The notes under the pieces: generated by a model
The model's input: only the letters and a program-made list of their open reading frames with translations
Databases searched by the model: none
What the model was told of the DNA's origin: nothing
Position numbers and translations under genes: made by a program
Shown: positions 1 through 64,000 of the stretch, piece by piece
Numbering within the stretch: position 1 is the first letter of the stretch
How the letters are laid out: each line of letters begins with the position of its first letter
Assembly: GCF_003730275.1 (NCBI RefSeq)
Contig: NZ_QTTA01000016.1
Coordinates: 62,001 to 126,000, forward strand
Direction of reading: 5' to 3'
DNA length: 64,000 bases
Origin: Brevundimonas halotolerans
GTDB taxonomy: Bacteria; Pseudomonadota; Alphaproteobacteria; Caulobacterales; Caulobacteraceae

Positions 1-479
1 ACGCGCCGGTCCGGGTCGACGTGGAACCGCCCTTCGACGAGGGGGATCAGGTCATCGGTCAGGAAGGTGTGAAACGCTTCGGCGCCGGCCTGTCCGGCCG
101 GAAGGCCCTCGTCCGGAGACTGAAAGTCGAGCCCCCGGCGGTTCACCGAGGCGTCGAAGCCGCCATAGGCGATGCCGACCACCACGGCCTCGGGCAGGCC
201 TTCATCGTAGGTCAGGAAGAGGTGGTTGGCCGCCAGTATGGGGAACAGGCTGTCGCCATCCAGCAGATAGACGACCGGATAAGCCGGGCCCTCGGGATCA
301 TACTCGGGCGGCAGGCGGACGTAGATGTCAAAGCCCCGGCCGAGGGTGGCGGACTCCAGCCGGAAGGCCTCGCCGCGGAGGGCCGCTGGAAACGGAACTT
401 CGCCGACCTGCTGCGCGATTGCCTGCGGCGCGGTGGCCAACAGAAGAAGACCGAACAGGATGCTGACAAGGCCCCGCAT
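1..479 (-). CDS. Putative secreted alpha/beta-hydrolase esterase (C-terminus off window)
   Basis: The reading frame is open from an ATG at 479 to the window edge, so only about the first 159 residues are present. It starts with a signal peptide (MRGLVSILFGLLLLATAPQAIAQ). A beta-rich stretch follows, with 'FDIYVRLPPEYD', 'YPVVYLLDGDSLFP' and 'VVVGIAYGG', the pattern of esterase-D/enterochelin-esterase type hydrolases (PF00756). The catalytic serine elbow would lie beyond the edge. The start has a strong GAGGAGG ribosome site covering the dksA stop codon 13 nt upstream, so it is probably cotranscribed with dksA. The family call is solid at fold level; the substrate is unknown. Confidence 0.75.
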   Translation of the reverse strand, partial: MRGLVSILFGLLLLATAPQAIAQQVGEVPFPAALRGEAFRLESATLGRGFDIYVRLPPEYDPEGPAYPVVYLLDGDSLFPILAANHLFLTYDEGLPEAVVVGIAYGGFDASVNRRGLDFQSPDEGLPAGQAGAEAFHTFLTDDLIPLVEGRFHVDPDRR

Positions 480-492
480 CCCGTCCGCCTCC

Positions 493-927
493 TCAATCGT
501 CGCGGTGGACGCGCTCGCGGCGCTCGTGGCGTTCCTGGGCTTCGACCGACAGGGTCGCGGTCGGCCGGGCTTCCAGTCGTCCGAGGCTGATCGGCTCGCC
601 GGTCTCCTCGCAATAGCCGTAGGAGCCGTCCTCGATCCGGCGCAGCGCCTCGTCGATCTTGGCGATCAGCTTGCGCTGACGATCCCGGGTCCGCAGTTCC
701 AGCGCGCGGTCCGATTCCGACGAGGCCCGGTCCACCAGATCCGGGTGGTTCTCGGTCTCGGCCTTCAGATTGACGACCGTGCCCTTGGACTCCCGAAGGA
801 TGTCATCCTTCCAGGCGTTCAGCTTGCCCTTGAAATAGGCCAGCTGCCGCTCGTTCATGAAGGGTTCGTCGTCGGACGGGCGATAGGCCACCGGCCCTTC
901 ATCCACCACAGAGGCTAATGCGTTCAT
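493..927 (-). CDS. dksA: RNA polymerase-binding transcription factor DksA (one-cysteine type)
   Basis: DksA binds the secondary channel of RNA polymerase and, with ppGpp, adjusts rRNA and amino-acid promoters. The protein has the DksA layout: an N-terminal region, a coiled coil ('FKGKLNAWKDDILRES...') and a C-terminal globular part with 'YGYCEETGEPISLGRLEARP'. Of the four zinc-finger cysteines of E. coli DksA only the first remains; the others are Thr, Ser and Ala, so zinc is probably not bound. I chose the ATG at 927 (144 aa); an in-frame GTG at 942 would add five residues. An esterase gene follows 13 nt downstream. Confidence 0.93.
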   Translation of the reverse strand: MNALASVVDEGPVAYRPSDDEPFMNERQLAYFKGKLNAWKDDILRESKGTVVNLKAETENHPDLVDRASSESDRALELRTRDRQRKLIAKIDEALRRIEDGSYGYCEETGEPISLGRLEARPTATLSVEAQERHERRERVHRDD

Positions 928-1079
928 CGCACTCACGCTCACTTCTCACGCCCCCCTGTGGCGCATGCAGGCCTATAGGGAAGGCGACGAGTCGTCTCAA
1001 GCCGTTTCCCCACATCTGTCAGCTTTGCCGGGTCACTATGCCGTGAGCCGTGACAATTCGCCCTCACCCTTGAAAGGGC

Positions 1080-1511
1080 TCAGTTTCCAGCGACGGCGGC
1101 CTTGGCCAGTTCCACGGCGACACGCAGGTCCACCTGGTCCAGCACGGCGTTCAGGCTGGCATCCTCGGAGTCGGGGCGATCCTCCCCTCCGGTCCGGGAC
1201 AGGGCCCGCAGCGCATCGGCATCCCCCTGCCCGGCCAAATGGGCCAGTTTCAGGGCTTCCAGACGGTCCAGCAGGCGGTGACCGCGGCGGATCGCCCGGC
1301 GGCGACGCTCCTGCGGCCCCTCGACGCCCTCGACGCCCTGAAGCGCCATCAGCGAGGCGACACTGGTCGGGCCAGACATGGCCGCCACGCCGGACTTGGC
1401 ACCGGCGGCGGACGCACCCGCCGCGCCGCCCAGGCTGAAGCCCCCCGCCGCCTGACCCGGGCGAGTCGGACGCGAGGCAGGGCCACTCGACTGCGGACCA
1501 TTGATCTTCAT
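1080..1511 (-). CDS. fliX: Flagellar assembly regulator FliX
   Basis: In Caulobacter, FliX couples flagellar basal-body assembly to transcription by controlling the sigma-54 activator FlbD. The protein is 143 aa, with a flexible Gly/Ala/Ser-rich N-terminus ('GGFSLGGAAGASAAG') followed by 'SVASLMALQGVEG' and a helical basic part ('RRRRAIRRGHRLLDRLEALK'), the FliX pattern. The start at ATG 1511 ('MKINGPQSSG') has a GGAG site upstream; the longer frame from 1550 is unlikely. It diverges from flgI across 179 bp holding a candidate sigma-54 promoter, the same arrangement as in Caulobacter. Confidence 0.88.
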   Translation of the reverse strand: MKINGPQSSGPASRPTRPGQAAGGFSLGGAAGASAAGAKSGVAAMSGPTSVASLMALQGVEGVEGPQERRRRAIRRGHRLLDRLEALKLAHLAGQGDADALRALSRTGGEDRPDSEDASLNAVLDQVDLRVAVELAKAAVAGN

Positions 1512-1573
1512 GAACGGGCACTCCGGACCATGACCGATATCTGAGCCCACGAGGTGAGGGTTTGGTTAACGGC

Positions 1574-1590
1574 CCGGCAAAATCTGCTGG
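1574..1590. promoter_or_regulatory. Candidate FlbD binding element (ftr-like)
   Basis: The sequence CCGGCAAAATCTGCTGG resembles the CGGCA-N-CTGC core of Caulobacter ftr enhancers bound by FlbD. It lies about 60-70 bp upstream of the candidate sigma-54 promoter of flgI, a usual enhancer distance, and next to the fliX start. On the fliX strand the overlapping TTGC-N7-TTAACC is also a degenerate CtrA-box candidate (second half perfect, first half two of four). Assignment rests on motif and context only. Confidence 0.5.
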
Positions 1591-1642
1591 CCAGAAGCGT
1601 GCCGTCAACAGTCAAGCCCTTGTTTTTCCTCGCATCATGTTC

Positions 1643-1658
1643 CGGCATGGAATTGGCA
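1643..1658 (+). promoter_or_regulatory. Candidate sigma-54 promoter of flgI operon
   Basis: CGGCATGGAATTGGCA fits the -24/-12 consensus TGGCACG-N4-TTGCA, with the invariant GG (1644-1645) and GC (1656-1657) separated by exactly 10 bases. Transcription would begin near 1669, giving a short leader before the flgI ATG at 1691. Middle and late flagellar operons of Caulobacter use sigma-54 with FlbD. Confidence 0.65.
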
Positions 1659-1690
1659 TGACGTAATCCGCAATTGTCAGGACCCTTTTC

Positions 1691-2809
1691 ATGACGTCAG
1701 TTCTTGCCCGCCTCGCCTCCTGCCTCGCCGCCGGTGCCCTGGCGCTGGTCGCCCTGCCGCAGGCCGCCCAGGCCCAGTCGCGCATCAAGGACATCGTCTC
1801 CATCGAGGGGGTCCGCTCCAACCAGCTGGTCGGTTACGGACTGGTCGTCGGCCTGAACGGCACCGGTGACAATCTGCGCAACTGTCCCCTGACCCGCCAG
1901 TCACTGGAGGGCATGATGGAGCGTCAGGGCGTCAACATCCGCGGCGCCAACGCCAACACCAAGAACATCGCCGCCGTCATGGTCACGGCCGAACTGCCGC
2001 CGTTCGCCACGCCCGGCGCGCGCATCGATGTCTCGGTCTCGACCCTGTGCGACGCCAAGAGCCTGCTCGGCGGCACCGTCGTCGTTACCGCCCTGCAGGG
2101 CGCCGACGGCGAAGTCTATGCCGTGGCCCAGGGCTCGATCCAGACCGGCTCGCTGTCGGCCTCGGGCGCCTCGGGTTCGTCGATCACGCGCGGCGTGCCG
2201 ACGGCCGGCCGCATCGCCGGCGGGGCCGTGGTCGAGCGCGAGACCGGCTTTGACCTGGGCCGTCAGGCCGAGGTCCGCCTGACCCTGCGCAACCCGGACT
2301 TCACCACCGCCCAGCGCGTCGCCTTTGCCATCAATGATGCCTATCCCGGCACCGCCTTTGCCGAGAACGGCACGGTCGTCACCGTGCGTGCGCCGCAGGG
2401 CTGGGGCATGGCCGGCTATCTCAGCCGGATCGAGAACCTGCCCGTCACGGTCGACGCCCCGGCCCGAGTGATCATCGACGAGGTCAACGGCGTGATCGTC
2501 ATGGGCGAGGCCGTGCGGGTCTCCACCGTCGCCATCGCCCAAGGCAATCTGACCGTCACCGTTCAGGAAGACCCCTTCGTCAGCCAGCCCGCCCCCTTCA
2601 GCGACGGCGAGACTGTGGTCGTCCCGTCCTCCGTGGTCACGGTCGAGGAAGACCAGGGCACCCAGATGCGGATCGTCGGCGGCGGCGCCTCCCTGTCCAG
2701 CCTGGTCGCAGGCCTCAATGCCCTCGGCGTGACGCCCCGCGACATGATCAGCATCCTCCAGGCCATCAAGGCCGCCGGTGCCCTGCAAGCCGACATTGAG
2801 GTGATGTAG
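1691..2809 (+). CDS. flgI: Flagellar P-ring protein FlgI
   Basis: FlgI forms the periplasmic P-ring, the bushing of the flagellar rod in the peptidoglycan layer. The 372-aa protein begins with a Sec signal peptide (cleavage after 'QAAQAQS'), then the family signature 'RIKDIVSIEGVRSNQLVGYGLVVGLNGTGD', and ends with 'LVAGLNALGVTPRDMISILQAIKAAGALQADIEVM' (FlgI C-terminus). Length is normal. It is the first gene of flgI-cheL-flbY; cheL starts 4 nt after its stop. Expression is probably sigma-54/FlbD dependent. Confidence 0.97.
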   Translation: MTSVLARLASCLAAGALALVALPQAAQAQSRIKDIVSIEGVRSNQLVGYGLVVGLNGTGDNLRNCPLTRQSLEGMMERQGVNIRGANANTKNIAAVMVTAELPPFATPGARIDVSVSTLCDAKSLLGGTVVVTALQGADGEVYAVAQGSIQTGSLSASGASGSSITRGVPTAGRIAGGAVVERETGFDLGRQAEVRLTLRNPDFTTAQRVAFAINDAYPGTAFAENGTVVTVRAPQGWGMAGYLSRIENLPVTVDAPARVIIDEVNGVIVMGEAVRVSTVAIAQGNLTVTVQEDPFVSQPAPFSDGETVVVPSSVVTVEEDQGTQMRIVGGGASLSSLVAGLNALGVTPRDMISILQAIKAAGALQADIEVM

Positions 2810-2813
2810 TCTC

Positions 2814-3110
2814 ATGGCCGATCCGCTCACCCTCTCTCCTGACCTGCTCCGCCCGGTCCAGACCCCGCCCCTCCGCCAGGACCGCATGCGCGAGACGGCC
2901 GAGGACTTTGAGGCCTCCTTCATCGCCCAGATGCTGCGCCCCATGTTCGAGGGCCTGTCGACCGAAGCCCCTTTCGGCGGCGGGGAGGCCGAGACCACCT
3001 GGCGCTCGTTCCTGATCGACGAAATGGCCAAGCAAACCGTCCGCTCGGGCGGCATCGGCCTGGCCGATCAGGTCATGTCCACCATGCTCAAGATGCAGGA
3101 AGCCCCCTGA
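2814..3110 (+). CDS. cheL: Rod-binding protein, FlgJ N-terminal type (CheL)
   Basis: This 98-aa protein matches the N-terminal rod-binding half of FlgJ: 'RMRETAEDFEASFIAQMLRPMFEGL' followed by 'GGGEAETTWRSFLIDEMAKQTVRSGGIGLADQVMSTML'. It lacks the C-terminal muramidase domain of enterobacterial FlgJ, as is normal in alphaproteobacteria, where the stand-alone form is called CheL in Caulobacter. It probably caps or scaffolds the rod in the periplasm. It lies between flgI (4-nt gap) and flbY (1-nt TGATG overlap), so expression is coupled. Confidence 0.88.
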   Translation: MADPLTLSPDLLRPVQTPPLRQDRMRETAEDFEASFIAQMLRPMFEGLSTEAPFGGGEAETTWRSFLIDEMAKQTVRSGGIGLADQVMSTMLKMQEAP

Positions 3111-3556
3111 TGAACGACACCTCGCTTGCCGTCACCGCCTCGGCGCGGGTTCGCCAGCTGATCGATCTGACCCAGTCGCTGACCCGCCGACTGTCCGACG
3201 AACTGGCCGCCTTCGAGGCCCAGCGCCCGCAGGACGTCGCCGCCGGCCTCGCCCAGACCCAGGAACTGGCCAACCGCTATCGCCGGGAATCGGCCCAGAT
3301 CAAGGCCGACCCCTCGGGCCTCTCCCAGGCTCCGGCCGCCGATCGCATCGCCCTGATCAAGGCCACCGAAGCATTCGAGGCCATCCTTGGCCGCCACGCC
3401 CGCGCCGTCGAGGCCGCCCGTATCATCTCCGAAGGCCTGGTCCGCACCCTCGCCGCCGAGATCCGCGGCCAGCGCGGCGTCCCCAACGCCTACGGCGCCA
3501 CCGGCCACGCCACCCCCACCGACGGCAGCGCCGTCGCCTTCAGCCGCTCCGCCTGA
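3110..3556 (+). CDS. flbY: Flagellar protein FlbY-like (FlgN-type helical protein)
   Basis: The 148-aa protein is almost entirely helical and charged ('RVRQLIDLTQSLTRRLSDELAAFEAQRP', 'LALIKATEAFEAILGRHARAVEAARIISEGLVRTLAAEI'), resembling FlgN-type secretion chaperones. Third position after flgI and cheL is where Caulobacter has flbY, so the name is by synteny and general appearance, not a motif. Its ATG overlaps the cheL TGA by one base. A short GC hairpin (3561-3576) follows the stop. The tail after about residue 125 is Gly/Ala/Thr-rich and probably unstructured. Confidence 0.7.
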   Translation: MNDTSLAVTASARVRQLIDLTQSLTRRLSDELAAFEAQRPQDVAAGLAQTQELANRYRRESAQIKADPSGLSQAPAADRIALIKATEAFEAILGRHARAVEAARIISEGLVRTLAAEIRGQRGVPNAYGATGHATPTDGSAVAFSRSA

Positions 3557-3619
3557 CCGCAGGCGGCAACGCCGCGTTAACCGGACTTAACACCGGTTTC
3601 TTCAAGACTGACACGATAG

Positions 3620-5221
3620 ATGGGGGGAATGGCGCTTAACAGTCGTCTTCTGGGTCTGGCCTTCGCTTCGGCGGACACTCTCGTCGAGATCGACGGCGAG
3701 GGGCGGATTGTGCTGGCCATGGGGGCGGCCCCGGCGACGGGGCACGCGCCGGAAGCGAACTGGACCGGGCGCACCCTGACCGATCTGTTCGAGCCGCGCA
3801 GTGCCGGGCGTCTGAAACAGGCGCTGGCCAATCTGACGCCGGGCAACCGCAGCGATCCGCTGGACCTGTTATACGATCTGGGCGACGGCGCATTCCGGCG
3901 CGTGCGATCACGGTTGTTCAGCCTGCCCGAACTGGCGCCGCACTGTTCGTGTGCCCTGACCTGGCAGGGCCAGCCTTTTTCGCTCGAGCCTACCGCCGAC
4001 ACGCCGCTGGTCACCCGCGACGACCTGATGCGTCAGACCAGCAGCCTGCTCGCGAAACAAGGGCCGGATCCGCTGACGCTGGCCTTTGTCGATGTCACCG
4101 GACTGGATCAGGTCGCTGGCGACCAGTTGGAGACGCTCAAGACTCGTTTGCACAGCGCCCTGCAGTCGGTCTCGGTCGACGGGACCTCGGCCTCCCATCT
4201 GGCCGGCAGCGCCTATGCCCTGTTGCGGCGGGATTCCGATGGGTCTGCGGTCGAGGACGCCATTCACAATGTCGCGGCGCTGGAAGGTGTCGATGTTAGC
4301 GCCGACATCCGTCAGGTCGAGTTGAGCCCCGGCGTGGACCGCCAGGCGACCTTGCGCGCCATGCGGCATGCGCTGGAAGTCTGTATAGCCAACGGCGCAA
4401 TGGACGATCCGGACATCACGTTCAAGAATACGCTGGACCGCACCCTTGTGCAGATGGACAGCTTCCGCACCATGGTGAAGGCGCGCGACTTCGCCCTGCA
4501 TTATCAGCCCATTGTCGATCTGAAGTCGGGCGTCACGCATCATTTCGAGGCCCTGGCGCGCATCCCTGGCTGTGACGGACCCGAGAGCACCATTCGTCTG
4601 GCCGAGACCCTGGCCCTGATCGAAAGCTTCGATCTGGTGGTTGCGGAAAAGGCGATCCAGCAGATGCTTCAGCCCGGCTATGGGCTGACGCGGGTGGCGG
4701 TCAATGTCTCGGCCGGGTCGCTGGCCACCGACACCTATGGCGAGGCCCTGATGCGACTGACGGCCAACCACGGCGACATTCGCCGACGGCTGAGCCTCGA
4801 GGTCACCGAAACGGCCACCATCCTCGACCTGCCCGGCACCCAGCGGCGTCTGGCGCGTCTGAGACAGGCGGGCTTCCGGGTGTTTCTGGATGACTTCGGC
4901 GTGGGGGCCTCGTCGTTCGACCATCTGAACCATCTGACGGTCGACGGGGTGAAGATCGACGGCGCCTTTGTCATGCGAGCCATCGAAGACGACAAGTCCC
5001 GCACCCTGATCCGTCATCTGGTCGAGATGTGCGGTGGCCTCGACCTCAAGACCGTGGCCGAGCGTGTCGAGACCGGCGAGGTCGCGGAGCTGATGCTGAA
5101 ACTGGGCGTACATCTGGGCCAGGGCTGGTTTTTCGGCAAACCCGAGCCCCAGCCGCGCCTCGAACGGCCGACCCTCGCCGCCACCAGCCGCCGGCGCGGC
5201 GCCGTCGAGTCCTGGGGCTGA
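3620..5221 (+). CDS. Cyclic-di-GMP phosphodiesterase with PAS-like, degenerate GGDEF-like and EAL regions
   Basis: The protein is 533 aa. Residues about 20-110 look like a PAS sensor ('DTLVEIDGEGRIVLAMG', 'TGRTLTDLFEP'). Residues about 130-230 resemble a GGDEF fold that has lost its signature ('GSAYALLRR' at the active-site turn). Residues about 285-520 are an EAL domain with the usual catalytic signatures: 'FEALARI', 'VNVSAG', 'EVTETA', 'FLDDFGVGASS', 'VKIDGAF', 'AERVET' and 'QGWFFGKP'. It should hydrolyse c-di-GMP to pGpG and affect the motile-sessile switch. No signal peptide or membrane segment is seen. The start is ATG 3620; ATG 3629 is possible. It converges with metG, 28 bp apart. Confidence 0.88.
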   Translation: MGGMALNSRLLGLAFASADTLVEIDGEGRIVLAMGAAPATGHAPEANWTGRTLTDLFEPRSAGRLKQALANLTPGNRSDPLDLLYDLGDGAFRRVRSRLFSLPELAPHCSCALTWQGQPFSLEPTADTPLVTRDDLMRQTSSLLAKQGPDPLTLAFVDVTGLDQVAGDQLETLKTRLHSALQSVSVDGTSASHLAGSAYALLRRDSDGSAVEDAIHNVAALEGVDVSADIRQVELSPGVDRQATLRAMRHALEVCIANGAMDDPDITFKNTLDRTLVQMDSFRTMVKARDFALHYQPIVDLKSGVTHHFEALARIPGCDGPESTIRLAETLALIESFDLVVAEKAIQQMLQPGYGLTRVAVNVSAGSLATDTYGEALMRLTANHGDIRRRLSLEVTETATILDLPGTQRRLARLRQAGFRVFLDDFGVGASSFDHLNHLTVDGVKIDGAFVMRAIEDDKSRTLIRHLVEMCGGLDLKTVAERVETGEVAELMLKLGVHLGQGWFFGKPEPQPRLERPTLAATSRRRGAVESWG

Positions 5222-5249
5222 GGCTCAGCGCCGCGGCCCGCGCGAAACC

Positions 5250-6956
5250 CTAGCCCTCGCCGCCACCGAACCGGGCCGCCCATTCGGCGACCTGCTCGTC
5301 CTCGATCTTGCGGAACAGCACCTCGGCGGCCTGAACCGGGCGCCCGACCGGCACGCGCGCCAGCCAGTCCTCATCGGCGGACGGCCAGCCCAGGTCCGTC
5401 TCGCCGACGCTCGCGGCAATCTTCGGCGCGGTGAACGGCAGAACCGGTGCGGCCAGCCGCGCGAACAGGGCCACGAGGTTCAGCGCGAACCGCACCGCCG
5501 TCGCGGCCCGCTCCGGGTCGGTCTTGAACGCGGTCCAGGGGGCGGCGACCTGGAGATATTCGTTGCCGAGCACCCAGGCGGCCCGGATCGCCTGTGACGC
5601 CTTGCGGAACTCCATGGCCTCGAAGGCGGCGGTAGCCTCGGCAACCGCGGCGTCGATCTGGGTCTGTAAGGCACGGTCCTCGTCGGTCAGGGCCGCGCCC
5701 TCGGGTACGATCCCCCCGAATTTGGACTCGGTGAATTTGACGATCCGGTTGACGAAATTGCCCAGTACATCGGCCAGGTCCTTGTTGATCGCCGACTGGA
5801 ACTGCTCCCAGGTGAAGGCCGAGTCCGAATGCTCGGGCCCATAGGCCGTCAGATACCAGCGCCAGTAATCGGCCGGCAGCAGGTCCAGCGCCTGATCCAT
5901 GAAGACGCCCCGGCCCTGCGACGTCGAGAATTTGCCGCCGTACCAGTTCAGCCAGTTGAAGGCCTTCAGCGTATCGACCGTCTTCCACGGCTCACCCGAG
6001 CCCAGGATGGTCGCCGGGAATGACACCGTGTGGAAGGCGACATTGTCCTTGCCCATGAACTGGACATAGCGAACGTCGTCAGCCCCCTCGTCGGTGCGCC
6101 ACCAGTCACGCCAGGTGCCGCCGGTCGCCTCGGCCCATTCCTGGGTCGCGCCGATATATTCGATCGGGGCATCGAACCATACGTAGAAGACCTTGCCCTC
6201 CATGCCCGGGCGCGGCCCGCCGTCCGGGCCGACCACCGGCACGCCCCATTTCAGGTCGCGAGTAATGCCGCGGTCGATCAGCCCCTCGTCCAGATGCTTG
6301 AGCGCAATGGAGCGCGCCAGCGTCTGCCAGTCCGATTTCGAGCTGATCCAGTCGCGGATGCGCCCCTCCAGCTTCGTCTGCAGCAGATACAGGTGGCGGG
6401 TATCCCGCACTTCGAGGTTCCGCGACCCCGATACGCTGGAATACGGATCCTTGAGGTCCATCGGGTCCAGCAGCCGCCCACAATTGTCGCACTGGTCGCC
6501 GCGCGCCTTTTCATAGGCACAGTGCGGGCAGGTGCCCTCGACATAGCGATCCGGCAGGAAGCGCCCGTCGTCGATCGAATAGATCATCTGATCGACGCGT
6601 TCCTCGATCAGACCGTTGTCCTCCAGCACTCTTGCGAAATGCTGGGTCAGGCGCCGGTTGGGCGCATTCGAGGACCGGCCAAACCAGTCATAGCTGAGGC
6701 CGAACGCCTCGCCCGCCGCCTTCTGGATCTGGTGCTGCTCGTCGCAATAGGTCCGCACGTCCTGACCGGCGGCGGCGGCGGCCAGCTCAGCCGGCGTCCC
6801 GTGCTCATCGGTGGCGCAGATGTAGAGGACCTCATGGCCCTGCCCCCGCTTGAACCGCGCCCAGACATCGGCGGGCAGCATCGACCCGGCCAGATTCCCC
6901 AGGTGCTTGATGCCGTTGATGTAGGGCAGCGCCGAGGTGATCAGAATGCGGGCCAT
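5250..6956 (-). CDS. metG: Methionyl-tRNA synthetase
   Basis: MetRS charges tRNA-Met for initiation and elongation. The 568-aa protein starts '[25 protein letters not shown]' (HIGH motif as HLGN) and has a zinc-knob insertion '[23 protein letters not shown]' with four cysteines. The ATP loop is '[11 protein letters not shown]', a variant of KMSKS. The C-terminal EMAP-like tRNA-binding dimerisation domain of E. coli MetRS is absent, giving the shorter form. The degenerate direct/inverted repeat at 6971-7109 separates it from the MATE gene upstream. Confidence 0.97.
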
Positions 6957-6970
6957 GGGTGTCCGAACGC

Positions 6971-7109
6971 GTGACGAGTGGTGAGTGACGAGTGTTGAGC
7001 GGTTTAGTGGCGAGTGTGCCGGTATATCGCAACCTCCAAGTCCGACATTCCGGCTTTCGCAGGACCTGGCATCTTACCTCGGCACACGCCACTCGCCACT
7101 CGCCACTCT
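6971..7109. repeat. Degenerate GTGGCGAGTG-type repeat in inverted arrangement
   Basis: Positions 6971-7016 hold several imperfect copies of GTGACGAGTG/GTGGCGAGTG. The opposite strand form (GCCACTC three times) is at 7085-7109. The inner parts, GTGGCGAGTGTGCC (7008-7020 region) and GGCACACGCCAC (7081-7092), can pair with a two-base bulge across about 60 nt. The right arm encodes the last residues of the MATE protein ('ASGEWRVPR'). It looks like a dispersed intergenic repeat family; its copy number elsewhere cannot be judged from this window. Confidence 0.7.
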
Positions 7110-8444
7110 CTGCATCCGCCGTGCCACCCGGATGAACCGTCCGGTCAGCAGGGCCGAAGACACCAGGCTGGCGATGATGATGGCCCACACAAGACCGTCC
7201 ACCCCCATGTGCGGGGCCAGCACCCAGCCCAGTGGCATCATCACGGCGCCATAGGCGGTGAAATGCATGATGGTCGGCCACCAGATGTCGCCCGCCGCGC
7301 GGTTGGCCTGGGCCGCCACCGCCTGAATGCCGTCGGCGACGAAGAACAGGGTCGCCAGCACCAGCGCCGGCACCGCGATCGCGATCAGCGCCGGATCGCG
7401 GCTGTAGGCCCCGATCAGCAGCGGCGCGGTCGGCCAGACGATCAGGGCTATGGCCAGCGTCAGGGTCGAGATCACCGCCAGACTGACCAGACCCGCGCGC
7501 ATCACCCCCTGCGCATCCGCCGCGCCGAACGCCCGCCCGACCAGCACGGCGGCGGCTGACGACAGGCCCATGGGGATCATGAAGACGATGGCCGAAATGT
7601 TCAGCACCACCGCCCAGGCGGCGGTCTCGTTCGTGCCCAGCCGCCCGGCGATCAGGGTCATCAGGGCAAAGGCCCCGACCTCGATGAAATAGGAACTGCC
7701 GGCGCCATAGCCGACCTTACGCTGCTCGGCCTCGGCCAGCGGATCACGCGGCGCCTTGCGGAAGATGCCCAGTGCCCGGGCCTCGGGCAGCCGCACGATA
7801 TAGACGATCAGAAACACGGCCAGCGCCGCCCGCGCAAAGAAGGTCGCCCACGACGACGCCAGCGCCCCGTCGACGCCCAGCCCCAGCAGGTCCGGCACCA
7901 GCAGCAGGTTCAGCGCCAGATTGACGCCATTGGCCACCCACATGGCGACCATGCCCGGCTTGGGTTTGCCCAGCGCCTCGAGAAAGAACTGCGCCGCCAC
8001 ACTGACCAGATAGGCGGGCATCGACAGCGAAAAGACCAGCAGCGGCAGGCGTGCGCCCTCCGCGAGGCCATCCTCAAGCCCGATCGACGCCAGTCCCCAC
8101 GGCCCGACCAGCATCAGGCCGATCATCGACCCCCCGCCCAGCCACAGCGAATAGACCAGCCCCCGCCGCAGCACCGCGCCGACGTCGCCGCGACGCCCCT
8201 CGCCCAGCCGCCGCGCCGTCATCACCTGCACCCCCAGCAGCAGGCCGACGGCCGTCGTGATCACGATCGAGGTCGGCGTCCACGCCAGGGTGTGAAACGC
8301 CAGTTCGGTGCTCGAGAAATTGCCGACCACAATGGCATCGGTCAGGCCCATGACCATGATGCCGATGCGCGCCAGCACCACCGGCCACGCAAGGGTCAGC
8401 AGGTCGCGCAGGACGGTTCGGGACGGGGGACTGATGGCGAACAT
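7074..8444 (-). CDS. MATE family multidrug/toxin exporter
   Basis: The 456-aa inner-membrane protein has about twelve hydrophobic segments in two similar halves. It opens with 'LRDLLTLAWPVVLARIGIMVMGLTDAIVVGNFSS', typical of MATE (NorM-like) cation/drug antiporters. A second repeat begins near 'YFIEVGAFALMTLIAGRLGTNETAAWAVVLNISAIVFMIPMGLSSAAAVLVGRAFG'. The substrate cannot be inferred. The final residues are encoded by an intergenic repeat unit, so the natural C-terminus was probably altered by repeat insertion. Confidence 0.93.
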   Translation of the reverse strand: MFAISPPSRTVLRDLLTLAWPVVLARIGIMVMGLTDAIVVGNFSSTELAFHTLAWTPTSIVITTAVGLLLGVQVMTARRLGEGRRGDVGAVLRRGLVYSLWLGGGSMIGLMLVGPWGLASIGLEDGLAEGARLPLLVFSLSMPAYLVSVAAQFFLEALGKPKPGMVAMWVANGVNLALNLLLVPDLLGLGVDGALASSWATFFARAALAVFLIVYIVRLPEARALGIFRKAPRDPLAEAEQRKVGYGAGSSYFIEVGAFALMTLIAGRLGTNETAAWAVVLNISAIVFMIPMGLSSAAAVLVGRAFGAADAQGVMRAGLVSLAVISTLTLAIALIVWPTAPLLIGAYSRDPALIAIAVPALVLATLFFVADGIQAVAAQANRAAGDIWWPTIMHFTAYGAVMMPLGWVLAPHMGVDGLVWAIIIASLVSSALLTGRFIRVARRMQRVASGEWRVPR

Positions 8445-8495
8445 GGAAGCGGGCTAAGGCCACGCTTTCACCGTCCGGGTCAACAGGCGACCGAC

Positions 8496-8894
8496 CTACC
8501 AAGCCCCCATTTCGCGCAATTGTTTCGCCAGCTCGGGTGGCAGGTCGCCGGCGTCCATGGTCGACAGGTCGGGCGGCGCGTCCTTGGGCTCCAGATAACG
8601 CCAGCCCTGAAACGGCCGCCGGGCCTGGGGCGCCGTGCGGATCACCTCGGGTGCCAGCTGGATCAGGCATTGCGAGGTCTTGCCCTCGCCCCGCGTGGTG
8701 ATGTCGACGATCGGCATGCGGCAGACGACCGAGCCCTTCATCACCCAGTACAGCGAGCCGCCGTCCTCAAGCTCGGTGGCGCGCTTGGGCGTCATGCGGG
8801 TATGCACCGTCAGCCAGTCGCCCTTGGCCGCGCGCCGTTCCAGCGTCTCGACCTTGGCCACCCCGACGCACAGTTTGATCATATGAAGCGGCAT
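8496..8894 (-). CDS. DUF1489 family protein
   Basis: The 132-aa soluble protein begins 'MPLHMIKLCVGVAKVETLERRA' and contains 'TRMTPKRATELEDGGSLYWVMKGSVVCRMPIVDI', the signature of DUF1489, a family common in alphaproteobacteria with no known function. The basic and charged character and the conserved 'GGSLYWV.KG' core suggest a small globular domain. No signal peptide. It is on the same strand as the MATE and mcc genes but well separated from both. Confidence 0.85.
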   Translation of the reverse strand: MPLHMIKLCVGVAKVETLERRAAKGDWLTVHTRMTPKRATELEDGGSLYWVMKGSVVCRMPIVDITTRGEGKTSQCLIQLAPEVIRTAPQARRPFQGWRYLEPKDAPPDLSTMDAGDLPPELAKQLREMGAW

Positions 8895-8961
8895 CAGGCG
8901 AGGTAGGCCAGCGTGTCTGCGCGAGCAAGCCTGACCGTTCGAAACGCGGGAACCATCGAGG

Positions 8962-9333
8962 TCAAGACCCCTGTGACATCTCGCGACCCACTGTGATCAT
9001 CGTGTTGCCGAGCGTCTGCATCTCCCGACCGCAGCGCGGAGCGGCACGCTCGATCATCGCTCCGATCTCCGCGTCAGTGTAGGTGGATGCCCAAGTGTAG
9101 AACCGCCGGACCTGATCGGTACCTGGATTGCGGCCCTCCAGGCGCCCGAGGTAGTAGACCATTCCAACGGACCCGCTCACCTGTTCGGCCGGATCGCTGG
9201 CCATCAAGGCGAACAGCGCGATACACTCCAGATCATTGCGATCAGCTTGCGATACGGGGTCCTGCAGTGCAATAGTCGGCGAAGATACCGACAGACTTGC
9301 GGCCATAATCAGGCTTGAAATCAGAGACGACAC
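8962..9333 (-). CDS. Small secreted protein of unknown function, last gene of mcc operon
   Basis: The 123-aa product starts at GTG 9333 and has a short signal peptide ('LISSLIMAASLSVSSPTIALQ'). The mature part is helical with 'DLECIALFALMASDPAEQVSGSVGMVYYLGRLEGRNPG' and 'APRCGREMQTLGNTMITVGREM', leaving two cysteines that could pair in the periplasm. The GTG is supported by an AAGGAG ribosome site 8 nt upstream that lies inside the last codons of mccA, with only 4 nt between the mccA stop and this start. It is therefore translated from the leucine-degradation mRNA. Codon use looks less GC-biased than mccA. I do not recognise the family. Confidence 0.72.
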   Translation of the reverse strand: MSSLISSLIMAASLSVSSPTIALQDPVSQADRNDLECIALFALMASDPAEQVSGSVGMVYYLGRLEGRNPGTDQVRRFYTWASTYTDAEIGAMIERAAPRCGREMQTLGNTMITVGREMSQGS

Positions 9334-9337
9334 AGGT

Positions 9338-11353
9338 TCACTCCTTCACTGTGACGACCGCCAGAACCGCATCGGCCCCGACCTGATCGCCCACGCTAAA
9401 GCCGATGCTCTCGACGATGCCATCATAGGGCGCGGTCAGGGCCTGTTCCATCTTCATCGCCTCGATGACGACCACAGGCTGACCCTTTTTCACCGGATCG
9501 CCCGCCTTGACCGGCACCGCCACCACCTTGCCCGGCATCGGCGCACGGAGCGAGCCGTCGGAGGCAGGGCCTGTGGCGCCGGCGCCGGCGCTGAGCCAGT
9601 CCCGGACTTCCACTGCATCCCCAGCATCGAACAAGACCGTCGCGTCCGCACTTTCCATTGTGGAAATCAGTTCGTCGTCAACCCAGATCCCACTCGAAAG
9701 ACGGTCAGGGTGCAGGCCACCCGGTGCGATCTTGAAGGCCTCTCCGTCGATCGCCCCAAGGTACCACCCCGAGTAGCCGGACCGCTGCTGAGTCAGCACT
9801 GCTTCTCGCCGGGCTCCTTCAACTGACCCCACAGCCCTCATTTCAAAAGGCCCGTTCAGCCGAAACCCCATGCTGGTTCCACGCCAACCCGCCCAAGGCG
9901 AAGTTTCCTCCTCCCGGGGAAGATGGGAAGACCGCCGACGTTCCTCAAAGCGCTCGGCGAGACCAGCCGCTATCACAGCGGGGCGGATGCGCCGTTCCGT
10001 CAGCGTGGTGATCTCGGTCGCAATCAGCCCCGTATCGACATCTCCCGACACAAACCGCGGGTGCTCCATACACCGCACCAGAAAGCCCGCATTGGTCCGC
10101 ACGGGCCAGACCTCGACCGCGCCGCAGGCCTCGGCCAGCGCCTCGGCGGCCTCTTCGCGCGTGTCTTCGTGGACGATCAGCTTGGCGATCATCGGGTCAT
10201 AGAACTGGCTGACCTCGCCGCCCTGTTCGACGCCGGTATCGACCCGCACATCCTCGGGCAGGTGGAAATGCTCCAGCCTGCCGATCGAGGGCAAAAAGCC
10301 ATTGGCCGGATCCTCGGCATACAGCCGCGCCTCCATGGCCCAGCCGTGGATGCCGATCTCGTCCTGTTTCAGCGGGATCGGCTCACCCGCAGCCACGCGC
10401 AGCTGCCATTCGACCAGATCAACGCCCGTGATCGCCTCGGTCACCGGGTGTTCGACCTGCAGCCGGGTGTTCATCTCCATGAACCAGATGCGGTCCGCCC
10501 GCAGGCCCTCACTGGCATCGGCGATGAACTCGATGGTCCCCGCCCCCTCATAGTTGACGGCCTGTGCCGCCCGCACGGCGGCGGCGGTCACGGCCTCGCG
10601 CGTCTCGGCGTCCATGCCGGGGGCCGGAGCCTCCTCGATGACCTTCTGGTGGCGACGCTGCAGCGAACAGTCGCGCTCGTTCAGGTGCACGACCGTGCCG
10701 TGGGTGTCGCCAAACACCTGCACCTCGATATGGCGCGGCCGGGTGATGTAGGTCTCGATCAGCACGCGGGGATCGCCGAACGACGACTGGCCCTCGCGCT
10801 GGGCGCTGCCCAGGGCGTCGGCGAAGTCCTCGGCCCGGTCGACCCGGCGCATACCCTTGCCACCGCCGCCGGCCACGGCCTTGATCAGCACCGGATAGCC
10901 GATGCGGTCAGCCTCGGCCTTCAAGGTTTCGGCCGCCTGGTCCTCGCCCTGATAGCCGGGGGTGACCGGCACGCCCGCCTCGATCATCAGTTTCTTGGCC
11001 GCGTCCTTCAACCCCATGGCGCGGATCGACGCCGGGGGCGGCCCGATCCAGACCAGCCCCGCCGCCTTCACCGCCTCGGCAAAGTCGGCATTCTCGGACA
11101 GGAAGCCATAGCCCGGATGGATGGCCTCGGCCCCCGTCGCCTTCGCGGCGGCCAGCACCTTGGCCCCGTCCAGATAGGATTCGCTGGCCTGCGCCGGGCC
11201 CAGCAGCACCGCCTCATCGGCCATGCGCACATGCGGGGCCTTGGCATCGGCCTCGGAATAGACGGCGATGGTGCGTAGGCCGATGGCCCGGGCGGTGCGG
11301 AATACCCGGCAGGCGATCTCGCCCCGATTGGCGACCAGTACAGACTTGAACAT
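9338..11353 (-). CDS. mccA: 3-methylcrotonyl-CoA carboxylase, biotin-containing alpha subunit
   Basis: This 671-aa subunit carboxylates its biotin using ATP and bicarbonate and hands CO2 to the MccB carboxyltransferase in leucine degradation. An N-terminal biotin carboxylase starts 'MFKSVLVANRGEIACRVFRTARAIG' and has the glycine-rich ATP loop 'KAVAGGGGKGMR', followed by 'MNTRLQVEHPVTE'. The C-terminal biotinyl domain carries 'EAMKMEQAL' with the biotin lysine at about residue 634. The specificity call (methylcrotonyl rather than propionyl) rests on its partners: a hydratase 9 nt upstream and mccB before that. Confidence 0.93.
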   Translation of the reverse strand: MFKSVLVANRGEIACRVFRTARAIGLRTIAVYSEADAKAPHVRMADEAVLLGPAQASESYLDGAKVLAAAKATGAEAIHPGYGFLSENADFAEAVKAAGLVWIGPPPASIRAMGLKDAAKKLMIEAGVPVTPGYQGEDQAAETLKAEADRIGYPVLIKAVAGGGGKGMRRVDRAEDFADALGSAQREGQSSFGDPRVLIETYITRPRHIEVQVFGDTHGTVVHLNERDCSLQRRHQKVIEEAPAPGMDAETREAVTAAAVRAAQAVNYEGAGTIEFIADASEGLRADRIWFMEMNTRLQVEHPVTEAITGVDLVEWQLRVAAGEPIPLKQDEIGIHGWAMEARLYAEDPANGFLPSIGRLEHFHLPEDVRVDTGVEQGGEVSQFYDPMIAKLIVHEDTREEAAEALAEACGAVEVWPVRTNAGFLVRCMEHPRFVSGDVDTGLIATEITTLTERRIRPAVIAAGLAERFEERRRSSHLPREEETSPWAGWRGTSMGFRLNGPFEMRAVGSVEGARREAVLTQQRSGYSGWYLGAIDGEAFKIAPGGLHPDRLSSGIWVDDELISTMESADATVLFDAGDAVEVRDWLSAGAGATGPASDGSLRAPMPGKVVAVPVKAGDPVKKGQPVVVIEAMKMEQALTAPYDGIVESIGFSVGDQVGADAVLAVVTVKE

Positions 11354-11362
11354 CAGCGCGTC

Positions 11363-12268
11363 CTATTCCGCCCAGCGCGGCTTGCGCTTGTCGAGGAAGG
11401 CGCGGACGCCCTCCTGGCCCTCTTTCGACACCCGGGCGCGGGCGATGCGGTGGGCGGTGTCTTCCATCAGCGAATGATCGACCTTGTGGTGGGCGACGTC
11501 GTGGACCAGCCGCTTGGCATTCCCCATCGCACCCGGTGCGCAGGCCGCCAGCGACCCGCTCAGCTGGCTGATGAAGCCGTCCAGCGCGGCGGCGTCGGGC
11601 ACCACCGCATCCACCAGCCCGACATGGGCGGCATAGTCGGCATCGAACATATTGGCCGTCAGGAACAGGGCGCGGGCCCGGCGCGCGCCGACCGCCTCGA
11701 TCACATAGGGGGCGATGGTCGCCGGGATCAGGCCCAGCTTGACCTCGCTGAAGGCGAACTTGGTGCCCCTGACCGCCACGGCCATATCGCAGGCCGCGAC
11801 AATGCCCGCGCCGCCGCCCATGGCCGCGCCCTCGACCAGGGCCACCGTCAGCGCCGGCACGTCGTGCAGGGCCTTCAGCATCTTCGCCAGACCCATGGCG
11901 TCCGAGCGATTGTCGCTCTCGGACCAGTCCGCTGCTGCGGCCATCCACGTCAGGTCGGCCCCCGCGCTGAACGTCCCGCCCGCGCCGCGCACAAACACCA
12001 CCCGGATATGGTCGGCCCCGTGCAGGGTCTCGAACGCCTGATACAGGGCGCCGATGGTCCGGGCGTCGAAGGCGTTCTTCTTGTCCGGCCGGTTGATGGT
12101 GATGAACACCGCCCCGTCCTGCGTCGACTCGATCGTCACCAGATCGCTGACGGCATCCGTATCCGCCCCCGCCACCATGGGGTGGGCAATGCGGTTCATC
12201 TCCCGCGCCTCGGCATCGGTGATGTCCATGGCGTTAAGGTCGGCGTCGGTGGGGGTGGTGTCGGGCAT
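11363..12268 (-). CDS. liuC: Methylglutaconyl-CoA hydratase (enoyl-CoA hydratase family)
   Basis: The enzyme is predicted to hydrate 3-methylglutaconyl-CoA to HMG-CoA, the step after methylcrotonyl-CoA carboxylase. The 301-aa protein has the crotonase fold: oxyanion-hole segment 'GTFSAGADLTWM', typical of the LiuC branch, 'VEGAAMGGGAGIVAACDMAVA' and 'FSEVKLGLIPATIAPYV'. An extra N-terminal stretch of roughly 40 residues precedes the domain; in-frame ATGs at Met14, Met24 or Met31 could be the true start. It lies between mccB and mccA, with a 9-nt gap to mccA. Confidence 0.88.
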   Translation of the reverse strand: MPDTTPTDADLNAMDITDAEAREMNRIAHPMVAGADTDAVSDLVTIESTQDGAVFITINRPDKKNAFDARTIGALYQAFETLHGADHIRVVFVRGAGGTFSAGADLTWMAAAADWSESDNRSDAMGLAKMLKALHDVPALTVALVEGAAMGGGAGIVAACDMAVAVRGTKFAFSEVKLGLIPATIAPYVIEAVGARRARALFLTANMFDADYAAHVGLVDAVVPDAAALDGFISQLSGSLAACAPGAMGNAKRLVHDVAHHKVDHSLMEDTAHRIARARVSKEGQEGVRAFLDKRKPRWAE

Positions 12269-12315
12269 ATCAGCGCCTTTCAGTGGCCTGCTCCCGGGGG
12301 CGCAGGCAGGAAAAC

Positions 12316-13908
12316 TTACATCCGGAACACGCCGAACGGCGTGTCGGGGATCGGGGCATTGAGGCTGGCGCTGATGGCCAGCCCCAGCACGTCGCGGGTC
12401 TGGATTGGGTCGATGACGCCATCATCCCACAAACGCGCGGTGGCGTAATAGGGATTGCCCTCATCCTCATATTTCTGGCGGATCGGCGCCTTGAAGGCCT
12501 CGGCCTGATCCTCGGTCCAGCTGTCGGCGTCGCGGTGCACGGTCGCCAGCACACTGGCCGCCTGCTCGCCGCCCATCACCGAGATGCGGCTGTTCGGCCA
12601 GGTGAACAGGAAGCGCGGGGAATAGGCCCGGCCGCACATGCCATAGTTGCCGGCCCCGAAACTGCCGCCGATCAAAACGGTGAATTTCGGCACCTCGGCA
12701 CTGGCCACGGCGGTCACCAGCTTGGCGCCGTTCTTGGCGATACCCTCGGCCTCATATTTGCCGCCGACCATGAAGCCCGAAATGTTCTGCAGGAACACCA
12801 GCGGGATCTTGCGCTTGCAGGCCAGCTGGATGAAGTGCGCGCCCTTCAGCGCACTCTCCGAGAACAGCACACCGTTGTTGGCCAGGATGGCGACCGGATA
12901 GCCCCAGATGCGGGCAAAACCGCACACCAGCGTCGTGCCATAGTCGCGCTTGAACTCATCAAACTCGGAGCCGTCGACCGTGCGGGCAATCACCTCGCGC
13001 ACATCATAGGGGGCGCGCACATCGTCGGGGATAATGCCATACAGCTCGTCCGGGTCCAGCGCGGGCGGGCGCGGCTCGCGCACATCCAGCGGCACATCCT
13101 TGACCGTGTTCAGATTGGCGACGATCGAGCGCACGATTTCCAGCGCGTGTTCGTCATTCTCGGCCACATGGTCGACCACGCCCGACTTGCGACCATGGGT
13201 GTCGGCCCCGCCCAGATCCTCGGCCGAGATGACCTCGCCGGTCGCGGCCTTCACCAGCGGCGGGCCGGCCAGGAAGATGGTGCCCTGATTGCGCACGATC
13301 ACCGTCTCGTCCGACATGGCGGGCACATAGGCCCCGCCCGCCGTGCAGCTGCCCATGACACAGGCGATCTGGGGAATGTCGCGCGCGCTCATCCGCGCCT
13401 GGTTGAAGAAGATGCGCCCGAAATGCTCGCGGTCGGGAAACACCTCGGCCTGGTGCGGCAGGTTGGCCCCGCCCGAATCGACCAGATAGACGCACGGCAG
13501 TCGGTTCTGCTCGGCCACCTCCTGCGCGCGCAGGTGTTTCTTGACCGTCATCGGGAAGTAGGCGCCGCCCTTCACCGTCGGGTCATTGGCGACGATCATC
13601 ACCTCGCGGCCCGACACCCGACCGATCCCGCAGATCATGCCGGCACCCGGGGCCTGATCGTCATACATGCCGAACGCCGCCAGCTGGCCGATCTCGAGGA
13701 AGGGCGAACCCGGATCCAGCAGCCGCTCCACCCGGTCGCGAGGCAACAGCTTGCCCCGGCTGACGTGCCGCTCGCGCGACTTGTCCGAGCCGCCCCGCGC
13801 CGTCACCGCGACCCGCTCGGCCAGCTGGTCGCGCAGGCGCCGGTTGGTGCTCTCCAGCGCCTTGAAGGCCGGACTGGACGGATCGATCGCAGAGGTCAGC
13901 TTGGGCAT
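12316..13908 (-). CDS. mccB: 3-methylcrotonyl-CoA carboxylase, carboxyltransferase beta subunit
   Basis: The 530-aa protein transfers CO2 from biotin to methylcrotonyl-CoA. It carries '[24 protein letters not shown]', the acyl-CoA site '[35 protein letters not shown]' characteristic of MCC beta, '[16 protein letters not shown]', and '[38 protein letters not shown]'. It is the first gene of mccB-liuC-mccA plus a small secreted protein, and diverges from the patatin gene across 96 bp, where the operon promoter should lie. Isovaleryl-CoA dehydrogenase, which makes its substrate, is at 37.8 kb. Confidence 0.95.
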
Positions 13909-14004
13909 GCCCCTCCTTTAGGCAGCTTTCCCCGGATGGGCAAAGGGGACGAAAGTCACGACGGCGCGGATGACCGCACCCCCGGGAATCTGGCATAAGG
14001 CGTC

Positions 14005-15837
14005 ATGGCCAAGGCGCGCACAGACACTCTTGAAGCGGCACTGCAGCAGCTGTTCACGGGCGGAGAGACGACGCATGTCAGCTGGTTCGCCCTGACCGGC
14101 GGGGAACAGCTGTTCGGCGAGGGCGCCCCGGCCGACACCCTTTATCTGGTGCGCTCCGGCCGTCTGGGTGTCTTCTGCCACGATGGGGATGACCAGGCCC
14201 CCCGGTTCCTCGGCGTCGTCCGGCCGGGCGAACCGGTCGGCGAAATGTCCATGCTGGCCGGCACACCCCACACCGCCAGCGTCGTCGCCCTGCGCGATTC
14301 CGAAATCCTGGCCCTGCCGCGCGAGACCTTCTTCGAGGCCGCCCGCAGTCAGCCGGACCTGATGGTCGAGCTGTCGCGCCTGATGATCCGCCGCTCGCGT
14401 GACCAGAATCTGGGCGGCGGCGAACCCAGTGTTTTCGGCTTCATCTCGGCCCGGTCCAAGCCGATCCGCGCCTTCGTCGAGCGCATCGCCGCCTCGATCC
14501 AGGCCCAGGGCTTCACCTGCAAGGTCATCGACCATTCGGCCCTCAGCTCGGTCGCCGAATGGTTCAGTCGCGTCGAGGACAGCCACGACTTTGTCCTCTA
14601 TGTCGCTGAGGCGGATGAGCCCGCCTGGGCCCAGCTGTGCACCCGACAGGTCGACCGCCTGTTCATCGTCGGTAATCCCCTGACCACGCCGCCCGGCGCC
14701 AATCTGCCGCGCAATCCGGCGCTGGATGCCCAGCAGCGCACCGACCTGATACTGCTGCGCGACCCGCGCATGCCCCGCCCGGCCAACACCGGCGTCTGGC
14801 TGGACTCGGTCAGGCCGGGCCGCTGGTTCCACGCCACAGACGGCAATGCTGCCGACGCCGCCCGCATGGCGCGGATCGTCACCGGCACGGCGGTCGGACT
14901 GGTCCTGTCGGGGGGCGGCGCCCGGGCCTATGCCCACATCGGCGCCATCAAGGCCCTGCGCGAGGCGCGCGTGCCGCTCGACTTCCTCGGCGGGTCGTCC
15001 ATGGGCGCCATCATCGCCGCCGGCCCGGCCCTCGGCTGGTCGCAGGACGAGCTGGAAGACGAGATCAAGCGCGCCTTTGTCGCCAGCGACCCCCTGTCGG
15101 ACATCACCTTTCCGATGATCGCCATGACCCGCGCGGGCAAGGTCGCGCGCCTGCTGCGCAATGCCTATGGCGACACCGAGATCGCCGACATGCCCCTGCC
15201 CTTCTTTGCCGTCTCGACCAATCTGACGACCGGCCGGATCGAGGTGCACAAGCGCGGCCTGCTGCGCCGTGCCATGCGGGCTACCATCGCCATCCCCGGC
15301 GTCATGCCGCCCGTGGTCATGCACGATCAGGTGCTGGTCGACGGCGCGGTCCTGCGCAACTTCCCGGCCGAGACCATGCGCCAGATGAACGCCGGGCCGG
15401 TCGTCGGCGTGGACATGTCTCAGGCGCGCGGCGTCGATCCTGCGGCGCTTCAGAACCCGCCCTCATGGTGGCGCTGGATCCTGTCCGGCGACTGGAAGAA
15501 CGGCCCGCCGATCGTGGCCCTGCTGATGCGGGCCGCCACCCTGACCAGCGACGCCGATGTGGAAACCTCGCGCAAGGCCACCGACCTGCTGATCCAGCCC
15601 GAGCCCGAGGGCATGGATATCCGCGACTGGAAGGCCTACGACATCCCCGTCCAGGCGGGGTATGAGGCGGCCCGAAAGGCACTGGACGAACTGGACGGCC
15701 CGGTCACTGACCTGCGCCGCAGCCGCATCCGCGAAGCCGAAGAGGCCGAAATCCTCATCGCGCCCGCGCCAGCAGAAACAGCCTCGGGAAAGGCAAAAGC
15801 GTCACGCCGTCAGGCCGCCTCGGGAACGCCCGGCTGA
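14005..15837 (+). CDS. Patatin-like phospholipase with cyclic-nucleotide-binding domain (NTE type)
   Basis: The 610-aa protein joins a cyclic-nucleotide-binding fold (about residues 15-130: 'FGEGAPADTLYLVRSGRLGVF', 'PGEPVGEMSMLAGTPHTASVVALRDSEIL') to a patatin lipase domain (about 290-490). The latter has the oxyanion loop 'LSGGGARAYAHIGAIKAL', nucleophile elbow 'GGSSMGA' and catalytic Asp in 'VDGAVLRNFP', so it should be an active Ser-Asp hydrolase like neuropathy-target-esterase relatives. No signal peptide is seen. The phosphate-binding arginine of true cAMP sites is not obvious, so ligand binding is uncertain. Its last 83 bp overlap the oppositely oriented tam. Confidence 0.93.
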   Translation: MAKARTDTLEAALQQLFTGGETTHVSWFALTGGEQLFGEGAPADTLYLVRSGRLGVFCHDGDDQAPRFLGVVRPGEPVGEMSMLAGTPHTASVVALRDSEILALPRETFFEAARSQPDLMVELSRLMIRRSRDQNLGGGEPSVFGFISARSKPIRAFVERIAASIQAQGFTCKVIDHSALSSVAEWFSRVEDSHDFVLYVAEADEPAWAQLCTRQVDRLFIVGNPLTTPPGANLPRNPALDAQQRTDLILLRDPRMPRPANTGVWLDSVRPGRWFHATDGNAADAARMARIVTGTAVGLVLSGGGARAYAHIGAIKALREARVPLDFLGGSSMGAIIAAGPALGWSQDELEDEIKRAFVASDPLSDITFPMIAMTRAGKVARLLRNAYGDTEIADMPLPFFAVSTNLTTGRIEVHKRGLLRRAMRATIAIPGVMPPVVMHDQVLVDGAVLRNFPAETMRQMNAGPVVGVDMSQARGVDPAALQNPPSWWRWILSGDWKNGPPIVALLMRAATLTSDADVETSRKATDLLIQPEPEGMDIRDWKAYDIPVQAGYEAARKALDELDGPVTDLRRSRIREAEEAEILIAPAPAETASGKAKASRRQAASGTPG

Positions 15838-16555
15838 GCGCCTCGCCCAGCGCCTCCAGATAGCCGGCCTGCAGCTCTGGCGTCCCGGCCAACGCGGTCA
15901 GATACGGCCTCAGCGCCGTGCCGGACATCCAGTTGAGGACCGCATCCTCCCCCGTCAGGGCGTGCAGATAGGTGGTCGACCAGATGTCGATGTCGTCGCA
16001 CCTCCCGGCCAGCCGGTCGTAATAGGCCCCGGCCGACAGCAGGGGCGCAATCGTCGGCACGTCCTGCAAGGCTCCCGCCCACGGCCCCTCGGTCGCCACC
16101 TGTCGCATCAGGGTGTGGTGGCGGGTCTCGAACGCCATCGGCATCTGCACGGCCAGCACCCCGCGCGGGGCCAACTGTCCCGCCAGCGCGGGGAACAGCG
16201 CCCCGTGGTCGCCGACCCACTGCAGCGCGGCATTGGCGAAGATCAGGTCGACCGGCAGCTCCGGTGCCCATGCAGCGATGTCGCCCTGATGCCAGTGGAC
16301 CGTGTCGTCCCGCGCCCCGGCGCCCGCCAGCATGTCGGCGCTCCGATCCAGTCCATGCACTTCGGCTCGGGGATAGCGGCGCTTCAGCAGGCTGGCGTGA
16401 TGGCCGTCGCCACAGCCCAGATCCCAGATGACGCCGGGGTCCAGATCGTCGGGCAGTCGCACCAGCAGGTCCAGCGCAGCGCGATCGCGCTCGGCCTCGA
16501 ACCGGGCGTAGGTGTCGGGATCCCATTGTACGGGGTCGGAAGCGGCGCTCGTCAT
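15755..16555 (-). CDS. tam: Trans-aconitate 2-methyltransferase
   Basis: Tam methylates trans-aconitate, a spontaneous inhibitor of the TCA cycle, using S-adenosylmethionine. The 266-aa protein starts with 'QWDPDTYARFEAERDRAALDLL', the family's opening, followed by the SAM loop 'VIWDLGCGDGHHASLL', 'IFANAALQWVGDHGALFPAL' and the C-terminal 'TLLPFPRLFLLAR'. The conserved C-terminus shows that the 83-bp tail-to-tail overlap with the patatin gene is genuine rather than a misplaced stop. tRNA-His lies just upstream on the same strand. Confidence 0.92.
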   Translation of the reverse strand: MTSAASDPVQWDPDTYARFEAERDRAALDLLVRLPDDLDPGVIWDLGCGDGHHASLLKRRYPRAEVHGLDRSADMLAGAGARDDTVHWHQGDIAAWAPELPVDLIFANAALQWVGDHGALFPALAGQLAPRGVLAVQMPMAFETRHHTLMRQVATEGPWAGALQDVPTIAPLLSAGAYYDRLAGRCDDIDIWSTTYLHALTGEDAVLNWMSGTALRPYLTALAGTPELQAGYLEALGEALSRAFPRRPDGVTLLPFPRLFLLARAR

Positions 16556-16607
16556 CGCGACAGCCTGCCTATCGCCACGTCCTGGTCAAGCCGCACGGGC
16601 ATCGCGA

Positions 16608-16684
16608 TGGTACCGCCTCTCAGGCTTGAACTGAGGACCTCCGGTTCCACAAACCGGCGCTCTAACCAACTGAGCTAAGGCGGC
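16608..16684 (-). tRNA. tRNA-His (GTG)
   Basis: The minus strand folds into a complete 77-nt cloverleaf with encoded CCA. The anticodon loop TTGTGGA gives GTG. The acceptor stem has G1 opposite U72 and discriminator A73; the base before G1 in the gene is T on the coding strand, so no encoded G-1 is present. This is the divergent alphaproteobacterial tRNA-His known from Caulobacter relatives. Confidence 0.96.
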
Positions 16685-16765
16685 ACGCGTCGCGAGGAGC
16701 GTCCTCTAGCGGCCTCACGGTTCGGGATCAAGCCCGACCGTGGGGCCCCGGATCAGTTCCCGTGA

Positions 16766-17533
16766 TCAGTTATAGCCCCGGGACCGGATATACTGCTCCA
16801 GCGCGGCAATACGGCTGGCATCCGACGGGTGGGTCGAGGCGAACTCGGGCGTCTGGCTCTGGCGCTGGGCCGCCATCAGCCGCCACAGGGCGATGGACTG
16901 CGAGGCGCGGTAGCCGGCCCGGACCATATAGTCGACGCCCAGCTGGTCGGCTTCCAGCTCGTGCTGGCGCGAGAAGGGCAGCAGCACGCCCAGCTGCGCA
17001 CCCAGACCGCCCAGGGCACCCACCGCCTGGCCATAGTCGCCCGACGCACCCTGAATGGCCTGCAGGCCGATGCTGGTCACCGCCGTGCTGGAATAGCGTT
17101 CGGCCGCATGCTGGGCGACCACATGGCCGATCTCGTGGCCGATGACGGCCGCCAGCTGGTCGTCATTCTGGACCAGCGCCAGCAGGCCCGTGGTGACGCC
17201 GATCTTGCCCGACGGCAGGACGAAGGCGTTCGGGGACTCCTCCACGAACACGGCATAGTCCCAGCGGATATTGGTCAGGCCCGCCGCCTGCACCAGGCGA
17301 TCTCCAACACGACGGATGCGCGCATTGGCGGCCGCGTCGCGCGACACCTGCTGGGTCCGCAGCGCGTCGGCCCAGGCCTGATCGGCCGCCTGGGTCAGGG
17401 CCGCATTGTCGACCAGCAGGAACTGATTGCGGCCCAGCGCCTCATTATAGGCGCAGCCCCCGACGAGGGCCGAGGCGGCCAGGAGGCCGACGAACGACTT
17501 CGCGACGGAAGCCTTGGTGAGGGTGAAGGGCAT
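16766..17533 (-). CDS. M48 family zinc metalloprotease lipoprotein
   Basis: The predicted protein is a 255-aa periplasmic lipoprotein. Its signal peptide ends in 'LLAASALVGGC', giving a lipidated cysteine. The zinc motif 'AVIGHEIGHVVAQHAAERYS' (HEXXH) and downstream 'ELEADQLGVDYMVRAGY' (third ligand Glu) make a complete Ste24/BepA-like M48 active site, probably for quality control of outer-membrane proteins. The ATG at 17533 has a GGGAG site upstream; the longer frame from 17620 runs into the terminator region and is rejected. It lies 91 bp downstream of the tonB terminator and is transcribed alone. Confidence 0.92.
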   Translation of the reverse strand: MPFTLTKASVAKSFVGLLAASALVGGCAYNEALGRNQFLLVDNAALTQAADQAWADALRTQQVSRDAAANARIRRVGDRLVQAAGLTNIRWDYAVFVEESPNAFVLPSGKIGVTTGLLALVQNDDQLAAVIGHEIGHVVAQHAAERYSSTAVTSIGLQAIQGASGDYGQAVGALGGLGAQLGVLLPFSRQHELEADQLGVDYMVRAGYRASQSIALWRLMAAQRQSQTPEFASTHPSDASRIAALEQYIRSRGYN

Positions 17534-17624
17534 GCGGATGTCTCCCGGGTATTTCAATAGCTGTGACGCTTGAACACCCAGAGGGCAAATTTGATCCGGC
17601 GTCGGTCCGAACCCGGGCAAAGTA

Positions 17625-17654
17625 AAACGCCCCGGAGCGAACCCCGGGGCGTTT
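17625..17654 (-). terminator. Rho-independent terminator after exbB-exbD-tonB
   Basis: On the minus strand ACGCCCCGGGG-TTCGCT-CCGGGGCGT forms a strong GC stem followed by TTTTACTTT. It lies 24 bp past the tonB stop and can also act on the opposite strand. Confidence 0.85.
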
Positions 17655-17677
17655 CAGTCTTGTCGCTTCAATCCGAC

Positions 17678-18397
17678 CTATTGCAGGCGGAACGAGACCG
17701 TGAAGTTCACCCGGCCACCTACGGCCACACCATCGACCTGACCGGGGGTCAGACGGGCGCGGCGGGTAGCGCGGACGGCTTCCTGGCCAAAGCCGGCGCC
17801 GCTCGGGTCTTCCGAAAGGACCCGGCAATCGCTCACCGAACCGTTCGGATTGACCGCGCAGCTCAGCTCGACCCGACCGCTTTCAATCCCGCGGGACATG
17901 GCCCGGTCCGGATATTCCGGCGACGGACGGCTGGCCCAGGCCGGGTTGGTCACGACCGGCGGACGCGGCGGCGCAGGCGGAGCCGGCGGAGGCGGCGGAC
18001 CGGGGATGTTCACCGGGGGTCCGGTGTATTCCTGACGGTCTTCCTTGGCCACCGGCGGGATCGGCAGGCGCACGGGCGGGGCCATCGGGCTCGGTGCCGG
18101 TTCACGCGGCTGCAGCTTCGGCGGCGGCGGCTGATCCGTCGGAGGCGGAGGCGGCGGCGGCGGCGGAGGCGGCGGCGGCGGGATCGGATCGATCAGATCC
18201 ACCTGCACGGAGTCATCCGTGTAGTCCGGAATCTTCAGCTCGAACCTGGATTTGTCGACGAAGTAGAGCAGCACCCCGAACAGCAGGGTCACCACGATCA
18301 GAACAACAATCCAGACCCCGATCGACACCCCCATGAAGCCCTTTTTCTTCGGGGCGTCATAGCGACTGCGATGGTACTCAACGGGTGTATCGGTCAT
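17678..18397 (-). CDS. tonB: TonB energy-transducing protein
   Basis: TonB carries proton-motive-force energy from ExbB/ExbD to outer-membrane TonB-dependent receptors. The 239-aa protein has a cytoplasmic basic N-terminus, one membrane helix ('MGVSIGVWIVVLIVVTLLFGVLLYFV'), a periplasmic spacer with a run of about 14 prolines and further Pro/Lys/Glu, and a C-terminal TonB domain ('PEYPDRAMSRGIESGRVELSCAVNPNGSVSDCRVLSEDP'). It is the last gene of exbB-exbD-tonB, 12 nt after exbD, and is followed by a terminator. Confidence 0.95.
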   Translation of the reverse strand: MTDTPVEYHRSRYDAPKKKGFMGVSIGVWIVVLIVVTLLFGVLLYFVDKSRFELKIPDYTDDSVQVDLIDPIPPPPPPPPPPPPPPTDQPPPPKLQPREPAPSPMAPPVRLPIPPVAKEDRQEYTGPPVNIPGPPPPPAPPAPPRPPVVTNPAWASRPSPEYPDRAMSRGIESGRVELSCAVNPNGSVSDCRVLSEDPSGAGFGQEAVRATRRARLTPGQVDGVAVGGRVNFTVSFRLQ

Positions 18398-18409
18398 TTC
18401 GCCCGTCCT

Positions 18410-18847
18410 TTACTCTGGTGCGTTGTCTTCGCCGACCAGGGCGACGCTGTAGAAGCCATTGTCCTGCAGGGCATTCATAACCTGCATGAAATCGCCATAA
18501 CGCGTGGTCTGGTCAGCACGGATGAAGATACGCTCTTCCTCGGGGTTCCGCGTCCGGATCAGGTAGCGGAGATTGTCGCCAATCTCCCCCACCGTGGTCC
18601 GGTTGTCGCCGATAAACACACCGCCATCATTCTGGATGGAGATGAACACCGGGGTGGGCGGGTTCTCCTGCGGTTCGGCTGCGGCGGTGGGCAGTTTCAC
18701 CTCGATCGACACGGTGGCCAAAGGCGCGGCCACCATGAAGATGATGAGGAGAACCAGCATGATATCAACGAAAGGCGTAACGTTGATCTCGCTGTTCTGC
18801 TCGACGTGATACTTTCCGCCGCCGCCTCCTGAGAGTTTCGCGGCCAT
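18410..18847 (-). CDS. exbD: Biopolymer transport protein ExbD
   Basis: ExbD is the proton-channel partner of ExbB in the TonB motor. The 145-aa protein has a short cytoplasmic N-terminus, one transmembrane helix with the essential aspartate ('INVTPFVDIMLVLLIIFMVAAPL') and a periplasmic domain ('KLPTAAAEPQENPPTPVFISI...'). It starts 5 nt after exbB. Only one exbD copy is present in this operon. Confidence 0.96.
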   Translation of the reverse strand: MAAKLSGGGGGKYHVEQNSEINVTPFVDIMLVLLIIFMVAAPLATVSIEVKLPTAAAEPQENPPTPVFISIQNDGGVFIGDNRTTVGEIGDNLRYLIRTRNPEEERIFIRADQTTRYGDFMQVMNALQDNGFYSVALVGEDNAPE

Positions 18848-18852
18848 GAGGC

Positions 18853-19746
18853 TTACGCTCCCTTGTCGAGCTGACGCGAGATGGCGTTGAGCAGTTCAGC
18901 CGCAAAGCCGTCCGAACGGGTGCCGTAGGCCGAGATGCGGGTGTTGAAGTAGTTATAGAAGATAACCGCCGGGATAGCCGCGAACAGACCGATACCCGTG
19001 GCCAGCAGCGCCTCGGCGATACCGGGGGCGACGACGGCCAGGTTGGTGGTGTTCGACTCGGCGATACCGATGAAGGAGTTCATGACCCCGTACACCGTAC
19101 CGAACAGACCGACGAACGGAGCGGTCGAACCGGTCGAGGCCAGGAACTGCTGACCGCCCGACAGGCGACCGGCCAGACCCGACTGAACGGCGGCAACGGC
19201 GGTCGAGGCGCGGGTGATGGCCGCATCGCGGTGCTCACCGGTGACCGACAGGCCAGCCTGACGCGACAGTTCGACTTCTTCGGTGGCCGCGGCGGCCATA
19301 TCGGCCAGCGGGTTACCGTCGAACTCGTCCGAGGTCGCGATCTTGCGCATGTCCGCAATCGAGCGGGCGCCGCGGAAGTTCTCCAGGAAGCGGTTGGTCT
19401 TCGAGTTCAGACCACCGAACTCCATCATTTTGATGATCAGGATCACCCAGGTGAAGATCGAGGCGACCAGCAGGCCGATCATGACGACCTTAACGACGAT
19501 GCCCGAGTCCATGAACATCTTGATCGGGGTCAGCGATTCACCGCCGTGTCCGCCAGCAGCCTCTTCCGTGGCAGCAGCCTCTTCAGCGGGGGCCGCAGCG
19601 GCGTCAGCCGCCGGAGCTTCCGTGGTGGCCTCGGCCGTGGCCGGGGCGGGAGCCGTTTCGTCCTGAGCCAGGACCGGCGAGCTCGCCATCAGGACGGCAG
19701 CGCCGACCATTGCGAGGAGGATGTTCGTCTTTTTGCTATCGCGCAT
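18853..19746 (-). CDS. exbB: TonB-system motor protein ExbB (MotA/TolQ/ExbB family)
   Basis: The 297-aa protein begins with a cleavable signal ('NILLAMVGAAVLMASSPVLAQDE'), then an Ala/Glu/Thr-rich periplasmic extension, and three membrane helices: 'GIVVKVVMIGLLVASIFTWVILI', 'STGSTAPFVGLFGTVYGVM' and 'VAPGIAEALLATGIGLFAAIPAVIFYNYF'. The last two are the ExbB/TolQ channel signature. The ATG at 19746 has an AGGAA site; the frame extending to 19779 is less likely. Linkage to exbD and tonB makes it ExbB rather than TolQ. Confidence 0.95.
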   Translation of the reverse strand: MRDSKKTNILLAMVGAAVLMASSPVLAQDETAPAPATAEATTEAPAADAAAAPAEEAAATEEAAGGHGGESLTPIKMFMDSGIVVKVVMIGLLVASIFTWVILIIKMMEFGGLNSKTNRFLENFRGARSIADMRKIATSDEFDGNPLADMAAAATEEVELSRQAGLSVTGEHRDAAITRASTAVAAVQSGLAGRLSGGQQFLASTGSTAPFVGLFGTVYGVMNSFIGIAESNTTNLAVVAPGIAEALLATGIGLFAAIPAVIFYNYFNTRISAYGTRSDGFAAELLNAISRQLDKGA

Positions 19747-20123
19747 AGTTCGCCAGTTCCTGCGTTGTGGTCTGACCATGAAACCCTAAAGGACCCGACC
19801 ACAGCGGTCGTACCCCAGTTTAAATTCTGACTTCTCGACCTCGAACCCGGGGGTTCGCCATCGAAACGCCTTCGGATGCGACCGGTTGCCGAATGGAACC
19901 GGTGTCGGTGACAGATACCTTCGAACCTCGGTCCGAAACCGTCTGACGACCTACCCAAAGAAAGCAGTCACGCTCCCTTTGGCGAACGCATACCAGAGCG
20001 TCAAGTGCGTCGAGGTGCTTTTCCCCCGGCGCGAGAATGCTCCTTGTTAGGGCACAACCTTCCGCCAGAAAGCGACATTTTCATGATATCTGGAATTTCC
20101 TTCCCCGGCCGGTCGCAGGGAAG
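19747..20123. other. Non-coding stretch upstream of exbB
   Basis: No convincing coding frame lies between exbB and tRNA-Phe. The region near 19815-19835 is AT-rich (TTTAAATTC) compared with its surroundings and is where the exbB promoter is expected. I see no clear -35/-10 pair and no classic Fur box, although TonB systems are often iron regulated. Confidence 0.5.
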
Positions 20124-20199
20124 TGGTGCCTGGGGGCGGATTCGAACCACCGACACGCGGATTTTCAATCCGCTGCTCTACCAACTGAGCTACCCAGGC
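20124..20199 (-). tRNA. tRNA-Phe (GAA)
   Basis: The minus strand gives a complete 76-nt cloverleaf, acceptor GCCTGGG/CCCAGGC with A73 and encoded CCA, and anticodon loop TTGAAAA. It follows infA-maf-RNase G-yacG on the same strand, an arrangement conserved in alphaproteobacteria. Confidence 0.97.
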
Positions 20200-20274
20200 G
20201 CGCTCCGGCGGGCGGGAGCGGGGTCTATAGGCGAGCGGATGCGGGGTGTCCAGCGCCCTGAAGCAAACTCTGCA

Positions 20275-20439
20275 TCAGTCCTCGCGGTCGTCCTGCAACA
20301 GGTCATCTGCCGGCTCGCCCGGAAGCACATAGACGCCCCCCAGCCAGCGTTGCAGATCCACATCCGAACAGCGCTTGGAGCAGAAGGGCTGATAGTTTGG
20401 ATCTCTGGGATTTTTCTTGCAGATCGGACAGTTAGCCAT
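20275..20439 (-). CDS. yacG: DNA gyrase inhibitor YacG (zinc ribbon)
   Basis: This is a 54-aa ORF. It reads 'MANCPICKKNPRDPNYQPFC' then 'SKRCSDVDLQRWLGGVYVLP' and ends in acidic residues. The CPXC and CSKRC cysteine pairs bind one zinc ion, the YacG signature. In E. coli YacG binds GyrB and blocks DNA binding by gyrase. It starts 2 nt after the stop of the RNase G-like gene and is clearly part of that operon. Confidence 0.93.
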   Translation of the reverse strand: MANCPICKKNPRDPNYQPFCSKRCSDVDLQRWLGGVYVLPGEPADDLLQDDRED

Positions 20440-20441
20440 CG

Positions 20442-21458
20442 TCACCCTTCTCGTATCTCATAGGCCCCGGTCGGCATTGAGCCCTCCCCGACCAGGCGCG
20501 CCCGCGGTCCCAGTCCGGCGACCAGCCCCGCCATCTCACCCGCCTCAACGTCCGGCACGATCAGGCTGATCCACGGCACGGACCGGTTGGTCGCCAGCGC
20601 ATGACGCAGGTCGCGCACGGCATCGATCTGTCGGGTGCGCCGCGCGTGCTCGTCCTTCACACCGAACAACGCTTCTTCGATCGGCGTCTGCCGCCAGGGC
20701 AGCGACAGCTGCAACAGGCCGAAACGGCTGAGTGGCCCGAATGTGACACCGGTGTCTCCAAATGCATCCTTCGCCGCTTTCATCACGGGTTCGGGGGGCT
20801 GGGTGGTGCCGATCAGGTCGATCACCACCAGACCGGCCCAGCGCTTCAGGGCAATGCGCCGCGCCGCGAGGCCCAGCCCCAGCCGATTCGCGGCCTCGCG
20901 CGCCTTGCCGCCATCCCGGCCGGGCACACCGGCAAAATCCAGATCCACCGCGACCAGGGCCCGCGTTCGCTCAACTGCGACATTCAGGCCCCCGGCCATA
21001 ACGGTCGAGGCAAGCGCCGCCTCGCGGGCCTCCCGCACGGCCTCGATGGCCATCACGCCGGTCTCCGGCTCGACACCCGGTGCCGCCCGGGCCAGCCATT
21101 CGGCGACCGTGGGGCCGGGATTCAGCAGACGGGGCGTCCCCTCCCCGGCCCCCGCGAGCGTCAGGGCTGGGCCTTTCCCGCCCCGGGGCTCGGCCGACAC
21201 CGTGACCCGCACAGACTGGCCGACGGTCAGCGTCCCCTTGTTCAGAAACCCGAGCGGCTCACCCGCCCCCAGATCGACAAAGGCCCCGCCGCCGCCCGGC
21301 AACAAGGCCGTGACCCGGCCCACGCTCTCGGCCCCCAGCCGATTCGCCTCGGCATCGCCCTCGCGCGCATGGAATATCTGCCGGGGCTCGTCGCCCTGGC
21401 ACACCACGCCCCAGGTCTCGCCCGGGCCGTCGTCCAGAAATGTTTCGAGGCCGCTCAC
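20442..21458 (-). CDS. Compact ribonuclease E/G family protein
   Basis: The 338-aa protein is homologous to the RNase E/G catalytic core. It has an S1-like segment ('GRVTALLPGGGGAFVDLGAGEPLGFLNKG'), a DNase I-like part with 'GLVVIDLIG' matching the region of the metal-binding aspartate, and 'LSRFGLLQLS' near the end. It is much shorter than E. coli RNase G (about 490 aa) and I see no CPxCxG zinc-link, so tetramer formation and activity may differ. It overlaps maf by 4 nt (ATGA) and is followed at once by yacG. A full-length RNase E is probably elsewhere. Confidence 0.8.
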   Translation of the reverse strand: MSGLETFLDDGPGETWGVVCQGDEPRQIFHAREGDAEANRLGAESVGRVTALLPGGGGAFVDLGAGEPLGFLNKGTLTVGQSVRVTVSAEPRGGKGPALTLAGAGEGTPRLLNPGPTVAEWLARAAPGVEPETGVMAIEAVREAREAALASTVMAGGLNVAVERTRALVAVDLDFAGVPGRDGGKAREAANRLGLGLAARRIALKRWAGLVVIDLIGTTQPPEPVMKAAKDAFGDTGVTFGPLSRFGLLQLSLPWRQTPIEEALFGVKDEHARRTRQIDAVRDLRHALATNRSVPWISLIVPDVEAGEMAGLVAGLGPRARLVGEGSMPTGAYEIREG

Positions 21459-22033
21459 CCGCGCCGGTATCCGACGCCTTCCAGCAGGCTGACGGTCTCA
21501 TAGAGGGGCAGGCCCATGACCGCCGGGTGGCTGCCGACGATTCGGCGCACGAACGCCCCCGCCGGTCCCTGTATGCCATAAGCCCCGGCCTTGCCCTGCC
21601 AGTCACCCGTGGCGACATAGGCGGCGATCTCGGTCTCGCTCAGCACCTTAAGGGACACCCGCGTCTCAACCACCCGCACGGAGATGCGGCCCGCATGGGC
21701 CACCGCCACCCCGGTATGGACCCGGTGATTACGGCCAGACAGCAGCCGCAGAAAGCGAGCGGCCTCTTCGCCGTCCGCCGCCTTTTCCAGCAGGCGCCGT
21801 CCCAGCGACACCACCGTATCGGCGGCCAGCACCACGGCTTCGGGATGTCGTTCGGCCACCACCGCCGCCTTGGACCGCGCCAGGCGATCCGCCAGCTGCG
21901 CCGGGGTTTCCGATTTCAGGGGTGTTTCGTCGATGTCGGCGGGCTCCACCCGGTCCGGGACGATCCCGACCTGGGCCAGCAACTCACGCCGACGCGGACT
22001 GGCCGAAGCCAGGATCAGCTCAGGACGGGCCAT
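21455..22033 (-). CDS. maf: Maf-like nucleoside triphosphate pyrophosphatase
   Basis: Maf proteins hydrolyse non-canonical or modified NTPs and slow septation when overproduced. The 192-aa protein opens with the diagnostic 'LILASASPRRRELLAQVGI', then 'VLAADTVVSLGRRLLEKAADGEEAARFLRLLSGRNHRVHTGVAV' and 'GKAGAYGIQGPAGAFV'. The last segment matches the dTTP/UTP (YhdE-like) subgroup. It lies 11 nt after infA and overlaps the next gene by 4 nt. Confidence 0.94.
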   Translation of the reverse strand: MARPELILASASPRRRELLAQVGIVPDRVEPADIDETPLKSETPAQLADRLARSKAAVVAERHPEAVVLAADTVVSLGRRLLEKAADGEEAARFLRLLSGRNHRVHTGVAVAHAGRISVRVVETRVSLKVLSETEIAAYVATGDWQGKAGAYGIQGPAGAFVRRIVGSHPAVMGLPLYETVSLLEGVGYRRG

Positions 22034-22044
22034 CCCGCCCGGCC

Positions 22045-22263
22045 TTACTTGAAGCGATAGGTGATGCGACCCTTGGTCAGGTCGTAGGGGGTCATTTCGA
22101 CCAGCACCTTGTCGCCGGCCAGCACGCGGATGCGGTTCTTGCGCATCTTGCCTGCGGTGTGGGCGATGATCTCGTGGTCGTTCTCGAGCGTCACGCGGAA
22201 CGTGGCGTTCGGCAGCAGTTCGCTGACCGTACCGGGAAACTCGAGCAGTTCTTCCTTAGCCAT
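22045..22263 (-). CDS. infA: Translation initiation factor IF-1
   Basis: IF-1 is a single S1/OB-fold protein that blocks the ribosomal A site during initiation. The 72-aa sequence '[20 protein letters not shown]...' through '[13 protein letters not shown]' is full length and typical. The ATG at 22263 has a GAGAGG site; the upstream frame to 22317 is not part of the family. It is the first gene of infA-maf-RNase G-yacG, ending at tRNA-Phe. Confidence 0.98.
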
Positions 22264-22390
22264 GCGGCCTCTCACACCCGGGGAAAACGCCTGACACACG
22301 CGCCGGGCGGAGCGCATATGCCGAAAAGAGCGGGGCTAATGCACCAGAATTGCCGAAAAGTCGAGTTCCCCGGGCCCTGCAGCCCGCGCT

Positions 22391-22867
22391 TCACCGCCGA
22401 TAGAGGGCGCACACCAGCGTAAACAGACGGCGCGAGGTCTCGTGATCCATGTCGATCTTGCCGTCCAGCCGGGCCTTCAGCGTCTCGGCCCCCTCGTTGT
22501 GGAGACCCCGACGGCCCATGTCGACCGACTCGATCTGGCTGGGCGAGGATCCGCGCAACGCCTCATAATAGCTGTCGCAAATCATCAGATAGTCGCGCAG
22601 CACGCCCTTCAGCGGCGTGAGCGACAGCACATGGGTCCGCGCATGATCCGGCCCGGCCACGTCGAACACCAGCTTGCTGTCCTGCAGCGACAGTTTCAGC
22701 GCATAGGGTCCGCCGGGCGCCCCGGCCGGGCTGAACACATTGCGCTCGACCAGGTCAAAGATCGCCACCCGGCGCTCGTGCTCGATTTCGGCCGTCGCCG
22801 CCGGCAGGGTCGCCGCATCCAGCTCGACCGAGGCCAGCCGCTCTGTGTCCGGGTGGGCTTCAGTCAT
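22391..22867 (-). CDS. UPF0262 family protein
   Basis: The 158-aa soluble protein contains 'RVAIFDLVERNVFSPAG...GPYALKLSLQDSKLVFDV' and 'LKGVLRDYLMICDSYYEALRGSSPSQIESVDMGRRGLHNEGAETLKARL', the UPF0262 signature. The family is widespread in alphaproteobacteria and its function is unknown. Its ATG overlaps the stop of the DUF2948 gene (ATGA), so the two are translationally coupled. In several relatives hisD lies between these two genes; it is missing here. Confidence 0.88.
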   Translation of the reverse strand: MTEAHPDTERLASVELDAATLPAATAEIEHERRVAIFDLVERNVFSPAGAPGGPYALKLSLQDSKLVFDVAGPDHARTHVLSLTPLKGVLRDYLMICDSYYEALRGSSPSQIESVDMGRRGLHNEGAETLKARLDGKIDMDHETSRRLFTLVCALYRR

Positions 22868-23346
22868 GCCGGCTCCACCGCATCATCCACGTCGGGGTGG
22901 CTGGGCTTTTCCCGGGCGGGCCAGCGATCCGACAGATCGGCCAACACCACATCCAGGCATTCGACGTCGATCCTGAGGTCGCCGCCTCCGGCAAACATCA
23001 GATAGACCTGACCCGACGGCGCCTCGGACGGCTCGAAATGCAGGGCCAGAAGTTCCAGCGCCTGTTCCGGCCCGCGCGGCAGCTGCCGGCTCTTGACCGC
23101 GATGACGTCCCCGAACTGCATGGCCGCCATCACCCGCGTGCCCCCGCACTCCCAGCAGAACCGGCTGAGGGTCAGGGTCACCTGCCGGCTGGACCGTTCC
23201 CAGACGATGTCCACCGGACGCAGGATCGCATCCTGCAGCGCCGCCGAGACGAACTGCAGGTCCTCGACGTCCATGGCCAGCAGGCGCAGCGGCTCGGGTG
23301 GCGTGTCCGGTTGGGGCGGCGTCAGGGCGTTTGGCTCAGTGCTCAT
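22864..23346 (-). CDS. DUF2948 family protein
   Basis: The 160-aa protein starts at ATG 23346. It contains '[47 protein letters not shown]' and '[27 protein letters not shown]', matching DUF2948, a family of unknown function that follows murA in many alphaproteobacteria. Its start lies 11 nt inside the end of murA, and its stop overlaps the UPF0262 start by 4 nt, so murA, this gene and UPF0262 form one tightly coupled unit. The earlier frame start at 23442 is inside murA and rejected. Confidence 0.85.
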
Positions 23347-24625
23347 GACCCTCGTCCTTGATCCGGCGGATATCGGCCCCGCACCGGCCCAGCTTTTCTT
23401 CCAGCCGCTCGAACCCGCGATCCAGATGATAGACCCGGCCAATGGTGGTCTCGTCCTCGGCCACCAGACCGGCGATCACCAGACTGACCGAGGCGCGCAG
23501 GTCCGTAGCCATCACTGGCGCCCCGCGCAGCCGCTCGACACCCGTCACCACCGCCTCGCCGCCATGCACGGCGATCTCGGCCCCCAGCCGCATGAGCTCC
23601 GGAGCGTGCATGAAGCGGTTCTCGAAGATGTTCTCGTGGATGCGGCTCTCGCCCTCGGCCGTGGTCATCAGCGCCATGAACTGCGCCTGCAGATCGGTGG
23701 CAAAGCCGGGATAGACCTCGGTCGTGACATCGACGGCCCTCAGCCGCACGGCCGGGTCGCGCTGCACGCGCACACCGTCGTCCGTCTCGGTCACGTCCAC
23801 GCCGCACGCGCGCATCTTGGCCGTCAGGGCGGTTATCAGCTCGGGCCGACTGCCGGTCAGGGTCACATCGCCGCCGGTCATGGCCGCCGCCACCGCATAG
23901 GTGCCCATCTCGATCCGGTCGGCGATCACCGGCCACTCTGCCCCGCCCAGCGAGGCCACGCCCGTGATCGTCAGCGTGTGGGTGTCGATGCCCTCGACCT
24001 TGGCCCCCATGGCCATCAGGCAGCGGGCCAGATCGCCGATCTCGGGCTCCCGCGCCGCATTGTTCAGCACCGTCGTGCCCTCGGCCAGAACGGCGGCCAG
24101 CAGCGCATGCTCGGTCGCACCCACGGACACGAAGGGGAAGGTGATCTCGGCGCCCTTCAGCCCGCCGGGCGCCCGCGCCTCGACATAGCCCTCTTCCAGC
24201 TCGATCTCGGCCCCCAACGCCTTCAGCGCCATCAGGTGCAGGTCGACCGGTCGTGCGCCTATCGTGCAACCGCCCGGCAGCGACACCCGCGCCTCGCCCG
24301 TGCGCGCCAGCAGCGGCCCCAGCACATTGAACGAGGCCCGCATCTGACGCACCAGATCATAGGGGGCAAAGGTCGAGGTGATCTCGGGCGCGTGGAACAG
24401 GGTCTGCTGCGCGTCGGCGTCGCCCGTCTCGGTGACCTCGACGCCCAGCTGGCGCAGCAACTGCCCCAGGAAGCGCGTATCGGCCAGTCGCGGCATATTG
24501 GTCAGGCGCAGCGGCTGGTCGGTCAGGATCGAGGCCGCCATCAGCTTCAACGCCGAATTCTTGGCCCCGCTGATGGGGATGCTGCCGTTCAGGGTGTTGC
24601 CGCTGCGGATGGCAATACTGTCCAT
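23336..24625 (-). CDS. murA: UDP-N-acetylglucosamine 1-carboxyvinyltransferase MurA
   Basis: MurA catalyses the first committed step of peptidoglycan synthesis, adding enolpyruvate from PEP to UDP-GlcNAc. The 429-aa protein has '[18 protein letters not shown]' at the N-terminus and the fosfomycin-target cysteine in '[15 protein letters not shown]' at residue 120 (E. coli Cys115), so it should be fosfomycin-sensitive at the active site. Length is normal. A GCTAGATAA element about 55 bp upstream resembles a Caulobacter -10 box, without a clear -35. Confidence 0.97.
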
Positions 24626-24727
24626 GTCGATCCTGATGCCTGACCTCCGGCACCTGATCGCGCTGCGGGGGGACCGGTTATCTAGCGCGACCCGCCCCCC
24701 GGATGAAAGGGCCGGGCGAGGCGATCC

Positions 24728-24910
24728 TCAGCTTTCTTCGTCGGCCCCGGTCTCGGGCCCGGCCACAGGAGCGGCTGCTGGGGCCTGCACCCGGCCCGCC
24801 TGCTTGCGCCGTTTCAGATTAGCCCGCAGCGCCTGCGCCAGCCGGGCCTCGCGGTCGGGCTTTGCCGCCTGCGCGGGCCTGGTGGGCTTGACGTCGTCCG
24901 GTTCACTCAT
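24728..24910 (-). CDS. Small basic conserved hypothetical protein
   Basis: This is a 60-aa ORF starting at ATG 24910 ('MSEPDDVKPTRPAQ'). Its centre is strongly basic and helical ('REARLAQALRANLKRRKQAGR'), followed by an Ala/Pro/Glu tail. Similar short proteins with an 'LRANLKRRK' core are common near murA and tRNA-Thr in alphaproteobacteria, which supports it as a real gene. Function is unknown; the basic helix may bind nucleic acid. Confidence 0.65.
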   Translation of the reverse strand: MSEPDDVKPTRPAQAAKPDREARLAQALRANLKRRKQAGRVQAPAAAPVAGPETGADEES

Positions 24911-24963
24911 GCCGCCCATCGACCACTGAACGCGCTTTTCGGCAAGAGATTGCGTTTAGGGGC

Positions 24964-24992
24964 TTTCGCCCGCACCCCGCTTTGGCTATACG
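24964..24992 (+). promoter_or_regulatory. Candidate housekeeping promoter of tRNA-Thr
   Basis: TTTCGC (24964-24969), a 17-bp spacer and TATACG (24987-24992; context GGCTATAC, near the Caulobacter GCTANAWC -10) lie just before tRNA-Thr. Transcription would start near 24999, 12 nt before the mature 5' end. Confidence 0.5.
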
Positions 24993-25010
24993 CCCGGTTC
25001 CTCAGATTTG

Positions 25011-25085
<75 letters not shown>

Positions 25086-25105
25086 CTTCCCGATCGTGAA
25101 CGACG

Positions 25106-25723
25106 CTACCGCTCCGACTCCGGGGCGGGACGCGTGCGTCGATAGTCGCGCCAGGCGCGGCTGCGATCCAGACTTCCGTCGTCTCGGGCATCGATCGGGG
25201 GGAGGCCGATCTCAGAGCGCCAGGGCGTGATCACCGGATCCATCCAGTCGGGGTCATAACCGTAGCCATAGCCGCCATAGGCCGGATAGCCGTTCTTGAC
25301 CTCGCTGTAGTGCAGCTGCAGGTGGCCACGCTCGCCCAGAGGCACCGAGACCGAGGCCCCGTACTGGCGATAGCCTTCTGTGCCGATGCCGACGCTGAAT
25401 TCGCTGCGCACGCGTCGCTCGCTGTCCCAGGCGACCCCGTCGACCGGTCCGTCATACGCGGCGTCCGTGCCCGACGGCACGGCGGGGGCATCGGCCAGCC
25501 AACGGCTGATCTGCTGGTCGGTCGTCAGGCCGTGGGGTTCAGGGTCCTGCTCCACGATGGGGGTCGGAGCATTGGCTGCCGCCTCGGCCGCCGCTTCACC
25601 CTCCGCCGCCACAGTCTCGGCCGACACGCCGGGTGCCGTCGCGGTGCGGATGGTCTCGTCCGGATCCTGGGGATCGGGGGAGCCGAGGGCGAGAAGGGCG
25701 ACGCTTGCCAACACTGTGATCAT
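25106..25723 (-). CDS. Secreted protein of unknown function
   Basis: The 205-aa product starts with a hydrophobic signal ('MITVLASVALLALGSPDPQ'), then an acidic Ala/Glu/Thr linker. The mature part has 'DGVAWDSERRVRSEFSVGIGTEGYRQYGASVSVPLGERGHLQLHYSEVKNGY', an alternating pattern suggesting beta strands, then Tyr/Gly-rich and Arg-rich ends. It may be a small periplasmic or outer-membrane-associated beta protein. I do not recognise a family. It converges with tRNA-Thr and is 82 bp downstream of msrB. Confidence 0.7.
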   Translation of the reverse strand: MITVLASVALLALGSPDPQDPDETIRTATAPGVSAETVAAEGEAAAEAAANAPTPIVEQDPEPHGLTTDQQISRWLADAPAVPSGTDAAYDGPVDGVAWDSERRVRSEFSVGIGTEGYRQYGASVSVPLGERGHLQLHYSEVKNGYPAYGGYGYGYDPDWMDPVITPWRSEIGLPPIDARDDGSLDRSRAWRDYRRTRPAPESER

Positions 25724-25805
25724 GACGCGATCTTCCCCTGTATCCGGGCGGGCGGCAACAGCGCCTGCCGTGATCGCCCACCCTCGGTGTCAAATGTGTT
25801 CACGG

Positions 25806-26279
25806 TCAGGCGGCGCCTTCACCCCGGCCCATCGGATCGGGCAAGGCCTCGCCCTCGGGCACAAAGGTCAGGGCTGCCGAGTTGATGCAGTAGCGCTGGC
25901 CGGTCGGCGGCGGGCCGTCCGGAAACACATGGCCCTGATGACCGTCACAGCGGGCGCAGCGCGTCTCGATCCGCACCATGCCGTACGAGGTATCGCGGAT
26001 TTCGCGGATATGGGCCGGGTCATACGGGCGATCAAAACTGGGCCAGCCGGTGCCGCTCTCAAACTTGGTCTTCGTCTGGAACAACGGCAGGCCACACAGA
26101 CGGCAGCAGAACACCCCGGCCCGCTTCTCGTCCAGCAGCCCTCCACAGAACGGCGCCTCGGTCCCGTGGGCCAGCAGAATCCGTTCGGCCTCGGGGTCCA
26201 GATCGGCGATCAGCCGCTCGCGCTGGTCATCATCGGGCGGGGTCAGGTCAAAGCCGGAGGCAGAGGTCATCTGGGTCAT
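25806..26279 (-). CDS. msrB: Peptide-methionine (R)-S-oxide reductase MsrB
   Basis: MsrB reduces methionine-R-sulfoxide in proteins. The 157-aa protein has two structural zinc CxxC pairs ('CRLC' and 'CARC'), 'FESGTGWPSFDRPYD', 'CDGHQGHVFPDGPPPTGQRYCINSAALTF' with the catalytic cysteine in RYC. No signal peptide is present, so it is cytosolic. I chose ATG 26279; an ATG at 26270 is equally possible. Confidence 0.95.
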   Translation of the reverse strand: MTQMTSASGFDLTPPDDDQRERLIADLDPEAERILLAHGTEAPFCGGLLDEKRAGVFCCRLCGLPLFQTKTKFESGTGWPSFDRPYDPAHIREIRDTSYGMVRIETRCARCDGHQGHVFPDGPPPTGQRYCINSAALTFVPEGEALPDPMGRGEGAA

Positions 26280-26351
26280 GTCCCGGATATAGGAAGGGCC
26301 GGCCGGGGTTCCCACCCCGACCGGCCCGATCCTCATCACAGTGCCTGGGCC

Positions 26352-27839
26352 TTAACCGCCAAAGAGGCTCGAAACCCAGGTGCGAACTGCGACTTCATCG
26401 GCGGGGTTGCCGGTGTAGCGCAGGCCTTCGGCCGGCTCGTGCGGCTCGTTGTTGCCCCGCTCGCGGTCGGTCCAGGCCTTGTGGCCATAGGTCAGGTCCG
26501 CATAGTTCGACGGCAGGCGCAGGACGGTCGGTTCGATGAAGATCGAGTCTTCCGCCGTGGTCGATCCGGCCAGACGCACGTTCGGCAGATTGACCAGCAG
26601 GTCCAGCACGTCCAGGCAGCCGCCCGCACAGCCGGCATCCACGAGAACGATCACCGGCCCCTGAACGGGGTTGGGCGCGCCCGTGTCCGCAACCGGGGCA
26701 CGACCCGGCAGGACAAAGCTTTCCTGACCGGCGGCCATGGCGGCATCAAAGGCTTCCACGACGGCGCGGGTCTCTTCGATGATCGCCGGGTTTTCCTCGA
26801 CGAACAGCGGATCAGCTTCCATCCGAGCCAGGGTGTCGGCGAACCAGTCGCGGTTATCCTGACTGACCCGATAGGTCACATTGCCGGCCACCGGCTGGCG
26901 GCTGACGGTGAACTCGGGCGTCCAGATGCGGTTGACCAGACCATAGGCCCGGCGGGTCGAGGTGAACTCCGACCCATTGGCGCCACGCAGGTCCAACACA
27001 AACCCTTGCGGGCCGCGCAGGGCATCCGCCTGGGCCACCAGACTGGCGTTGAAAGCGGTCCAGTCTGCGTCCTCGCTCAGCGAGTGGGCGTGCACCCAGG
27101 GGCGTCCGTTGACCTGTTCGATGGCCAGCGGCACGTCGCCCGGCATGTAGACGGTGGCGCGATAGGCGGCTTCGAGCGCCTGCGGGCTGACCGGCTGGAT
27201 CTGCAGCTCGAAGTCACGCGTGCGACGGCCCTCGCGGAACTTGCAGGTCTGGGGCAGGCCACGGGTGAAGGGGTTGTTGCGGTTCCACAGCAGATAGGGC
27301 GCCGAACGCACGCGACCGGCCTCGGTCGTCAGGTCGGCTTCCCAGCGGTCCAGCTTCTCCATGGCGAACTGTTCGATCGGAACGCCATTGCACTCGGTCA
27401 CAACCGAGCCGACCCGGGGCCCGCGGCGCACACCGTCGGCCACGTGGGTCACGACATATTCGCCATTCCGCCAGCCCGTGGTCACGCCACCCCAGCTGAT
27501 GCCGAAGTAGGGCCCGAGCAGGTCGAAGGTCGGAGTGATACGGAGGTTCGAGTCCCGGAAGCCGCCCGCGAAGTAGCGCATCAGATAGGCGTGGCTGTCG
27601 CCGCTGTTGACCTGGCCGATCAGGGCCTGGGCCTCCGCAAGGCCGGTATCCAGATAGCTGCGGAAGGCCGCGGCCTCGGGGCCGTCGACGATCAGCGCCG
27701 GGTGATTCTCGCGAATCTCCTGCTGGGCGGTGACCAGATCCTGCGAGGCGAGCGCCCGGAAATCCTGGGCCGCGACCGAGGTGGTGACGGTAATGGCGAG
27801 GGCCGCGACCGTGAAGGCGGCGTACGGTCTGAACGTCAT
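26352..27839 (-). CDS. S41-like periplasmic peptidase homologue, catalytic serine apparently replaced
   Basis: The 495-aa protein has a signal peptide ('FTVAALAITVTTSVAAQD') and an N-terminal helical domain. A PDZ-like stretch follows ('GVRRGPRVGSVVTECNGVPIEQF'), then a C-terminal fold like S41 tail-specific proteases ('GFVLDLRGANGSEF' and 'PVIVLVDAGCAGGCLDVLDLLVNLPNVRLAGSTTAED'). Relatives usually carry a serine between the two cysteines of the CxSxCLD-type turn; here it reads CAGGCLD with glycine, so peptidase activity is doubtful unless a cysteine takes over. It may bind rather than cut substrates. It diverges from the carboxylase gene at 28 kb. Confidence 0.75.
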   Translation of the reverse strand: MTFRPYAAFTVAALAITVTTSVAAQDFRALASQDLVTAQQEIRENHPALIVDGPEAAAFRSYLDTGLAEAQALIGQVNSGDSHAYLMRYFAGGFRDSNLRITPTFDLLGPYFGISWGGVTTGWRNGEYVVTHVADGVRRGPRVGSVVTECNGVPIEQFAMEKLDRWEADLTTEAGRVRSAPYLLWNRNNPFTRGLPQTCKFREGRRTRDFELQIQPVSPQALEAAYRATVYMPGDVPLAIEQVNGRPWVHAHSLSEDADWTAFNASLVAQADALRGPQGFVLDLRGANGSEFTSTRRAYGLVNRIWTPEFTVSRQPVAGNVTYRVSQDNRDWFADTLARMEADPLFVEENPAIIEETRAVVEAFDAAMAAGQESFVLPGRAPVADTGAPNPVQGPVIVLVDAGCAGGCLDVLDLLVNLPNVRLAGSTTAEDSIFIEPTVLRLPSNYADLTYGHKAWTDRERGNNEPHEPAEGLRYTGNPADEVAVRTWVSSLFGG

Positions 27840-28050
27840 ACTAAAGGCTCCAGTGGTCGTGTCAGGGAGATACCCGGACCTTAAAGCCGATCAGGCAGGG
27901 GCTTGCCAACCCCGAACCCCGATCAAGCGAGCCCCCCGGTCCGCAAGCTGGTTTACTCGCACCGGATCACGGCCTAATCGGGGCCGTCGCCTCAAGGCGA
28001 GATCACAGTACGTTGATCTCCCGTATCCGGCGATGTCGATGGAACCGGGA

Positions 28051-30033
<1,983 letters not shown>

Positions 30034-30157
30034 GCGTTGAGACGACGAGCAAATCTGTCCGTCGGGCGCTCTCGGACCCAGTTCCGCACGTCAACCTCGC
30101 GTCGGCCGTGACAGCCCCGCCCGGGACTGCCAGCATGCCCGGCACAACGTTTCCGGG

Positions 30158-31555
30158 ATGAATTGCATGAGCGCCCATACTTTCCGCGCCTTTCTGGCCG
30201 CCTGTCTGATGCTTGTGGCCGGGCTAGCCACGGCGGGCGGGCCGGCCTGGGGCCAGACGCCCGAACCGGTTCAGGATCCCCCGACGATCCGCATCGACAG
30301 CGACGCCGGCTCCGACGCCGCCATCGCCGCGCGCCTCAGCCGCATCTTCGCCCAGCTGGATACCCTGTCCGCCGTTCAGGTGCGGGTCGCCGAAGGGGTC
30401 GTCACCCTGGACGGCGTCGTGGCTCACCGTGGTGACCTGGACCGCGCCGAGGCGATCGCCGCGCGCATCGAGGGCGTGGTGGCCGTTCGCAACAAGATCG
30501 AGGCCAGTGTTCAGTTGGGCGAGCGGGTATCTCCCTTTCTGCAGCAACTGATGGCCCTGTGGCAGGCCGCCCTCGACACCGGGCCTCTGCTTCTGCTCAG
30601 CCTGCTGATCGTGGCAGGCTGCGTAGCCTTGGGCTGGTGGGCGGCGTCGTTCAACCGGTTCTGGCGAGGCCTGACGCCCAATCCGTTCGTCGGCGATCTG
30701 CTGGCGCAGCTGGTGCGGGCCATTAGCCTGATCGTCGGCATCGTTCTGGCGCTCAACCTGCTTGGCGCCACCGCCTTGATGGGAACAGTGCTGGGCGGGG
30801 CCGGGGTGCTGGGCATAGCCGTCGGCTTTGCCCTGCGCGACACGCTGGAAAACTACATCTCCAGCATCATGCTCAGCCTGCGCCAGCCGTTCCGCGCCAA
30901 TGACCACGTCGTCATCGACGGTCAGGAGGGCAAGGTCGTGCGCCTGACCTCTCGGGCCACCGTGCTGATGACGCTGGACGGCAACCACCTGCGCATCCCC
31001 AATATGATGGTCTTCCGGGCGGTGATCCTGAACTACACCCGCAACCCGCAGCGGCGGATGGATTTCGAGCTCGGTGTCGACGCCGAGGATGACCCAGAAG
31101 CCGCCATCAAGGTCGGGGTGGCGGCGCTGGCGGCCCTCGACTTCATTCTTGCAGATCCCGCCCCTTCCGGGGTCATCGTCACAGTTGGCGACAGCAATAT
31201 CGTGCTGAAATTCACGGGCTGGATCGATCAGTCCAGTGCGGATTTTCTCAAGGCCCGAAGCGCCGCCATCCGTGTCGCCAAGATGGCCGTCGAGGCGGCA
31301 GGCTTCTCGCTGCCCGAACCCATCTACCGCCTGCGCATCGATCAGGTACAGGACCAGTTGCGCACTGCCGCACCTGCGCCACCCGGGGCCGCAGCGGCCC
31401 ATTCCGCCCGACGCCGCGCAGGCCCGTCAGCGGATCGTCCCGTCGAGCCCGCCCCGTCCGTCCACCCCGACGACCATATCGACCGCACCATAGAGGCCGA
31501 ACGTCGTGCCTCCGACGAAGAGAACCTGCTCTCCCCCAAACGCCCCATCGAGTGA
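30158..31555 (+). CDS. MscS-type mechanosensitive channel with BON domain
   Basis: The 465-aa protein starts with a signal-like segment ('FLAACLMLVAGLATAGG'). A periplasmic BON-like domain at about residues 45-120 follows ('LDTLSAVQVRVAEGVVTLDGVVAHRGDLDRAEAIAARIEGVVAVRNKI'). Membrane helices come next and the MscS pore helix 'GVLGIAVGFALRDTLENYISSIMLSLRQPF', then the beta domain 'VVIDGQEGKVVRLTSRATVLMTLDGNHLRIPN'. It should open on hypo-osmotic shock. The BON domain may contact phospholipid or peptidoglycan. The C-terminus is Pro/Ala-rich. ATG 30167 is an alternative start. Confidence 0.92.
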   Translation: MNCMSAHTFRAFLAACLMLVAGLATAGGPAWGQTPEPVQDPPTIRIDSDAGSDAAIAARLSRIFAQLDTLSAVQVRVAEGVVTLDGVVAHRGDLDRAEAIAARIEGVVAVRNKIEASVQLGERVSPFLQQLMALWQAALDTGPLLLLSLLIVAGCVALGWWAASFNRFWRGLTPNPFVGDLLAQLVRAISLIVGIVLALNLLGATALMGTVLGGAGVLGIAVGFALRDTLENYISSIMLSLRQPFRANDHVVIDGQEGKVVRLTSRATVLMTLDGNHLRIPNMMVFRAVILNYTRNPQRRMDFELGVDAEDDPEAAIKVGVAALAALDFILADPAPSGVIVTVGDSNIVLKFTGWIDQSSADFLKARSAAIRVAKMAVEAAGFSLPEPIYRLRIDQVQDQLRTAAPAPPGAAAAHSARRRAGPSADRPVEPAPSVHPDDHIDRTIEAERRASDEENLLSPKRPIE

Positions 31556-31595
31556 CGGAAGGGGCGTTGCGAGCGGATGCCGAGCGTTCCGGGAG

Positions 31596-31868
31596 CTAGC
31601 TGCGTCGCCCTACCCGCTCCCGATGCGGGCATCCCGGCCAGCAGCAGGGGCGGCGTTTGCCGGCGGCCAGATTTTCCAGCGCCTGGGTGACGTGTTTGGC
31701 CCGTGTCTCATCGCGCTTGACCGAGATCGTCCAGCAGATCCACTCATTGCGGGCCAGCGGCGTGATGTCTTCCCAGGTCTTCAGCGCCTCTGCGTCCGAC
31801 GCCAAGGCCGCGCCCAGATCATCCGGCAGGTCATGAACCACCCCGCCACTGATCGGGGCCTCGGTCAC
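31596..31868 (-). CDS. YdeI/OmdA-type bacteriocin-protection family protein (short)
   Basis: The 90-aa protein has 'DAEALKTWEDITPLARNEWICWTISVKRDETRAKHVTQALENLAAGKRRPCCWPGCPHR', matching the C-terminal helical part of OmdA/YdeI-like proteins. Fuller relatives carry an additional N-terminal domain, so this is a stand-alone C-terminal version. Its ATG overlaps the stop of the upstream hybrid kinase (4 nt), so it is translationally coupled to it. The CC-x3-C cluster could bind metal. Function is unknown. Confidence 0.75.
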   Translation of the reverse strand: MTEAPISGGVVHDLPDDLGAALASDAEALKTWEDITPLARNEWICWTISVKRDETRAKHVTQALENLAAGKRRPCCWPGCPHRERVGRRS

Positions 31869-33553
31869 GCCACGGCTCTCACGCCCACAGCTGCTTCCAG
31901 CGCCCCCAGCAGGGTCGTCGGAGTCACAGGCTTGGACACATGCTGGTCGGCCCCCGCGTCTTTCGCCTGCTCCAGATGCTGGGGCATGGCATTGGCGCTC
32001 AGCATCAGGATGGGCAGGCGGCGGGCAGGCTGTCCGGCCTCGGCCGTGCAGGCGGCCTCGGCGGCGCGGATGGCGCGGGTGGCGGCCAGGCCATCCATGA
32101 CCGGCATCTGCATATCCATCAGCACCACGTCAAAGGCGCCGCCGGCCACAGCCTCGACCGCTTCTGCGCCGTTCTCGACGATCGTCAGGACATAGGGCTG
32201 ACCCGTCAGCATGGCCTCGACCACGCGCTGGTTGACCGGATGGTCTTCGGCCAGCAGCACCCGGACAGGGGCATCTGCGCCCGCGCGCGACGGGCGCAGC
32301 GGGGCCAGTTCGGCCCGCGCCTGATGCGCCACCTTGCCCGCGTCATAGGCGTCCAGCGACCGTGTGCGGCACAGCGGCAGGGTGACGGTGAAGGTGCTGC
32401 CCTGACCGGGCGTGGAGGTGGCGCTGATCTCGCCGCCCATCATCTCGGTCAGCGCCCGACAGATTGACAGGCCCAGACCCGTGCCTCCGAACCGGCGGGT
32501 GATGGTGCTGTCGGCCTGGGTGAAGCGTTCGAACAGACCCCGCCCCGCTTCAGCGTCAAAGCCGACGCCCGTGTCTGCGACCGTCAGGGTCAGCTGGCTG
32601 ACCTCCGGCTCGGGCGCATCGTCCTCAATATTCAGGCTCAGCGTGACCTCACCCTCGTGGGTGAATTTGACGGCGTTGGACAGCAGATTGGTCAGGATCT
32701 GACGGATACGCCCGGCGTCAGCCAGAAACCGGCCCCGCGCTTTGGGGCCGACATTGATAGTGAACGTCAGCTCGCGGGCCTCAGCCTTGGCGCGGGCCGT
32801 GGCGATGGCGGGCTCCAGCTCGTCCATCAGGTCCATATCGACCGGCACGATCTCCAGCTGGCCGGCCTCGACTTTCGACACGTCCAGAATATCAGAAACC
32901 AGCCGCTCCAGACTCTCGCCCGACTGCGCGATCAGATCGACCAGCTCGCGCTGGCGCGGGGTCAGATCGTCGGCCTGCAACGCGCCGATCAGGCCGATGA
33001 CCCCGTTCAGCGGCGTGCGGATCTCGTGGCTCATATTGGCCAGAAAGTCGGTCTTGGCCTGACTTGCGGCCTCGGCGGCGGCCTTGGCGGCCTCCAGTTC
33101 CCGCCGCGCCGCCTCGCGCCCGGTGACGTCGCGCGCCACGGCATAGATCTTGTCGCCATACCGGCGGGCCTGCCATTCCAGTTGGCGATAGCTGCCGTCC
33201 TTGTGGCGATAGCGATTGACGAAGCCGCTGACATAGCCGCCCGAGGCCAGATCCTCGACCTGTTCAACCGTCACCTGGGTACAGGGCCTGTCGTCGGGAT
33301 GCAGCAGGGTCAGCAGCATCTGCCCTTCCAGTTCCTCGGGGCTCCATCCCAGCGTCGTTTCCCACGAGCGGCTGACCTTGACGACCCGGCCCTGCAGGTC
33401 ACGGATGCACAACATGTCGAGCGACACGTCAAAAAATGTGCTGGCGTCGACCAGACTCTCTGCGGCGCGGGGGTCGATGCCCAACTCGTCGGTCAGCGAT
33501 TCCTCGATGATCAGGTCGTCAACGGTCCGTGACACGGCAACGTTCGATGACAT
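31865..33553 (-). CDS. Hybrid sensor histidine kinase (PAS-HisKA-HATPase-receiver)
   Basis: The 562-aa cytosolic kinase has a PAS/PAC sensor (about residues 38-148), a HisKA dimerisation domain with phosphoacceptor His176 in 'FLANMSHEIRTPLNG' and an HATPase domain with 'ILTNLLSNAVKFT' (N box), 'DTGVGFDAE' and 'GGTGLGLSICRALTEMMGG'. A C-terminal receiver with Asp480 in 'VVLMDMQMPVMDG' completes it. All phosphotransfer residues are present. No membrane segment is visible, so the signal is probably intracellular. No cognate phosphotransferase is nearby. It overlaps the OmdA-like gene by 4 nt. Confidence 0.94.
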   Translation of the reverse strand: MSSNVAVSRTVDDLIIEESLTDELGIDPRAAESLVDASTFFDVSLDMLCIRDLQGRVVKVSRSWETTLGWSPEELEGQMLLTLLHPDDRPCTQVTVEQVEDLASGGYVSGFVNRYRHKDGSYRQLEWQARRYGDKIYAVARDVTGREAARRELEAAKAAAEAASQAKTDFLANMSHEIRTPLNGVIGLIGALQADDLTPRQRELVDLIAQSGESLERLVSDILDVSKVEAGQLEIVPVDMDLMDELEPAIATARAKAEARELTFTINVGPKARGRFLADAGRIRQILTNLLSNAVKFTHEGEVTLSLNIEDDAPEPEVSQLTLTVADTGVGFDAEAGRGLFERFTQADSTITRRFGGTGLGLSICRALTEMMGGEISATSTPGQGSTFTVTLPLCRTRSLDAYDAGKVAHQARAELAPLRPSRAGADAPVRVLLAEDHPVNQRVVEAMLTGQPYVLTIVENGAEAVEAVAGGAFDVVLMDMQMPVMDGLAATRAIRAAEAACTAEAGQPARRLPILMLSANAMPQHLEQAKDAGADQHVSKPVTPTTLLGALEAAVGVRAVA

Positions 33554-33619
33554 CGATCAGACCCCCTCAACTCAACTCGACTGATTCTGAAGAGGAAGAC
33601 TGCCACATTCAGGTTAAGG

Positions 33620-34336
33620 TTACGCTTCGATCGTGGGGCCAAATTCACGCCGGAAGCTTATATTCAGCGCGGCGTCGACCTCATCCATGGTCGCCAGAAT
33701 GCCCAGATCATGCAGGCTGGTGACCCCGTGCTCGCGTATGCCGCACGGCACAATGCCGCCGAAATGATCGAGGTCGGGCTCGACGTTCAGGCTGATACCG
33801 TGAAAGCTGACCCATTTGCGCACCTTGACCCCGATGGCGGCAATCTTGTCCTCGCGGGACCACCCCACGCCTTCCTGGGTCAGCCCCTTGCGCGTGACCC
33901 AGACGCCGACCCGCCCGTCCTTGACCTCGCCCTCGACGCCGAATTCGGCCAGCGCCCCGATGATCCAGCGCTCCAGCCCCCGCACCAGGCCGCGCACATC
34001 GCGCCCGCGCTCAGCCAGGTTCAGCATCACATAGCCGACCCGCTGTCCGGGCCCGTGATAGGTGAACTGCCCGCCCCGGCCCGTCCTGTGCACCGGAAAG
34101 CGGGCGTCGATCAGGTCCTCGTCCTTGGCCGAGACGCCCGCAGTATAAAGCGGCGGATGCTCCAGCAGCCAGACGCGCTCCGACGCCTCTCCGGCATGGA
34201 TCGCGGCCACGCGCGCCTCCATCGCTGCCTCCGCTGCCACGTAGTCCGCATTGCCCGGCGACACGATCCATTCGACGGGTCGGGAATCGGCGCGCAGCAG
34301 CGAGGAATCGGCAGAGCTTAAGGCTTGGGAAAGCAT
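33620..34336 (-). CDS. lipB: Octanoyltransferase LipB
   Basis: LipB moves octanoyl from acyl carrier protein to lipoyl domains, the first step in making lipoate for enzymes such as GcvH (encoded at 50.4 kb). The 238-aa protein has '[21 protein letters not shown]', '[21 protein letters not shown]', the lysine in '[17 protein letters not shown]' and the catalytic cysteine in '[16 protein letters not shown]'. The ATG at 34336 has a strong GAGGGGG site; the frame from 34414 overlaps the divergent fliN-like gene and is rejected. Confidence 0.95.
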
Positions 34337-34367
34337 GACCCCCTCAATGTGGCGGATGGGGGTCCCC

Positions 34368-34664
34368 ATGCAAGCTCCAACCCAAAGCCCATCCAGTAAG
34401 CCCGAGTCCGTCATGAGTCAGATCAACGCCGTCGATGTCGAGATTTCCGTCGTCCTCGGTCGCTCCGTGCTGCCCATGTCGCAACTGCTGAAGATGGGCA
34501 GGGGCGCCGTCATCCCGCTGAATGCCACCGAGACGGACGAGGTCTGGATCCTGGCCAACAACCACCCGATCGCGCGCGGCGAGATCTCGATCAGCGACGA
34601 CCGCATCGCCATCACCGTCACCCGCCCCGCCGACGTGTACGACTATATGGCCGGCTCGGCCTGA
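34368..34664 (+). CDS. Orphan FliN/SpoA-domain protein
   Basis: The protein is about 98 aa (83 if it starts at ATG 34413). It is essentially one SpoA domain: '[73 protein letters not shown]'. FliN forms the bottom of the flagellar C-ring switch complex. No other switch gene is near; it lies between divergent lipB and tRNA-Leu. It is either the genome's FliN, displaced from the flagellar clusters, or a FliN paralogue. The first possible start has a GGGGG site. Confidence 0.82.
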
Positions 34665-34736
34665 TACAGGCATGCGCCGGGGCTTTGGCCCTTCCCTTTC
34701 CCCGCGACCTGCGCTATCGCCCCCGCTCCGATGCGA

Positions 34737-34821
34737 GCGGTCGTGGCGGAATTGGTAGACGCGCAGCGTTGAGGTCGCTGTGGGGCAACCCGTGGAAGTT
34801 CGAGTCTTCTCGACCGCACCA
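34737..34821 (+). tRNA. tRNA-Leu (GAG)
   Basis: The 85-nt class II tRNA has acceptor GCGGTCG/CGACCGC, long variable arm (TGGGGCAACCCGT), A73, encoded CCA and anticodon loop TTGAGGT, giving GAG. It precedes mgtE by 47 bp. Confidence 0.96.
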
Positions 34822-34868
34822 GTCGGACCGGCCATTCGGGCGGCCATGAATCAGGGGGAGGATGACGC

Positions 34869-36275
34869 ATGAGCAATCCCGACACCCTGAACGCACGCCC
34901 GCTTGAAACCGAAGAGCACGTGGCCCTCGACGAGGACTATGTGCTGACGACGGCCTTTGTCGAAAAGGTCGTCGATGCCGCCGATGACGGCGATGGCCTG
35001 CGGCTGCGCGGCCTGCTGGAAGACCTGCACCCCGCCGACGTCGCCGACCTGATGGGCTTCCTGACGGTCGAGCACCGGGGCGTGGTCGTGCTGTGGCTGC
35101 CGCCCGAACTGCTGGCCGCCACCCTGCCCGAGCTGGACGACGGTATCCGCGAGGAGGTGCTGGAGCGCGTCCCCCACCTGACCCTGGCCGAAGCCCTGCA
35201 GGAGCTGGACTCCGACGACGCTGCCGCCGTGGTCGAGGACCTCGAGGACGACCGCCGCGAACGCGTTCTGGCCGCCATGCCCGATCTGGACCGGGCGGCG
35301 ATCGAAAGCAGCCTGGGCTATGCCGAGGACTCCGCCGGTCGCCTGATGCAGCGCGAGGTGATGGCCGCGCCCCAGTTCTGGAGCGTCGGCGACACCATCG
35401 ACCACGTCCGCGCCCAGGGCGAGGAACTGCCCGAGCTGTTCTTCGACATCTATGTGGTCGATCCGCTGAACCGGCCCGTCGGCGGCGTGGCCGTCAGCCA
35501 GCTGCTTCGCGCCCCGCGCAGCGCCGCCCTCACCGACCTGATGGAGCCGATCAACGAAATCGCCGTCGATCAGGACCAGGAAGAGGTCGCCTATGTGTTC
35601 GAAAAATACCACCTGATCTCGGCACCCGTGATCGACTCGGCGGGGCGGCTGGTCGGCCAGATCACCGTCGATGACATCGTCAACATCATCCAGGAAGAGA
35701 ACCGCGAGGACATCCTGCGCCTCGCCGGTGTGTCCGACGAGGACCGCGGCTCGTCCATTTCAGAGATCGTGCGCGGCCGTGTGCCCTGGCTGGCCATCAA
35801 CCTCGGCACGGCCGTACTCGGCGCCAGCGTCATCTCCTGGTTCGGGGCGACCATCGAGCAGATCATCGCCCTGGCGGTGCTGATGCCGATCGTCTCGGCC
35901 ATCGGCGGCAATGCCGGCACCCAGTCGCTGACCGTCACCGTCCGCGCCCTCGCCACGCGCGAACTGAACCGGTCAAACTCCGTGCGGACCTTCTGGCGCG
36001 AGATCGCCGTCGGTCTGGCCAATGGTCTGGTGCTGTCGCCGCTGATCGGCGTGGCCGCCGCCCTGTGGTCGGGCGACTGGCGGATCGGGGCCGTCATCGC
36101 GACGGCCATGGTGCTGAACCTGATCGTCGCCGCGACCGTGGGCGTCCTGACGCCCCTGACCCTGTCGCGGCTGAAGTTCGACCCGGCGGTCTCTTCAGCG
36201 GTGTTTGTCACGGCCACGACCGATTTCTTTGGTTTCCTGATCTTCCTCGGCCTCGCCACCGTCGTCCTGCTGTAA
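34869..36275 (+). CDS. mgtE: Magnesium transporter MgtE
   Basis: The 468-aa inner-membrane Mg2+ channel has an N-terminal helical Mg-sensing domain (about 35-150, 'LLEDLHPADVADLMGFL'), paired CBS domains (about 155-280, 'EEVAYVFEKYHLISAPVIDSAGRLVGQITVDDIVNII') and five C-terminal helices. The selectivity signature is 'MPIVSAIGGNAGTQSLTVTVRALA'. Length is normal for MgtE. The start has a strong GGGGGAGG site. No Mg-responsive leader is recognisable; the preceding tRNA leaves only 47 bp. Confidence 0.96.
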   Translation: MSNPDTLNARPLETEEHVALDEDYVLTTAFVEKVVDAADDGDGLRLRGLLEDLHPADVADLMGFLTVEHRGVVVLWLPPELLAATLPELDDGIREEVLERVPHLTLAEALQELDSDDAAAVVEDLEDDRRERVLAAMPDLDRAAIESSLGYAEDSAGRLMQREVMAAPQFWSVGDTIDHVRAQGEELPELFFDIYVVDPLNRPVGGVAVSQLLRAPRSAALTDLMEPINEIAVDQDQEEVAYVFEKYHLISAPVIDSAGRLVGQITVDDIVNIIQEENREDILRLAGVSDEDRGSSISEIVRGRVPWLAINLGTAVLGASVISWFGATIEQIIALAVLMPIVSAIGGNAGTQSLTVTVRALATRELNRSNSVRTFWREIAVGLANGLVLSPLIGVAAALWSGDWRIGAVIATAMVLNLIVAATVGVLTPLTLSRLKFDPAVSSAVFVTATTDFFGFLIFLGLATVVLL

Positions 36276-36350
36276 GCTGACCGGCGTGGCGCAAGCCTTG
36301 CTGGAAGACTGGTACGGCGATGGTCGCCGTCTCGAATTGGGTCAATTGCG

Positions 36351-37766
36351 GTGTCTGAAGCCATCCGACACAAGATGAAGGTCTCCCGCGAGGGGGTGGT
36401 GCTCATCAAGAGCTTCGAGGGCTTTCGCGCCTCGGCCACCCGCGATGCCGATGGCGCATGGGTCATCGGCTATGGCCACCGGCTGACCGCGCGCGAGGGC
36501 CTGTCGGTCGGCGAGGCCGATGCCGAACTGCTGCTGCAGTACGACCTGCTGCCCATCGTCAGAGCGCTGAACGCCGCCATGGACGAGGGCCGCATCCCCT
36601 CGCTCAACGCCCACCAGTTCGACGCCCTGGCCAGCTTCGCCCTGTCGGTCGGCATCGACACCTTCCTGACGTCGGACGTTCTCGAAACCCTCGGACGCGG
36701 CGCCACGGGCGAAGCGGCCGACGCCTTCGTCCACTGGCCCCAGCCGACCTCGCCCGAGGACAGCCTGCGCCGCCGGGCCGCCGAACGCGCCCTGTTCATG
36801 GCCGATCCGGGCCAGCCTGTCGCGCTCGCAGCCCTGTTGTCCGCCCCCCTGCCCCCTCCGGTCGCCGCGCCCCGGGCCGAGGAACCCGCCACCGACGCGC
36901 GCGCCGAGGCCGTCGCGGCCCTGCTGGGCGAAACCGGCAACGACGCTCCTGCGGCCGAAGAGACCGTCAACATTCCCAATTTCGGACCGGTCGCGCTGGA
37001 GTCCGACGCCCCCGACGAGCCCATGGTCGGCACCCCCGGCGATACCGACCGGAGCAACGACCCCGAGCCGTCGAACGCCCCGCTCAGTCTCTCGCTGTCG
37101 GGCCCGTCGCAGTCGCGTCAGATGGACCCCGCCGTCCAGCGCTATTCGCCCTATGCGGTTCAGGTGATCGGCCCCCTTCCGGCGCTCGCCCTCGCCGACC
37201 ATGCCGAGGCCCGCGTCGTCGCGGCCGAACCTGAGTTCCCTCCGCAGCCGGATCATGAGCCGGAGGTCCAGCCCGAACCTGCCTTTGAGGCGATGCCCGA
37301 GCCGGAGCCTCAACCCGAGCCCGCTCCCGAACCGGCGCCCGCGCTCGAACTGACCCCGCTGACCGAGGCCGAAGAGCCTGCGCCGCTCCGCCCCCTGTGG
37401 ACCGACGCCGACCGCAACACCGACCTCCAGCTGGACCAGTCGCCGCTGTTCATCGACGACGGGTCGCAGGCCGGCGTGCTGGTCCATGAGACGCCTGACG
37501 AACCCGCCCGCCGCTTTGACTGGCGCGAGACCGGGGCCTTCCTGATCATGGGCGGCGTGGGCCTGGCCGCCTGCACGGCCTCGGCCGCGGCCTTCCGCCT
37601 GTCGGTCGATCAGCCCTCGCCGATGGGCGAGACCACCCTGATCGCCGGGGTGCTGGCCTTCATCGGCGCGGCCTGTGTCGGGGTCTCGGCCTGGAACCTC
37701 TACACGCGGTTCGGACCCGGGCGCGGGACCACGACCGCCGATCCGACCGAGAACGAAGCGGCCTGA
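36351..37766 (+). CDS. GH24 lysozyme-like protein with C-terminal membrane hairpin
   Basis: The 471-aa protein has a phage-type lysozyme domain at about residues 10-150: 'LIKSFEGFRASATRDADGAWVIGYGHRLT' (catalytic Glu in KSFEGF) and 'LNAHQFDALASFALSVG'. A long acidic Pro/Glu-rich linker (about 160-390) follows, then two hydrophobic helices near the C-terminus ('FLIMGGVGLAACTASAAAF' and 'TTLIAGVLAFIGAACVGVSAW'). No N-terminal signal peptide is visible, so how the catalytic domain reaches peptidoglycan is unclear. No holin, spanin or other phage gene is near, so it is likely a domesticated cell-wall enzyme. It starts at GTG 36351; ATG 36375 is an alternative. Confidence 0.88.
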   Translation: MSEAIRHKMKVSREGVVLIKSFEGFRASATRDADGAWVIGYGHRLTAREGLSVGEADAELLLQYDLLPIVRALNAAMDEGRIPSLNAHQFDALASFALSVGIDTFLTSDVLETLGRGATGEAADAFVHWPQPTSPEDSLRRRAAERALFMADPGQPVALAALLSAPLPPPVAAPRAEEPATDARAEAVAALLGETGNDAPAAEETVNIPNFGPVALESDAPDEPMVGTPGDTDRSNDPEPSNAPLSLSLSGPSQSRQMDPAVQRYSPYAVQVIGPLPALALADHAEARVVAAEPEFPPQPDHEPEVQPEPAFEAMPEPEPQPEPAPEPAPALELTPLTEAEEPAPLRPLWTDADRNTDLQLDQSPLFIDDGSQAGVLVHETPDEPARRFDWRETGAFLIMGGVGLAACTASAAAFRLSVDQPSPMGETTLIAGVLAFIGAACVGVSAWNLYTRFGPGRGTTTADPTENEAA

Positions 37767-37823
37767 CGTCGCACCGGCCGGAGGGTCTTCGCGGACCGCA
37801 GGATCGGTGCTAACCCGCTCGGC

Positions 37824-38987
37824 ATGAGCATTCCCAACGCCCCCCAATCCATGGAATTCGGCCTCGGCGAGACCGCTGACGCCATCCGCGACACCACCGC
37901 CCGCTGGGCCACCGATCGTCTGGCCCCGCTGGCCGCCGAGATCGACGAAAAGAACGAGTTCCGCCGCGAGCTGTGGCCCGAGATGGGCGAGCTGGGCCTG
38001 CACGGCATCACGGTGGAAGAAGAATGGGGCGGCCTCGGCCTCGGCTATCTCGAACACGTGGTCGCCATGGAAGAGATCTCGCGCGCCTCCGCCTCCATCG
38101 GCCTCAGCTACGGCGCCCACTCCAACCTGTGCGTCAACCAGATCCGCCGCTGGGGCACGGATGAGCAGAAGGCGAAATATCTGCCCAAGCTGATCTCGGG
38201 CGAGCACGTCGGCTCGCTGGCCATGTCCGAGGCGGGGTCCGGCTCCGACGTCATGTCGATGAAGACCCGCGCCGAGAAGAAGAGCGACCGCTACGTCCTC
38301 AACGGCACCAAATTCTGGATCACCAACGCCCCGTCGGCCGACACCCTGGTCGTCTATGCCCGCACCGGCGACGGCAACGGCGGCGTTACGGCCTTCCTGA
38401 TCGAGCGCGGCATGAAGGGCTTCAGCGTCTCGAAGAAGCTCGACAAGATGGGCATGCGCGGCTCCGACACCGCCGAACTGGTGTTCGAGGACTGCGAAGT
38501 CCCCGCTGAAAACATCATGGGTGGCGAAGGGCGCGGCGCGGCCGTCCTGATGAGCGGCCTCGACTATGAACGCGCCGTCCTGGCCGCAGGCCCGCTGGGC
38601 ATCATGCAGGCCGCCCTGGATGTGGTCCTGCCCTATGTCCGCGACCGCAAACAGTTCGGCAAGCCGATCGGCAGCTTCCAGCTGATGCAGGCCAAGATCG
38701 CCGACATGTACGTCGCCCTGAATAGCGCCCGCACCTATGTCTATGCCGTCGCCAAGGCCTGCGACGCCGGCAAGACGACCCGCTACGACGCCGCCGGCGC
38801 CATCCTGCTGGCCAGCGAAAACGCCGTGAAGGTCAGCCTCGAGGCCGTCCAGGCCCTCGGCGGCGCCGGCTATACGAAAGAATGGCCCGTCGAACGCCTC
38901 GTCCGCGACGCCAAACTCTACGACATCGGCGCCGGCACGAACGAGATCAGGCGGTTCCTGATCGGCCGGGAGCTGCTGGGTTCGTAA
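37824..38987 (+). CDS. ivd: Isovaleryl-CoA dehydrogenase
   Basis: The enzyme oxidises isovaleryl-CoA to 3-methylcrotonyl-CoA in leucine breakdown, using FAD and passing electrons to ETF. The 387-aa acyl-CoA dehydrogenase has '[22 protein letters not shown]', '[19 protein letters not shown]' and '[22 protein letters not shown]'. The isovaleryl-specific catalytic Glu lies in '[17 protein letters not shown]', in contrast to the C-terminal Glu of other family members. Its product is the substrate of the carboxylase at 9.3-13.9 kb, but the two loci are apart here. A 66-aa ORF starts within its stop codon. Confidence 0.94.
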
Positions 38988-39187
38988 TGGCTATCGTTAT
39001 GCTGATCCTGGCTCTCGGATTAGGCATAGCGGCATTCCGAACGCGTGACCGAGGCCTGCGCTTATTCTGGGGTGCAGCTTCAGCTTTTAACTTGATAGCC
39101 GCCGTCGTGATGATCGACGGCGGTGATGAGTACGCGTTCCACCTCCGTCCCGACGACGGGAACTATGAGCGAAGCTTCAGGCGTTAG
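38987..39187 (+). CDS. Small putative membrane protein downstream of ivd
   Basis: The 66-aa ORF starts in a TAATG overlap with the ivd stop. It has two hydrophobic stretches ('[17 protein letters not shown]' and 'FWGAASAFNLIAAVVMI') separated by 'RTRDRGLR', and a charged C-terminus. The arrangement suggests a two-helix inner-membrane protein translated by reinitiation. Codon use is clearly less GC3-biased than ivd, so it may be a recent or acquired gene. No family is recognised. Confidence 0.5.
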   Translation: MAIVMLILALGLGIAAFRTRDRGLRLFWGAASAFNLIAAVVMIDGGDEYAFHLRPDDGNYERSFRR

Positions 39188-39235
39188 GAACAAGTGCGGT
39201 CGGATGGGCTTTTCCCCTTTGAAAGGAGGCCCCCC

Positions 39236-39421
39236 ATGCCCGCCAAATCCCAGGCCCAACAGAAAGCCGCCGGTGCCGCCCTGTCGGCCAGGCGCGGCGA
39301 CACACCCAAATCCGAGCTGAAGGGCGCGTCGAAGTCCATGGCCGAGTCCATGTCCGAAAAGGAGCTGGAAGAGATGGCCAGCACCCAACGCAAGGGTAAA
39401 CCCGAGCACGCGGGCGACTGA
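39236..39421 (+). CDS. DUF3008 family small protein
   Basis: The 61-aa protein 'MPAKSQAQQKAAGAALSARR' continues 'GDTPKSELKGASKSMAESMS' and ends in Lys/Glu/His-rich sequence, the pattern of DUF3008, small stress-associated-looking proteins of unknown function. A strong AGGAGG ribosome site precedes the ATG at 39236, supporting that start over 39194. Confidence 0.82.
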   Translation: MPAKSQAQQKAAGAALSARRGDTPKSELKGASKSMAESMSEKELEEMASTQRKGKPEHAGD

Positions 39422-40122
39422 GGTCGCGCCGCATCTCCCCTCTCCCGGCGGGAGAGGGGTTGGGGGTGAGGGGCTAACCGTGTCCCTCGGCGTGAGCCGT
39501 CGCACCGGTCCTGCCACGGCGTTCGCCGACGGACACCGACGACCCTCATCCGGCGCTCGCGCGCCACCTTCTCCCATCGGGAGAAGGGACAATGACGATG
39601 GGTCGAAGGCAGCAAATATGATACCCGCCTCGATATTCCCCAACCCTTTCAACACCCCCACCGTTTCCCGCACCGTTCTTCCCGACCAGGTCCGGCCGCG
39701 TGCAAACATCCCCCCGTCCCGTCGCACGGAGGGCTCGTAAGGCCTGCGACCTTGTGAGCGGCGGGAGCGGATGGAGCGGGGTTGAAGGCGACGCTGTCCG
39801 GCTCTCTAGTCTCAGGGAGGCTTTGGGGGTCGGGCATAAGGCCCGCCTTCAACACTGGATCAGGGGGGATACCTGATCGTTCCGGGACCGGGCGCAGGCC
39901 CGGCCCGCCCGCCGGGGGCGCTGCGGTAAGGCGATAACACCGCCACCCGACGCAAGCTTCCGGAAAACCGTCCGCGCGGAGCGTCTGTCTTCGTCGAAAC
40001 GGTATTTCTTGTTCTCATCCGGGCGAAGGCCCGGCGCTCCGCCTGCCCTCCAACCCGCCACACCCACGGACGGGGGCGTCAGCGTGCGCGGCACCAATCG
40101 AACCCAGGACAGGACACGCCAT
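39422..40122. other. Repeat-rich non-coding region
   Basis: About 700 bp with no convincing gene. It holds inverted-repeat elements of intergenic-repeat type: CTCCCCTCTCCCGGCGGGAG with a G-rich tail at 39435-39474, and a CTTCTCCCATCGGGAGAAG palindrome at 39569-39588 in a longer 'CCCTCATCCGGCGCTCGCGC' context. GGGCGCAGGCCCGGCCCGCC-type GC hairpins lie at 39885-39915, and a related 'CATCCGGGCGAAGGCCCGGC' unit at about 40016-40035. Open frames here lack ribosome sites and family features. Confidence 0.6.
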
Positions 40123-40158
40123 TTCAGACCATTCAGACGGTTCAGACTATTCAGACGG
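40123..40158. repeat. Four tandem 9-bp repeats (TTCAGACNN)
   Basis: Four consecutive 9-mers TTCAGACCA, TTCAGACGG, TTCAGACTA and TTCAGACGG. Two of them lie in the 3' end of the minus-strand ORF at 40147 and are in frame with it; the TAG stop is itself a variant of the repeat unit. Confidence 0.9.
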
Positions 40159-40485
40159 TGTTTTCGGTCGCTTCCAGGGCGGTAGTTCGCCGTTGGCCTT
40201 CCTCGTGATTTCCTTGAGCTTGCGGCCCTGCAGCGTCGACAGGGCCTTGCCGGGGGCGCCCTTTTCCGGGTCGGCGAAGGCGCGGCCGTGTTCGGTGATC
40301 CGCTCGGACAGGGAATCGAGGAATTCGCTTTCCCATTCCGACAGGTCAACGCCCTCGGCCTCGGCGGTTTTGCGGGCCTTTTTCAGGGCGCGGAGGGCGG
40401 CGCGTTGCGCGGCCTTGCGCTCGGCCGTGCGCAGCTGCTCCAGCGTCGGCCGTTCCGGGCGGTCAGGCTTTGACCGCCGGATCAG
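40147..40485 (-). CDS. Conserved-looking basic protein downstream of gapR, non-standard start
   Basis: A clear coding frame with strong GC3 bias reads 'IRRSKPDRPERPTLEQLRTA', a basic helix 'ERKAAQRAALRALKKARKTA', then 'GVDLSEWESEFLDSLSERIT', 'GRAFADPEKGAPGKALSTLQ', 'GRKLKEITRKANGELPPWKR', ending SE-TAG. The frame has no ATG, GTG or TTG anywhere, and upstream it stays open into gapR only to a stop without offering a start. Translation could begin at CTG 40485 (about 112 aa) or CTG 40491, overlapping the gapR TGA, by coupling to gapR. It could alternatively be reached by frameshift from gapR, or be decayed. Function unknown. Confidence 0.6.
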   Translation of the reverse strand: MIRRSKPDRPERPTLEQLRTAERKAAQRAALRALKKARKTAEAEGVDLSEWESEFLDSLSERITEHGRAFADPEKGAPGKALSTLQGRKLKEITRKANGELPPWKRPKTPSE

Positions 40486-40487
40486 GT

Positions 40488-40763
40488 TCAGATCTCGCCG
40501 AGGGCGGACAGATAGAGGTCGAGGATGGCCTCTTCCTCCTGGCGCTTGGCCTTGTCCTGTTTGCGGATGCGCAGCACCTTGCGCAGCACCTTCACGTCAT
40601 AGCCCTCGCCCTTGGCTTCGGCGAAGACCTCCTTCATGTCACCCATGACGGCCTGCTTGTCCTCTTCCAGCCGCTCCAGCCGCTCGATCAGGGTGCGCAG
40701 GCGCCCCTGGGCGGTCGAGGTCAGCACATCGGGGCTGGATTCAAAGGCGGCGTCATCGGCCAT
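40488..40763 (-). CDS. gapR: Nucleoid-associated protein GapR (DUF2312)
   Basis: In Caulobacter, GapR binds overtwisted AT-rich DNA ahead of replication forks and highly expressed genes and helps topoisomerases. The 91-aa protein has the family's 'STAQGRLRTLIERLERLEEDKQAVMGDMKEVFAEAKGEGYDVKVLRKVLRIRKQDKAKRQEEEAILDLYLSALGEI', an antiparallel helical dimer that encircles DNA. It is transcribed downstream of rpmJ but after a terminator, so it probably has its own promoter in the 75-bp gap. A basic ORF follows directly. Confidence 0.94.
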   Translation of the reverse strand: MADDAAFESSPDVLTSTAQGRLRTLIERLERLEEDKQAVMGDMKEVFAEAKGEGYDVKVLRKVLRIRKQDKAKRQEEEAILDLYLSALGEI

Positions 40764-40838
40764 GGGGGTCTCCGAAGGCAGGGGCGGGTCAGGCGACAGG
40801 CTTAACGGCTGGGCCGGGATGGCTCAACGTCAGGCACG

Positions 40839-40866
40839 AAAAAGGCCGCGGACATCGCCCGCGACC
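40839..40866 (-). terminator. Rho-independent terminator of rpmJ
   Basis: On the minus strand GGTCGCGG-GCGATGT-CCGCGGCC forms an 8-bp stem (one G-U pair) followed by five T. It lies about 50 bp past the rpmJ stop. Confidence 0.8.
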
Positions 40867-40914
40867 TGTGGATGGATCAACCGGCCACAGACGTGGCCAG
40901 CCAAACCGCCGTGC

Positions 40915-41040
40915 CTAGCCTTGCTTGGCTTTGAAGCGCGGGTCGGTCTTGTTGATCACATAGACCACGCCCTTGCGGCGAACGATCTTGCAGTCGCGGT
41001 GGCGACCCTTGAGCGACTTGAGAGAGCTGCGGACCTTCAT
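40915..41040 (-). CDS. rpmJ: 50S ribosomal protein L36 (zinc-free type)
   Basis: The 41-aa protein '[20 protein letters not shown]' continues '[21 protein letters not shown]', the longer alphaproteobacterial L36. The CxxC...CxxxxH zinc ribbon of the classic form is absent; a single cysteine remains, so it is the zinc-independent (C-minus) type. It has its own strong promoter, a leader hairpin and a terminator, so it is monocistronic. Confidence 0.96.
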
Positions 41041-41071
41041 GGTCTTTCGTCCTGCGGGCTGATCAGAATAC

Positions 41072-41098
41072 AAAAAGCCGCAAGACCGGACTTGCGGC
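41072..41098 (-). promoter_or_regulatory. Terminator-like hairpin in rpmJ leader
   Basis: On the minus strand GCCGCAAG-TCCGGT-CTTGCGGC is a perfect 8-bp stem followed by TTTTTG. It ends 31 nt before the rpmJ ATG and begins only a few bases after the predicted transcription start, with no gene upstream on this strand. It could be an attenuator or a 5' stability hairpin. Confidence 0.7.
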
Positions 41099-41107
41099 GG
41101 AGCGGTG

Positions 41108-41136
41108 CCTATAAAGAGGGGCGGCGCGGACGTCAA
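41108..41136 (-). promoter_or_regulatory. Housekeeping promoter of rpmJ
   Basis: The minus strand carries TTGACG (41136-41131), a 17-bp spacer and TATAGG (41113-41108), close to consensus for the major sigma factor. Transcription should start near 41101. Confidence 0.78.
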
Positions 41137-41302
41137 CGCCCCCGTCCCGTCAATCTGCCGGGGCGGTTCACGCGCCTGTGTCCCCCATGCCGCAGTCCGC
41201 GCCCCGATACCGCCATCATGGCAACGCTTTGTTGGGGCGGCGCGCTTATGTTGCACACCCTATCCGAAGACCTCCCGCGACAGGACCCGAAACCTCGTGA
41301 TC

Positions 41303-42586
41303 ATGCGTATTTCTACCCGCCTCATCCTGATCGGTACCGTCGCGGCCTGCGCCCCCATGCTGCCCGAACCGCCGCTGCCGTTGCTGCCGCAGCCGGAGAC
41401 GTCCCAGCCGACGACCCCGACGACGCCGCCGCCGTCCACCACGCCCCCGACGACCGATGCTGCGCCGGACCAGGCCGGGTTCGACGGCTGGAAACAGGGC
41501 TTCCTCGACCGTCACGGCGGCGCCCGCCGGGCCGAGTACGAGCGTGAACTGGCCGGGCTGGGCCCCGATCCCACCGTCATCCGGCTGGACGGCAACCAAC
41601 CGGAATTCTCGCGCCCTGCCGGCGCCTATGTCCAGAATGCCGTGACTCCCGGCCGAATCGCCCAGGCGAAGCAGTTGTCGGACCGCGTGCCGTGGGCCGT
41701 CGTCCAGCGCTTTGGCGTGCCGACCGAAATCCTGCTGGCCATCTGGGCCCAGGAAAGCGCCTTTGGTCAGGTGCAGGGCGATTTCGACGTGATCCGCTCG
41801 CTGGCCACCCTCGCCTATGACGGTCGCCGCCGTGACTGGGCCGAGGGCCAGCTCAAGAATGCGCTCGACATCGTCATCGACGGTCGCCGCGCCCGCTCGG
41901 GCCTGAAAGGCAGCTGGGCCGGAGCCATGGGCCAGACCCAGTTCATGCCGGACAACTATCTGCGCCTCGGCATCGATCAGGACGGCGATGGTCGTGTCGA
42001 CATCTGGGGTTCGGACGCCGACGCCCTGGCCTCGGCCGCCAATCTGCTGGATCAGGCGGGATGGAAGCGCGGCCAGACCTGGGGCTATGAGGTCATCCTG
42101 CCCGACAATTTCGACTATGGCCTGGCCGAAGGGCCGCGCCATGACTGGGCCTTCTGGAGTGCGCGTGGCGTGCGTCTGGCCCAAGGCGGCATGCCGAACG
42201 ACGCGGAACAGGCCGAGGGTGCGACCATCCTGCTGCCGCAAGGTGCGCGCGGCCCGGCCTTCCTCGCCCTGCCGAACCACTATGTGATCCGCCGCTACAA
42301 CAACTCGGTTTCCTATGCGCTGGCGATCGGCCTGACCGCCGACGGCATCCAGGGCAAGCCGGGCCTGACCCGCACATGGCCAGACGACGCCCCCCTGTCG
42401 CGTGACCAGCGAATCGGCACCCAGCGGGCGCTGACCAGCATGGGCTATGACACCCAGGGCATCGACGGGATCATCGGCGCCAACACCCGCGCTGCCCTTC
42501 GGCAGTGGCAGATCGACACCGGGCGGCTGGCCGACGGCTATCTGACCGCCGAGCTGGCCGATGAACTGATCCGCATGGCGCGATGA
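41303..42586 (+). CDS. Lytic murein transglycosylase (MltB family) lipoprotein with peptidoglycan-binding domain
   Basis: The 427-aa protein has a lipoprotein signal ('RLILIGTVAAC'), a Pro/Thr linker and an SLT/MltB-type catalytic domain. The catalytic Glu lies in 'EILLAIWAQESAFG', with 'GSWAGAMGQTQFMPDNYLRLGIDQDGDGRVDIW' following. A C-terminal PG-binding domain reads 'RALTSMGYDTQGIDGIIGANTRAALRQWQ'. It cleaves peptidoglycan to 1,6-anhydro products at the outer membrane. The start at ATG 41303 puts the signal at the N-terminus; the longer frame from 41105 overlaps the rpmJ promoter. Confidence 0.93.
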   Translation: MRISTRLILIGTVAACAPMLPEPPLPLLPQPETSQPTTPTTPPPSTTPPTTDAAPDQAGFDGWKQGFLDRHGGARRAEYERELAGLGPDPTVIRLDGNQPEFSRPAGAYVQNAVTPGRIAQAKQLSDRVPWAVVQRFGVPTEILLAIWAQESAFGQVQGDFDVIRSLATLAYDGRRRDWAEGQLKNALDIVIDGRRARSGLKGSWAGAMGQTQFMPDNYLRLGIDQDGDGRVDIWGSDADALASAANLLDQAGWKRGQTWGYEVILPDNFDYGLAEGPRHDWAFWSARGVRLAQGGMPNDAEQAEGATILLPQGARGPAFLALPNHYVIRRYNNSVSYALAIGLTADGIQGKPGLTRTWPDDAPLSRDQRIGTQRALTSMGYDTQGIDGIIGANTRAALRQWQIDTGRLADGYLTAELADELIRMAR

Positions 42587-42636
42587 AACGGTTTTCGCTT
42601 CGCCTGATGGCGGCTTCCTGCTAACCGCCTGCGGTC

Positions 42637-43167
42637 ATGAATCTCCCGCGCATCTCTTATGCCGCCTACGGCTTCGCCCTGACGATCATCATCGTCGATC
42701 AGCTGACCAAGGCCTGGGTCCTGGCCCGGCTGGGCACGACCGATCTGGCCCTGATCCCCAACGGCTTCCGGCTGCTGGATATCTGGCCGCCGTATCTGCG
42801 CTTTACCTATCTGCTGAATGACGGCGTCAGTTTCGGCCTGTTCGGCGGCGGCACCATGCGGTGGATCCTGACGGTGTTCTCGCTGGTCGTGGCCGGAGCG
42901 CTCGCCTGGTGGGCCACCCGGGCCGACCGCCGCCTGCTGATCACCGCCATCGGTCTGGTCATGGGCGGAGCGCTGGGCAATGTCATCGACCGCATCCGCT
43001 TCGGCGGCGTGGTCGACTTCATCGACTTCTCGGGCACAGGCCTGTTCCCGTGGGTGTTCAACATCGCCGACAGCGCCATCACCATCGGCGTGATCCTGCT
43101 GATCGTCGACGCCTTCCTGTCGGAACGTGACGCCCGCGAGGTTGGCGTCGCCAACGAAAAGTCGTAA
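42637..43167 (+). CDS. lspA: Lipoprotein signal peptidase LspA
   Basis: LspA removes the signal peptide of prolipoproteins after diacylglyceryl transfer; several clients (M48, BamD, MltB-like, DUF3035) are in this window. The 176-aa protein has four membrane helices, 'IIIVDQLTKAWVLARLG', and the two catalytic aspartates in 'GGALGNVIDRIRFGGVVDFIDF' and 'FNIADSAITIGVILL'. The downstream lipoprotein gene is 59 bp away in the same orientation, a conserved pair. Confidence 0.97.
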   Translation: MNLPRISYAAYGFALTIIIVDQLTKAWVLARLGTTDLALIPNGFRLLDIWPPYLRFTYLLNDGVSFGLFGGGTMRWILTVFSLVVAGALAWWATRADRRLLITAIGLVMGGALGNVIDRIRFGGVVDFIDFSGTGLFPWVFNIADSAITIGVILLIVDAFLSERDAREVGVANEKS

Positions 43168-43226
43168 TCACAGGGTCTTCACTAAGATCCCAGGTGCCCG
43201 CCGCGCCACAGGAGCCGAGCCTATCC

Positions 43227-43799
43227 ATGCGTAACCGTAAAGTTGTCGCCCTCGCCATTGTCGCCGTTGCCGGTCTCAGCCTTCAGGCCTGCACGGGTTT
43301 TCGCCAGAGCGTGGGCCTGACCAAGGTCACCCCGGATGAGTTCCTGACCGTGTCGCGCGCGCCGCTGTCGGTGCCGCCCGAATATGGCCTGCGCCCGCCG
43401 GTCCCGGGCCAGCCCCGTCCGCAGGACGTCACGCCCGAACTGGTCGCCCGCCAGATCCTGGCCTCGGAGCGTCAGTCGGTGACCCGCTCTGCCGGTGAGC
43501 AGGCCCTGGCCACGCGCGTAGGTGCCGGAACCGGCGAAATCGACGGCACGATCCGCTACGTCATCGACGACCAGTTCGGCGACATCGCCCACAAGGAAGA
43601 AAACTGGGCCAACCGCGTCATGTTCTGGCGTCAGGACGACCCGGCCACCCAGACCGAAACCCGCATGTTGACCGCCGATGGCGTGGTGCCCATCGACCCT
43701 TCGACGGAATATGAGCGCCTGCAGGCCCTGACCGGTGGCCAGAATGCCATCGTCATCTCGCCGCGCCGTTCGCCGGGCTTCAAACTGCCGGGCCTGTAA
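43227..43799 (+). CDS. DUF3035 family lipoprotein
   Basis: The 190-aa protein starts at ATG 43227 (AGGAG site) and has a lipobox 'GLSLQAC', then 'PDEFLTVSRAPLSVPPEYGLRPPVPG', the DUF3035 signature. The rest is polar, with Gln/Thr-rich and 'WANRVMFWRQDDP' segments. These lipoproteins commonly follow lspA in alphaproteobacteria; function is unknown. It converges with ispH with only 6 bp between stops. Confidence 0.88.
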   Translation: MRNRKVVALAIVAVAGLSLQACTGFRQSVGLTKVTPDEFLTVSRAPLSVPPEYGLRPPVPGQPRPQDVTPELVARQILASERQSVTRSAGEQALATRVGAGTGEIDGTIRYVIDDQFGDIAHKEENWANRVMFWRQDDPATQTETRMLTADGVVPIDPSTEYERLQALTGGQNAIVISPRRSPGFKLPGL

Positions 43800-43805
43800 G
43801 CCCGG

Positions 43806-44774
43806 TCAGTCGACCAGGGCTCTGGGCAGTTTGAAGGTCACGGCCTCCCGGACGCCGTCGTCCTCGATCACGGTCGTGTCGAAGCGGGCACCGATGGCGT
43901 CCACCAGATCGGTGATCAGCTTCTCCGGAGCCGACGCGCCCGCGGTGACACCGACCGTCTGAACCGTGTCGAACCAGCGCCAGTCGATGGCCGAGGCATC
44001 ATCGACCAGTCTTGCATCACGCGCCCCTGCGCGCAGCGCCACCTCGACCAGCCGCGCCGAGTTGGATGAATTGGCGGACCCGACAACCAGCACCAGATCG
44101 CTGCCCTTGCCCAGCCGTTTCACGGCCTCCTGACGATTGGTGGTGGCGTAGCAGATGTCTTCCTTGTGCGGATCCGGAAGCTCGGGGAAACGCGCCTTGA
44201 GCACCGACAGGATCTCGGCCGTGTCATCGACCGAGAGCGTCGTCTGGGTGGCATAGGCCAGAGGCTGGTCGCCCGGCCGCTGAAAGGCCTCGGCATCCTC
44301 GACGGTTTCGACCAGTGAAATGGCGCCCGCTGGCAACTGGCCCATGGTGCCGATCACCTCAGGGTGGCCCGCATGTCCTATCAGGATGATGTGGCGCCCC
44401 TCTTCGTGGCGACGCTCACACTCGACATGGACCTTGGAGACCAGCGGACAGGTGGCATCCAGAAAGAACATGTCTCGCGAGCGCGCCGCCTCCGGAACCG
44501 CCCGGGGGACGCCGTGGGCCGAAAACACGACCGGCCGGTCATCCGGGCATTCATCCAGTTCCTTGACGAAGACGGCCCCCAGCGCCTTCAGCCGCTCGAC
44601 GACGTGTCGGTTGTGGACGATCTCATGACGCACGAAGACCGGTGCGCCATACTTCTCAAGGGCGCGCTCGACGATCTGGATCGCCCTGTCCACCCCGGCG
44701 CAGAAGCCGCGCGGCGTGGCCAGACGCACCACGAGCGACCGACGATCAGAGGGAGAAGGGGCTGTCATGTCCAT
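43806..44774 (-). CDS. ispH: 4-hydroxy-3-methylbut-2-enyl diphosphate reductase IspH
   Basis: IspH is the last enzyme of the MEP pathway and makes IPP and DMAPP using a [4Fe-4S] cluster. The 322-aa protein has the three cluster cysteines in '[13 protein letters not shown]', '[11 protein letters not shown]' and '[13 protein letters not shown]', plus '[14 protein letters not shown]' and '[17 protein letters not shown]'. Start at ATG 44774; ATG 44768 is possible. Confidence 0.97.
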
Positions 44775-44913
44775 GCCCCCAAACTAGGCATCCCGGAGGC
44801 TTTGCGCCACCAGCCGTTTGCGGTGCCTCGCTTTAGCCGTTATCAGCGGGATGCTGTTGCCTTCGGATACCGGGCAAATGGCCCAACCAAACCCGGGAAT
44901 TGTAGAGACACAG

Positions 44914-45573
44914 ATGCGTCGCGTTCTTGCCCTTGCCTTCGTCGCCGCCGTTTCGCTGGCTGTCCTGCCAAACGCTGCCCAGGCGCAGAGCCGACCGCAG
45001 GAAGGTGGCCAGAATGCCGACGGCTCGCCGTCCCAGACGCGTCAGCGCGCCCGTACCCTGCCGCTGGGGCGCCAGGCCAATGTCGGCCCCTGCCCGATTG
45101 TGCGCGTGCTGTACGATGCGGCCCGCTATGTCGAACTGGCTGATAACCGGGCACTGGCCGCCAACGTTGGCTACACGGGCGAGATCGAGGGTGTGACCTC
45201 GGACTGTCGCTATCGAGATGACGACCCGATCGTCGTGGACACCAACATGCTCTTTACCCTCGGCAAGGGGCCGAGTGCTGAAGGCGACGGTCGCACCTAC
45301 CGCTATTGGGTCGCGGTCACCAGCCGCGATACCGCCGTGCTGGCCAAGCAGTATTTCGACCTGCCAGTCCAGTTCGACGGCGAAGACCGCACCAGCGTCA
45401 GCGAGTCCCAGACGATCGTCATCCCGCGGGCCAACGCCCAGACGTCGGGCGCCAATTTCGAGATCCTGATCGGGTTCGACGTCACCCCCGAGATGGCCGA
45501 GTTCAACCGCGTCGGCAGCCGATTCTGCGTCGACGCCACCGGCACCAGCCCCGGGACCTGCATCAACCGATGA
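44914..45573 (+). CDS. Secreted protein of unknown function upstream of argS
   Basis: The 219-aa protein has a signal peptide ('[22 protein letters not shown]'), a polar Gln/Arg/Ser linker, then a compact domain with '[22 protein letters not shown]', '[34 protein letters not shown]' and '[26 protein letters not shown]', ending with two cysteines. Beta-rich and probably disulfide-bonded in the periplasm. Similar proteins occur next to argS in Caulobacterales, but no function is known to me. Its TGA overlaps the argS ATG. An upstream ATG at 44878 would bury the signal peptide. Confidence 0.8.
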
Positions 45574-47369
45574 CCGATCTGAAATCGCGCCTCGGCGAAG
45601 CAGTCACGGCTGCCTTCGCCGCCGAAGGCGTGGCCTCGGACAAGATTCGGGTCACGGCTTCCGATCGCCCCGACCTCGCGGACTTCCAGTCCAATGCCGC
45701 CATGGCCGTAGCCAAGGCGCACGGCACCAATCCGCGCGATCTGGCTGGCCGGGTCGCCGCGCGCCTTGAGGGGCACGCCGACCTGACCTCGGTGGAGGTC
45801 GCCGGTCCGGGCTTCATCAATCTGGTCGTCTCCCCCGCCTCCCTGGCCTCGCGCGCCGCCGAGATCCTCGGCGACGAGGCCCGTCGCGGCGCGGAGCCGG
45901 TCGAGCAGGCCCGTCGCGTGATCATCGACTATGCGGGACCCAATGTGGCCAAGCCGATGCACGTCGGCCACCTGCGCTCGTCCATCATAGGCGAGAGCCT
46001 GAAGCGCCTGTTCCGCTTCCGGGGCGATCAGGTGTGGGGCGATGCCCACTTTGGCGACTGGGGCTTCCAGATGGGCCTGCTGATCGTCGCCTGTGCGGAC
46101 GAAGGGCTCGGGACGCAGTTCATGGCTACGGAAGGCCCCTTCCCGGCCGACATCCCGGTATCGCTCGAGGATCTTGAGCGTCTGTATCCCGCCGCCGCCG
46201 CCCGCGCCAAGGCGGAGCCGGAGTTCCGTGACCGCGCCCGCAAGGCGACGGCCGAGCTGCAGGGCGGCCATGCCGGCTATCGCGCGCTATGGGCCCATTT
46301 CGTCGCGGTCAGCCGCTCCGCGCTGGAGCGCGAGTTTGGCGCCCTGGGCGTGACCTTCGATCTGTGGAACGGCGAATCGGACGCCGATCCCCTGATGGCC
46401 GGCATGATCGCCGATCTGGAGACCAAGGGCCTGTTGGTCGAGGACGCGGGCGCCCGCGTTGTCCACGTTGCCGGGCCGGGCGAGACCCGCAAGAAGAAGC
46501 TGGACGACGGCTCGGTCGTCGAGGTGCCCAGCCCGCCGCCGCTGCTGGTCGTGTCCTCCGAAGGCTCGGCCATGTATGGCACCACCGATCTGGCGACCAT
46601 CCTCGACCGCCGCCAGCGGATCGATCCCGAGTTGATCCTGTACGTCGTCGACGAACGTCAGGCCGAGCATTTCGAGCAGGTGTTCCGCGCGGCCCGGCTG
46701 GCCGGCTATGCCTCGGATGGCGAGCTGGAGCATCTGGGCTTCGGCACCATGAACGGCCCGGACGGCAAGCCCTTCAAGACCCGCGCCGGCGGCGTCCTGA
46801 AGCTGCACGACCTGATCACCACGGCGACCGACAAGGCGCGCGAGCGGCTCAAGGAAGCCCGTCTGGGCGATGACCTGGCGCCCGAGGCCTTTGACGACAC
46901 GGCCCGCAAGGTGGCGGTGGCCGCGCTCAAATTCGCAGACCTGTCGAACGCCCGGACCACCAGCTACATCTTTGACCTTGATCGCTTCATCAGCTTCGAG
47001 GGCAAGACCGGCCCCTATCTGCTGTACCAGTCGGTGCGCATCAAATCCCTGCTGCGTAAAGCCGGGGACGCGGTGCCGGCGGGCACGGCAATCCGCGTGG
47101 ATGAGCCCGCCGAGCGCGATCTGGTCCTGACACTGGACGCCTTCTCGGGCGCGGTGGCCGACGCCTATGACAAGCGGATGCCGCATCTGGTGGCCGAGCA
47201 TGCCTATCGACTGGCCCAGTCCTTCTCGAAATTCTATGCGGCCTGCCCGATCCTTGGCGCCGAGGACGTCGGTGTTTGCGCCTCGCGACTGGCCCTGTCA
47301 CAGGGGACGCTCGCCCAGCTGGAACTGGCATTGGACCTGCTGGGCATAGCGACACCCGAGCGGATGTAG
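45570..47369 (+). CDS. argS: Arginyl-tRNA synthetase
   Basis: The 599-aa class I synthetase has an N-terminal Add1 tRNA-recognition domain ('[22 protein letters not shown]'), the HIGH motif in '[22 protein letters not shown]' and '[16 protein letters not shown]' (KMSKS-equivalent region). The C-terminal anticodon domain ends with '[11 protein letters not shown]' and '[27 protein letters not shown]'. The start ATG overlaps the previous gene's stop (ATGA), so the two are coupled. The longer frame back to 45306 is in the upstream gene. Confidence 0.97.
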
Positions 47370-48410
<1,041 letters not shown>

Positions 48411-48516
48411 AATGGCGATCAGATAACGCCGATAAGTTTGCATTGCGAGCAGGCCATCAAGCTCTACAGTATGCGCATTGGGTCCGGCGATTTTGCCTGC
48501 CCGTGGAGAAGCGCGA

Positions 48517-48975
48517 ATGAAAACCTCCTTGTTGCTCACGACCCTTGCCGGGTTCTGTCTGATGGCCTCTGCCGCCAGCGCCCAGGACCCCTCGGCGGCC
48601 CCGACCTTTGGGCAGGTCAGTCTGTCGGCAGGCTTTACCAATGATCCCTATACCGTCGAGGTCTTCGCGGGTGGCCCCGTCGACGGCGGTGCCCTTCCCG
48701 GGTCCTGCGTGGGCAATATCGGCGACGCGCCTGACTTCCGCCTGAGCTTCAGCGGCAATGGCGCCATGCCGCTGTTCATCCGGACAATCTCCGGCTCTGA
48801 CACGACCCTGATCATCAATGGTCCGGATGGTCAGTGGTACTGCGATGACGACAGCTTTGGCGACGGAGACGCCCAGGTGCGTTTCGGCCGTCCGCAAAGC
48901 GGCGTCTACGACATCTGGGTTGGATCGTTCGACGGCAATCCTGAGACCATCCTGGTCATCACCGAGATCGAATAG
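48517..48975 (+). CDS. Secreted PPC-like beta-sandwich protein
   Basis: The 152-aa protein has a signal peptide ('LLLTTLAGFCLMASAASAQD'). The mature part contains 'FTNDPYTVEVFAGGPVDGGALPGSCVGNIGDAPDFRLSFSG', 'TLIINGPDGQWYCDDDSFGDGDAQVRFGRPQSGVYDIWVGSFDG', resembling bacterial pre-peptidase C-terminal (PPC) beta-sandwich domains that accompany secreted enzymes. Here the domain stands alone. ATG 48517 has a GGAGAA site. Two cysteines may form a disulfide. A hairpin terminator follows. Confidence 0.78.
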   Translation: MKTSLLLTTLAGFCLMASAASAQDPSAAPTFGQVSLSAGFTNDPYTVEVFAGGPVDGGALPGSCVGNIGDAPDFRLSFSGNGAMPLFIRTISGSDTTLIINGPDGQWYCDDDSFGDGDAQVRFGRPQSGVYDIWVGSFDGNPETILVITEIE

Positions 48976-48995
48976 GCGCCGATGCCTGAACTGAC

Positions 48996-49025
48996 ACACC
49001 CTCCGGCAACGACGCCGGAGGGTGT
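48996..49025 (+). terminator. Hairpin terminator between PPC-like gene and glycine riboswitch
   Basis: ACACCCTCCGGC-AACGAC-GCCGGAGGGTGT is a perfect 12-bp inverted repeat 21 bp after the stop; the T tract behind it is weak (TGTAC). Confidence 0.7.
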
Positions 49026-49078
49026 TGTACATCAAGGGCTGCGGCAATCCCGCCCTTTCCCTACTGACGCTTGACTCC

Positions 49079-49300
49079 GGTCGCGGCTGCGCACAGGGAA
49101 GACGGGCTCTCGCGGGAGAGATCGGGGTCATGGTTCTGACCCCGGAGCCGAAGGCGCAACCGCCCCGGAAACGCTCAGGCAAAAGGACCGCGAGGCGCAT
49201 CAGACGCTGGAAAGAGCCAGGCATGGCTCGCCGACGGAGCAAGGCGAATTTGTTCGCTGGAATCTCTCAGGCTTCGAGACAGCGGGGGCTTTACGGGGCG
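49079..49300 (+). promoter_or_regulatory. Tandem glycine riboswitch upstream of gcvT
   Basis: Two consecutive glycine aptamers are recognisable. The first (about 49101-49200) has GGGAGAG, 'GCCGAAGGCGCAACCGCCCC', then GGAAACGCTCAGGCAAAAGG. The second (about 49203-49292) has GCTGGAAAGAGCC, 'GCCGACGGAGCAAGGCGAA' and GGAATCTCTCAGGC. The conserved GCCGAAGG/GCCGACGGAGCAA and CTCAGGCAAAAGGAC cores are exact. Such elements turn on glycine-cleavage genes when glycine is abundant. Confidence 0.96.
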
Positions 49301-49332
49301 GGAAACCGTCTGCGAACGAGAGCCCGACACCG

Positions 49333-50442
49333 ATGACCGAGCTGAAGACCACACCCCTTAATGCGGCGCACCGGGCGCTGGGCGCGCGCATGGTCGGCTT
49401 CGGCGGCTATGACATGCCGGTCCAGTACGAGGGCGTTCTGGCCGAGCACCGCTGGACGCGCGAGCACGCCGGCCTGTTCGACGTTTCACACATGGGCCAG
49501 GCCCGGATTTCGGGCGCCGACGCCATCGGCTGGTTCGAACGGTTCGTCCCGGGCGACTATCAGATCCTGAAGGACGGCAAGCAGAAATACTCCCTGCTGC
49601 TGAACGACGACGGCGGCATCATGGACGACCTGATGGCCGGCAAGCCCGACCACGGCGGCCTCTATGTCGTGGTCAATGCCGGTAACAAGGAAGAAGACTT
49701 CGCCTACCTCCAGGCGCGACTGGAGGGGGACGTGACCCTGACGCGTCTGGAAGACCGGGCGCTGCTGGCCATCCAGGGGCCTGAGGCCGCCGAGGTCATG
49801 GCCGCGCACGAGCCCGTGCTGGCCGAGATGGGCTTCATGGACTCGGCCCGGCTGATGCTGTTCGGCGCGGACTGTTTCATCTCGCGGTCGGGTTACACCG
49901 GCGAGGACGGCTATGAGATTTCGGTGCCGGGTGATCAGGCCGAGCGCATCTGGAACACCCTGCTGGAAGACGCCCGCGTCAAGCCGATCGGTCTGGGCGC
50001 GCGGGACAGTCTGCGCCTTGAGGCCGGCCTGCCGCTGCACGGCCACGACATCGACCCGACGACCAGCCCGGTCGAGGGCGCCCTTACCTTTGCCCTGTCG
50101 AAGTCGCGCAAGGAGCGCGCCGACTTCCCGGGGGCAGACCGCATCCTCAAGGAGCTGGCCGACGGCCCGGCCCGCGTCCGCGTCGGCCTGCACGTCAAGG
50201 AAGGTGCCCCGGCCCGCGAAGGCGCAGAGATCGCCGATGCCGACGGCACGGTGATTGGTACGGTCACCTCGGGCGGCCCCTCCCCGACCCTCGGCCACAA
50301 CATCGCCATGGGCTATGTTCCGCCGCACCTGTCGGCGCTCGGCATGGACCTGAAGGTCATCGTGCGCGGCAAGCCTGCTGCCGCCACCGTCATCGCCATG
50401 CCATTTGTGGCACAACGCTATTATCGCAAACCGAGAGCCTGA
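49333..50442 (+). CDS. gcvT: Glycine cleavage system T protein (aminomethyltransferase)
   Basis: GcvT takes the methylamine group from lipoylated GcvH, releasing ammonia and making methylene-THF. The 369-aa protein has '[37 protein letters not shown]', '[17 protein letters not shown]' and '[21 protein letters not shown]'. It is the first gene of gcvT-gcvH-gcvPA-gcvPB, all on one riboswitch-controlled transcript; gcvH is 11 nt downstream. Confidence 0.97.
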
Positions 50443-50453
50443 GAGATCAGACC

Positions 50454-50819
50454 ATGAAGTTCACCAAGGATCACGAGTGGGTCAAACTGGACGGTGACGT
50501 CGCCACCGTCGGCATTTCCAAGCACGCCGCCGACCAGCTGGGCGACGTCGTGTTCGTCGAAGTGCCCGAGATCGGCAAGACCGTCGGCAAGGGCGACAGC
50601 TTCGCCGTTGTCGAGAGCGTCAAGGCCGCGTCGGACGTTTATGCCCCCGTCTCGGGCGAGGTGGTCGAGGCCAATGACGCCCTGTCCGGCGCCCCCGAAA
50701 CCGTCAATGCCGACGCCGAGGGCGAGGGCTGGTTCGCGAAGATCAAGGTCTCCGATGCCTCGCAGATCGAAGGCCTGATGGACCGCGCCGCCTACGACGC
50801 CTTCCTCGCCACCCTCTGA
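50454..50819 (+). CDS. gcvH: Glycine cleavage system H protein
   Basis: GcvH is the 121-aa lipoylated carrier shuttling intermediates between GcvP, GcvT and dihydrolipoamide dehydrogenase. It starts '[20 protein letters not shown]', and the lipoyl lysine is Lys57 in '[15 protein letters not shown]'. LipB at 33.6 kb makes the octanoyl precursor. A separate L-protein is not in the window. Confidence 0.98.
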
Positions 50820-50846
50820 CCCCTTCAACGCTGGACCTCCCCACCC

Positions 50847-52193
50847 ATGCGCTACCTTCCCCTGACGCCCGACGACCGTGAGGCCATGTTGGCCGCCATC
50901 GGTGTGAAATCGATCGATGACCTGTTCGTCGATGTGCCGGAAGCTGCCCGACTGGCCGGCCCGGTCGATCTGCCGCGCGTGGCCGGTGAGCTGGAGGTCG
51001 AGCGGGCCCTCGGTGCCATGGCGGCCAGGAACGCCACGGCGGGAACCGTGCCCTTCTTCTGCGGGGCCGGCGCCTACAAGCACCATGTGCCGGCCACCGT
51101 CGATCACGTGATCCAGCGGTCCGAGTTCCTGACCAGCTACACCCCCTACCAGCCGGAAATCGCCCAGGGGACGCTGCAGTATCTGTACGAGTTCCAGACC
51201 CAGGTGGCGAACCTGACCGGCATGGCGGTGGCCAATGCCTCGCTTTACGACGGCTCGACCGCCATGGCCGAGGGCGTGCTGATGGCCACCCGCGTGACCC
51301 GCCGCAACAAGGCGGTCATCTCGGGCGGGGTGCACCCTCACTACGTCAAGGCGACCGAGACCGTGGTGCACGCCGTCGGCGTCGAGACCGAGGCCCTGCC
51401 CGCCGCCGTCGATGCCGAGGCCGACGTGATCGCCCGTATCGGGCCCGACACGGCCTGCGTCGTCGTCCAGACCCCGAACATCTTCGGCACCGCAACGGAC
51501 GTGACGAAAATCGCCGAGGCGGCCCATGCCGCCGGTGCCCTGCTGATCGTCGTGGTGACCGAGGCTGTGTCGATGGGCCTGCTGAAGTCGCCCGGCGAGA
51601 TGGGGGCCGACATTGTCGCCGCCGAGGGCCAGTCGATCGGCAATGCGCTGAACTACGGCGGACCCTACGTCGGGCTGTTCGCCACGCGCGACAAGCTGGT
51701 GCGCCAGATGCCGGGCCGTCTGTGCGGCGAGACGGTCGATGCCGATGGCGAGCGGGGGTTCGTCCTGACCCTGTCGACGCGCGAGCAGCACATCCGCCGC
51801 GACAAGGCGACCTCGAACATCTGCACCAATTCGGGCCTGTGCACCCTGGCCTTCACCATCCACATGAGTCTGCTGGGCGAGACCGGCCTGCGCCGCCTGG
51901 CCCTGCTGAACCATGAGACGGCCGTCGCCACCCGCGATGCACTCAAGACCATTCCGGGCGTCGAGATCCTGACCCCGCGCTTCTTCAACGAGTTTGCGGT
52001 CAAACTGCCCAGGCCTGCCGCCGAAGTGGTCGAGCAACTGGCCAGTCACCACATTCTGGCCGGTGTGCCCTACAGCCGCCTGGCCCCGGAGGCCGGCATG
52101 GACGACGTGCTGCTGGTCGCCGCGACCGAGACCACGACCGAGGCTGACATCAAGTCCCTGGCGAGCGCGCTCGCCAAGGTTCTGGCGAACTGA
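50847..52193 (+). CDS. gcvPA: Glycine dehydrogenase (decarboxylating) subunit 1
   Basis: This is the N-terminal half of the P protein in organisms where GcvP is split. The 448-aa protein begins '[20 protein letters not shown]' and has '[46 protein letters not shown]', the family signature. It forms a heterodimer with GcvPB, which carries the PLP lysine. The spacing of 11 nt to gcvPB fits co-translation. Confidence 0.97.
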
Positions 52194-52204
52194 GGAGCGG
52201 ACCG

Positions 52205-53788
52205 ATGAGTACCATGAACACCGTTGGCCGTCCGACCACCCCGAACCGGGTCGAGAGCAAGCCCGCCACCCTGACCGGGGGCCGGGGCCTGCTGCAGAAC
52301 GAGGCCCTGATCTTCGAGGGTGACGGCTGGGGCAAGACCGGCGTCGACCTGCCGCAACCTGCGACAGACGGCTCCGATCTTGGCGATCTCGTACGTCGTG
52401 ATCCGATCGGCCTGCCGGGCCTGTCGGAGCCCGAGACCATGCGCCACTATGTGCGCCTGAGCCAAAAGAACCACGCCATCGACCTGGCCATCTATCCGCT
52501 GGGCTCGTGCACGATGAAGCACAACCCGCGCCTGAACGAGAAGATGGCGCGCCTGCCGGGCTTTTCCGACATACACCCGCTGCAGCCGCAGTCGACGGTG
52601 CAGGGCGCGCTGCAGCTGATGGACAGCCTGTCGCACTGGCTGACCACCCTGACCGGCATGCCGGCCGTCGCCCTGTCTCCCAAGGCGGGGGCCCACGGTG
52701 AGCTGTGCGGCCTGATGGCCATCCGCGCCGCCCACCGCGCCGCCGGCAATGGCCTGCGGTCCGACACCCCGCGCAACAAGGTCCTGGTGCCCACCAGCGC
52801 CCACGGCACCAACCCGGCCACCGCCGCCTTTGTCGGCTACACCGTAGTCGAGATCGCCCAGACCGATGACGGTCGTGTCGATCTGGCGGACCTGGAGGCC
52901 AAGCTGGGTGACGACGTGGCTGCCATCATGGTCACCAACCCCAACACCTGCGGCCTGTTCGAGCGCGACATCCTTGAGATCAGCCGCCTGACGCACGAGG
53001 CCGGCGCCTATTTCTACTGCGACGGGGCCAACTTCAACGCCATCGTCGGCCGGGTGCGCCCCGGCGATCTGGGCGTCGACGCCATGCACATCAATCTGCA
53101 CAAGACCTTCTCGACACCGCACGGCGGCGGCGGGCCGGGTGCCGGTCCGGTGGTGCTGTCCGAGGCGCTGGCCCCCTTCGCCCCGGCCCCCTGGGTCGTG
53201 AACACCGGCGACGGCTTCCAACTGGTCGAGCGTGAGGAAGACGAGGCTGAACAGGCCTTCGGCCGGCTGTGCGCCTTCCAGGGCCAGATGGGCATGTATG
53301 TCCGCGCCCTCAGCTATATGATGAGCCACGGCGCCGACGGCCTGCGGCAGGTCGCCGAGGACGCGGTGCTGAACGCCAACTACATCAAGGCCCGCCTGTC
53401 GGATGTCATGTCGGCCGCCTTCCCCGAGGGCCCCTGCATGCACGAGGCCCTGTTCGACGATGAATGGCTGAAGGGCACCGACATCACCACGCTCGACTTT
53501 GCCAAGGCGATGATCGACGAGGGCTTCCACCCGATGACCATGTACTTCCCGCTGGTCGTGCACGGGGCCATGCTGATCGAGCCGACCGAGACGGAGTCCA
53601 AGGCCGAGCTGGATCGCTTCATCCATGCCATGCGCGCCCTGGCCGAGGCCGCCAAGGCCGGCGACGTCGACCGCTTCAAGGGTGCGCCCTTCCACGCCCC
53701 GATGAAACGTCTGGACGAAACGCGGGCCGCCCGTCAGCCGGTCCTGCGCTGGACCGCGCCCGATGGCTCCAACATGGCGGCCGAATAG
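52205..53788 (+). CDS. gcvPB: Glycine dehydrogenase (decarboxylating) subunit 2
   Basis: This is the C-terminal, PLP-bearing half of the split P protein, 527 aa. The Schiff-base lysine is in 'MHINLHKTFSTPHGGGGPGAGP'; other marks are 'YPLGSCTMKHNPRLNEKMARLPGFSDIHPLQP' and 'SAHGTNPATAAFVGYTVVEI'. It decarboxylates glycine and passes the methylamine to GcvH. It is the last gene of the riboswitch operon. Confidence 0.97.
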   Translation: MSTMNTVGRPTTPNRVESKPATLTGGRGLLQNEALIFEGDGWGKTGVDLPQPATDGSDLGDLVRRDPIGLPGLSEPETMRHYVRLSQKNHAIDLAIYPLGSCTMKHNPRLNEKMARLPGFSDIHPLQPQSTVQGALQLMDSLSHWLTTLTGMPAVALSPKAGAHGELCGLMAIRAAHRAAGNGLRSDTPRNKVLVPTSAHGTNPATAAFVGYTVVEIAQTDDGRVDLADLEAKLGDDVAAIMVTNPNTCGLFERDILEISRLTHEAGAYFYCDGANFNAIVGRVRPGDLGVDAMHINLHKTFSTPHGGGGPGAGPVVLSEALAPFAPAPWVVNTGDGFQLVEREEDEAEQAFGRLCAFQGQMGMYVRALSYMMSHGADGLRQVAEDAVLNANYIKARLSDVMSAAFPEGPCMHEALFDDEWLKGTDITTLDFAKAMIDEGFHPMTMYFPLVVHGAMLIEPTETESKAELDRFIHAMRALAEAAKAGDVDRFKGAPFHAPMKRLDETRAARQPVLRWTAPDGSNMAAE

Positions 53789-53805
53789 GCCTTCATACTT
53801 GTCAG

Positions 53806-53832
53806 CCCCCCATGTCAGCACGACATGGGGGG
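53806..53832. repeat. Perfect 11-bp inverted repeat between gcvPB and SDR gene
   Basis: CCCCCCATGTC-AGCAC-GACATGGGGGG lies 17 bp after the gcvPB stop. It includes the first possible ATG (53825) of the SDR gene and ends 1 bp before the second (53834). No T tract follows. It may end the gcv transcript or restrict SDR translation. Confidence 0.75.
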
Positions 53833-54775
53833 TATGACCTCCTTCACGACCGACGACATTCCCGACCTCACCGGCCGCCGCGCCATCGTCACCGGCGCCA
53901 ACAGCGGTACCGGCTTCGAGACAGCGAAAGCACTCGCCTCCAAGGGTGCCGACGTCATTGTCGCGGCCCGCAGTCACGACCGGGCCATCGCGGCCATTGC
54001 GCAAATCCCCGCTGAACACCCGAAGGCCTGCCTACGGTTCGAGGAATTGGATCTGTCGCGGCAGGCCTCGGTCACGGCCTTTGCCGAGCGCCTGCTGGCC
54101 GAGGGGCGGCCCATCGACATTCTGGTCAACAATGCCGGCGTCATGGCCCTGCCCGCTCGCCGGGAGACCGAGGACGGCTTCGAGATGCAGCTGGCCACCA
54201 ACTACCTCGGCCATTTCGCCCTGACCGGGCGGCTGCTGCCCCTGCTGCAGGCCGGAACCGCCCGCGTGGTGCAGGTGTCCAGCATCGCCCACCGGCAGGG
54301 CCGGATCCGCCTCGACGACCTCAACTACACTCAGGGGTACGACGCCTGGCCCGTCTATGCCCAGTCCAAGCTGGCCATGTTGATGTTCGGGCTGGAACTG
54401 GATCGCCGCAGCCAGGCGAACGACTGGGGCCTGACCAGTGTCGTGGCCCACCCCGGCGTCGCCCGCACAGGGCTGATCGCTAATGGTCCGCTGGTCGGCT
54501 CGCGGATCGGGCGGTCGCTGCACCGGTGGGTCGTCAGGCCCCTGATCGAGCCCCTGGCCACCCACAGCCAGGCCGCCGGGGCCCTGCCGATCCTGATGGC
54601 GGCCACGGCGCCCTACATTGCCCCGGGCGCCTATCTCGGGCCAACGAAGATGCGCGAGATCAAGGGACCACCGGGGCCCGCTGTGCCCGCAGAACAGGCT
54701 CTCAACGCCGACATGGCGGCCCAACTGTGGTCAACATCCGAAGCCTTGACGGGCCTCCGCTGGGGCCCTCGCTGA
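53825..54775 (+). CDS. Short-chain dehydrogenase/reductase
   Basis: The 316-aa oxidoreductase has the NAD(P)-binding motif 'VTGANSGTGFETAKAL', 'VNNAGVMALP', the catalytic Ser in 'VVQVSSIAHRQG' and YxxxK in 'YAQSKLAMLMF'. It resembles retinol-dehydrogenase/WW-oxidoreductase-like SDRs that act on lipophilic alcohols. The position after glycine in TGxxxGxG is Thr rather than Ile. The start may be ATG 53834. The substrate is unknown. Confidence 0.88.
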   Translation: MGGMTSFTTDDIPDLTGRRAIVTGANSGTGFETAKALASKGADVIVAARSHDRAIAAIAQIPAEHPKACLRFEELDLSRQASVTAFAERLLAEGRPIDILVNNAGVMALPARRETEDGFEMQLATNYLGHFALTGRLLPLLQAGTARVVQVSSIAHRQGRIRLDDLNYTQGYDAWPVYAQSKLAMLMFGLELDRRSQANDWGLTSVVAHPGVARTGLIANGPLVGSRIGRSLHRWVVRPLIEPLATHSQAAGALPILMAATAPYIAPGAYLGPTKMREIKGPPGPAVPAEQALNADMAAQLWSTSEALTGLRWGPR

Positions 54776-54872
54776 CCCTGCGCACGGGATTGTGAACACA
54801 ACCTCCCCTGATGAGCGTATGATGACCCTGCGTAATCAGAACCCAAAACAAGCGTTGGGAGGCGCATTGGTC

Positions 54873-55346
54873 ATGATGTCACGCGTTTACAAAGGTATGA
54901 TCGCCGGCTTTGTGGCGGCACTTGCTGTTGCAGCACTTGAAGCCGCACAGTTGTGGGCCGGTCCCTGGGTCGCAGGGTTTCCCCGTCTTGTTACGGTGAT
55001 GCTCGGAACGGACTCGATTCCATGGGTCGGCTGGGTCGGACACTTCCTGGTTGGTACCCTGATCCTTGGGCCCCTGTTCGGCATTCTGTGTCCGCGGATG
55101 CCCACTGAAATGCCGGAAACAAAAGGCGTGGTCTTTGCCGTCGGTGCCTTCATCGTGATGGGCCTGACGATCGCGCCGCTGACCGGCATCGGCATGTTCG
55201 GCATGCGCGCCGGCTTCTTCACCGTCGCCTGGCTGGTGCTCACCCACGTCGTGTTTGGTGCGGTGATGGGCAATGTCTATGCCCGTATGGTCGGCAAGGC
55301 CTGGCGGCAGGAACGGGTCCGCGACCACGTACATCTGGCGCACTAG
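54873..55346 (+). CDS. Small integral membrane protein (DUF6789-like)
   Basis: The 157-aa protein has four hydrophobic segments ('GMIAGFVAALAVAALEAAQL', 'WVGHFLVGTLILGPLFGIL', 'GVVFAVGAFIVMGLTIAPL' and 'FFTVAWLVLTHVVFGAVMG'), resembling DUF6789 proteins. I start it at ATG 54873 because of a GGGAGG site 10 nt upstream; the frame opens at 54792. The DNA is less GC-rich near the start than the neighbours. It converges with the atp operon at a strong terminator. Function unknown. Confidence 0.78.
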   Translation: MMSRVYKGMIAGFVAALAVAALEAAQLWAGPWVAGFPRLVTVMLGTDSIPWVGWVGHFLVGTLILGPLFGILCPRMPTEMPETKGVVFAVGAFIVMGLTIAPLTGIGMFGMRAGFFTVAWLVLTHVVFGAVMGNVYARMVGKAWRQERVRDHVHLAH

Positions 55347-55360
55347 CCCGGAATGCGAAA

Positions 55361-55387
55361 CGGCCCCGGAGGATCACTCCGGGGCCG
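55361..55387. terminator. Bidirectional terminator between membrane protein gene and atp operon
   Basis: CGGCCCCGGAG-GATCA-CTCCGGGGCCG is a perfect 11-bp stem between convergent genes. A/T tracts on both sides are short. Confidence 0.75.
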
Positions 55388-55417
55388 ATGTCGTTGGGCA
55401 GTTTCTAGAGGCGCCGC

Positions 55418-55933
55418 CTAGTTCAGGCGAGTCCCCATTTGGGCGATAGCCTCATCGACCAGCGGATCGCGCGTCTGCGAGGCCAGACGAGCCGCCAGAA
55501 TGTCTTCAGCGGCCTTGATGGCCAGCTCCGCAGCAGCAGCCTTGACCTCGGCGGTGGCCTGGGCCTCGGCCTGAGCAATGCGACGTTCGGCCAGCGTCTG
55601 GCGACGGGCGAGCGCTTCCTCCAGCTTGACCTTGGCGTCCTCTTCCAGACGACGCGCATCAGCCTCGGCGGCTTTCAGCATGTCGGCCGCCTGGGCCTCG
55701 GCCTCGGCCTTCTCAAGCTTGATCTGTGCCAACAGGGCCTCGGCTTCGGCGCGAAGACGTGCGGCCTCGTCCAGCTCGGACTGGATTTTGGTAGCGGCTC
55801 CGTCCAGCTGGGCAGCGATCATGCCCGGCACCTTGACCAGTACCAGGATGCCGAAAAACACGACCAGGCCAACGCCAACCCAGAACTCGGCATTGCCAAG
55901 GTCCCAGAAATATCCGGTGAGAAAAGCGGGCAT
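55418..55933 (-). CDS. atpF: F0F1 ATP synthase subunit b
   Basis: This is a 171-aa peripheral-stalk subunit. One N-terminal helix ('[20 protein letters not shown]') anchors a long charged coiled coil ('[31 protein letters not shown]...'). Its ATG overlaps the TGA of the b' gene. It is the last gene of atpI-B-E-F'-F. F1 genes are elsewhere, as usual in alphaproteobacteria. Confidence 0.93.
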
Positions 55934-56532
55934 CAGGCGGCTCCCTTGACGGCGGCGTCGGTTTCGGCAGCCGTCGCGGCCTTGCCGGTCAGCTTCTCGA
56001 CGATGGCGCGGGTCGTGTCCGAGGCAATCGACGAGACATTCGTCATGGCCGCGTCACGGGTCTTGCCGATCGCGGCTTCGGCCTCTGCGATACGGGCGTT
56101 GACAACGGCCTCTTCCTCAGCCGCGCGGGCGTTGGCGGTATCAGTGACGCGAGCCTTGGCCGCAGCAGCAGTCGCGCGGGAGGTGGCGCGGGCCTGCTCG
56201 ACCTCGGCCTTGGCGACCTCAGCCTGGCCAGCGGCTTCAGCCTGCACCTGGCGGGCGGCTTCGATGGCGGTCGCAATCGTCCCGGCGCGTTCATCCTTCA
56301 CGCGGCGCAGGCGTGGCAGGAAGACCTTGGAGAGCAGGACGTAGAGGACGGCGAAAATGATCAGCAGCCAGAAGATCTGGCCGGCCCACCACTGGAACTC
56401 GAACTGGGGCAGACCTCCGCCCGAAGCATGTTCGGCTTCCGTGCCGGCAGCATAGGCGTCGCCATGCTCGCCTGTCGGCGCAGCAGCGGAGACGTCATGG
56501 GTCGGGGGGGCGTCGCTGGATTGCACAGCCAT
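55933..56532 (-). CDS. atpF': F0F1 ATP synthase subunit b'
   Basis: This is a 199-aa second peripheral-stalk subunit. A polar N-terminal extension precedes the membrane anchor '[30 protein letters not shown]', then a long Ala/Glu/Arg coiled coil. Pairs of b and b' genes are typical of photosynthetic and alphaproteobacterial enzymes. The unusually long soluble N-terminus (about 40 residues) is on the side facing the periplasm. Confidence 0.92.
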
Positions 56533-56609
56533 GTTCAGTCCGGTTCAGAAAGAGCGACGGGCGGCGGCGATCCGAAGGGACCGGCCACCGCCCGATTGGA
56601 TCGTCAGGT

Positions 56610-56834
56610 TTAGCTGAAGAGGATCAGCAGGCCGAGCACGAAGGCCAGAATGCCCAGCGCTTCGGTCAGGGCGAAGCCCAGAACCAGGTTGGTGAACTGG
56701 CCGCTGGCGGCCGAAGGGTTACGCAGGGCGCCCTGCAGGAAACCCGAGAAGATCGTTCCCACGCCGATACCGGCGCCGATCATGCCGAGGGTGGCCAGGC
56801 CAGCACCGATGTATTTTGCGGCTTCAGCTTCCAT
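56610..56834 (-). CDS. atpE: F0F1 ATP synthase subunit c
   Basis: This 74-aa ring subunit is a two-helix hairpin: '[25 protein letters not shown]', polar loop 'RNPSA', and second helix '[24 protein letters not shown]'. The proton-carrying carboxylate is Glu58. No Na+-binding pattern is seen, so it is proton-driven. Confidence 0.97.
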
Positions 56835-56878
56835 GATGTTTGTCCTTTGAATGAAGCGATTGAAGGTTGGTGGATGGA

Positions 56879-57661
56879 TCAGTGGTCCCCGGCGTGAACG
56901 GCGTCGTTGAGATAGACGCAGGTCAGGACCGCGAACACAAAGGCTTGGAGGAAGGCGACCAGAAACTCCAGCGCCGTCAGGGCCAGAACGCCACCGAAGG
57001 CCAGGATGGCGGCGACATAGGCCAGGTAGGCGACGCCTCCGGCCGAAGCGACCGCGCCCAGCGAGACGATGAAGCCGGCGAACACCTTCATGGCGACGTG
57101 GCCGCCCAGCATGTTGCCGAACAGACGAAGCGAGAGGGTGACGGGACGCAGGAAGAAGGAGATCACCTCGATCGGCACCACGAACAGCAGCATGTACCAG
57201 GGCACGCCGGACGGGGCGAACAGCTTGAGGAAGCCGAGGCCGTGCATGGCGAAGCCGACCACGATGACCAGCAGGAAGGTCATCAGGGCAAATGTCAGCG
57301 CGACGGCCAGCTGGGCGGTGGCCGTGAAGACCGTGAACATGCCGAGCATGTTCATCGCCAGGATGAAGATGAAGAGCGTGAAGACGAACGGGAAGAAGGC
57401 GCGGCCCTGCGAGCCGATGATGCCGGTCGCCAGGTCGTCGATGAAGCTGAACATGCCCTCGCCAACGACTTGCAGGCGGCCGGGAACGACCTTTGGCGAG
57501 GCCGTGACGATGGCAAAGAAGAGGACGACAATCGTCGCCGCCACAAACATGGCGACGGTGGAGTTGGTGATCGAAAGGTCAACCAGCCCGAGGCCAGGCA
57601 CATTCACCGGGGCGATCTCCACCACCGGCTTAACCTCGAACTGTTCCATCGGATCGGCCAT
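56879..57661 (-). CDS. atpB: F0F1 ATP synthase subunit a
   Basis: This 260-aa membrane stator subunit forms the proton half-channels. The essential arginine is in '[24 protein letters not shown]'; other hydrophobic helices include '[11 protein letters not shown]' and '[38 protein letters not shown]'. It lies between atpI and atpE. Confidence 0.97.
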
Positions 57662-57711
57662 GCCGCCGTGTCTCCCAAGTCAAAACTCCGAATCGCCGTG
57701 AGGCGGCCCGG

Positions 57712-58074
57712 TCAGCGGTCGTTGTCGTCGGCGTCCGCGTCATCCGGAAGGTCCCGGGGGGGACCGAATTCCTTCAGCGCGCGGGCGCTGAGTTTTTTGG
57801 CGGAATGCACCGCCAGCCAGATGGAGACCGCGAAACCCGAAAGGGTCCCCACGATCATCCCCCACGGCGCGGTCCCGACAAACAGGTCGAAACCCCAGCC
57901 GATCCCCAAGCCTACCAGCACACCACCGATCATCTCGGCCATGATGCGATAGCCGTATCCCACTGCCGCTCCGCCGTATTCGGGCGGTTCGGGTGTGGCC
58001 CGCGCCTTTAGCGAGTCGGCCTGGGCGTTGAGACGTCTGATTGTCTCTTCGCGGGTTTCCTCGGTCGGGGACAT
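57712..58074 (-). CDS. atpI: AtpI, F0 assembly protein
   Basis: The 120-aa protein has two membrane helices ('RIMAEMIGGVLVGLGIGWGFDLFVG' and 'GMIVGTLSGFAVSIWLAVHSA') with charged ends. AtpI helps assemble the c-ring and may carry Mg2+. It is the first gene of the F0 operon, about 60 nt downstream of a candidate promoter. Confidence 0.92.
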   Translation of the reverse strand: MSPTEETREETIRRLNAQADSLKARATPEPPEYGGAAVGYGYRIMAEMIGGVLVGLGIGWGFDLFVGTAPWGMIVGTLSGFAVSIWLAVHSAKKLSARALKEFGPPRDLPDDADADDNDR

Positions 58075-58143
58075 CGGCCTGCTCAGCGCCCGATGCTGGC
58101 GCCGGAAGGCGGGCGTCGGAGGGGGTCTGAATTCGGCGCGGAA

Positions 58144-58170
58144 CCTATAGGCGGTCGGGCGTCAGGTCAA
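58144..58170 (-). promoter_or_regulatory. Candidate promoter of the F0 operon
   Basis: The minus strand has TTGACC (58170-58165), 15 bp, then TATAGG (58149-58144; context GCCTATAGG), fitting the Caulobacter housekeeping pattern TTGACG-N10-14-GCTANAWC. Transcription would start near 58137. Confidence 0.6.
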
Positions 58171-58243
58171 GGCACCCCGGCCCCGGGCTCAACCCCCGAA
58201 AATACAGGGAAAATTCGCACCCCACGCCCCCTGTGGCGATGCG

Positions 58244-59995
58244 TCACCTGTCGGGGTGCTCGATCAGCGCGCGAGCTGCAGCCCGGGCCTCATCCGTGAC
58301 CACCGCGCCCGACAGCATGCGGGCGATCTCCTCGTCGCGCTGGGCAGCGTCGAGAACCTCGACGGTCGTAATCGTGGCGCCGTCGCGGTCGCCCTTGCGC
58401 ACCTTCCAGTGGGTGTGACCCCGGGCCGCGACCTGGGGGCTGTGGGTGACAACCAGCACCTGACCGCCGCTCGCCAGCCGCTGCAGCCGGCGTCCGACCG
58501 CCTCGGCCACGGCGCCGCCGACGCCCTGATCCACCTCGTCGAAGATCATGACGGGCTGCGCCTGCTCGGGGCGGGCCGCCAGCGCGGCCTTCATCGCCAA
58601 GGCAAAGCGCGCCAGCTCGCCCCCGGAGGCCACCGTGTCCAGCGGGCCAAACGGCTGGCCCGGATTGGTCGAGATTTCGAACCGCACCGTTTCCGCCCCC
58701 CGCGCGCCCCGCCGGTCCTCGGGCAGGGGCTCCAGTGCCACGCGAAAGCGGGCCCGGTCCAGTTTCAGCGGCCCCAGTTCCCCGGCTACAGCTTGGGCCA
58801 GACGGTCGCCCGCCTCGGCCCGGCGGGACGACAGGGTGGCGGCCGCCACGTCATAGGCCGCGCCCGCGGCGGTCAGCGTCCGCTCGGCCGCGGTCAGCGC
58901 CTCGGCCCCGTCCTCGATCAACCGCAGCTGTTCACGCATGCGGACGCGCAGGCGCGGCAGATCCTCGACCGTGCAGTTCAGCTTGCGAGCCGCAGCGCGC
59001 AGGGCGAACAGCCGTTCCTCGGCCTTGTCCAGACGACCCGGCTCGACATCCAGCGCATCTGCGGCCTGATCCAACTGGGCCACCGCCTCCATAGCCTCGA
59101 CGAGGGTGCGGTCAATCGCCTCGGCAGCGGCGGCGAGCCGCAAAACGACAGGGTGATCGTGCCCGGATACCTCTGAGGCAGTGCCTGCATTCTCGGCTTC
59201 CAGTCGCACGGCCTGCAGGGCTCGGCCCCGGGCATGCTCCACGGCCCTCAGGGCCGCCGACAACCGTTGCGACAGCTTGTCCCCGCCCAGCGAGTCCCGC
59301 GCTTCCGACAGATCGGCCAACGCCTTTTCCGCCGCGCCCAGCAGGGCCCGTTCGCCGGCCAGCTCGGCCTCTTCGCCCGCCCGGGGGTCGAGGGCGTCCA
59401 GCTCCTCGAGCGCGAGCGTCAGCTCCTCGGCCCGGGCGGCAGCGCTGCTGGCTTCCGCCCGCAAGGTGTCCAGCCGCTGCTGGGCTTCGCGCCGGGCGTC
59501 ATGCGCCCGCGCCACGGCCGCGACGTCCTCGTGCAGGCCACCATAGCCGTCCAGGGCACCGGGATGGGTCCGGGCATCCAGCAGACCAACCGTCTCATGC
59601 TGGCCATGGACCTCGACCAGTGCCTGCGCCAGCGACCTCAGCGCATTCACCCCGACGGCCTGGTCGTTGATGAAGGCGCGGCTGCGGCCATCGGCCCCCA
59701 GAACCCGACGCAGGATCAGTTCTTCGCCCGGCTCAATCTCCAGCCCCTTCTCCCGCGCTTCGGCCAGCCAGTCGAGATCTGTAGGCGTGTCAAAGGTGGC
59801 GGTGGCCACGGCCTGGGCCGCGCCTGCGCGCACCAGCCCCGCGTCGGAGCGGGCGCCCAGCGCCAGACCGAGAGCATCGAGGATGATCGACTTGCCGGCG
59901 CCGGTCTCGCCGGTCAGCACGGTCAGGCCTGAGCCGACCTCAAGGTCCAGGCGGTCGACCAGCACGATGTCTCGAATCGACAGGGCGGTCAGCAT
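58244..59995 (-). CDS. recN: DNA repair protein RecN
   Basis: RecN is an SMC-like ATPase acting early in double-strand-break repair. The 583-aa protein has Walker A 'VLTGETGAGKSIILDALGLALG' at the N-terminus, long central coiled coils and 'GGELARFALAMKAALA' (ABC signature), with 'PVMIFDEVDQGVGGAVAEAVGRRL' (Walker B) at the C-terminus. It lies 112 bp downstream of bamD on the same strand. I see no obvious LexA box in that gap. Confidence 0.96.
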   Translation of the reverse strand: MLTALSIRDIVLVDRLDLEVGSGLTVLTGETGAGKSIILDALGLALGARSDAGLVRAGAAQAVATATFDTPTDLDWLAEAREKGLEIEPGEELILRRVLGADGRSRAFINDQAVGVNALRSLAQALVEVHGQHETVGLLDARTHPGALDGYGGLHEDVAAVARAHDARREAQQRLDTLRAEASSAAARAEELTLALEELDALDPRAGEEAELAGERALLGAAEKALADLSEARDSLGGDKLSQRLSAALRAVEHARGRALQAVRLEAENAGTASEVSGHDHPVVLRLAAAAEAIDRTLVEAMEAVAQLDQAADALDVEPGRLDKAEERLFALRAAARKLNCTVEDLPRLRVRMREQLRLIEDGAEALTAAERTLTAAGAAYDVAAATLSSRRAEAGDRLAQAVAGELGPLKLDRARFRVALEPLPEDRRGARGAETVRFEISTNPGQPFGPLDTVASGGELARFALAMKAALAARPEQAQPVMIFDEVDQGVGGAVAEAVGRRLQRLASGGQVLVVTHSPQVAARGHTHWKVRKGDRDGATITTVEVLDAAQRDEEIARMLSGAVVTDEARAAARALIEHPDR

Positions 59996-60107
59996 GGAAG
60001 GCGGCCTGTCTGGCGGTCGGAATGATTCGACATAAGGCCGATCATAGCGCCGGGCTGCGTCCTGACGATGCGCTGTTCCGTGTTTGGTCCCGAATTCAGC
60101 CCCGACC

Positions 60108-60968
60108 TCAGCCCGGGATGATCCGGCTGAGCCAGCCTTCGCGACGCGCTTCGGGCTCTACGTCCGGCCGCTCGCCCTGATCGGTCAGCAGGGCATGGGC
60201 TTCGCTGTACCAGGGGCTGCCGGGGAAGTTGTGGCCCAGAACCGCGCCGTTGCGGATTGCCTCGTCCTTCAGGCCCAGCACCAGGCTGACTTCGACCAGA
60301 CGGTACAGGGCCTCCGGCGCATGCGAGGTGCGCTGGAACTCTTCGTTCTCGACGACGGTGCGATAGCGGTTCATCGCGGCCAGCGGCTGGTTGGCGCGCT
60401 GATAGTAGCGGCCGATTTCCATTTCCTTGCCGGCCAGCTGGTCGTTGACCATGTCGATCTTGACGAGGGCATCAGAGGCATAGGCCGTGTCGGGATAGCG
60501 ACGCGCGACCTCGCGCAGCGCCGCCAAGGCATTCTCGGAATAGCCCTGGTCACGGCCCACGTCGGTGATCTGCTCAAAGAAGCAGATCGCCTTCATGTAA
60601 TAGGCATAGGCGGCCGACGGATTGCCGGGGAAAAGCTGGATGAACCGGTCCGAGGCGGCGATAGCCTCAGCATAGCTATTGTTCTGATAATAGGCGTAGA
60701 TCTGCATCAGGATCGAATGCCGCGCCCACTCTGAATAGGGGTGCTGACGTTCCACTTCCTGGAAATAATCGATCGCGTCGCGCCAGCGCTTGCGCTCCAG
60801 CCGCTCATAGCCGGTGTTGTACAGCAGCTCGACCGGACGTTCTTCATAGGCCAGCTTCGGCCGCTCCCGGCCGTTGTTGCAGGCTGCTACGGTCAGCGAA
60901 AAGACAGCAACCGCTGACAGGATCAGACCGGAACGGATTTTGGAAACAGGCACTGATTGCGACCCCAT
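60108..60968 (-). CDS. bamD: Outer-membrane assembly lipoprotein BamD
   Basis: BamD is the essential TPR lipoprotein of the BAM complex that inserts outer-membrane beta-barrels. The 286-aa protein has a lipobox 'VFSLTVAAC', then TPR repeats ('YNTGYERLERKRWRDAIDYFQEVERQHPYSEWARHSILMQIYAYYQNNSYAEAIAASDRFIQLFPGNPSAAYAYYMKAICFFEQI'). Length is typical. lpxC, often upstream of bamD in relatives, is not here; prs diverges instead. Confidence 0.96.
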   Translation of the reverse strand: MGSQSVPVSKIRSGLILSAVAVFSLTVAACNNGRERPKLAYEERPVELLYNTGYERLERKRWRDAIDYFQEVERQHPYSEWARHSILMQIYAYYQNNSYAEAIAASDRFIQLFPGNPSAAYAYYMKAICFFEQITDVGRDQGYSENALAALREVARRYPDTAYASDALVKIDMVNDQLAGKEMEIGRYYQRANQPLAAMNRYRTVVENEEFQRTSHAPEALYRLVEVSLVLGLKDEAIRNGAVLGHNFPGSPWYSEAHALLTDQGERPDVEPEARREGWLSRIIPG

Positions 60969-61191
60969 GATTACCGGCCGGAAGGCGCGCCGCAGCGGAC
61001 CATCCGGAAGACGAAGCGATCTCTACACCAGCGAAACCCAAGCGCCAATCACATGCGGACCGATGTCGGATTTGGTCCGGAATGCGCGTGAAGCGGCTTG
61101 ATGCCTGACGCCCCGCTGTTAAGAAGCGCCCACACCCCGGACGCCTCCTCTCCCTATTGGCGGTCCGATGAGGGCGAAAGGATGACGGGCC

Positions 61192-62127
61192 ATGAAGCTG
61201 CTCTCCGGCAATGCCAACCGAACCCTGGCCCGGGCCATAGCCGATCACCTCGACATGCCGCTGACCCGGGCGGAGGTAAAGCGCTTTGCAGACAATGAGG
61301 TGTTTGCCGTCATTGAGGAAAATGTGCGGGGCGAGGATGTCTTTGTCATCCAGTCGACCAGTTATCCGGCCAATGACAATCTGATGGAGCTGCTGATCAT
61401 GACTGATGCCCTGATCCGGGCGTCGGCCAAACGGATCACGGCCGTCATGCCCTATTTCGGCTATGCCCGTCAGGATCGGAAGACCGGCGGTCGCACGCCG
61501 ATTTCCGCCAAGCTGGTGGCCAATATGATCACCCGGGCCGGGGCCCACAGGGTGCTGACCATGGATCTGCACGCCGGGCAAATTCAGGGCTTCTTCGACA
61601 TTCCGACCGATAATCTGGTCGCCACGCCCGTGCTGGCGCAGGACATTCGCGAAAACTATCCGCGCGGCGATGATCTGATGATCGTCTCGCCCGATGTGGG
61701 CGGCGTGGTGCGCGCCCGGTCACTGGCCAGCCGCCTGAACGCCGACCTGGCCATCGTCGACAAGCGGCGCCCCAAGGCCGGGGAGAGCGAGGTCATGAAC
61801 ATCATCGGTGACGTCGAGGGACGCCGCTGCATCCTGTTCGACGACATCGTCGACTCGGGCGGCACATTGGTGAACGCGGCCAAGGCCCTGATCGACCAGG
61901 GTGCGACCGAGGTGTCGGCCTATATCAGCCACGGCGTCCTGTCCGGCCCTGCCGTCAGCCGAGTCAACGACGGCCCGCTGAAGGAACTGGTGATCACCGA
62001 TTCGATCGAACAGCCGCATGAGGTGGCGACTTGCAAGAAGATCCGCACGGTCTCGGTGGCTCCCCTGATAGGCGAGGCGATCCGCCGAATCGCCAACGAG
62101 GAGTCCGTCTCCAAGCTGTTCGATTAA
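61192..62127 (+). CDS. prs: Ribose-phosphate pyrophosphokinase
   Basis: Prs makes PRPP, the precursor for purines, pyrimidines, histidine, tryptophan and NAD. The 311-aa protein has '[20 protein letters not shown]', '[43 protein letters not shown]', catalytic flexible loop '[21 protein letters not shown]' and PRPP loop '[14 protein letters not shown]'. A hairpin follows the stop. Confidence 0.97.
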
Positions 62128-62169
62128 CGGTCGGAAAACGCTTCATCCCGCGTTATAAGAGACCGGATC

Positions 62170-62191
62170 GCGACGCGTTCGTCCGCGTCGC
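62170..62191. terminator. Possible terminator hairpin after prs
   Basis: GCGACGCG-TTCGTC-CGCGTCGC is a perfect 8-bp inverted repeat about 40 bp past the prs stop, without a T tract. It precedes the lipoprotein gene. Confidence 0.5.
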
Positions 62192-62219
62192 CTGAGTATT
62201 CAGTGGGGAAGCCCTGTCG

Positions 62220-63332
62220 ATGACCCGAGTTCTTCGGTCCACCACCGCCCTGTCGCTCGGCCTTAAGGGCGGCACCCTCGCCGCTCTGGCCATGATCGCC
62301 GCCTGTGCCGCGACCGAGCCGGAACCGCCGCCCCCGCCACCGCCTCCTCCCCCGCCGCCGCCGGCCTTGGCCCTTAATCAGGGTGTGTCCGAGGCCGCTT
62401 CCATCTACGTGGCCTTCATCCGCGAGGTCGGCACGATTGAAGCCGGCTTCCCCGATGCCGAGTCCATCCAGAACGCCATCCGCACCGGCTCGGCCTATGA
62501 GCCGGCCCAGCTGTCGCGCGGCATGATTGCCTATGGCGCCGTCCTGGCGCTGCAATCGCCCGAGTTCGTCGCCGGGGTACGCCAGTATGCCGCCGACCCT
62601 GTGCAGCGCGAGGAAATCATCAACCGGATCATCCAGGAACCGGCCTATGCCGCAACCCTGCCCGGGGCTGACGCTGCGGCCGGCCTGATCGTCAGCACCC
62701 TTGGCGAAGATATCGCCGCCCTGTCGACGATCGCCGAAGCCATCAAGGAGGACGCCTATACGATCCAGGGCCGCGCAGACCCCCGACGCCGCTGGGCGAC
62801 GCGCCCGATGGACGACCGCCAGGGCCGCCTTGACGCCGCAAAGGCCAACTCGGTGGTTGTCATGCTGCCGTCCGCAGAGGACGCCAGCCTGCTGTTTACG
62901 GCAGCCCACGCGGGTTCCGGGCTTGAGCTGGCGCCGATCAAGCTTCAGCCGCCCTATACCCAGCCGGTGATCAATTCGCTGGCCATCGCGGCGCTGGCTG
63001 CACTGGGCGCCGGGGGCGATGATTTCCGGACCTATACCGAGGCGCTGGTCGTCGAGACCAACAACGAATTCTGCCTCAACATGTCCAAGCTGAACCTGTT
63101 CCAGTGCCTGGCCGCCTCGCGACCGCACTATGAGGACATCTTCTGCATCGGGCAGCATATCGTCAGCGATCTGGCGACCTGCGCCGCACAGAGCATGGGG
63201 CCGATGCCGGTCATGATCCCGACCACGGCCTTCGCACTGGACGAAGGCACCCTGACGGGTGCCCCGGCTGCGACCGCAGCCGCTGCTGCCGACTCGGCCC
63301 AGTCCCAAGCACCTTCACCCGGTCGCCCCTGA
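62220..63332 (+). CDS. Proline-tract lipoprotein of unknown function
   Basis: The 370-aa protein has a signal ending in 'LAALAMIAAC' (lipobox), then an acidic and poly-proline spacer of about a dozen prolines, like a TonB or Lpp-style reach across the periplasm. A helical domain follows ('SEAASIYVAFIREVGTIEAGFPDAESIQNAIRTGSAYEPAQLSRGMIAYGAVLALQSPEFVAGVRQYA'), and a cysteine-containing C-terminal part ('FCLNMSKLNLFQCLAASRPHYEDIFCIGQHIVSDLATC'). Four clustered cysteines suggest disulfides. The family appears specific to Caulobacterales-like bacteria, but I cannot name it. Confidence 0.8.
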   Translation: MTRVLRSTTALSLGLKGGTLAALAMIAACAATEPEPPPPPPPPPPPPPALALNQGVSEAASIYVAFIREVGTIEAGFPDAESIQNAIRTGSAYEPAQLSRGMIAYGAVLALQSPEFVAGVRQYAADPVQREEIINRIIQEPAYAATLPGADAAAGLIVSTLGEDIAALSTIAEAIKEDAYTIQGRADPRRRWATRPMDDRQGRLDAAKANSVVVMLPSAEDASLLFTAAHAGSGLELAPIKLQPPYTQPVINSLAIAALAALGAGGDDFRTYTEALVVETNNEFCLNMSKLNLFQCLAASRPHYEDIFCIGQHIVSDLATCAAQSMGPMPVMIPTTAFALDEGTLTGAPAATAAAAADSAQSQAPSPGRP

Positions 63333-63356
63333 GGCACCCATGCGGGTTGCTGTATT

Positions 63357-63390
63357 GGATGCAAAGCCGGTTGCACGCCGGGTCGCATCC
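63357..63390 (+). promoter_or_regulatory. Structured leader element upstream of rplY
   Basis: GGATGC-AAAG-CCGG-TTGCACG-CCGG-GT-C-GCATCC forms an outer 6-bp and inner 4-bp stem. GGATGC recurs at about 63420 and could compete for pairing with GCATCC. A second hairpin-like stretch (GCGCGCT...AGCGCGG) lies before the start. This may be a terminator for the lipoprotein gene or a leader regulating L25. Confidence 0.4.
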
Positions 63391-63481
63391 GTGTAATAGC
63401 CCGCGCTCTTGAATTCGAGGGATGCAATCCCCGCTGCGCGCTGTCTTTGGAAGCGCGGCGTGCGTTATTGAGGCGAGCCCG

Positions 63482-64000
63482 ATGGCCGAGATCATTCTGA
63501 ACGTTGACGTCCGTGACGGCGTCGGTACCGGCAGCGCCCGCGCTGCCCGTCGCGCGGGTGCCGTGCCCGGCGTGCTGTACGGTGGCGACAAGGCCCCGGT
63601 GGCCATCTCGGTCAACGAGAAGGACTTCCGCAAGAACCTGTACACCGGCAAGCTGCTGGGTCACCTGGTGACCCTGAAGTACGGCAAGGAAACGCAGCCG
63701 GTCATCGCCAAGGACGTGCAGTTCGACCCCGTGTCGGACCGTCCCATGCACTTCGACCTGATGCGCGTCGATGAGAAGCAGGTGATCAAGATCGAAGTGC
63801 CCGTGCACTTCATCAACCAGGATGAATGCGAGGCCTTCCGTCAGGGCGGTTCGCTGGAAATCGTGCGTCACACGGTCGAGATTTCGGTCCGCGCCGACCA
63901 CATCCCCGAGGAACTGATCGTCGATCTGGCCGGTCACAAGATGGGCGACACCATCCGCATCTCGGACATCAAGCTGCCCAAGGGCGTAGAGCCCGCCATC
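63482..64000 (+). CDS. rplY: 50S ribosomal protein L25/Ctc (C-terminus off window)
   Basis: L25 binds 5S rRNA. The frame starts at ATG 63482 and is open to the window edge (173 residues seen). It has the L25 N-terminal domain ('GTGSARAARRAGAVPGVLYGGDKAPVAISVNEKDFRKNLY' then 'DVQFDPVSDRPMHFDLMRVDEKQVIKIEVPVHFINQDECEAFRQGG'). The extra C-terminal Ctc beta domain begins ('LEIVRHTVEISVRADHIPEELIVDLAG'), so it is the long form. Confidence 0.96.
   Translation, partial: MAEIILNVDVRDGVGTGSARAARRAGAVPGVLYGGDKAPVAISVNEKDFRKNLYTGKLLGHLVTLKYGKETQPVIAKDVQFDPVSDRPMHFDLMRVDEKQVIKIEVPVHFINQDECEAFRQGGSLEIVRHTVEISVRADHIPEELIVDLAGHKMGDTIRISDIKLPKGVEPAI

Follow-up and report, generated by a model that had tools for sequence, protein, structure and literature searches.

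The general kind of element with which this study is concerned, a bare terminator or a hairpin at the 5’ end of a leader, is already known. The closest described system is the rimP-leader, in which a short conserved GC-rich hairpin and a U run precede a ribosome-related gene with no visible antiterminator, and which is weaker than a regular terminator (PMC2965389), as regulatory terminators generally are according to section 7 of that source. The rpmJ leader of the Brevundimonas genome described here shares these traits, in that a conserved stem is followed by a U run without an antiterminator and appears likewise weaker than regular terminators, and the resemblance is one in kind only. Its motif is GCCGC/GCGGC, whereas that of the rimP-leader is GGGc/gCCC, and it stands before another gene. 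Moreover, the rimP-leader of B. subtilis lies inside a 180-nt leader, and its known distribution includes Firmicutes and Gammaproteobacteria among others (PMC2965389), whereas the inferred start lies about 3 nt ahead of the rpmJ hairpin, and the element was found in one genus.

A further precedent is given by 5’ stem-loops, which are able to stabilise mRNA (PMC7509114). In the ompA-type stabilisers (Emory et al. 1992, cited in PMC7509114) the hairpin likewise lies a few bases from the 5’ end, and by its inferred start the rpmJ transcript would carry about 3 unpaired nt before the stem-loop; the rpmJ hairpin differs from this type by the terminator-like U run directly after its stem. Finally, rpmJ resembles the ribosomal-protein leaders (PMC7247131; Rfam) in having a structured 5’ leader before a ribosomal protein gene, but its apex is variable and, short of a systematic search, no rRNA-like site was identified in it. 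The term L36 is absent from the main text of PMC7247131, and the available parts of the literature on rpmJ leaders, L36 and Caulobacter rpmJ yielded no description of this element. Control of L36 has been little described altogether, and according to a 2024 review it is still unclear how secY and rpmJ of the E. coli spc operon are regulated (PMC10931766).

Genomic setting of rpmJ

The window, which is the whole 64-kb stretch of DNA that was analysed, carries rpmJ in the following setting:

40915..41040, minus strand: rpmJ, type B ribosomal protein L36, 41 aa (NF002021, 89.5 bits)
40488-40763, minus strand: gapR, downstream of rpmJ (NF052541), a gene indicative of the Caulobacterales
40833..40867, minus strand: intrinsic terminator after rpmJ, including a 10-nt tail, used as comparator for the leader hairpin
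41303-42586, plus strand: MltB-type lytic transglycosylase gene, upstream of and divergent from rpmJ

No L36 match other than this rpmJ was obtained in the 2.54-Mb genome, and its product contains one cysteine. Type B L36 is zinc-independent. With a single match, of type B, a zinc-controlled pair of L36 paralogues (a zinc-binding and a zinc-free copy) was rejected, and the single gene copy and lone cysteine lend no support to the zinc-sensing attenuator that had been suggested at the outset.

The closest upstream ORF on the minus strand that we judged to be a gene (44774-43806, presumably ispH) lies past the plus-strand mltB-like and lspA genes, and the long minus-strand ORF 42280-41246 inside the mltB-like gene is one that we take to be a putative antisense ORF. 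The preliminary description’s remark that no upstream gene on the same strand requires a terminator therefore looks right, since by eye no likely minus-strand gene is present within 2.7 kb; for the same reason, the leader hairpin was rejected as the terminator of an upstream gene. It was also rejected as a terminator for the plus strand, where the stem is followed by GGAGCGGTG and no T run.

The rpmJ promoter

Upstream of rpmJ the following elements are found:

41131..41136, minus strand: -35 element TTGACG, by direct reading
41108..41113, minus strand: -10 element TATAGG, at a spacing of 17 and without T at its last position
41099..41107, minus strand: GC-rich discriminator and inferred start region CACCGCTCC, conserved in the genus, with the start at about 41101

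The sequence TTGACG-N17-TATAGG on the minus strand (41136-41108) had been noted earlier as a strong promoter; its coordinates hold, the promoter is kept within the genus, and the spacing from its -10 element would place the start of rpmJ transcription near 41101. For comparison, 81 genomes were sampled from the genus, 77 of which carried rpmJ, and four same-genus genomes from an order-wide search brought the set of same-genus leaders to 81. TTGAC occurs in 81/81 of these, TATA in 80/81 and a spacing of 17 in 79/81, while outside the genus TTGAC is found in 32/32 leaders and TATA in 25/32; these counts are biased upward, as sites were chosen by best consensus match, and the printed same-genus sequences nonetheless line up. 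The promoter spacer is mostly variable within the genus.

The rpmJ promoter is absent from the output of our consensus scan because the rule applied demands the final T of the -10 hexamer. This calls for caution in annotation, as an E. coli-type promoter rule misses it. In Caulobacter crescentus and two further Alphaproteobacteria, more than 60% of the mapped -10 elements are without this T, and CarD has been proposed to compensate for it (PMC8407463). With its TATAGG, the rpmJ promoter is like the Alphaproteobacterial sigma-70 promoters without T at -7 that are proposed CarD/CdnL targets (TATACG/TATAGG before a housekeeping gene; PMC8407463), and no difference in sequence sets it apart from them; dependence on CdnL is putative here.

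The pattern TTGAC-N18/19-TATA has six matches in the 2.54-Mb genome, compared to two for a reversed control pattern. Four of the six sit before ribosomal protein genes, namely rpmJ and three genes that we take, from their translations, to be rpmB, rpsT and rpmH. At the inferred start, all four of these loci (L114-L117) have in common a GC-rich stretch that ends in a pyrimidine run (CTC/TCC).

A conserved hairpin at the predicted 5’ end

Shortly after the inferred start lie two further elements:

41077..41098, minus strand: 5’ hairpin with a perfect 8-bp stem GCCGCAAG/CTTGCGGC and a 6-nt loop TCCGGT, -13.8 kcal/mol
41065..41076, minus strand: U-rich tract TTTTTGTATTCT abutting the stem

The consensus scan listed this hairpin with eight pairs, six of which are G-C. 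T5 (41076-41072) follows the stem immediately, after which 31 nt remain to the rpmJ ATG at 41040, and the earlier reading of a perfect 8-bp stem plus T5 only a few bases past the predicted start was thereby confirmed. Throughout the genus, the best 5’-proximal hairpin starts 8-11 nt past the -10 hexamer (81/81 leaders, -9.3 to -20.8 kcal/mol). With the start deduced from spacing, the RNA ahead of the stem would amount to about 3 nt in the own genome and 2-5 nt across the genus.

Absence of sequence conservation in the stem had been named as grounds for giving up the idea of a functional leader; instead, the same stem base, GCCGC/GCCGT paired with CGGC/TGGC, is present in 77/81 leaders (36 distinct hairpins), the exceptions being L009, L010, L011 and L055. 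Among the 36 distinct hairpins, stem pairs 1-3 are invariant and the apex varies, with A-U, G-C, C-G and G-U types all occurring at pairs 6-8. Terminator-like hairpins per se are common, with four in 6 kb compared to 3.7 +/- 2.3 in shuffles, and the folding stability of the whole rpmJ leader is ordinary (z -1.28; 20/200 shuffles as stable). The rpmJ leader hairpin is unusual in its place and conservation, not in its mere occurrence.

Beyond the genus, none of 32 leaders, taken from further genera and families, has the hairpin in the same form, and several of them are 35-40 nt long and nearly or wholly unstructured. In a neighbouring genus (L034-L041, L047, L049, L052, L100) rpmJ is preceded by another, imperfect hairpin, GGA-GUUC...GAAC-UCU, with a variable inner stem and without a U run. 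Searching the own genome with leader model R1, in which 150 of 5589 first-look candidates were scored, gave the rpmJ leader as the sole strong match (58.7 bits), the next-best among those scored reaching 16.2 bits (E 0.6). At the gathering threshold, Rfam matched only four tRNAs and a glycine riboswitch in the 64-kb window and no ribosomal-protein leader family; at a lax threshold, the leaders of six loci matched no leader family either, the 11 sub-threshold matches lying mostly elsewhere in the loci. The glycine riboswitch aptamer is located at 49103-49200 of the window on the plus strand (65.3 bits, gathering threshold). The leader observation is real and conserved in one genus, and its mechanism is uncertain.

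The U tract and an inserted repeat

In 68/81 same-genus leaders at least four of the first five nucleotides after the stem are U, and in 80/81 at least three; 13/81 thus have fewer than four. Slightly further downstream, nucleotides 4-15 after the stem contain 4-9 U in 81/81 leaders, in loci with a T content of 16%. The tail follows a genus-wide pattern UUUU-Y-U-R-UUU: among 49 distinct hairpin-tail combinations, U is found at positions 1-4 in 80-94% and at positions 8-9 in 94-96%, while at position 7 a purine occurs in 78% and C is absent. U8-U10 are conserved to the same degree as U1-U4, which, together with the purine at position 7, exceeds what a terminator needs and counts against a reading based on termination.

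Ten of the 81 leaders (L006, L016, L027, L028, L029, L068, L070, L077, L084 and L098) harbour a palindromic repeat, inserted between the U tract and the rpmJ start codon. The hairpin is kept in 10/10 of these, and the abutting U run in 9/10 (L098 has CATTT). As both persist despite the insertion, the 5’ module need not adjoin the ribosome site, and if it works, it would act away from that site in the repeat-bearing leaders. The repeat itself, GCGCT-AAGC...TAGCGC, is dispersed, with 17-66 matches per genome in eleven genomes and 22 in the own genome when up to two mismatches were allowed (reversed controls gave 0-2 matches).

Terminator strength and covariation

The combination of a GC-rich stem (8 bp) and an immediate U run (U5) is that of an intrinsic terminator. 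Using a score of the d’Aubenton Carafa type, 76/81 same-genus leaders scored positive as compared to 6/400 random stretches under the same scan geometry, where the scored hairpin is the best one starting near the 5’ end, which in L003 differs from the conserved stem. Leaders without a positive score were L009, L010, L011, L097 and L098 (5/81). In the own genome the leader hairpin scored 37.4 and the 3’ terminator of rpmJ 42.5. Across the genus, the best score in the stretch after rpmJ was positive in 81/81 with a mean of 43, compared to a mean of 20 for the leaders, a difference that is favoured by taking the 3’ score as the best over a longer stretch. From its sequence, the rpmJ leader element is terminator-shaped and weaker than a regular terminator.

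Conservation of the stem with compensatory changes had also been named as a check. The first part of this stands, the stem base being kept in 77/81 leaders, whereas covariation is weak. When 3’ halves were exchanged among the 36 distinct rpmJ hairpins and total energies compared, only 1/5000 permutations were as stable; this rose to 263/5000 without the long-stem clade, and to 851/5000 when a second clade was left out too. Pair counting on the MAFFT alignment of the rpmJ leaders (A1) gave 84.6% paired cells for the named structure versus 38-55% for slid versions, and only 6/500 shuffles had as many cells changed on both sides. The covariation score of this alignment was not above that of shuffles (253/500 as high), and one slid version scored higher. 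RNAalifold predicted no consensus structure for A1, nor any structure for the alignment of rpsT leaders discussed below (A3), probably because the apical stems vary in length and are misaligned by MAFFT. For the apex, a shuffle test of stability was ordinary (1/35 distinct apices below 0.05, mean 0.32; 8/81 leaders did not fit the pattern). The stem base thus appears conserved by sequence, and the support from compensatory changes is modest and derives mostly from one clade.

Possible roles of the leader

So what might this leader do? The reading that we tentatively prefer, with a confidence somewhat short of even, is that of a bare promoter-proximal partial terminator of which the hairpin stays behind as an end shield on read-through mRNA. 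Transcription of rpmJ would be initiated from the housekeeping promoter at about 41101, and RNA polymerase would produce the hairpin and the U tract within the first ~30 nt. Some polymerases may then pause or stop at the U tract, resulting in a tiny RNA of ~30-35 nt, while the remaining ones would read through and yield an rpmJ message that keeps the hairpin about 3 bases from its 5’ end, where it could slow down 5’-end-dependent decay. The terminator would be a bare one, either fixed or tuned by a factor, with no competing antiterminator. We favour termination because conservation of the stem base goes together with that of the U run abutting it, and partial termination with end protection is what we infer for the rpmJ leader; the element may also combine termination with a post-transcriptional role. 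If true, a terminator placed about 3 bases past the transcription start of a gene for a ribosomal protein would offer a simple and testable example of how promoter-proximal termination can do without an antiterminator.

A purely post-transcriptional role, in which the hairpin would shield the 5’ end and the U-rich strand would let the ribosome dock or stand by (S1 protein) without significant termination, ranks close behind as a serious candidate of somewhat lesser probability, since the U run has been lost from some leaders that retain a hairpin. Some hairpin is present in 81/81 leaders, the U enrichment at nucleotides 4-15 is equally universal, U8-U10 are as well conserved as U1-U4, and the neighbouring genus manages with its different, imperfect hairpin and no U run. 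On the other hand, a near-invariant stem base with a U run abutting it in 68/81 leaders would be superfluous for a shield, in the own genome the score of the hairpin falls little short of that of the 3’ terminator, and the repeat that separates the U tract from the ribosome site in 10/81 leaders weakens the docking part. It is also conceivable, if quite improbable, that the element is functionless, and that a GC-rich hairpin and T run next to a strong promoter were simply retained through a short divergence time. That such hairpins are as common in 6 kb as expected, that this one was not seen in the 32 leaders outside the genus, that covariation is weak and that the apex is no stabler than shuffles would all fit this; conversely, conservation in the genus covers the U tract and the two arms of the stem base, while the apex between these arms and most of the promoter spacer vary. 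As for regulation, a classical attenuator with an antiterminator is not supported: with the stem starting 8-11 nt past the -10 hexamer in 81/81 leaders there is no upstream RNA to compete, and from the 2-5 nt of inferred RNA before the stem no antiterminator could form before the decision. This led us to reject antiterminator-type attenuators and riboswitches. A bare attenuator governed by a factor or by rate, or a 5’ stabiliser, may apply. A genus-specific regulated attenuator at the extreme 5’ end, where a bare terminator would decide the outcome before the transcript exceeds 35 nt, we hold to be unlikely; the decision would be set by a factor bound to RNA polymerase, or else by a ribosomal protein (L36 or a different one) that acts on the invariant stem base and UUUU-Y-U-R-UUU, so that the output of rpmJ would keep pace with ribosome demand and an RNA of ~30 nt would be released.

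A last alternative involves the ribosome site itself:

41049..41057, minus strand: Shine-Dalgarno region CCGCAGGAC (AGGA 41053-41050)

The loop and 3’ arm of the hairpin, GUCUUGCGG (41086-41078), are complementary to this region (41057-41049) over 9 bp with one G-U. They could therefore take part in a two-state translational switch, which we regard as very unlikely: pairing with the 5’ arm would leave the ribosome site accessible, and pairing with the Shine-Dalgarno region would close it. In the own genome the two states are near-equal (-19.8 vs -18.4 kcal/mol, a difference of 1.4), and in 33 distinct short leaders own partners beat permuted ones (0/5000 as low), a result to which shared ancestry may contribute. 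In 26/53 distinct leaders most of the Shine-Dalgarno bases are predicted to pair, with any partner. The pairing beats 95% of shuffles of the ribosome-site segment in 8/54 distinct leaders and 95% of loop shuffles in 12/54, yet the mean shuffle ranks over these 54 are 0.385 (ribosome-site segment) and 0.364 (loop); moreover, one clade is without the pairing, which is absent from L066, L067, L074, L083 and L085, with ranks of 0.84-0.93. Sequestration of the rpmJ Shine-Dalgarno sequence was rejected on the ground that the pairing, present in the own genome, is not conserved across the genus, and we treat it as probably lineage-limited or due to chance.

The leader of rpsT

Among the genes that share the promoter pattern, rpsT (S20) has in the own genome (L116 / L120, C20 36345-36708) a leader consisting of the promoter, a strong 10-bp GC-rich hairpin and a U run. 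The gene is present in 60/61 genomes of the genus and 40/40 of the family, of which 30 genus and 28 family loci were examined (2/28 of the latter belonging to the same genus). A leader before rpsT has been listed for Deltaproteobacteria, with the ligand printed as L20 (PMC7247131). At a lax threshold no Rfam family matched the own-genome leader L116. The idea that outer arms form a helix which closes the ribosome site was not supported, as permutations were as stable in 5000/5000 cases, and in 4829/5000 outside the genus.

The hairpin itself lies at the same place in most predicted folds, as judged by eye. None of 2000 arm permutations were as stable for 46 distinct cores, nor for the 26 distinct leaders outside the genus, where the arms thus covary, and 57/2000 were so within the genus (20 cores). 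By these predictions the structured leader of rpsT is better supported than that of rpmJ, and it possibly represents an S20 leader of the Caulobacterales.
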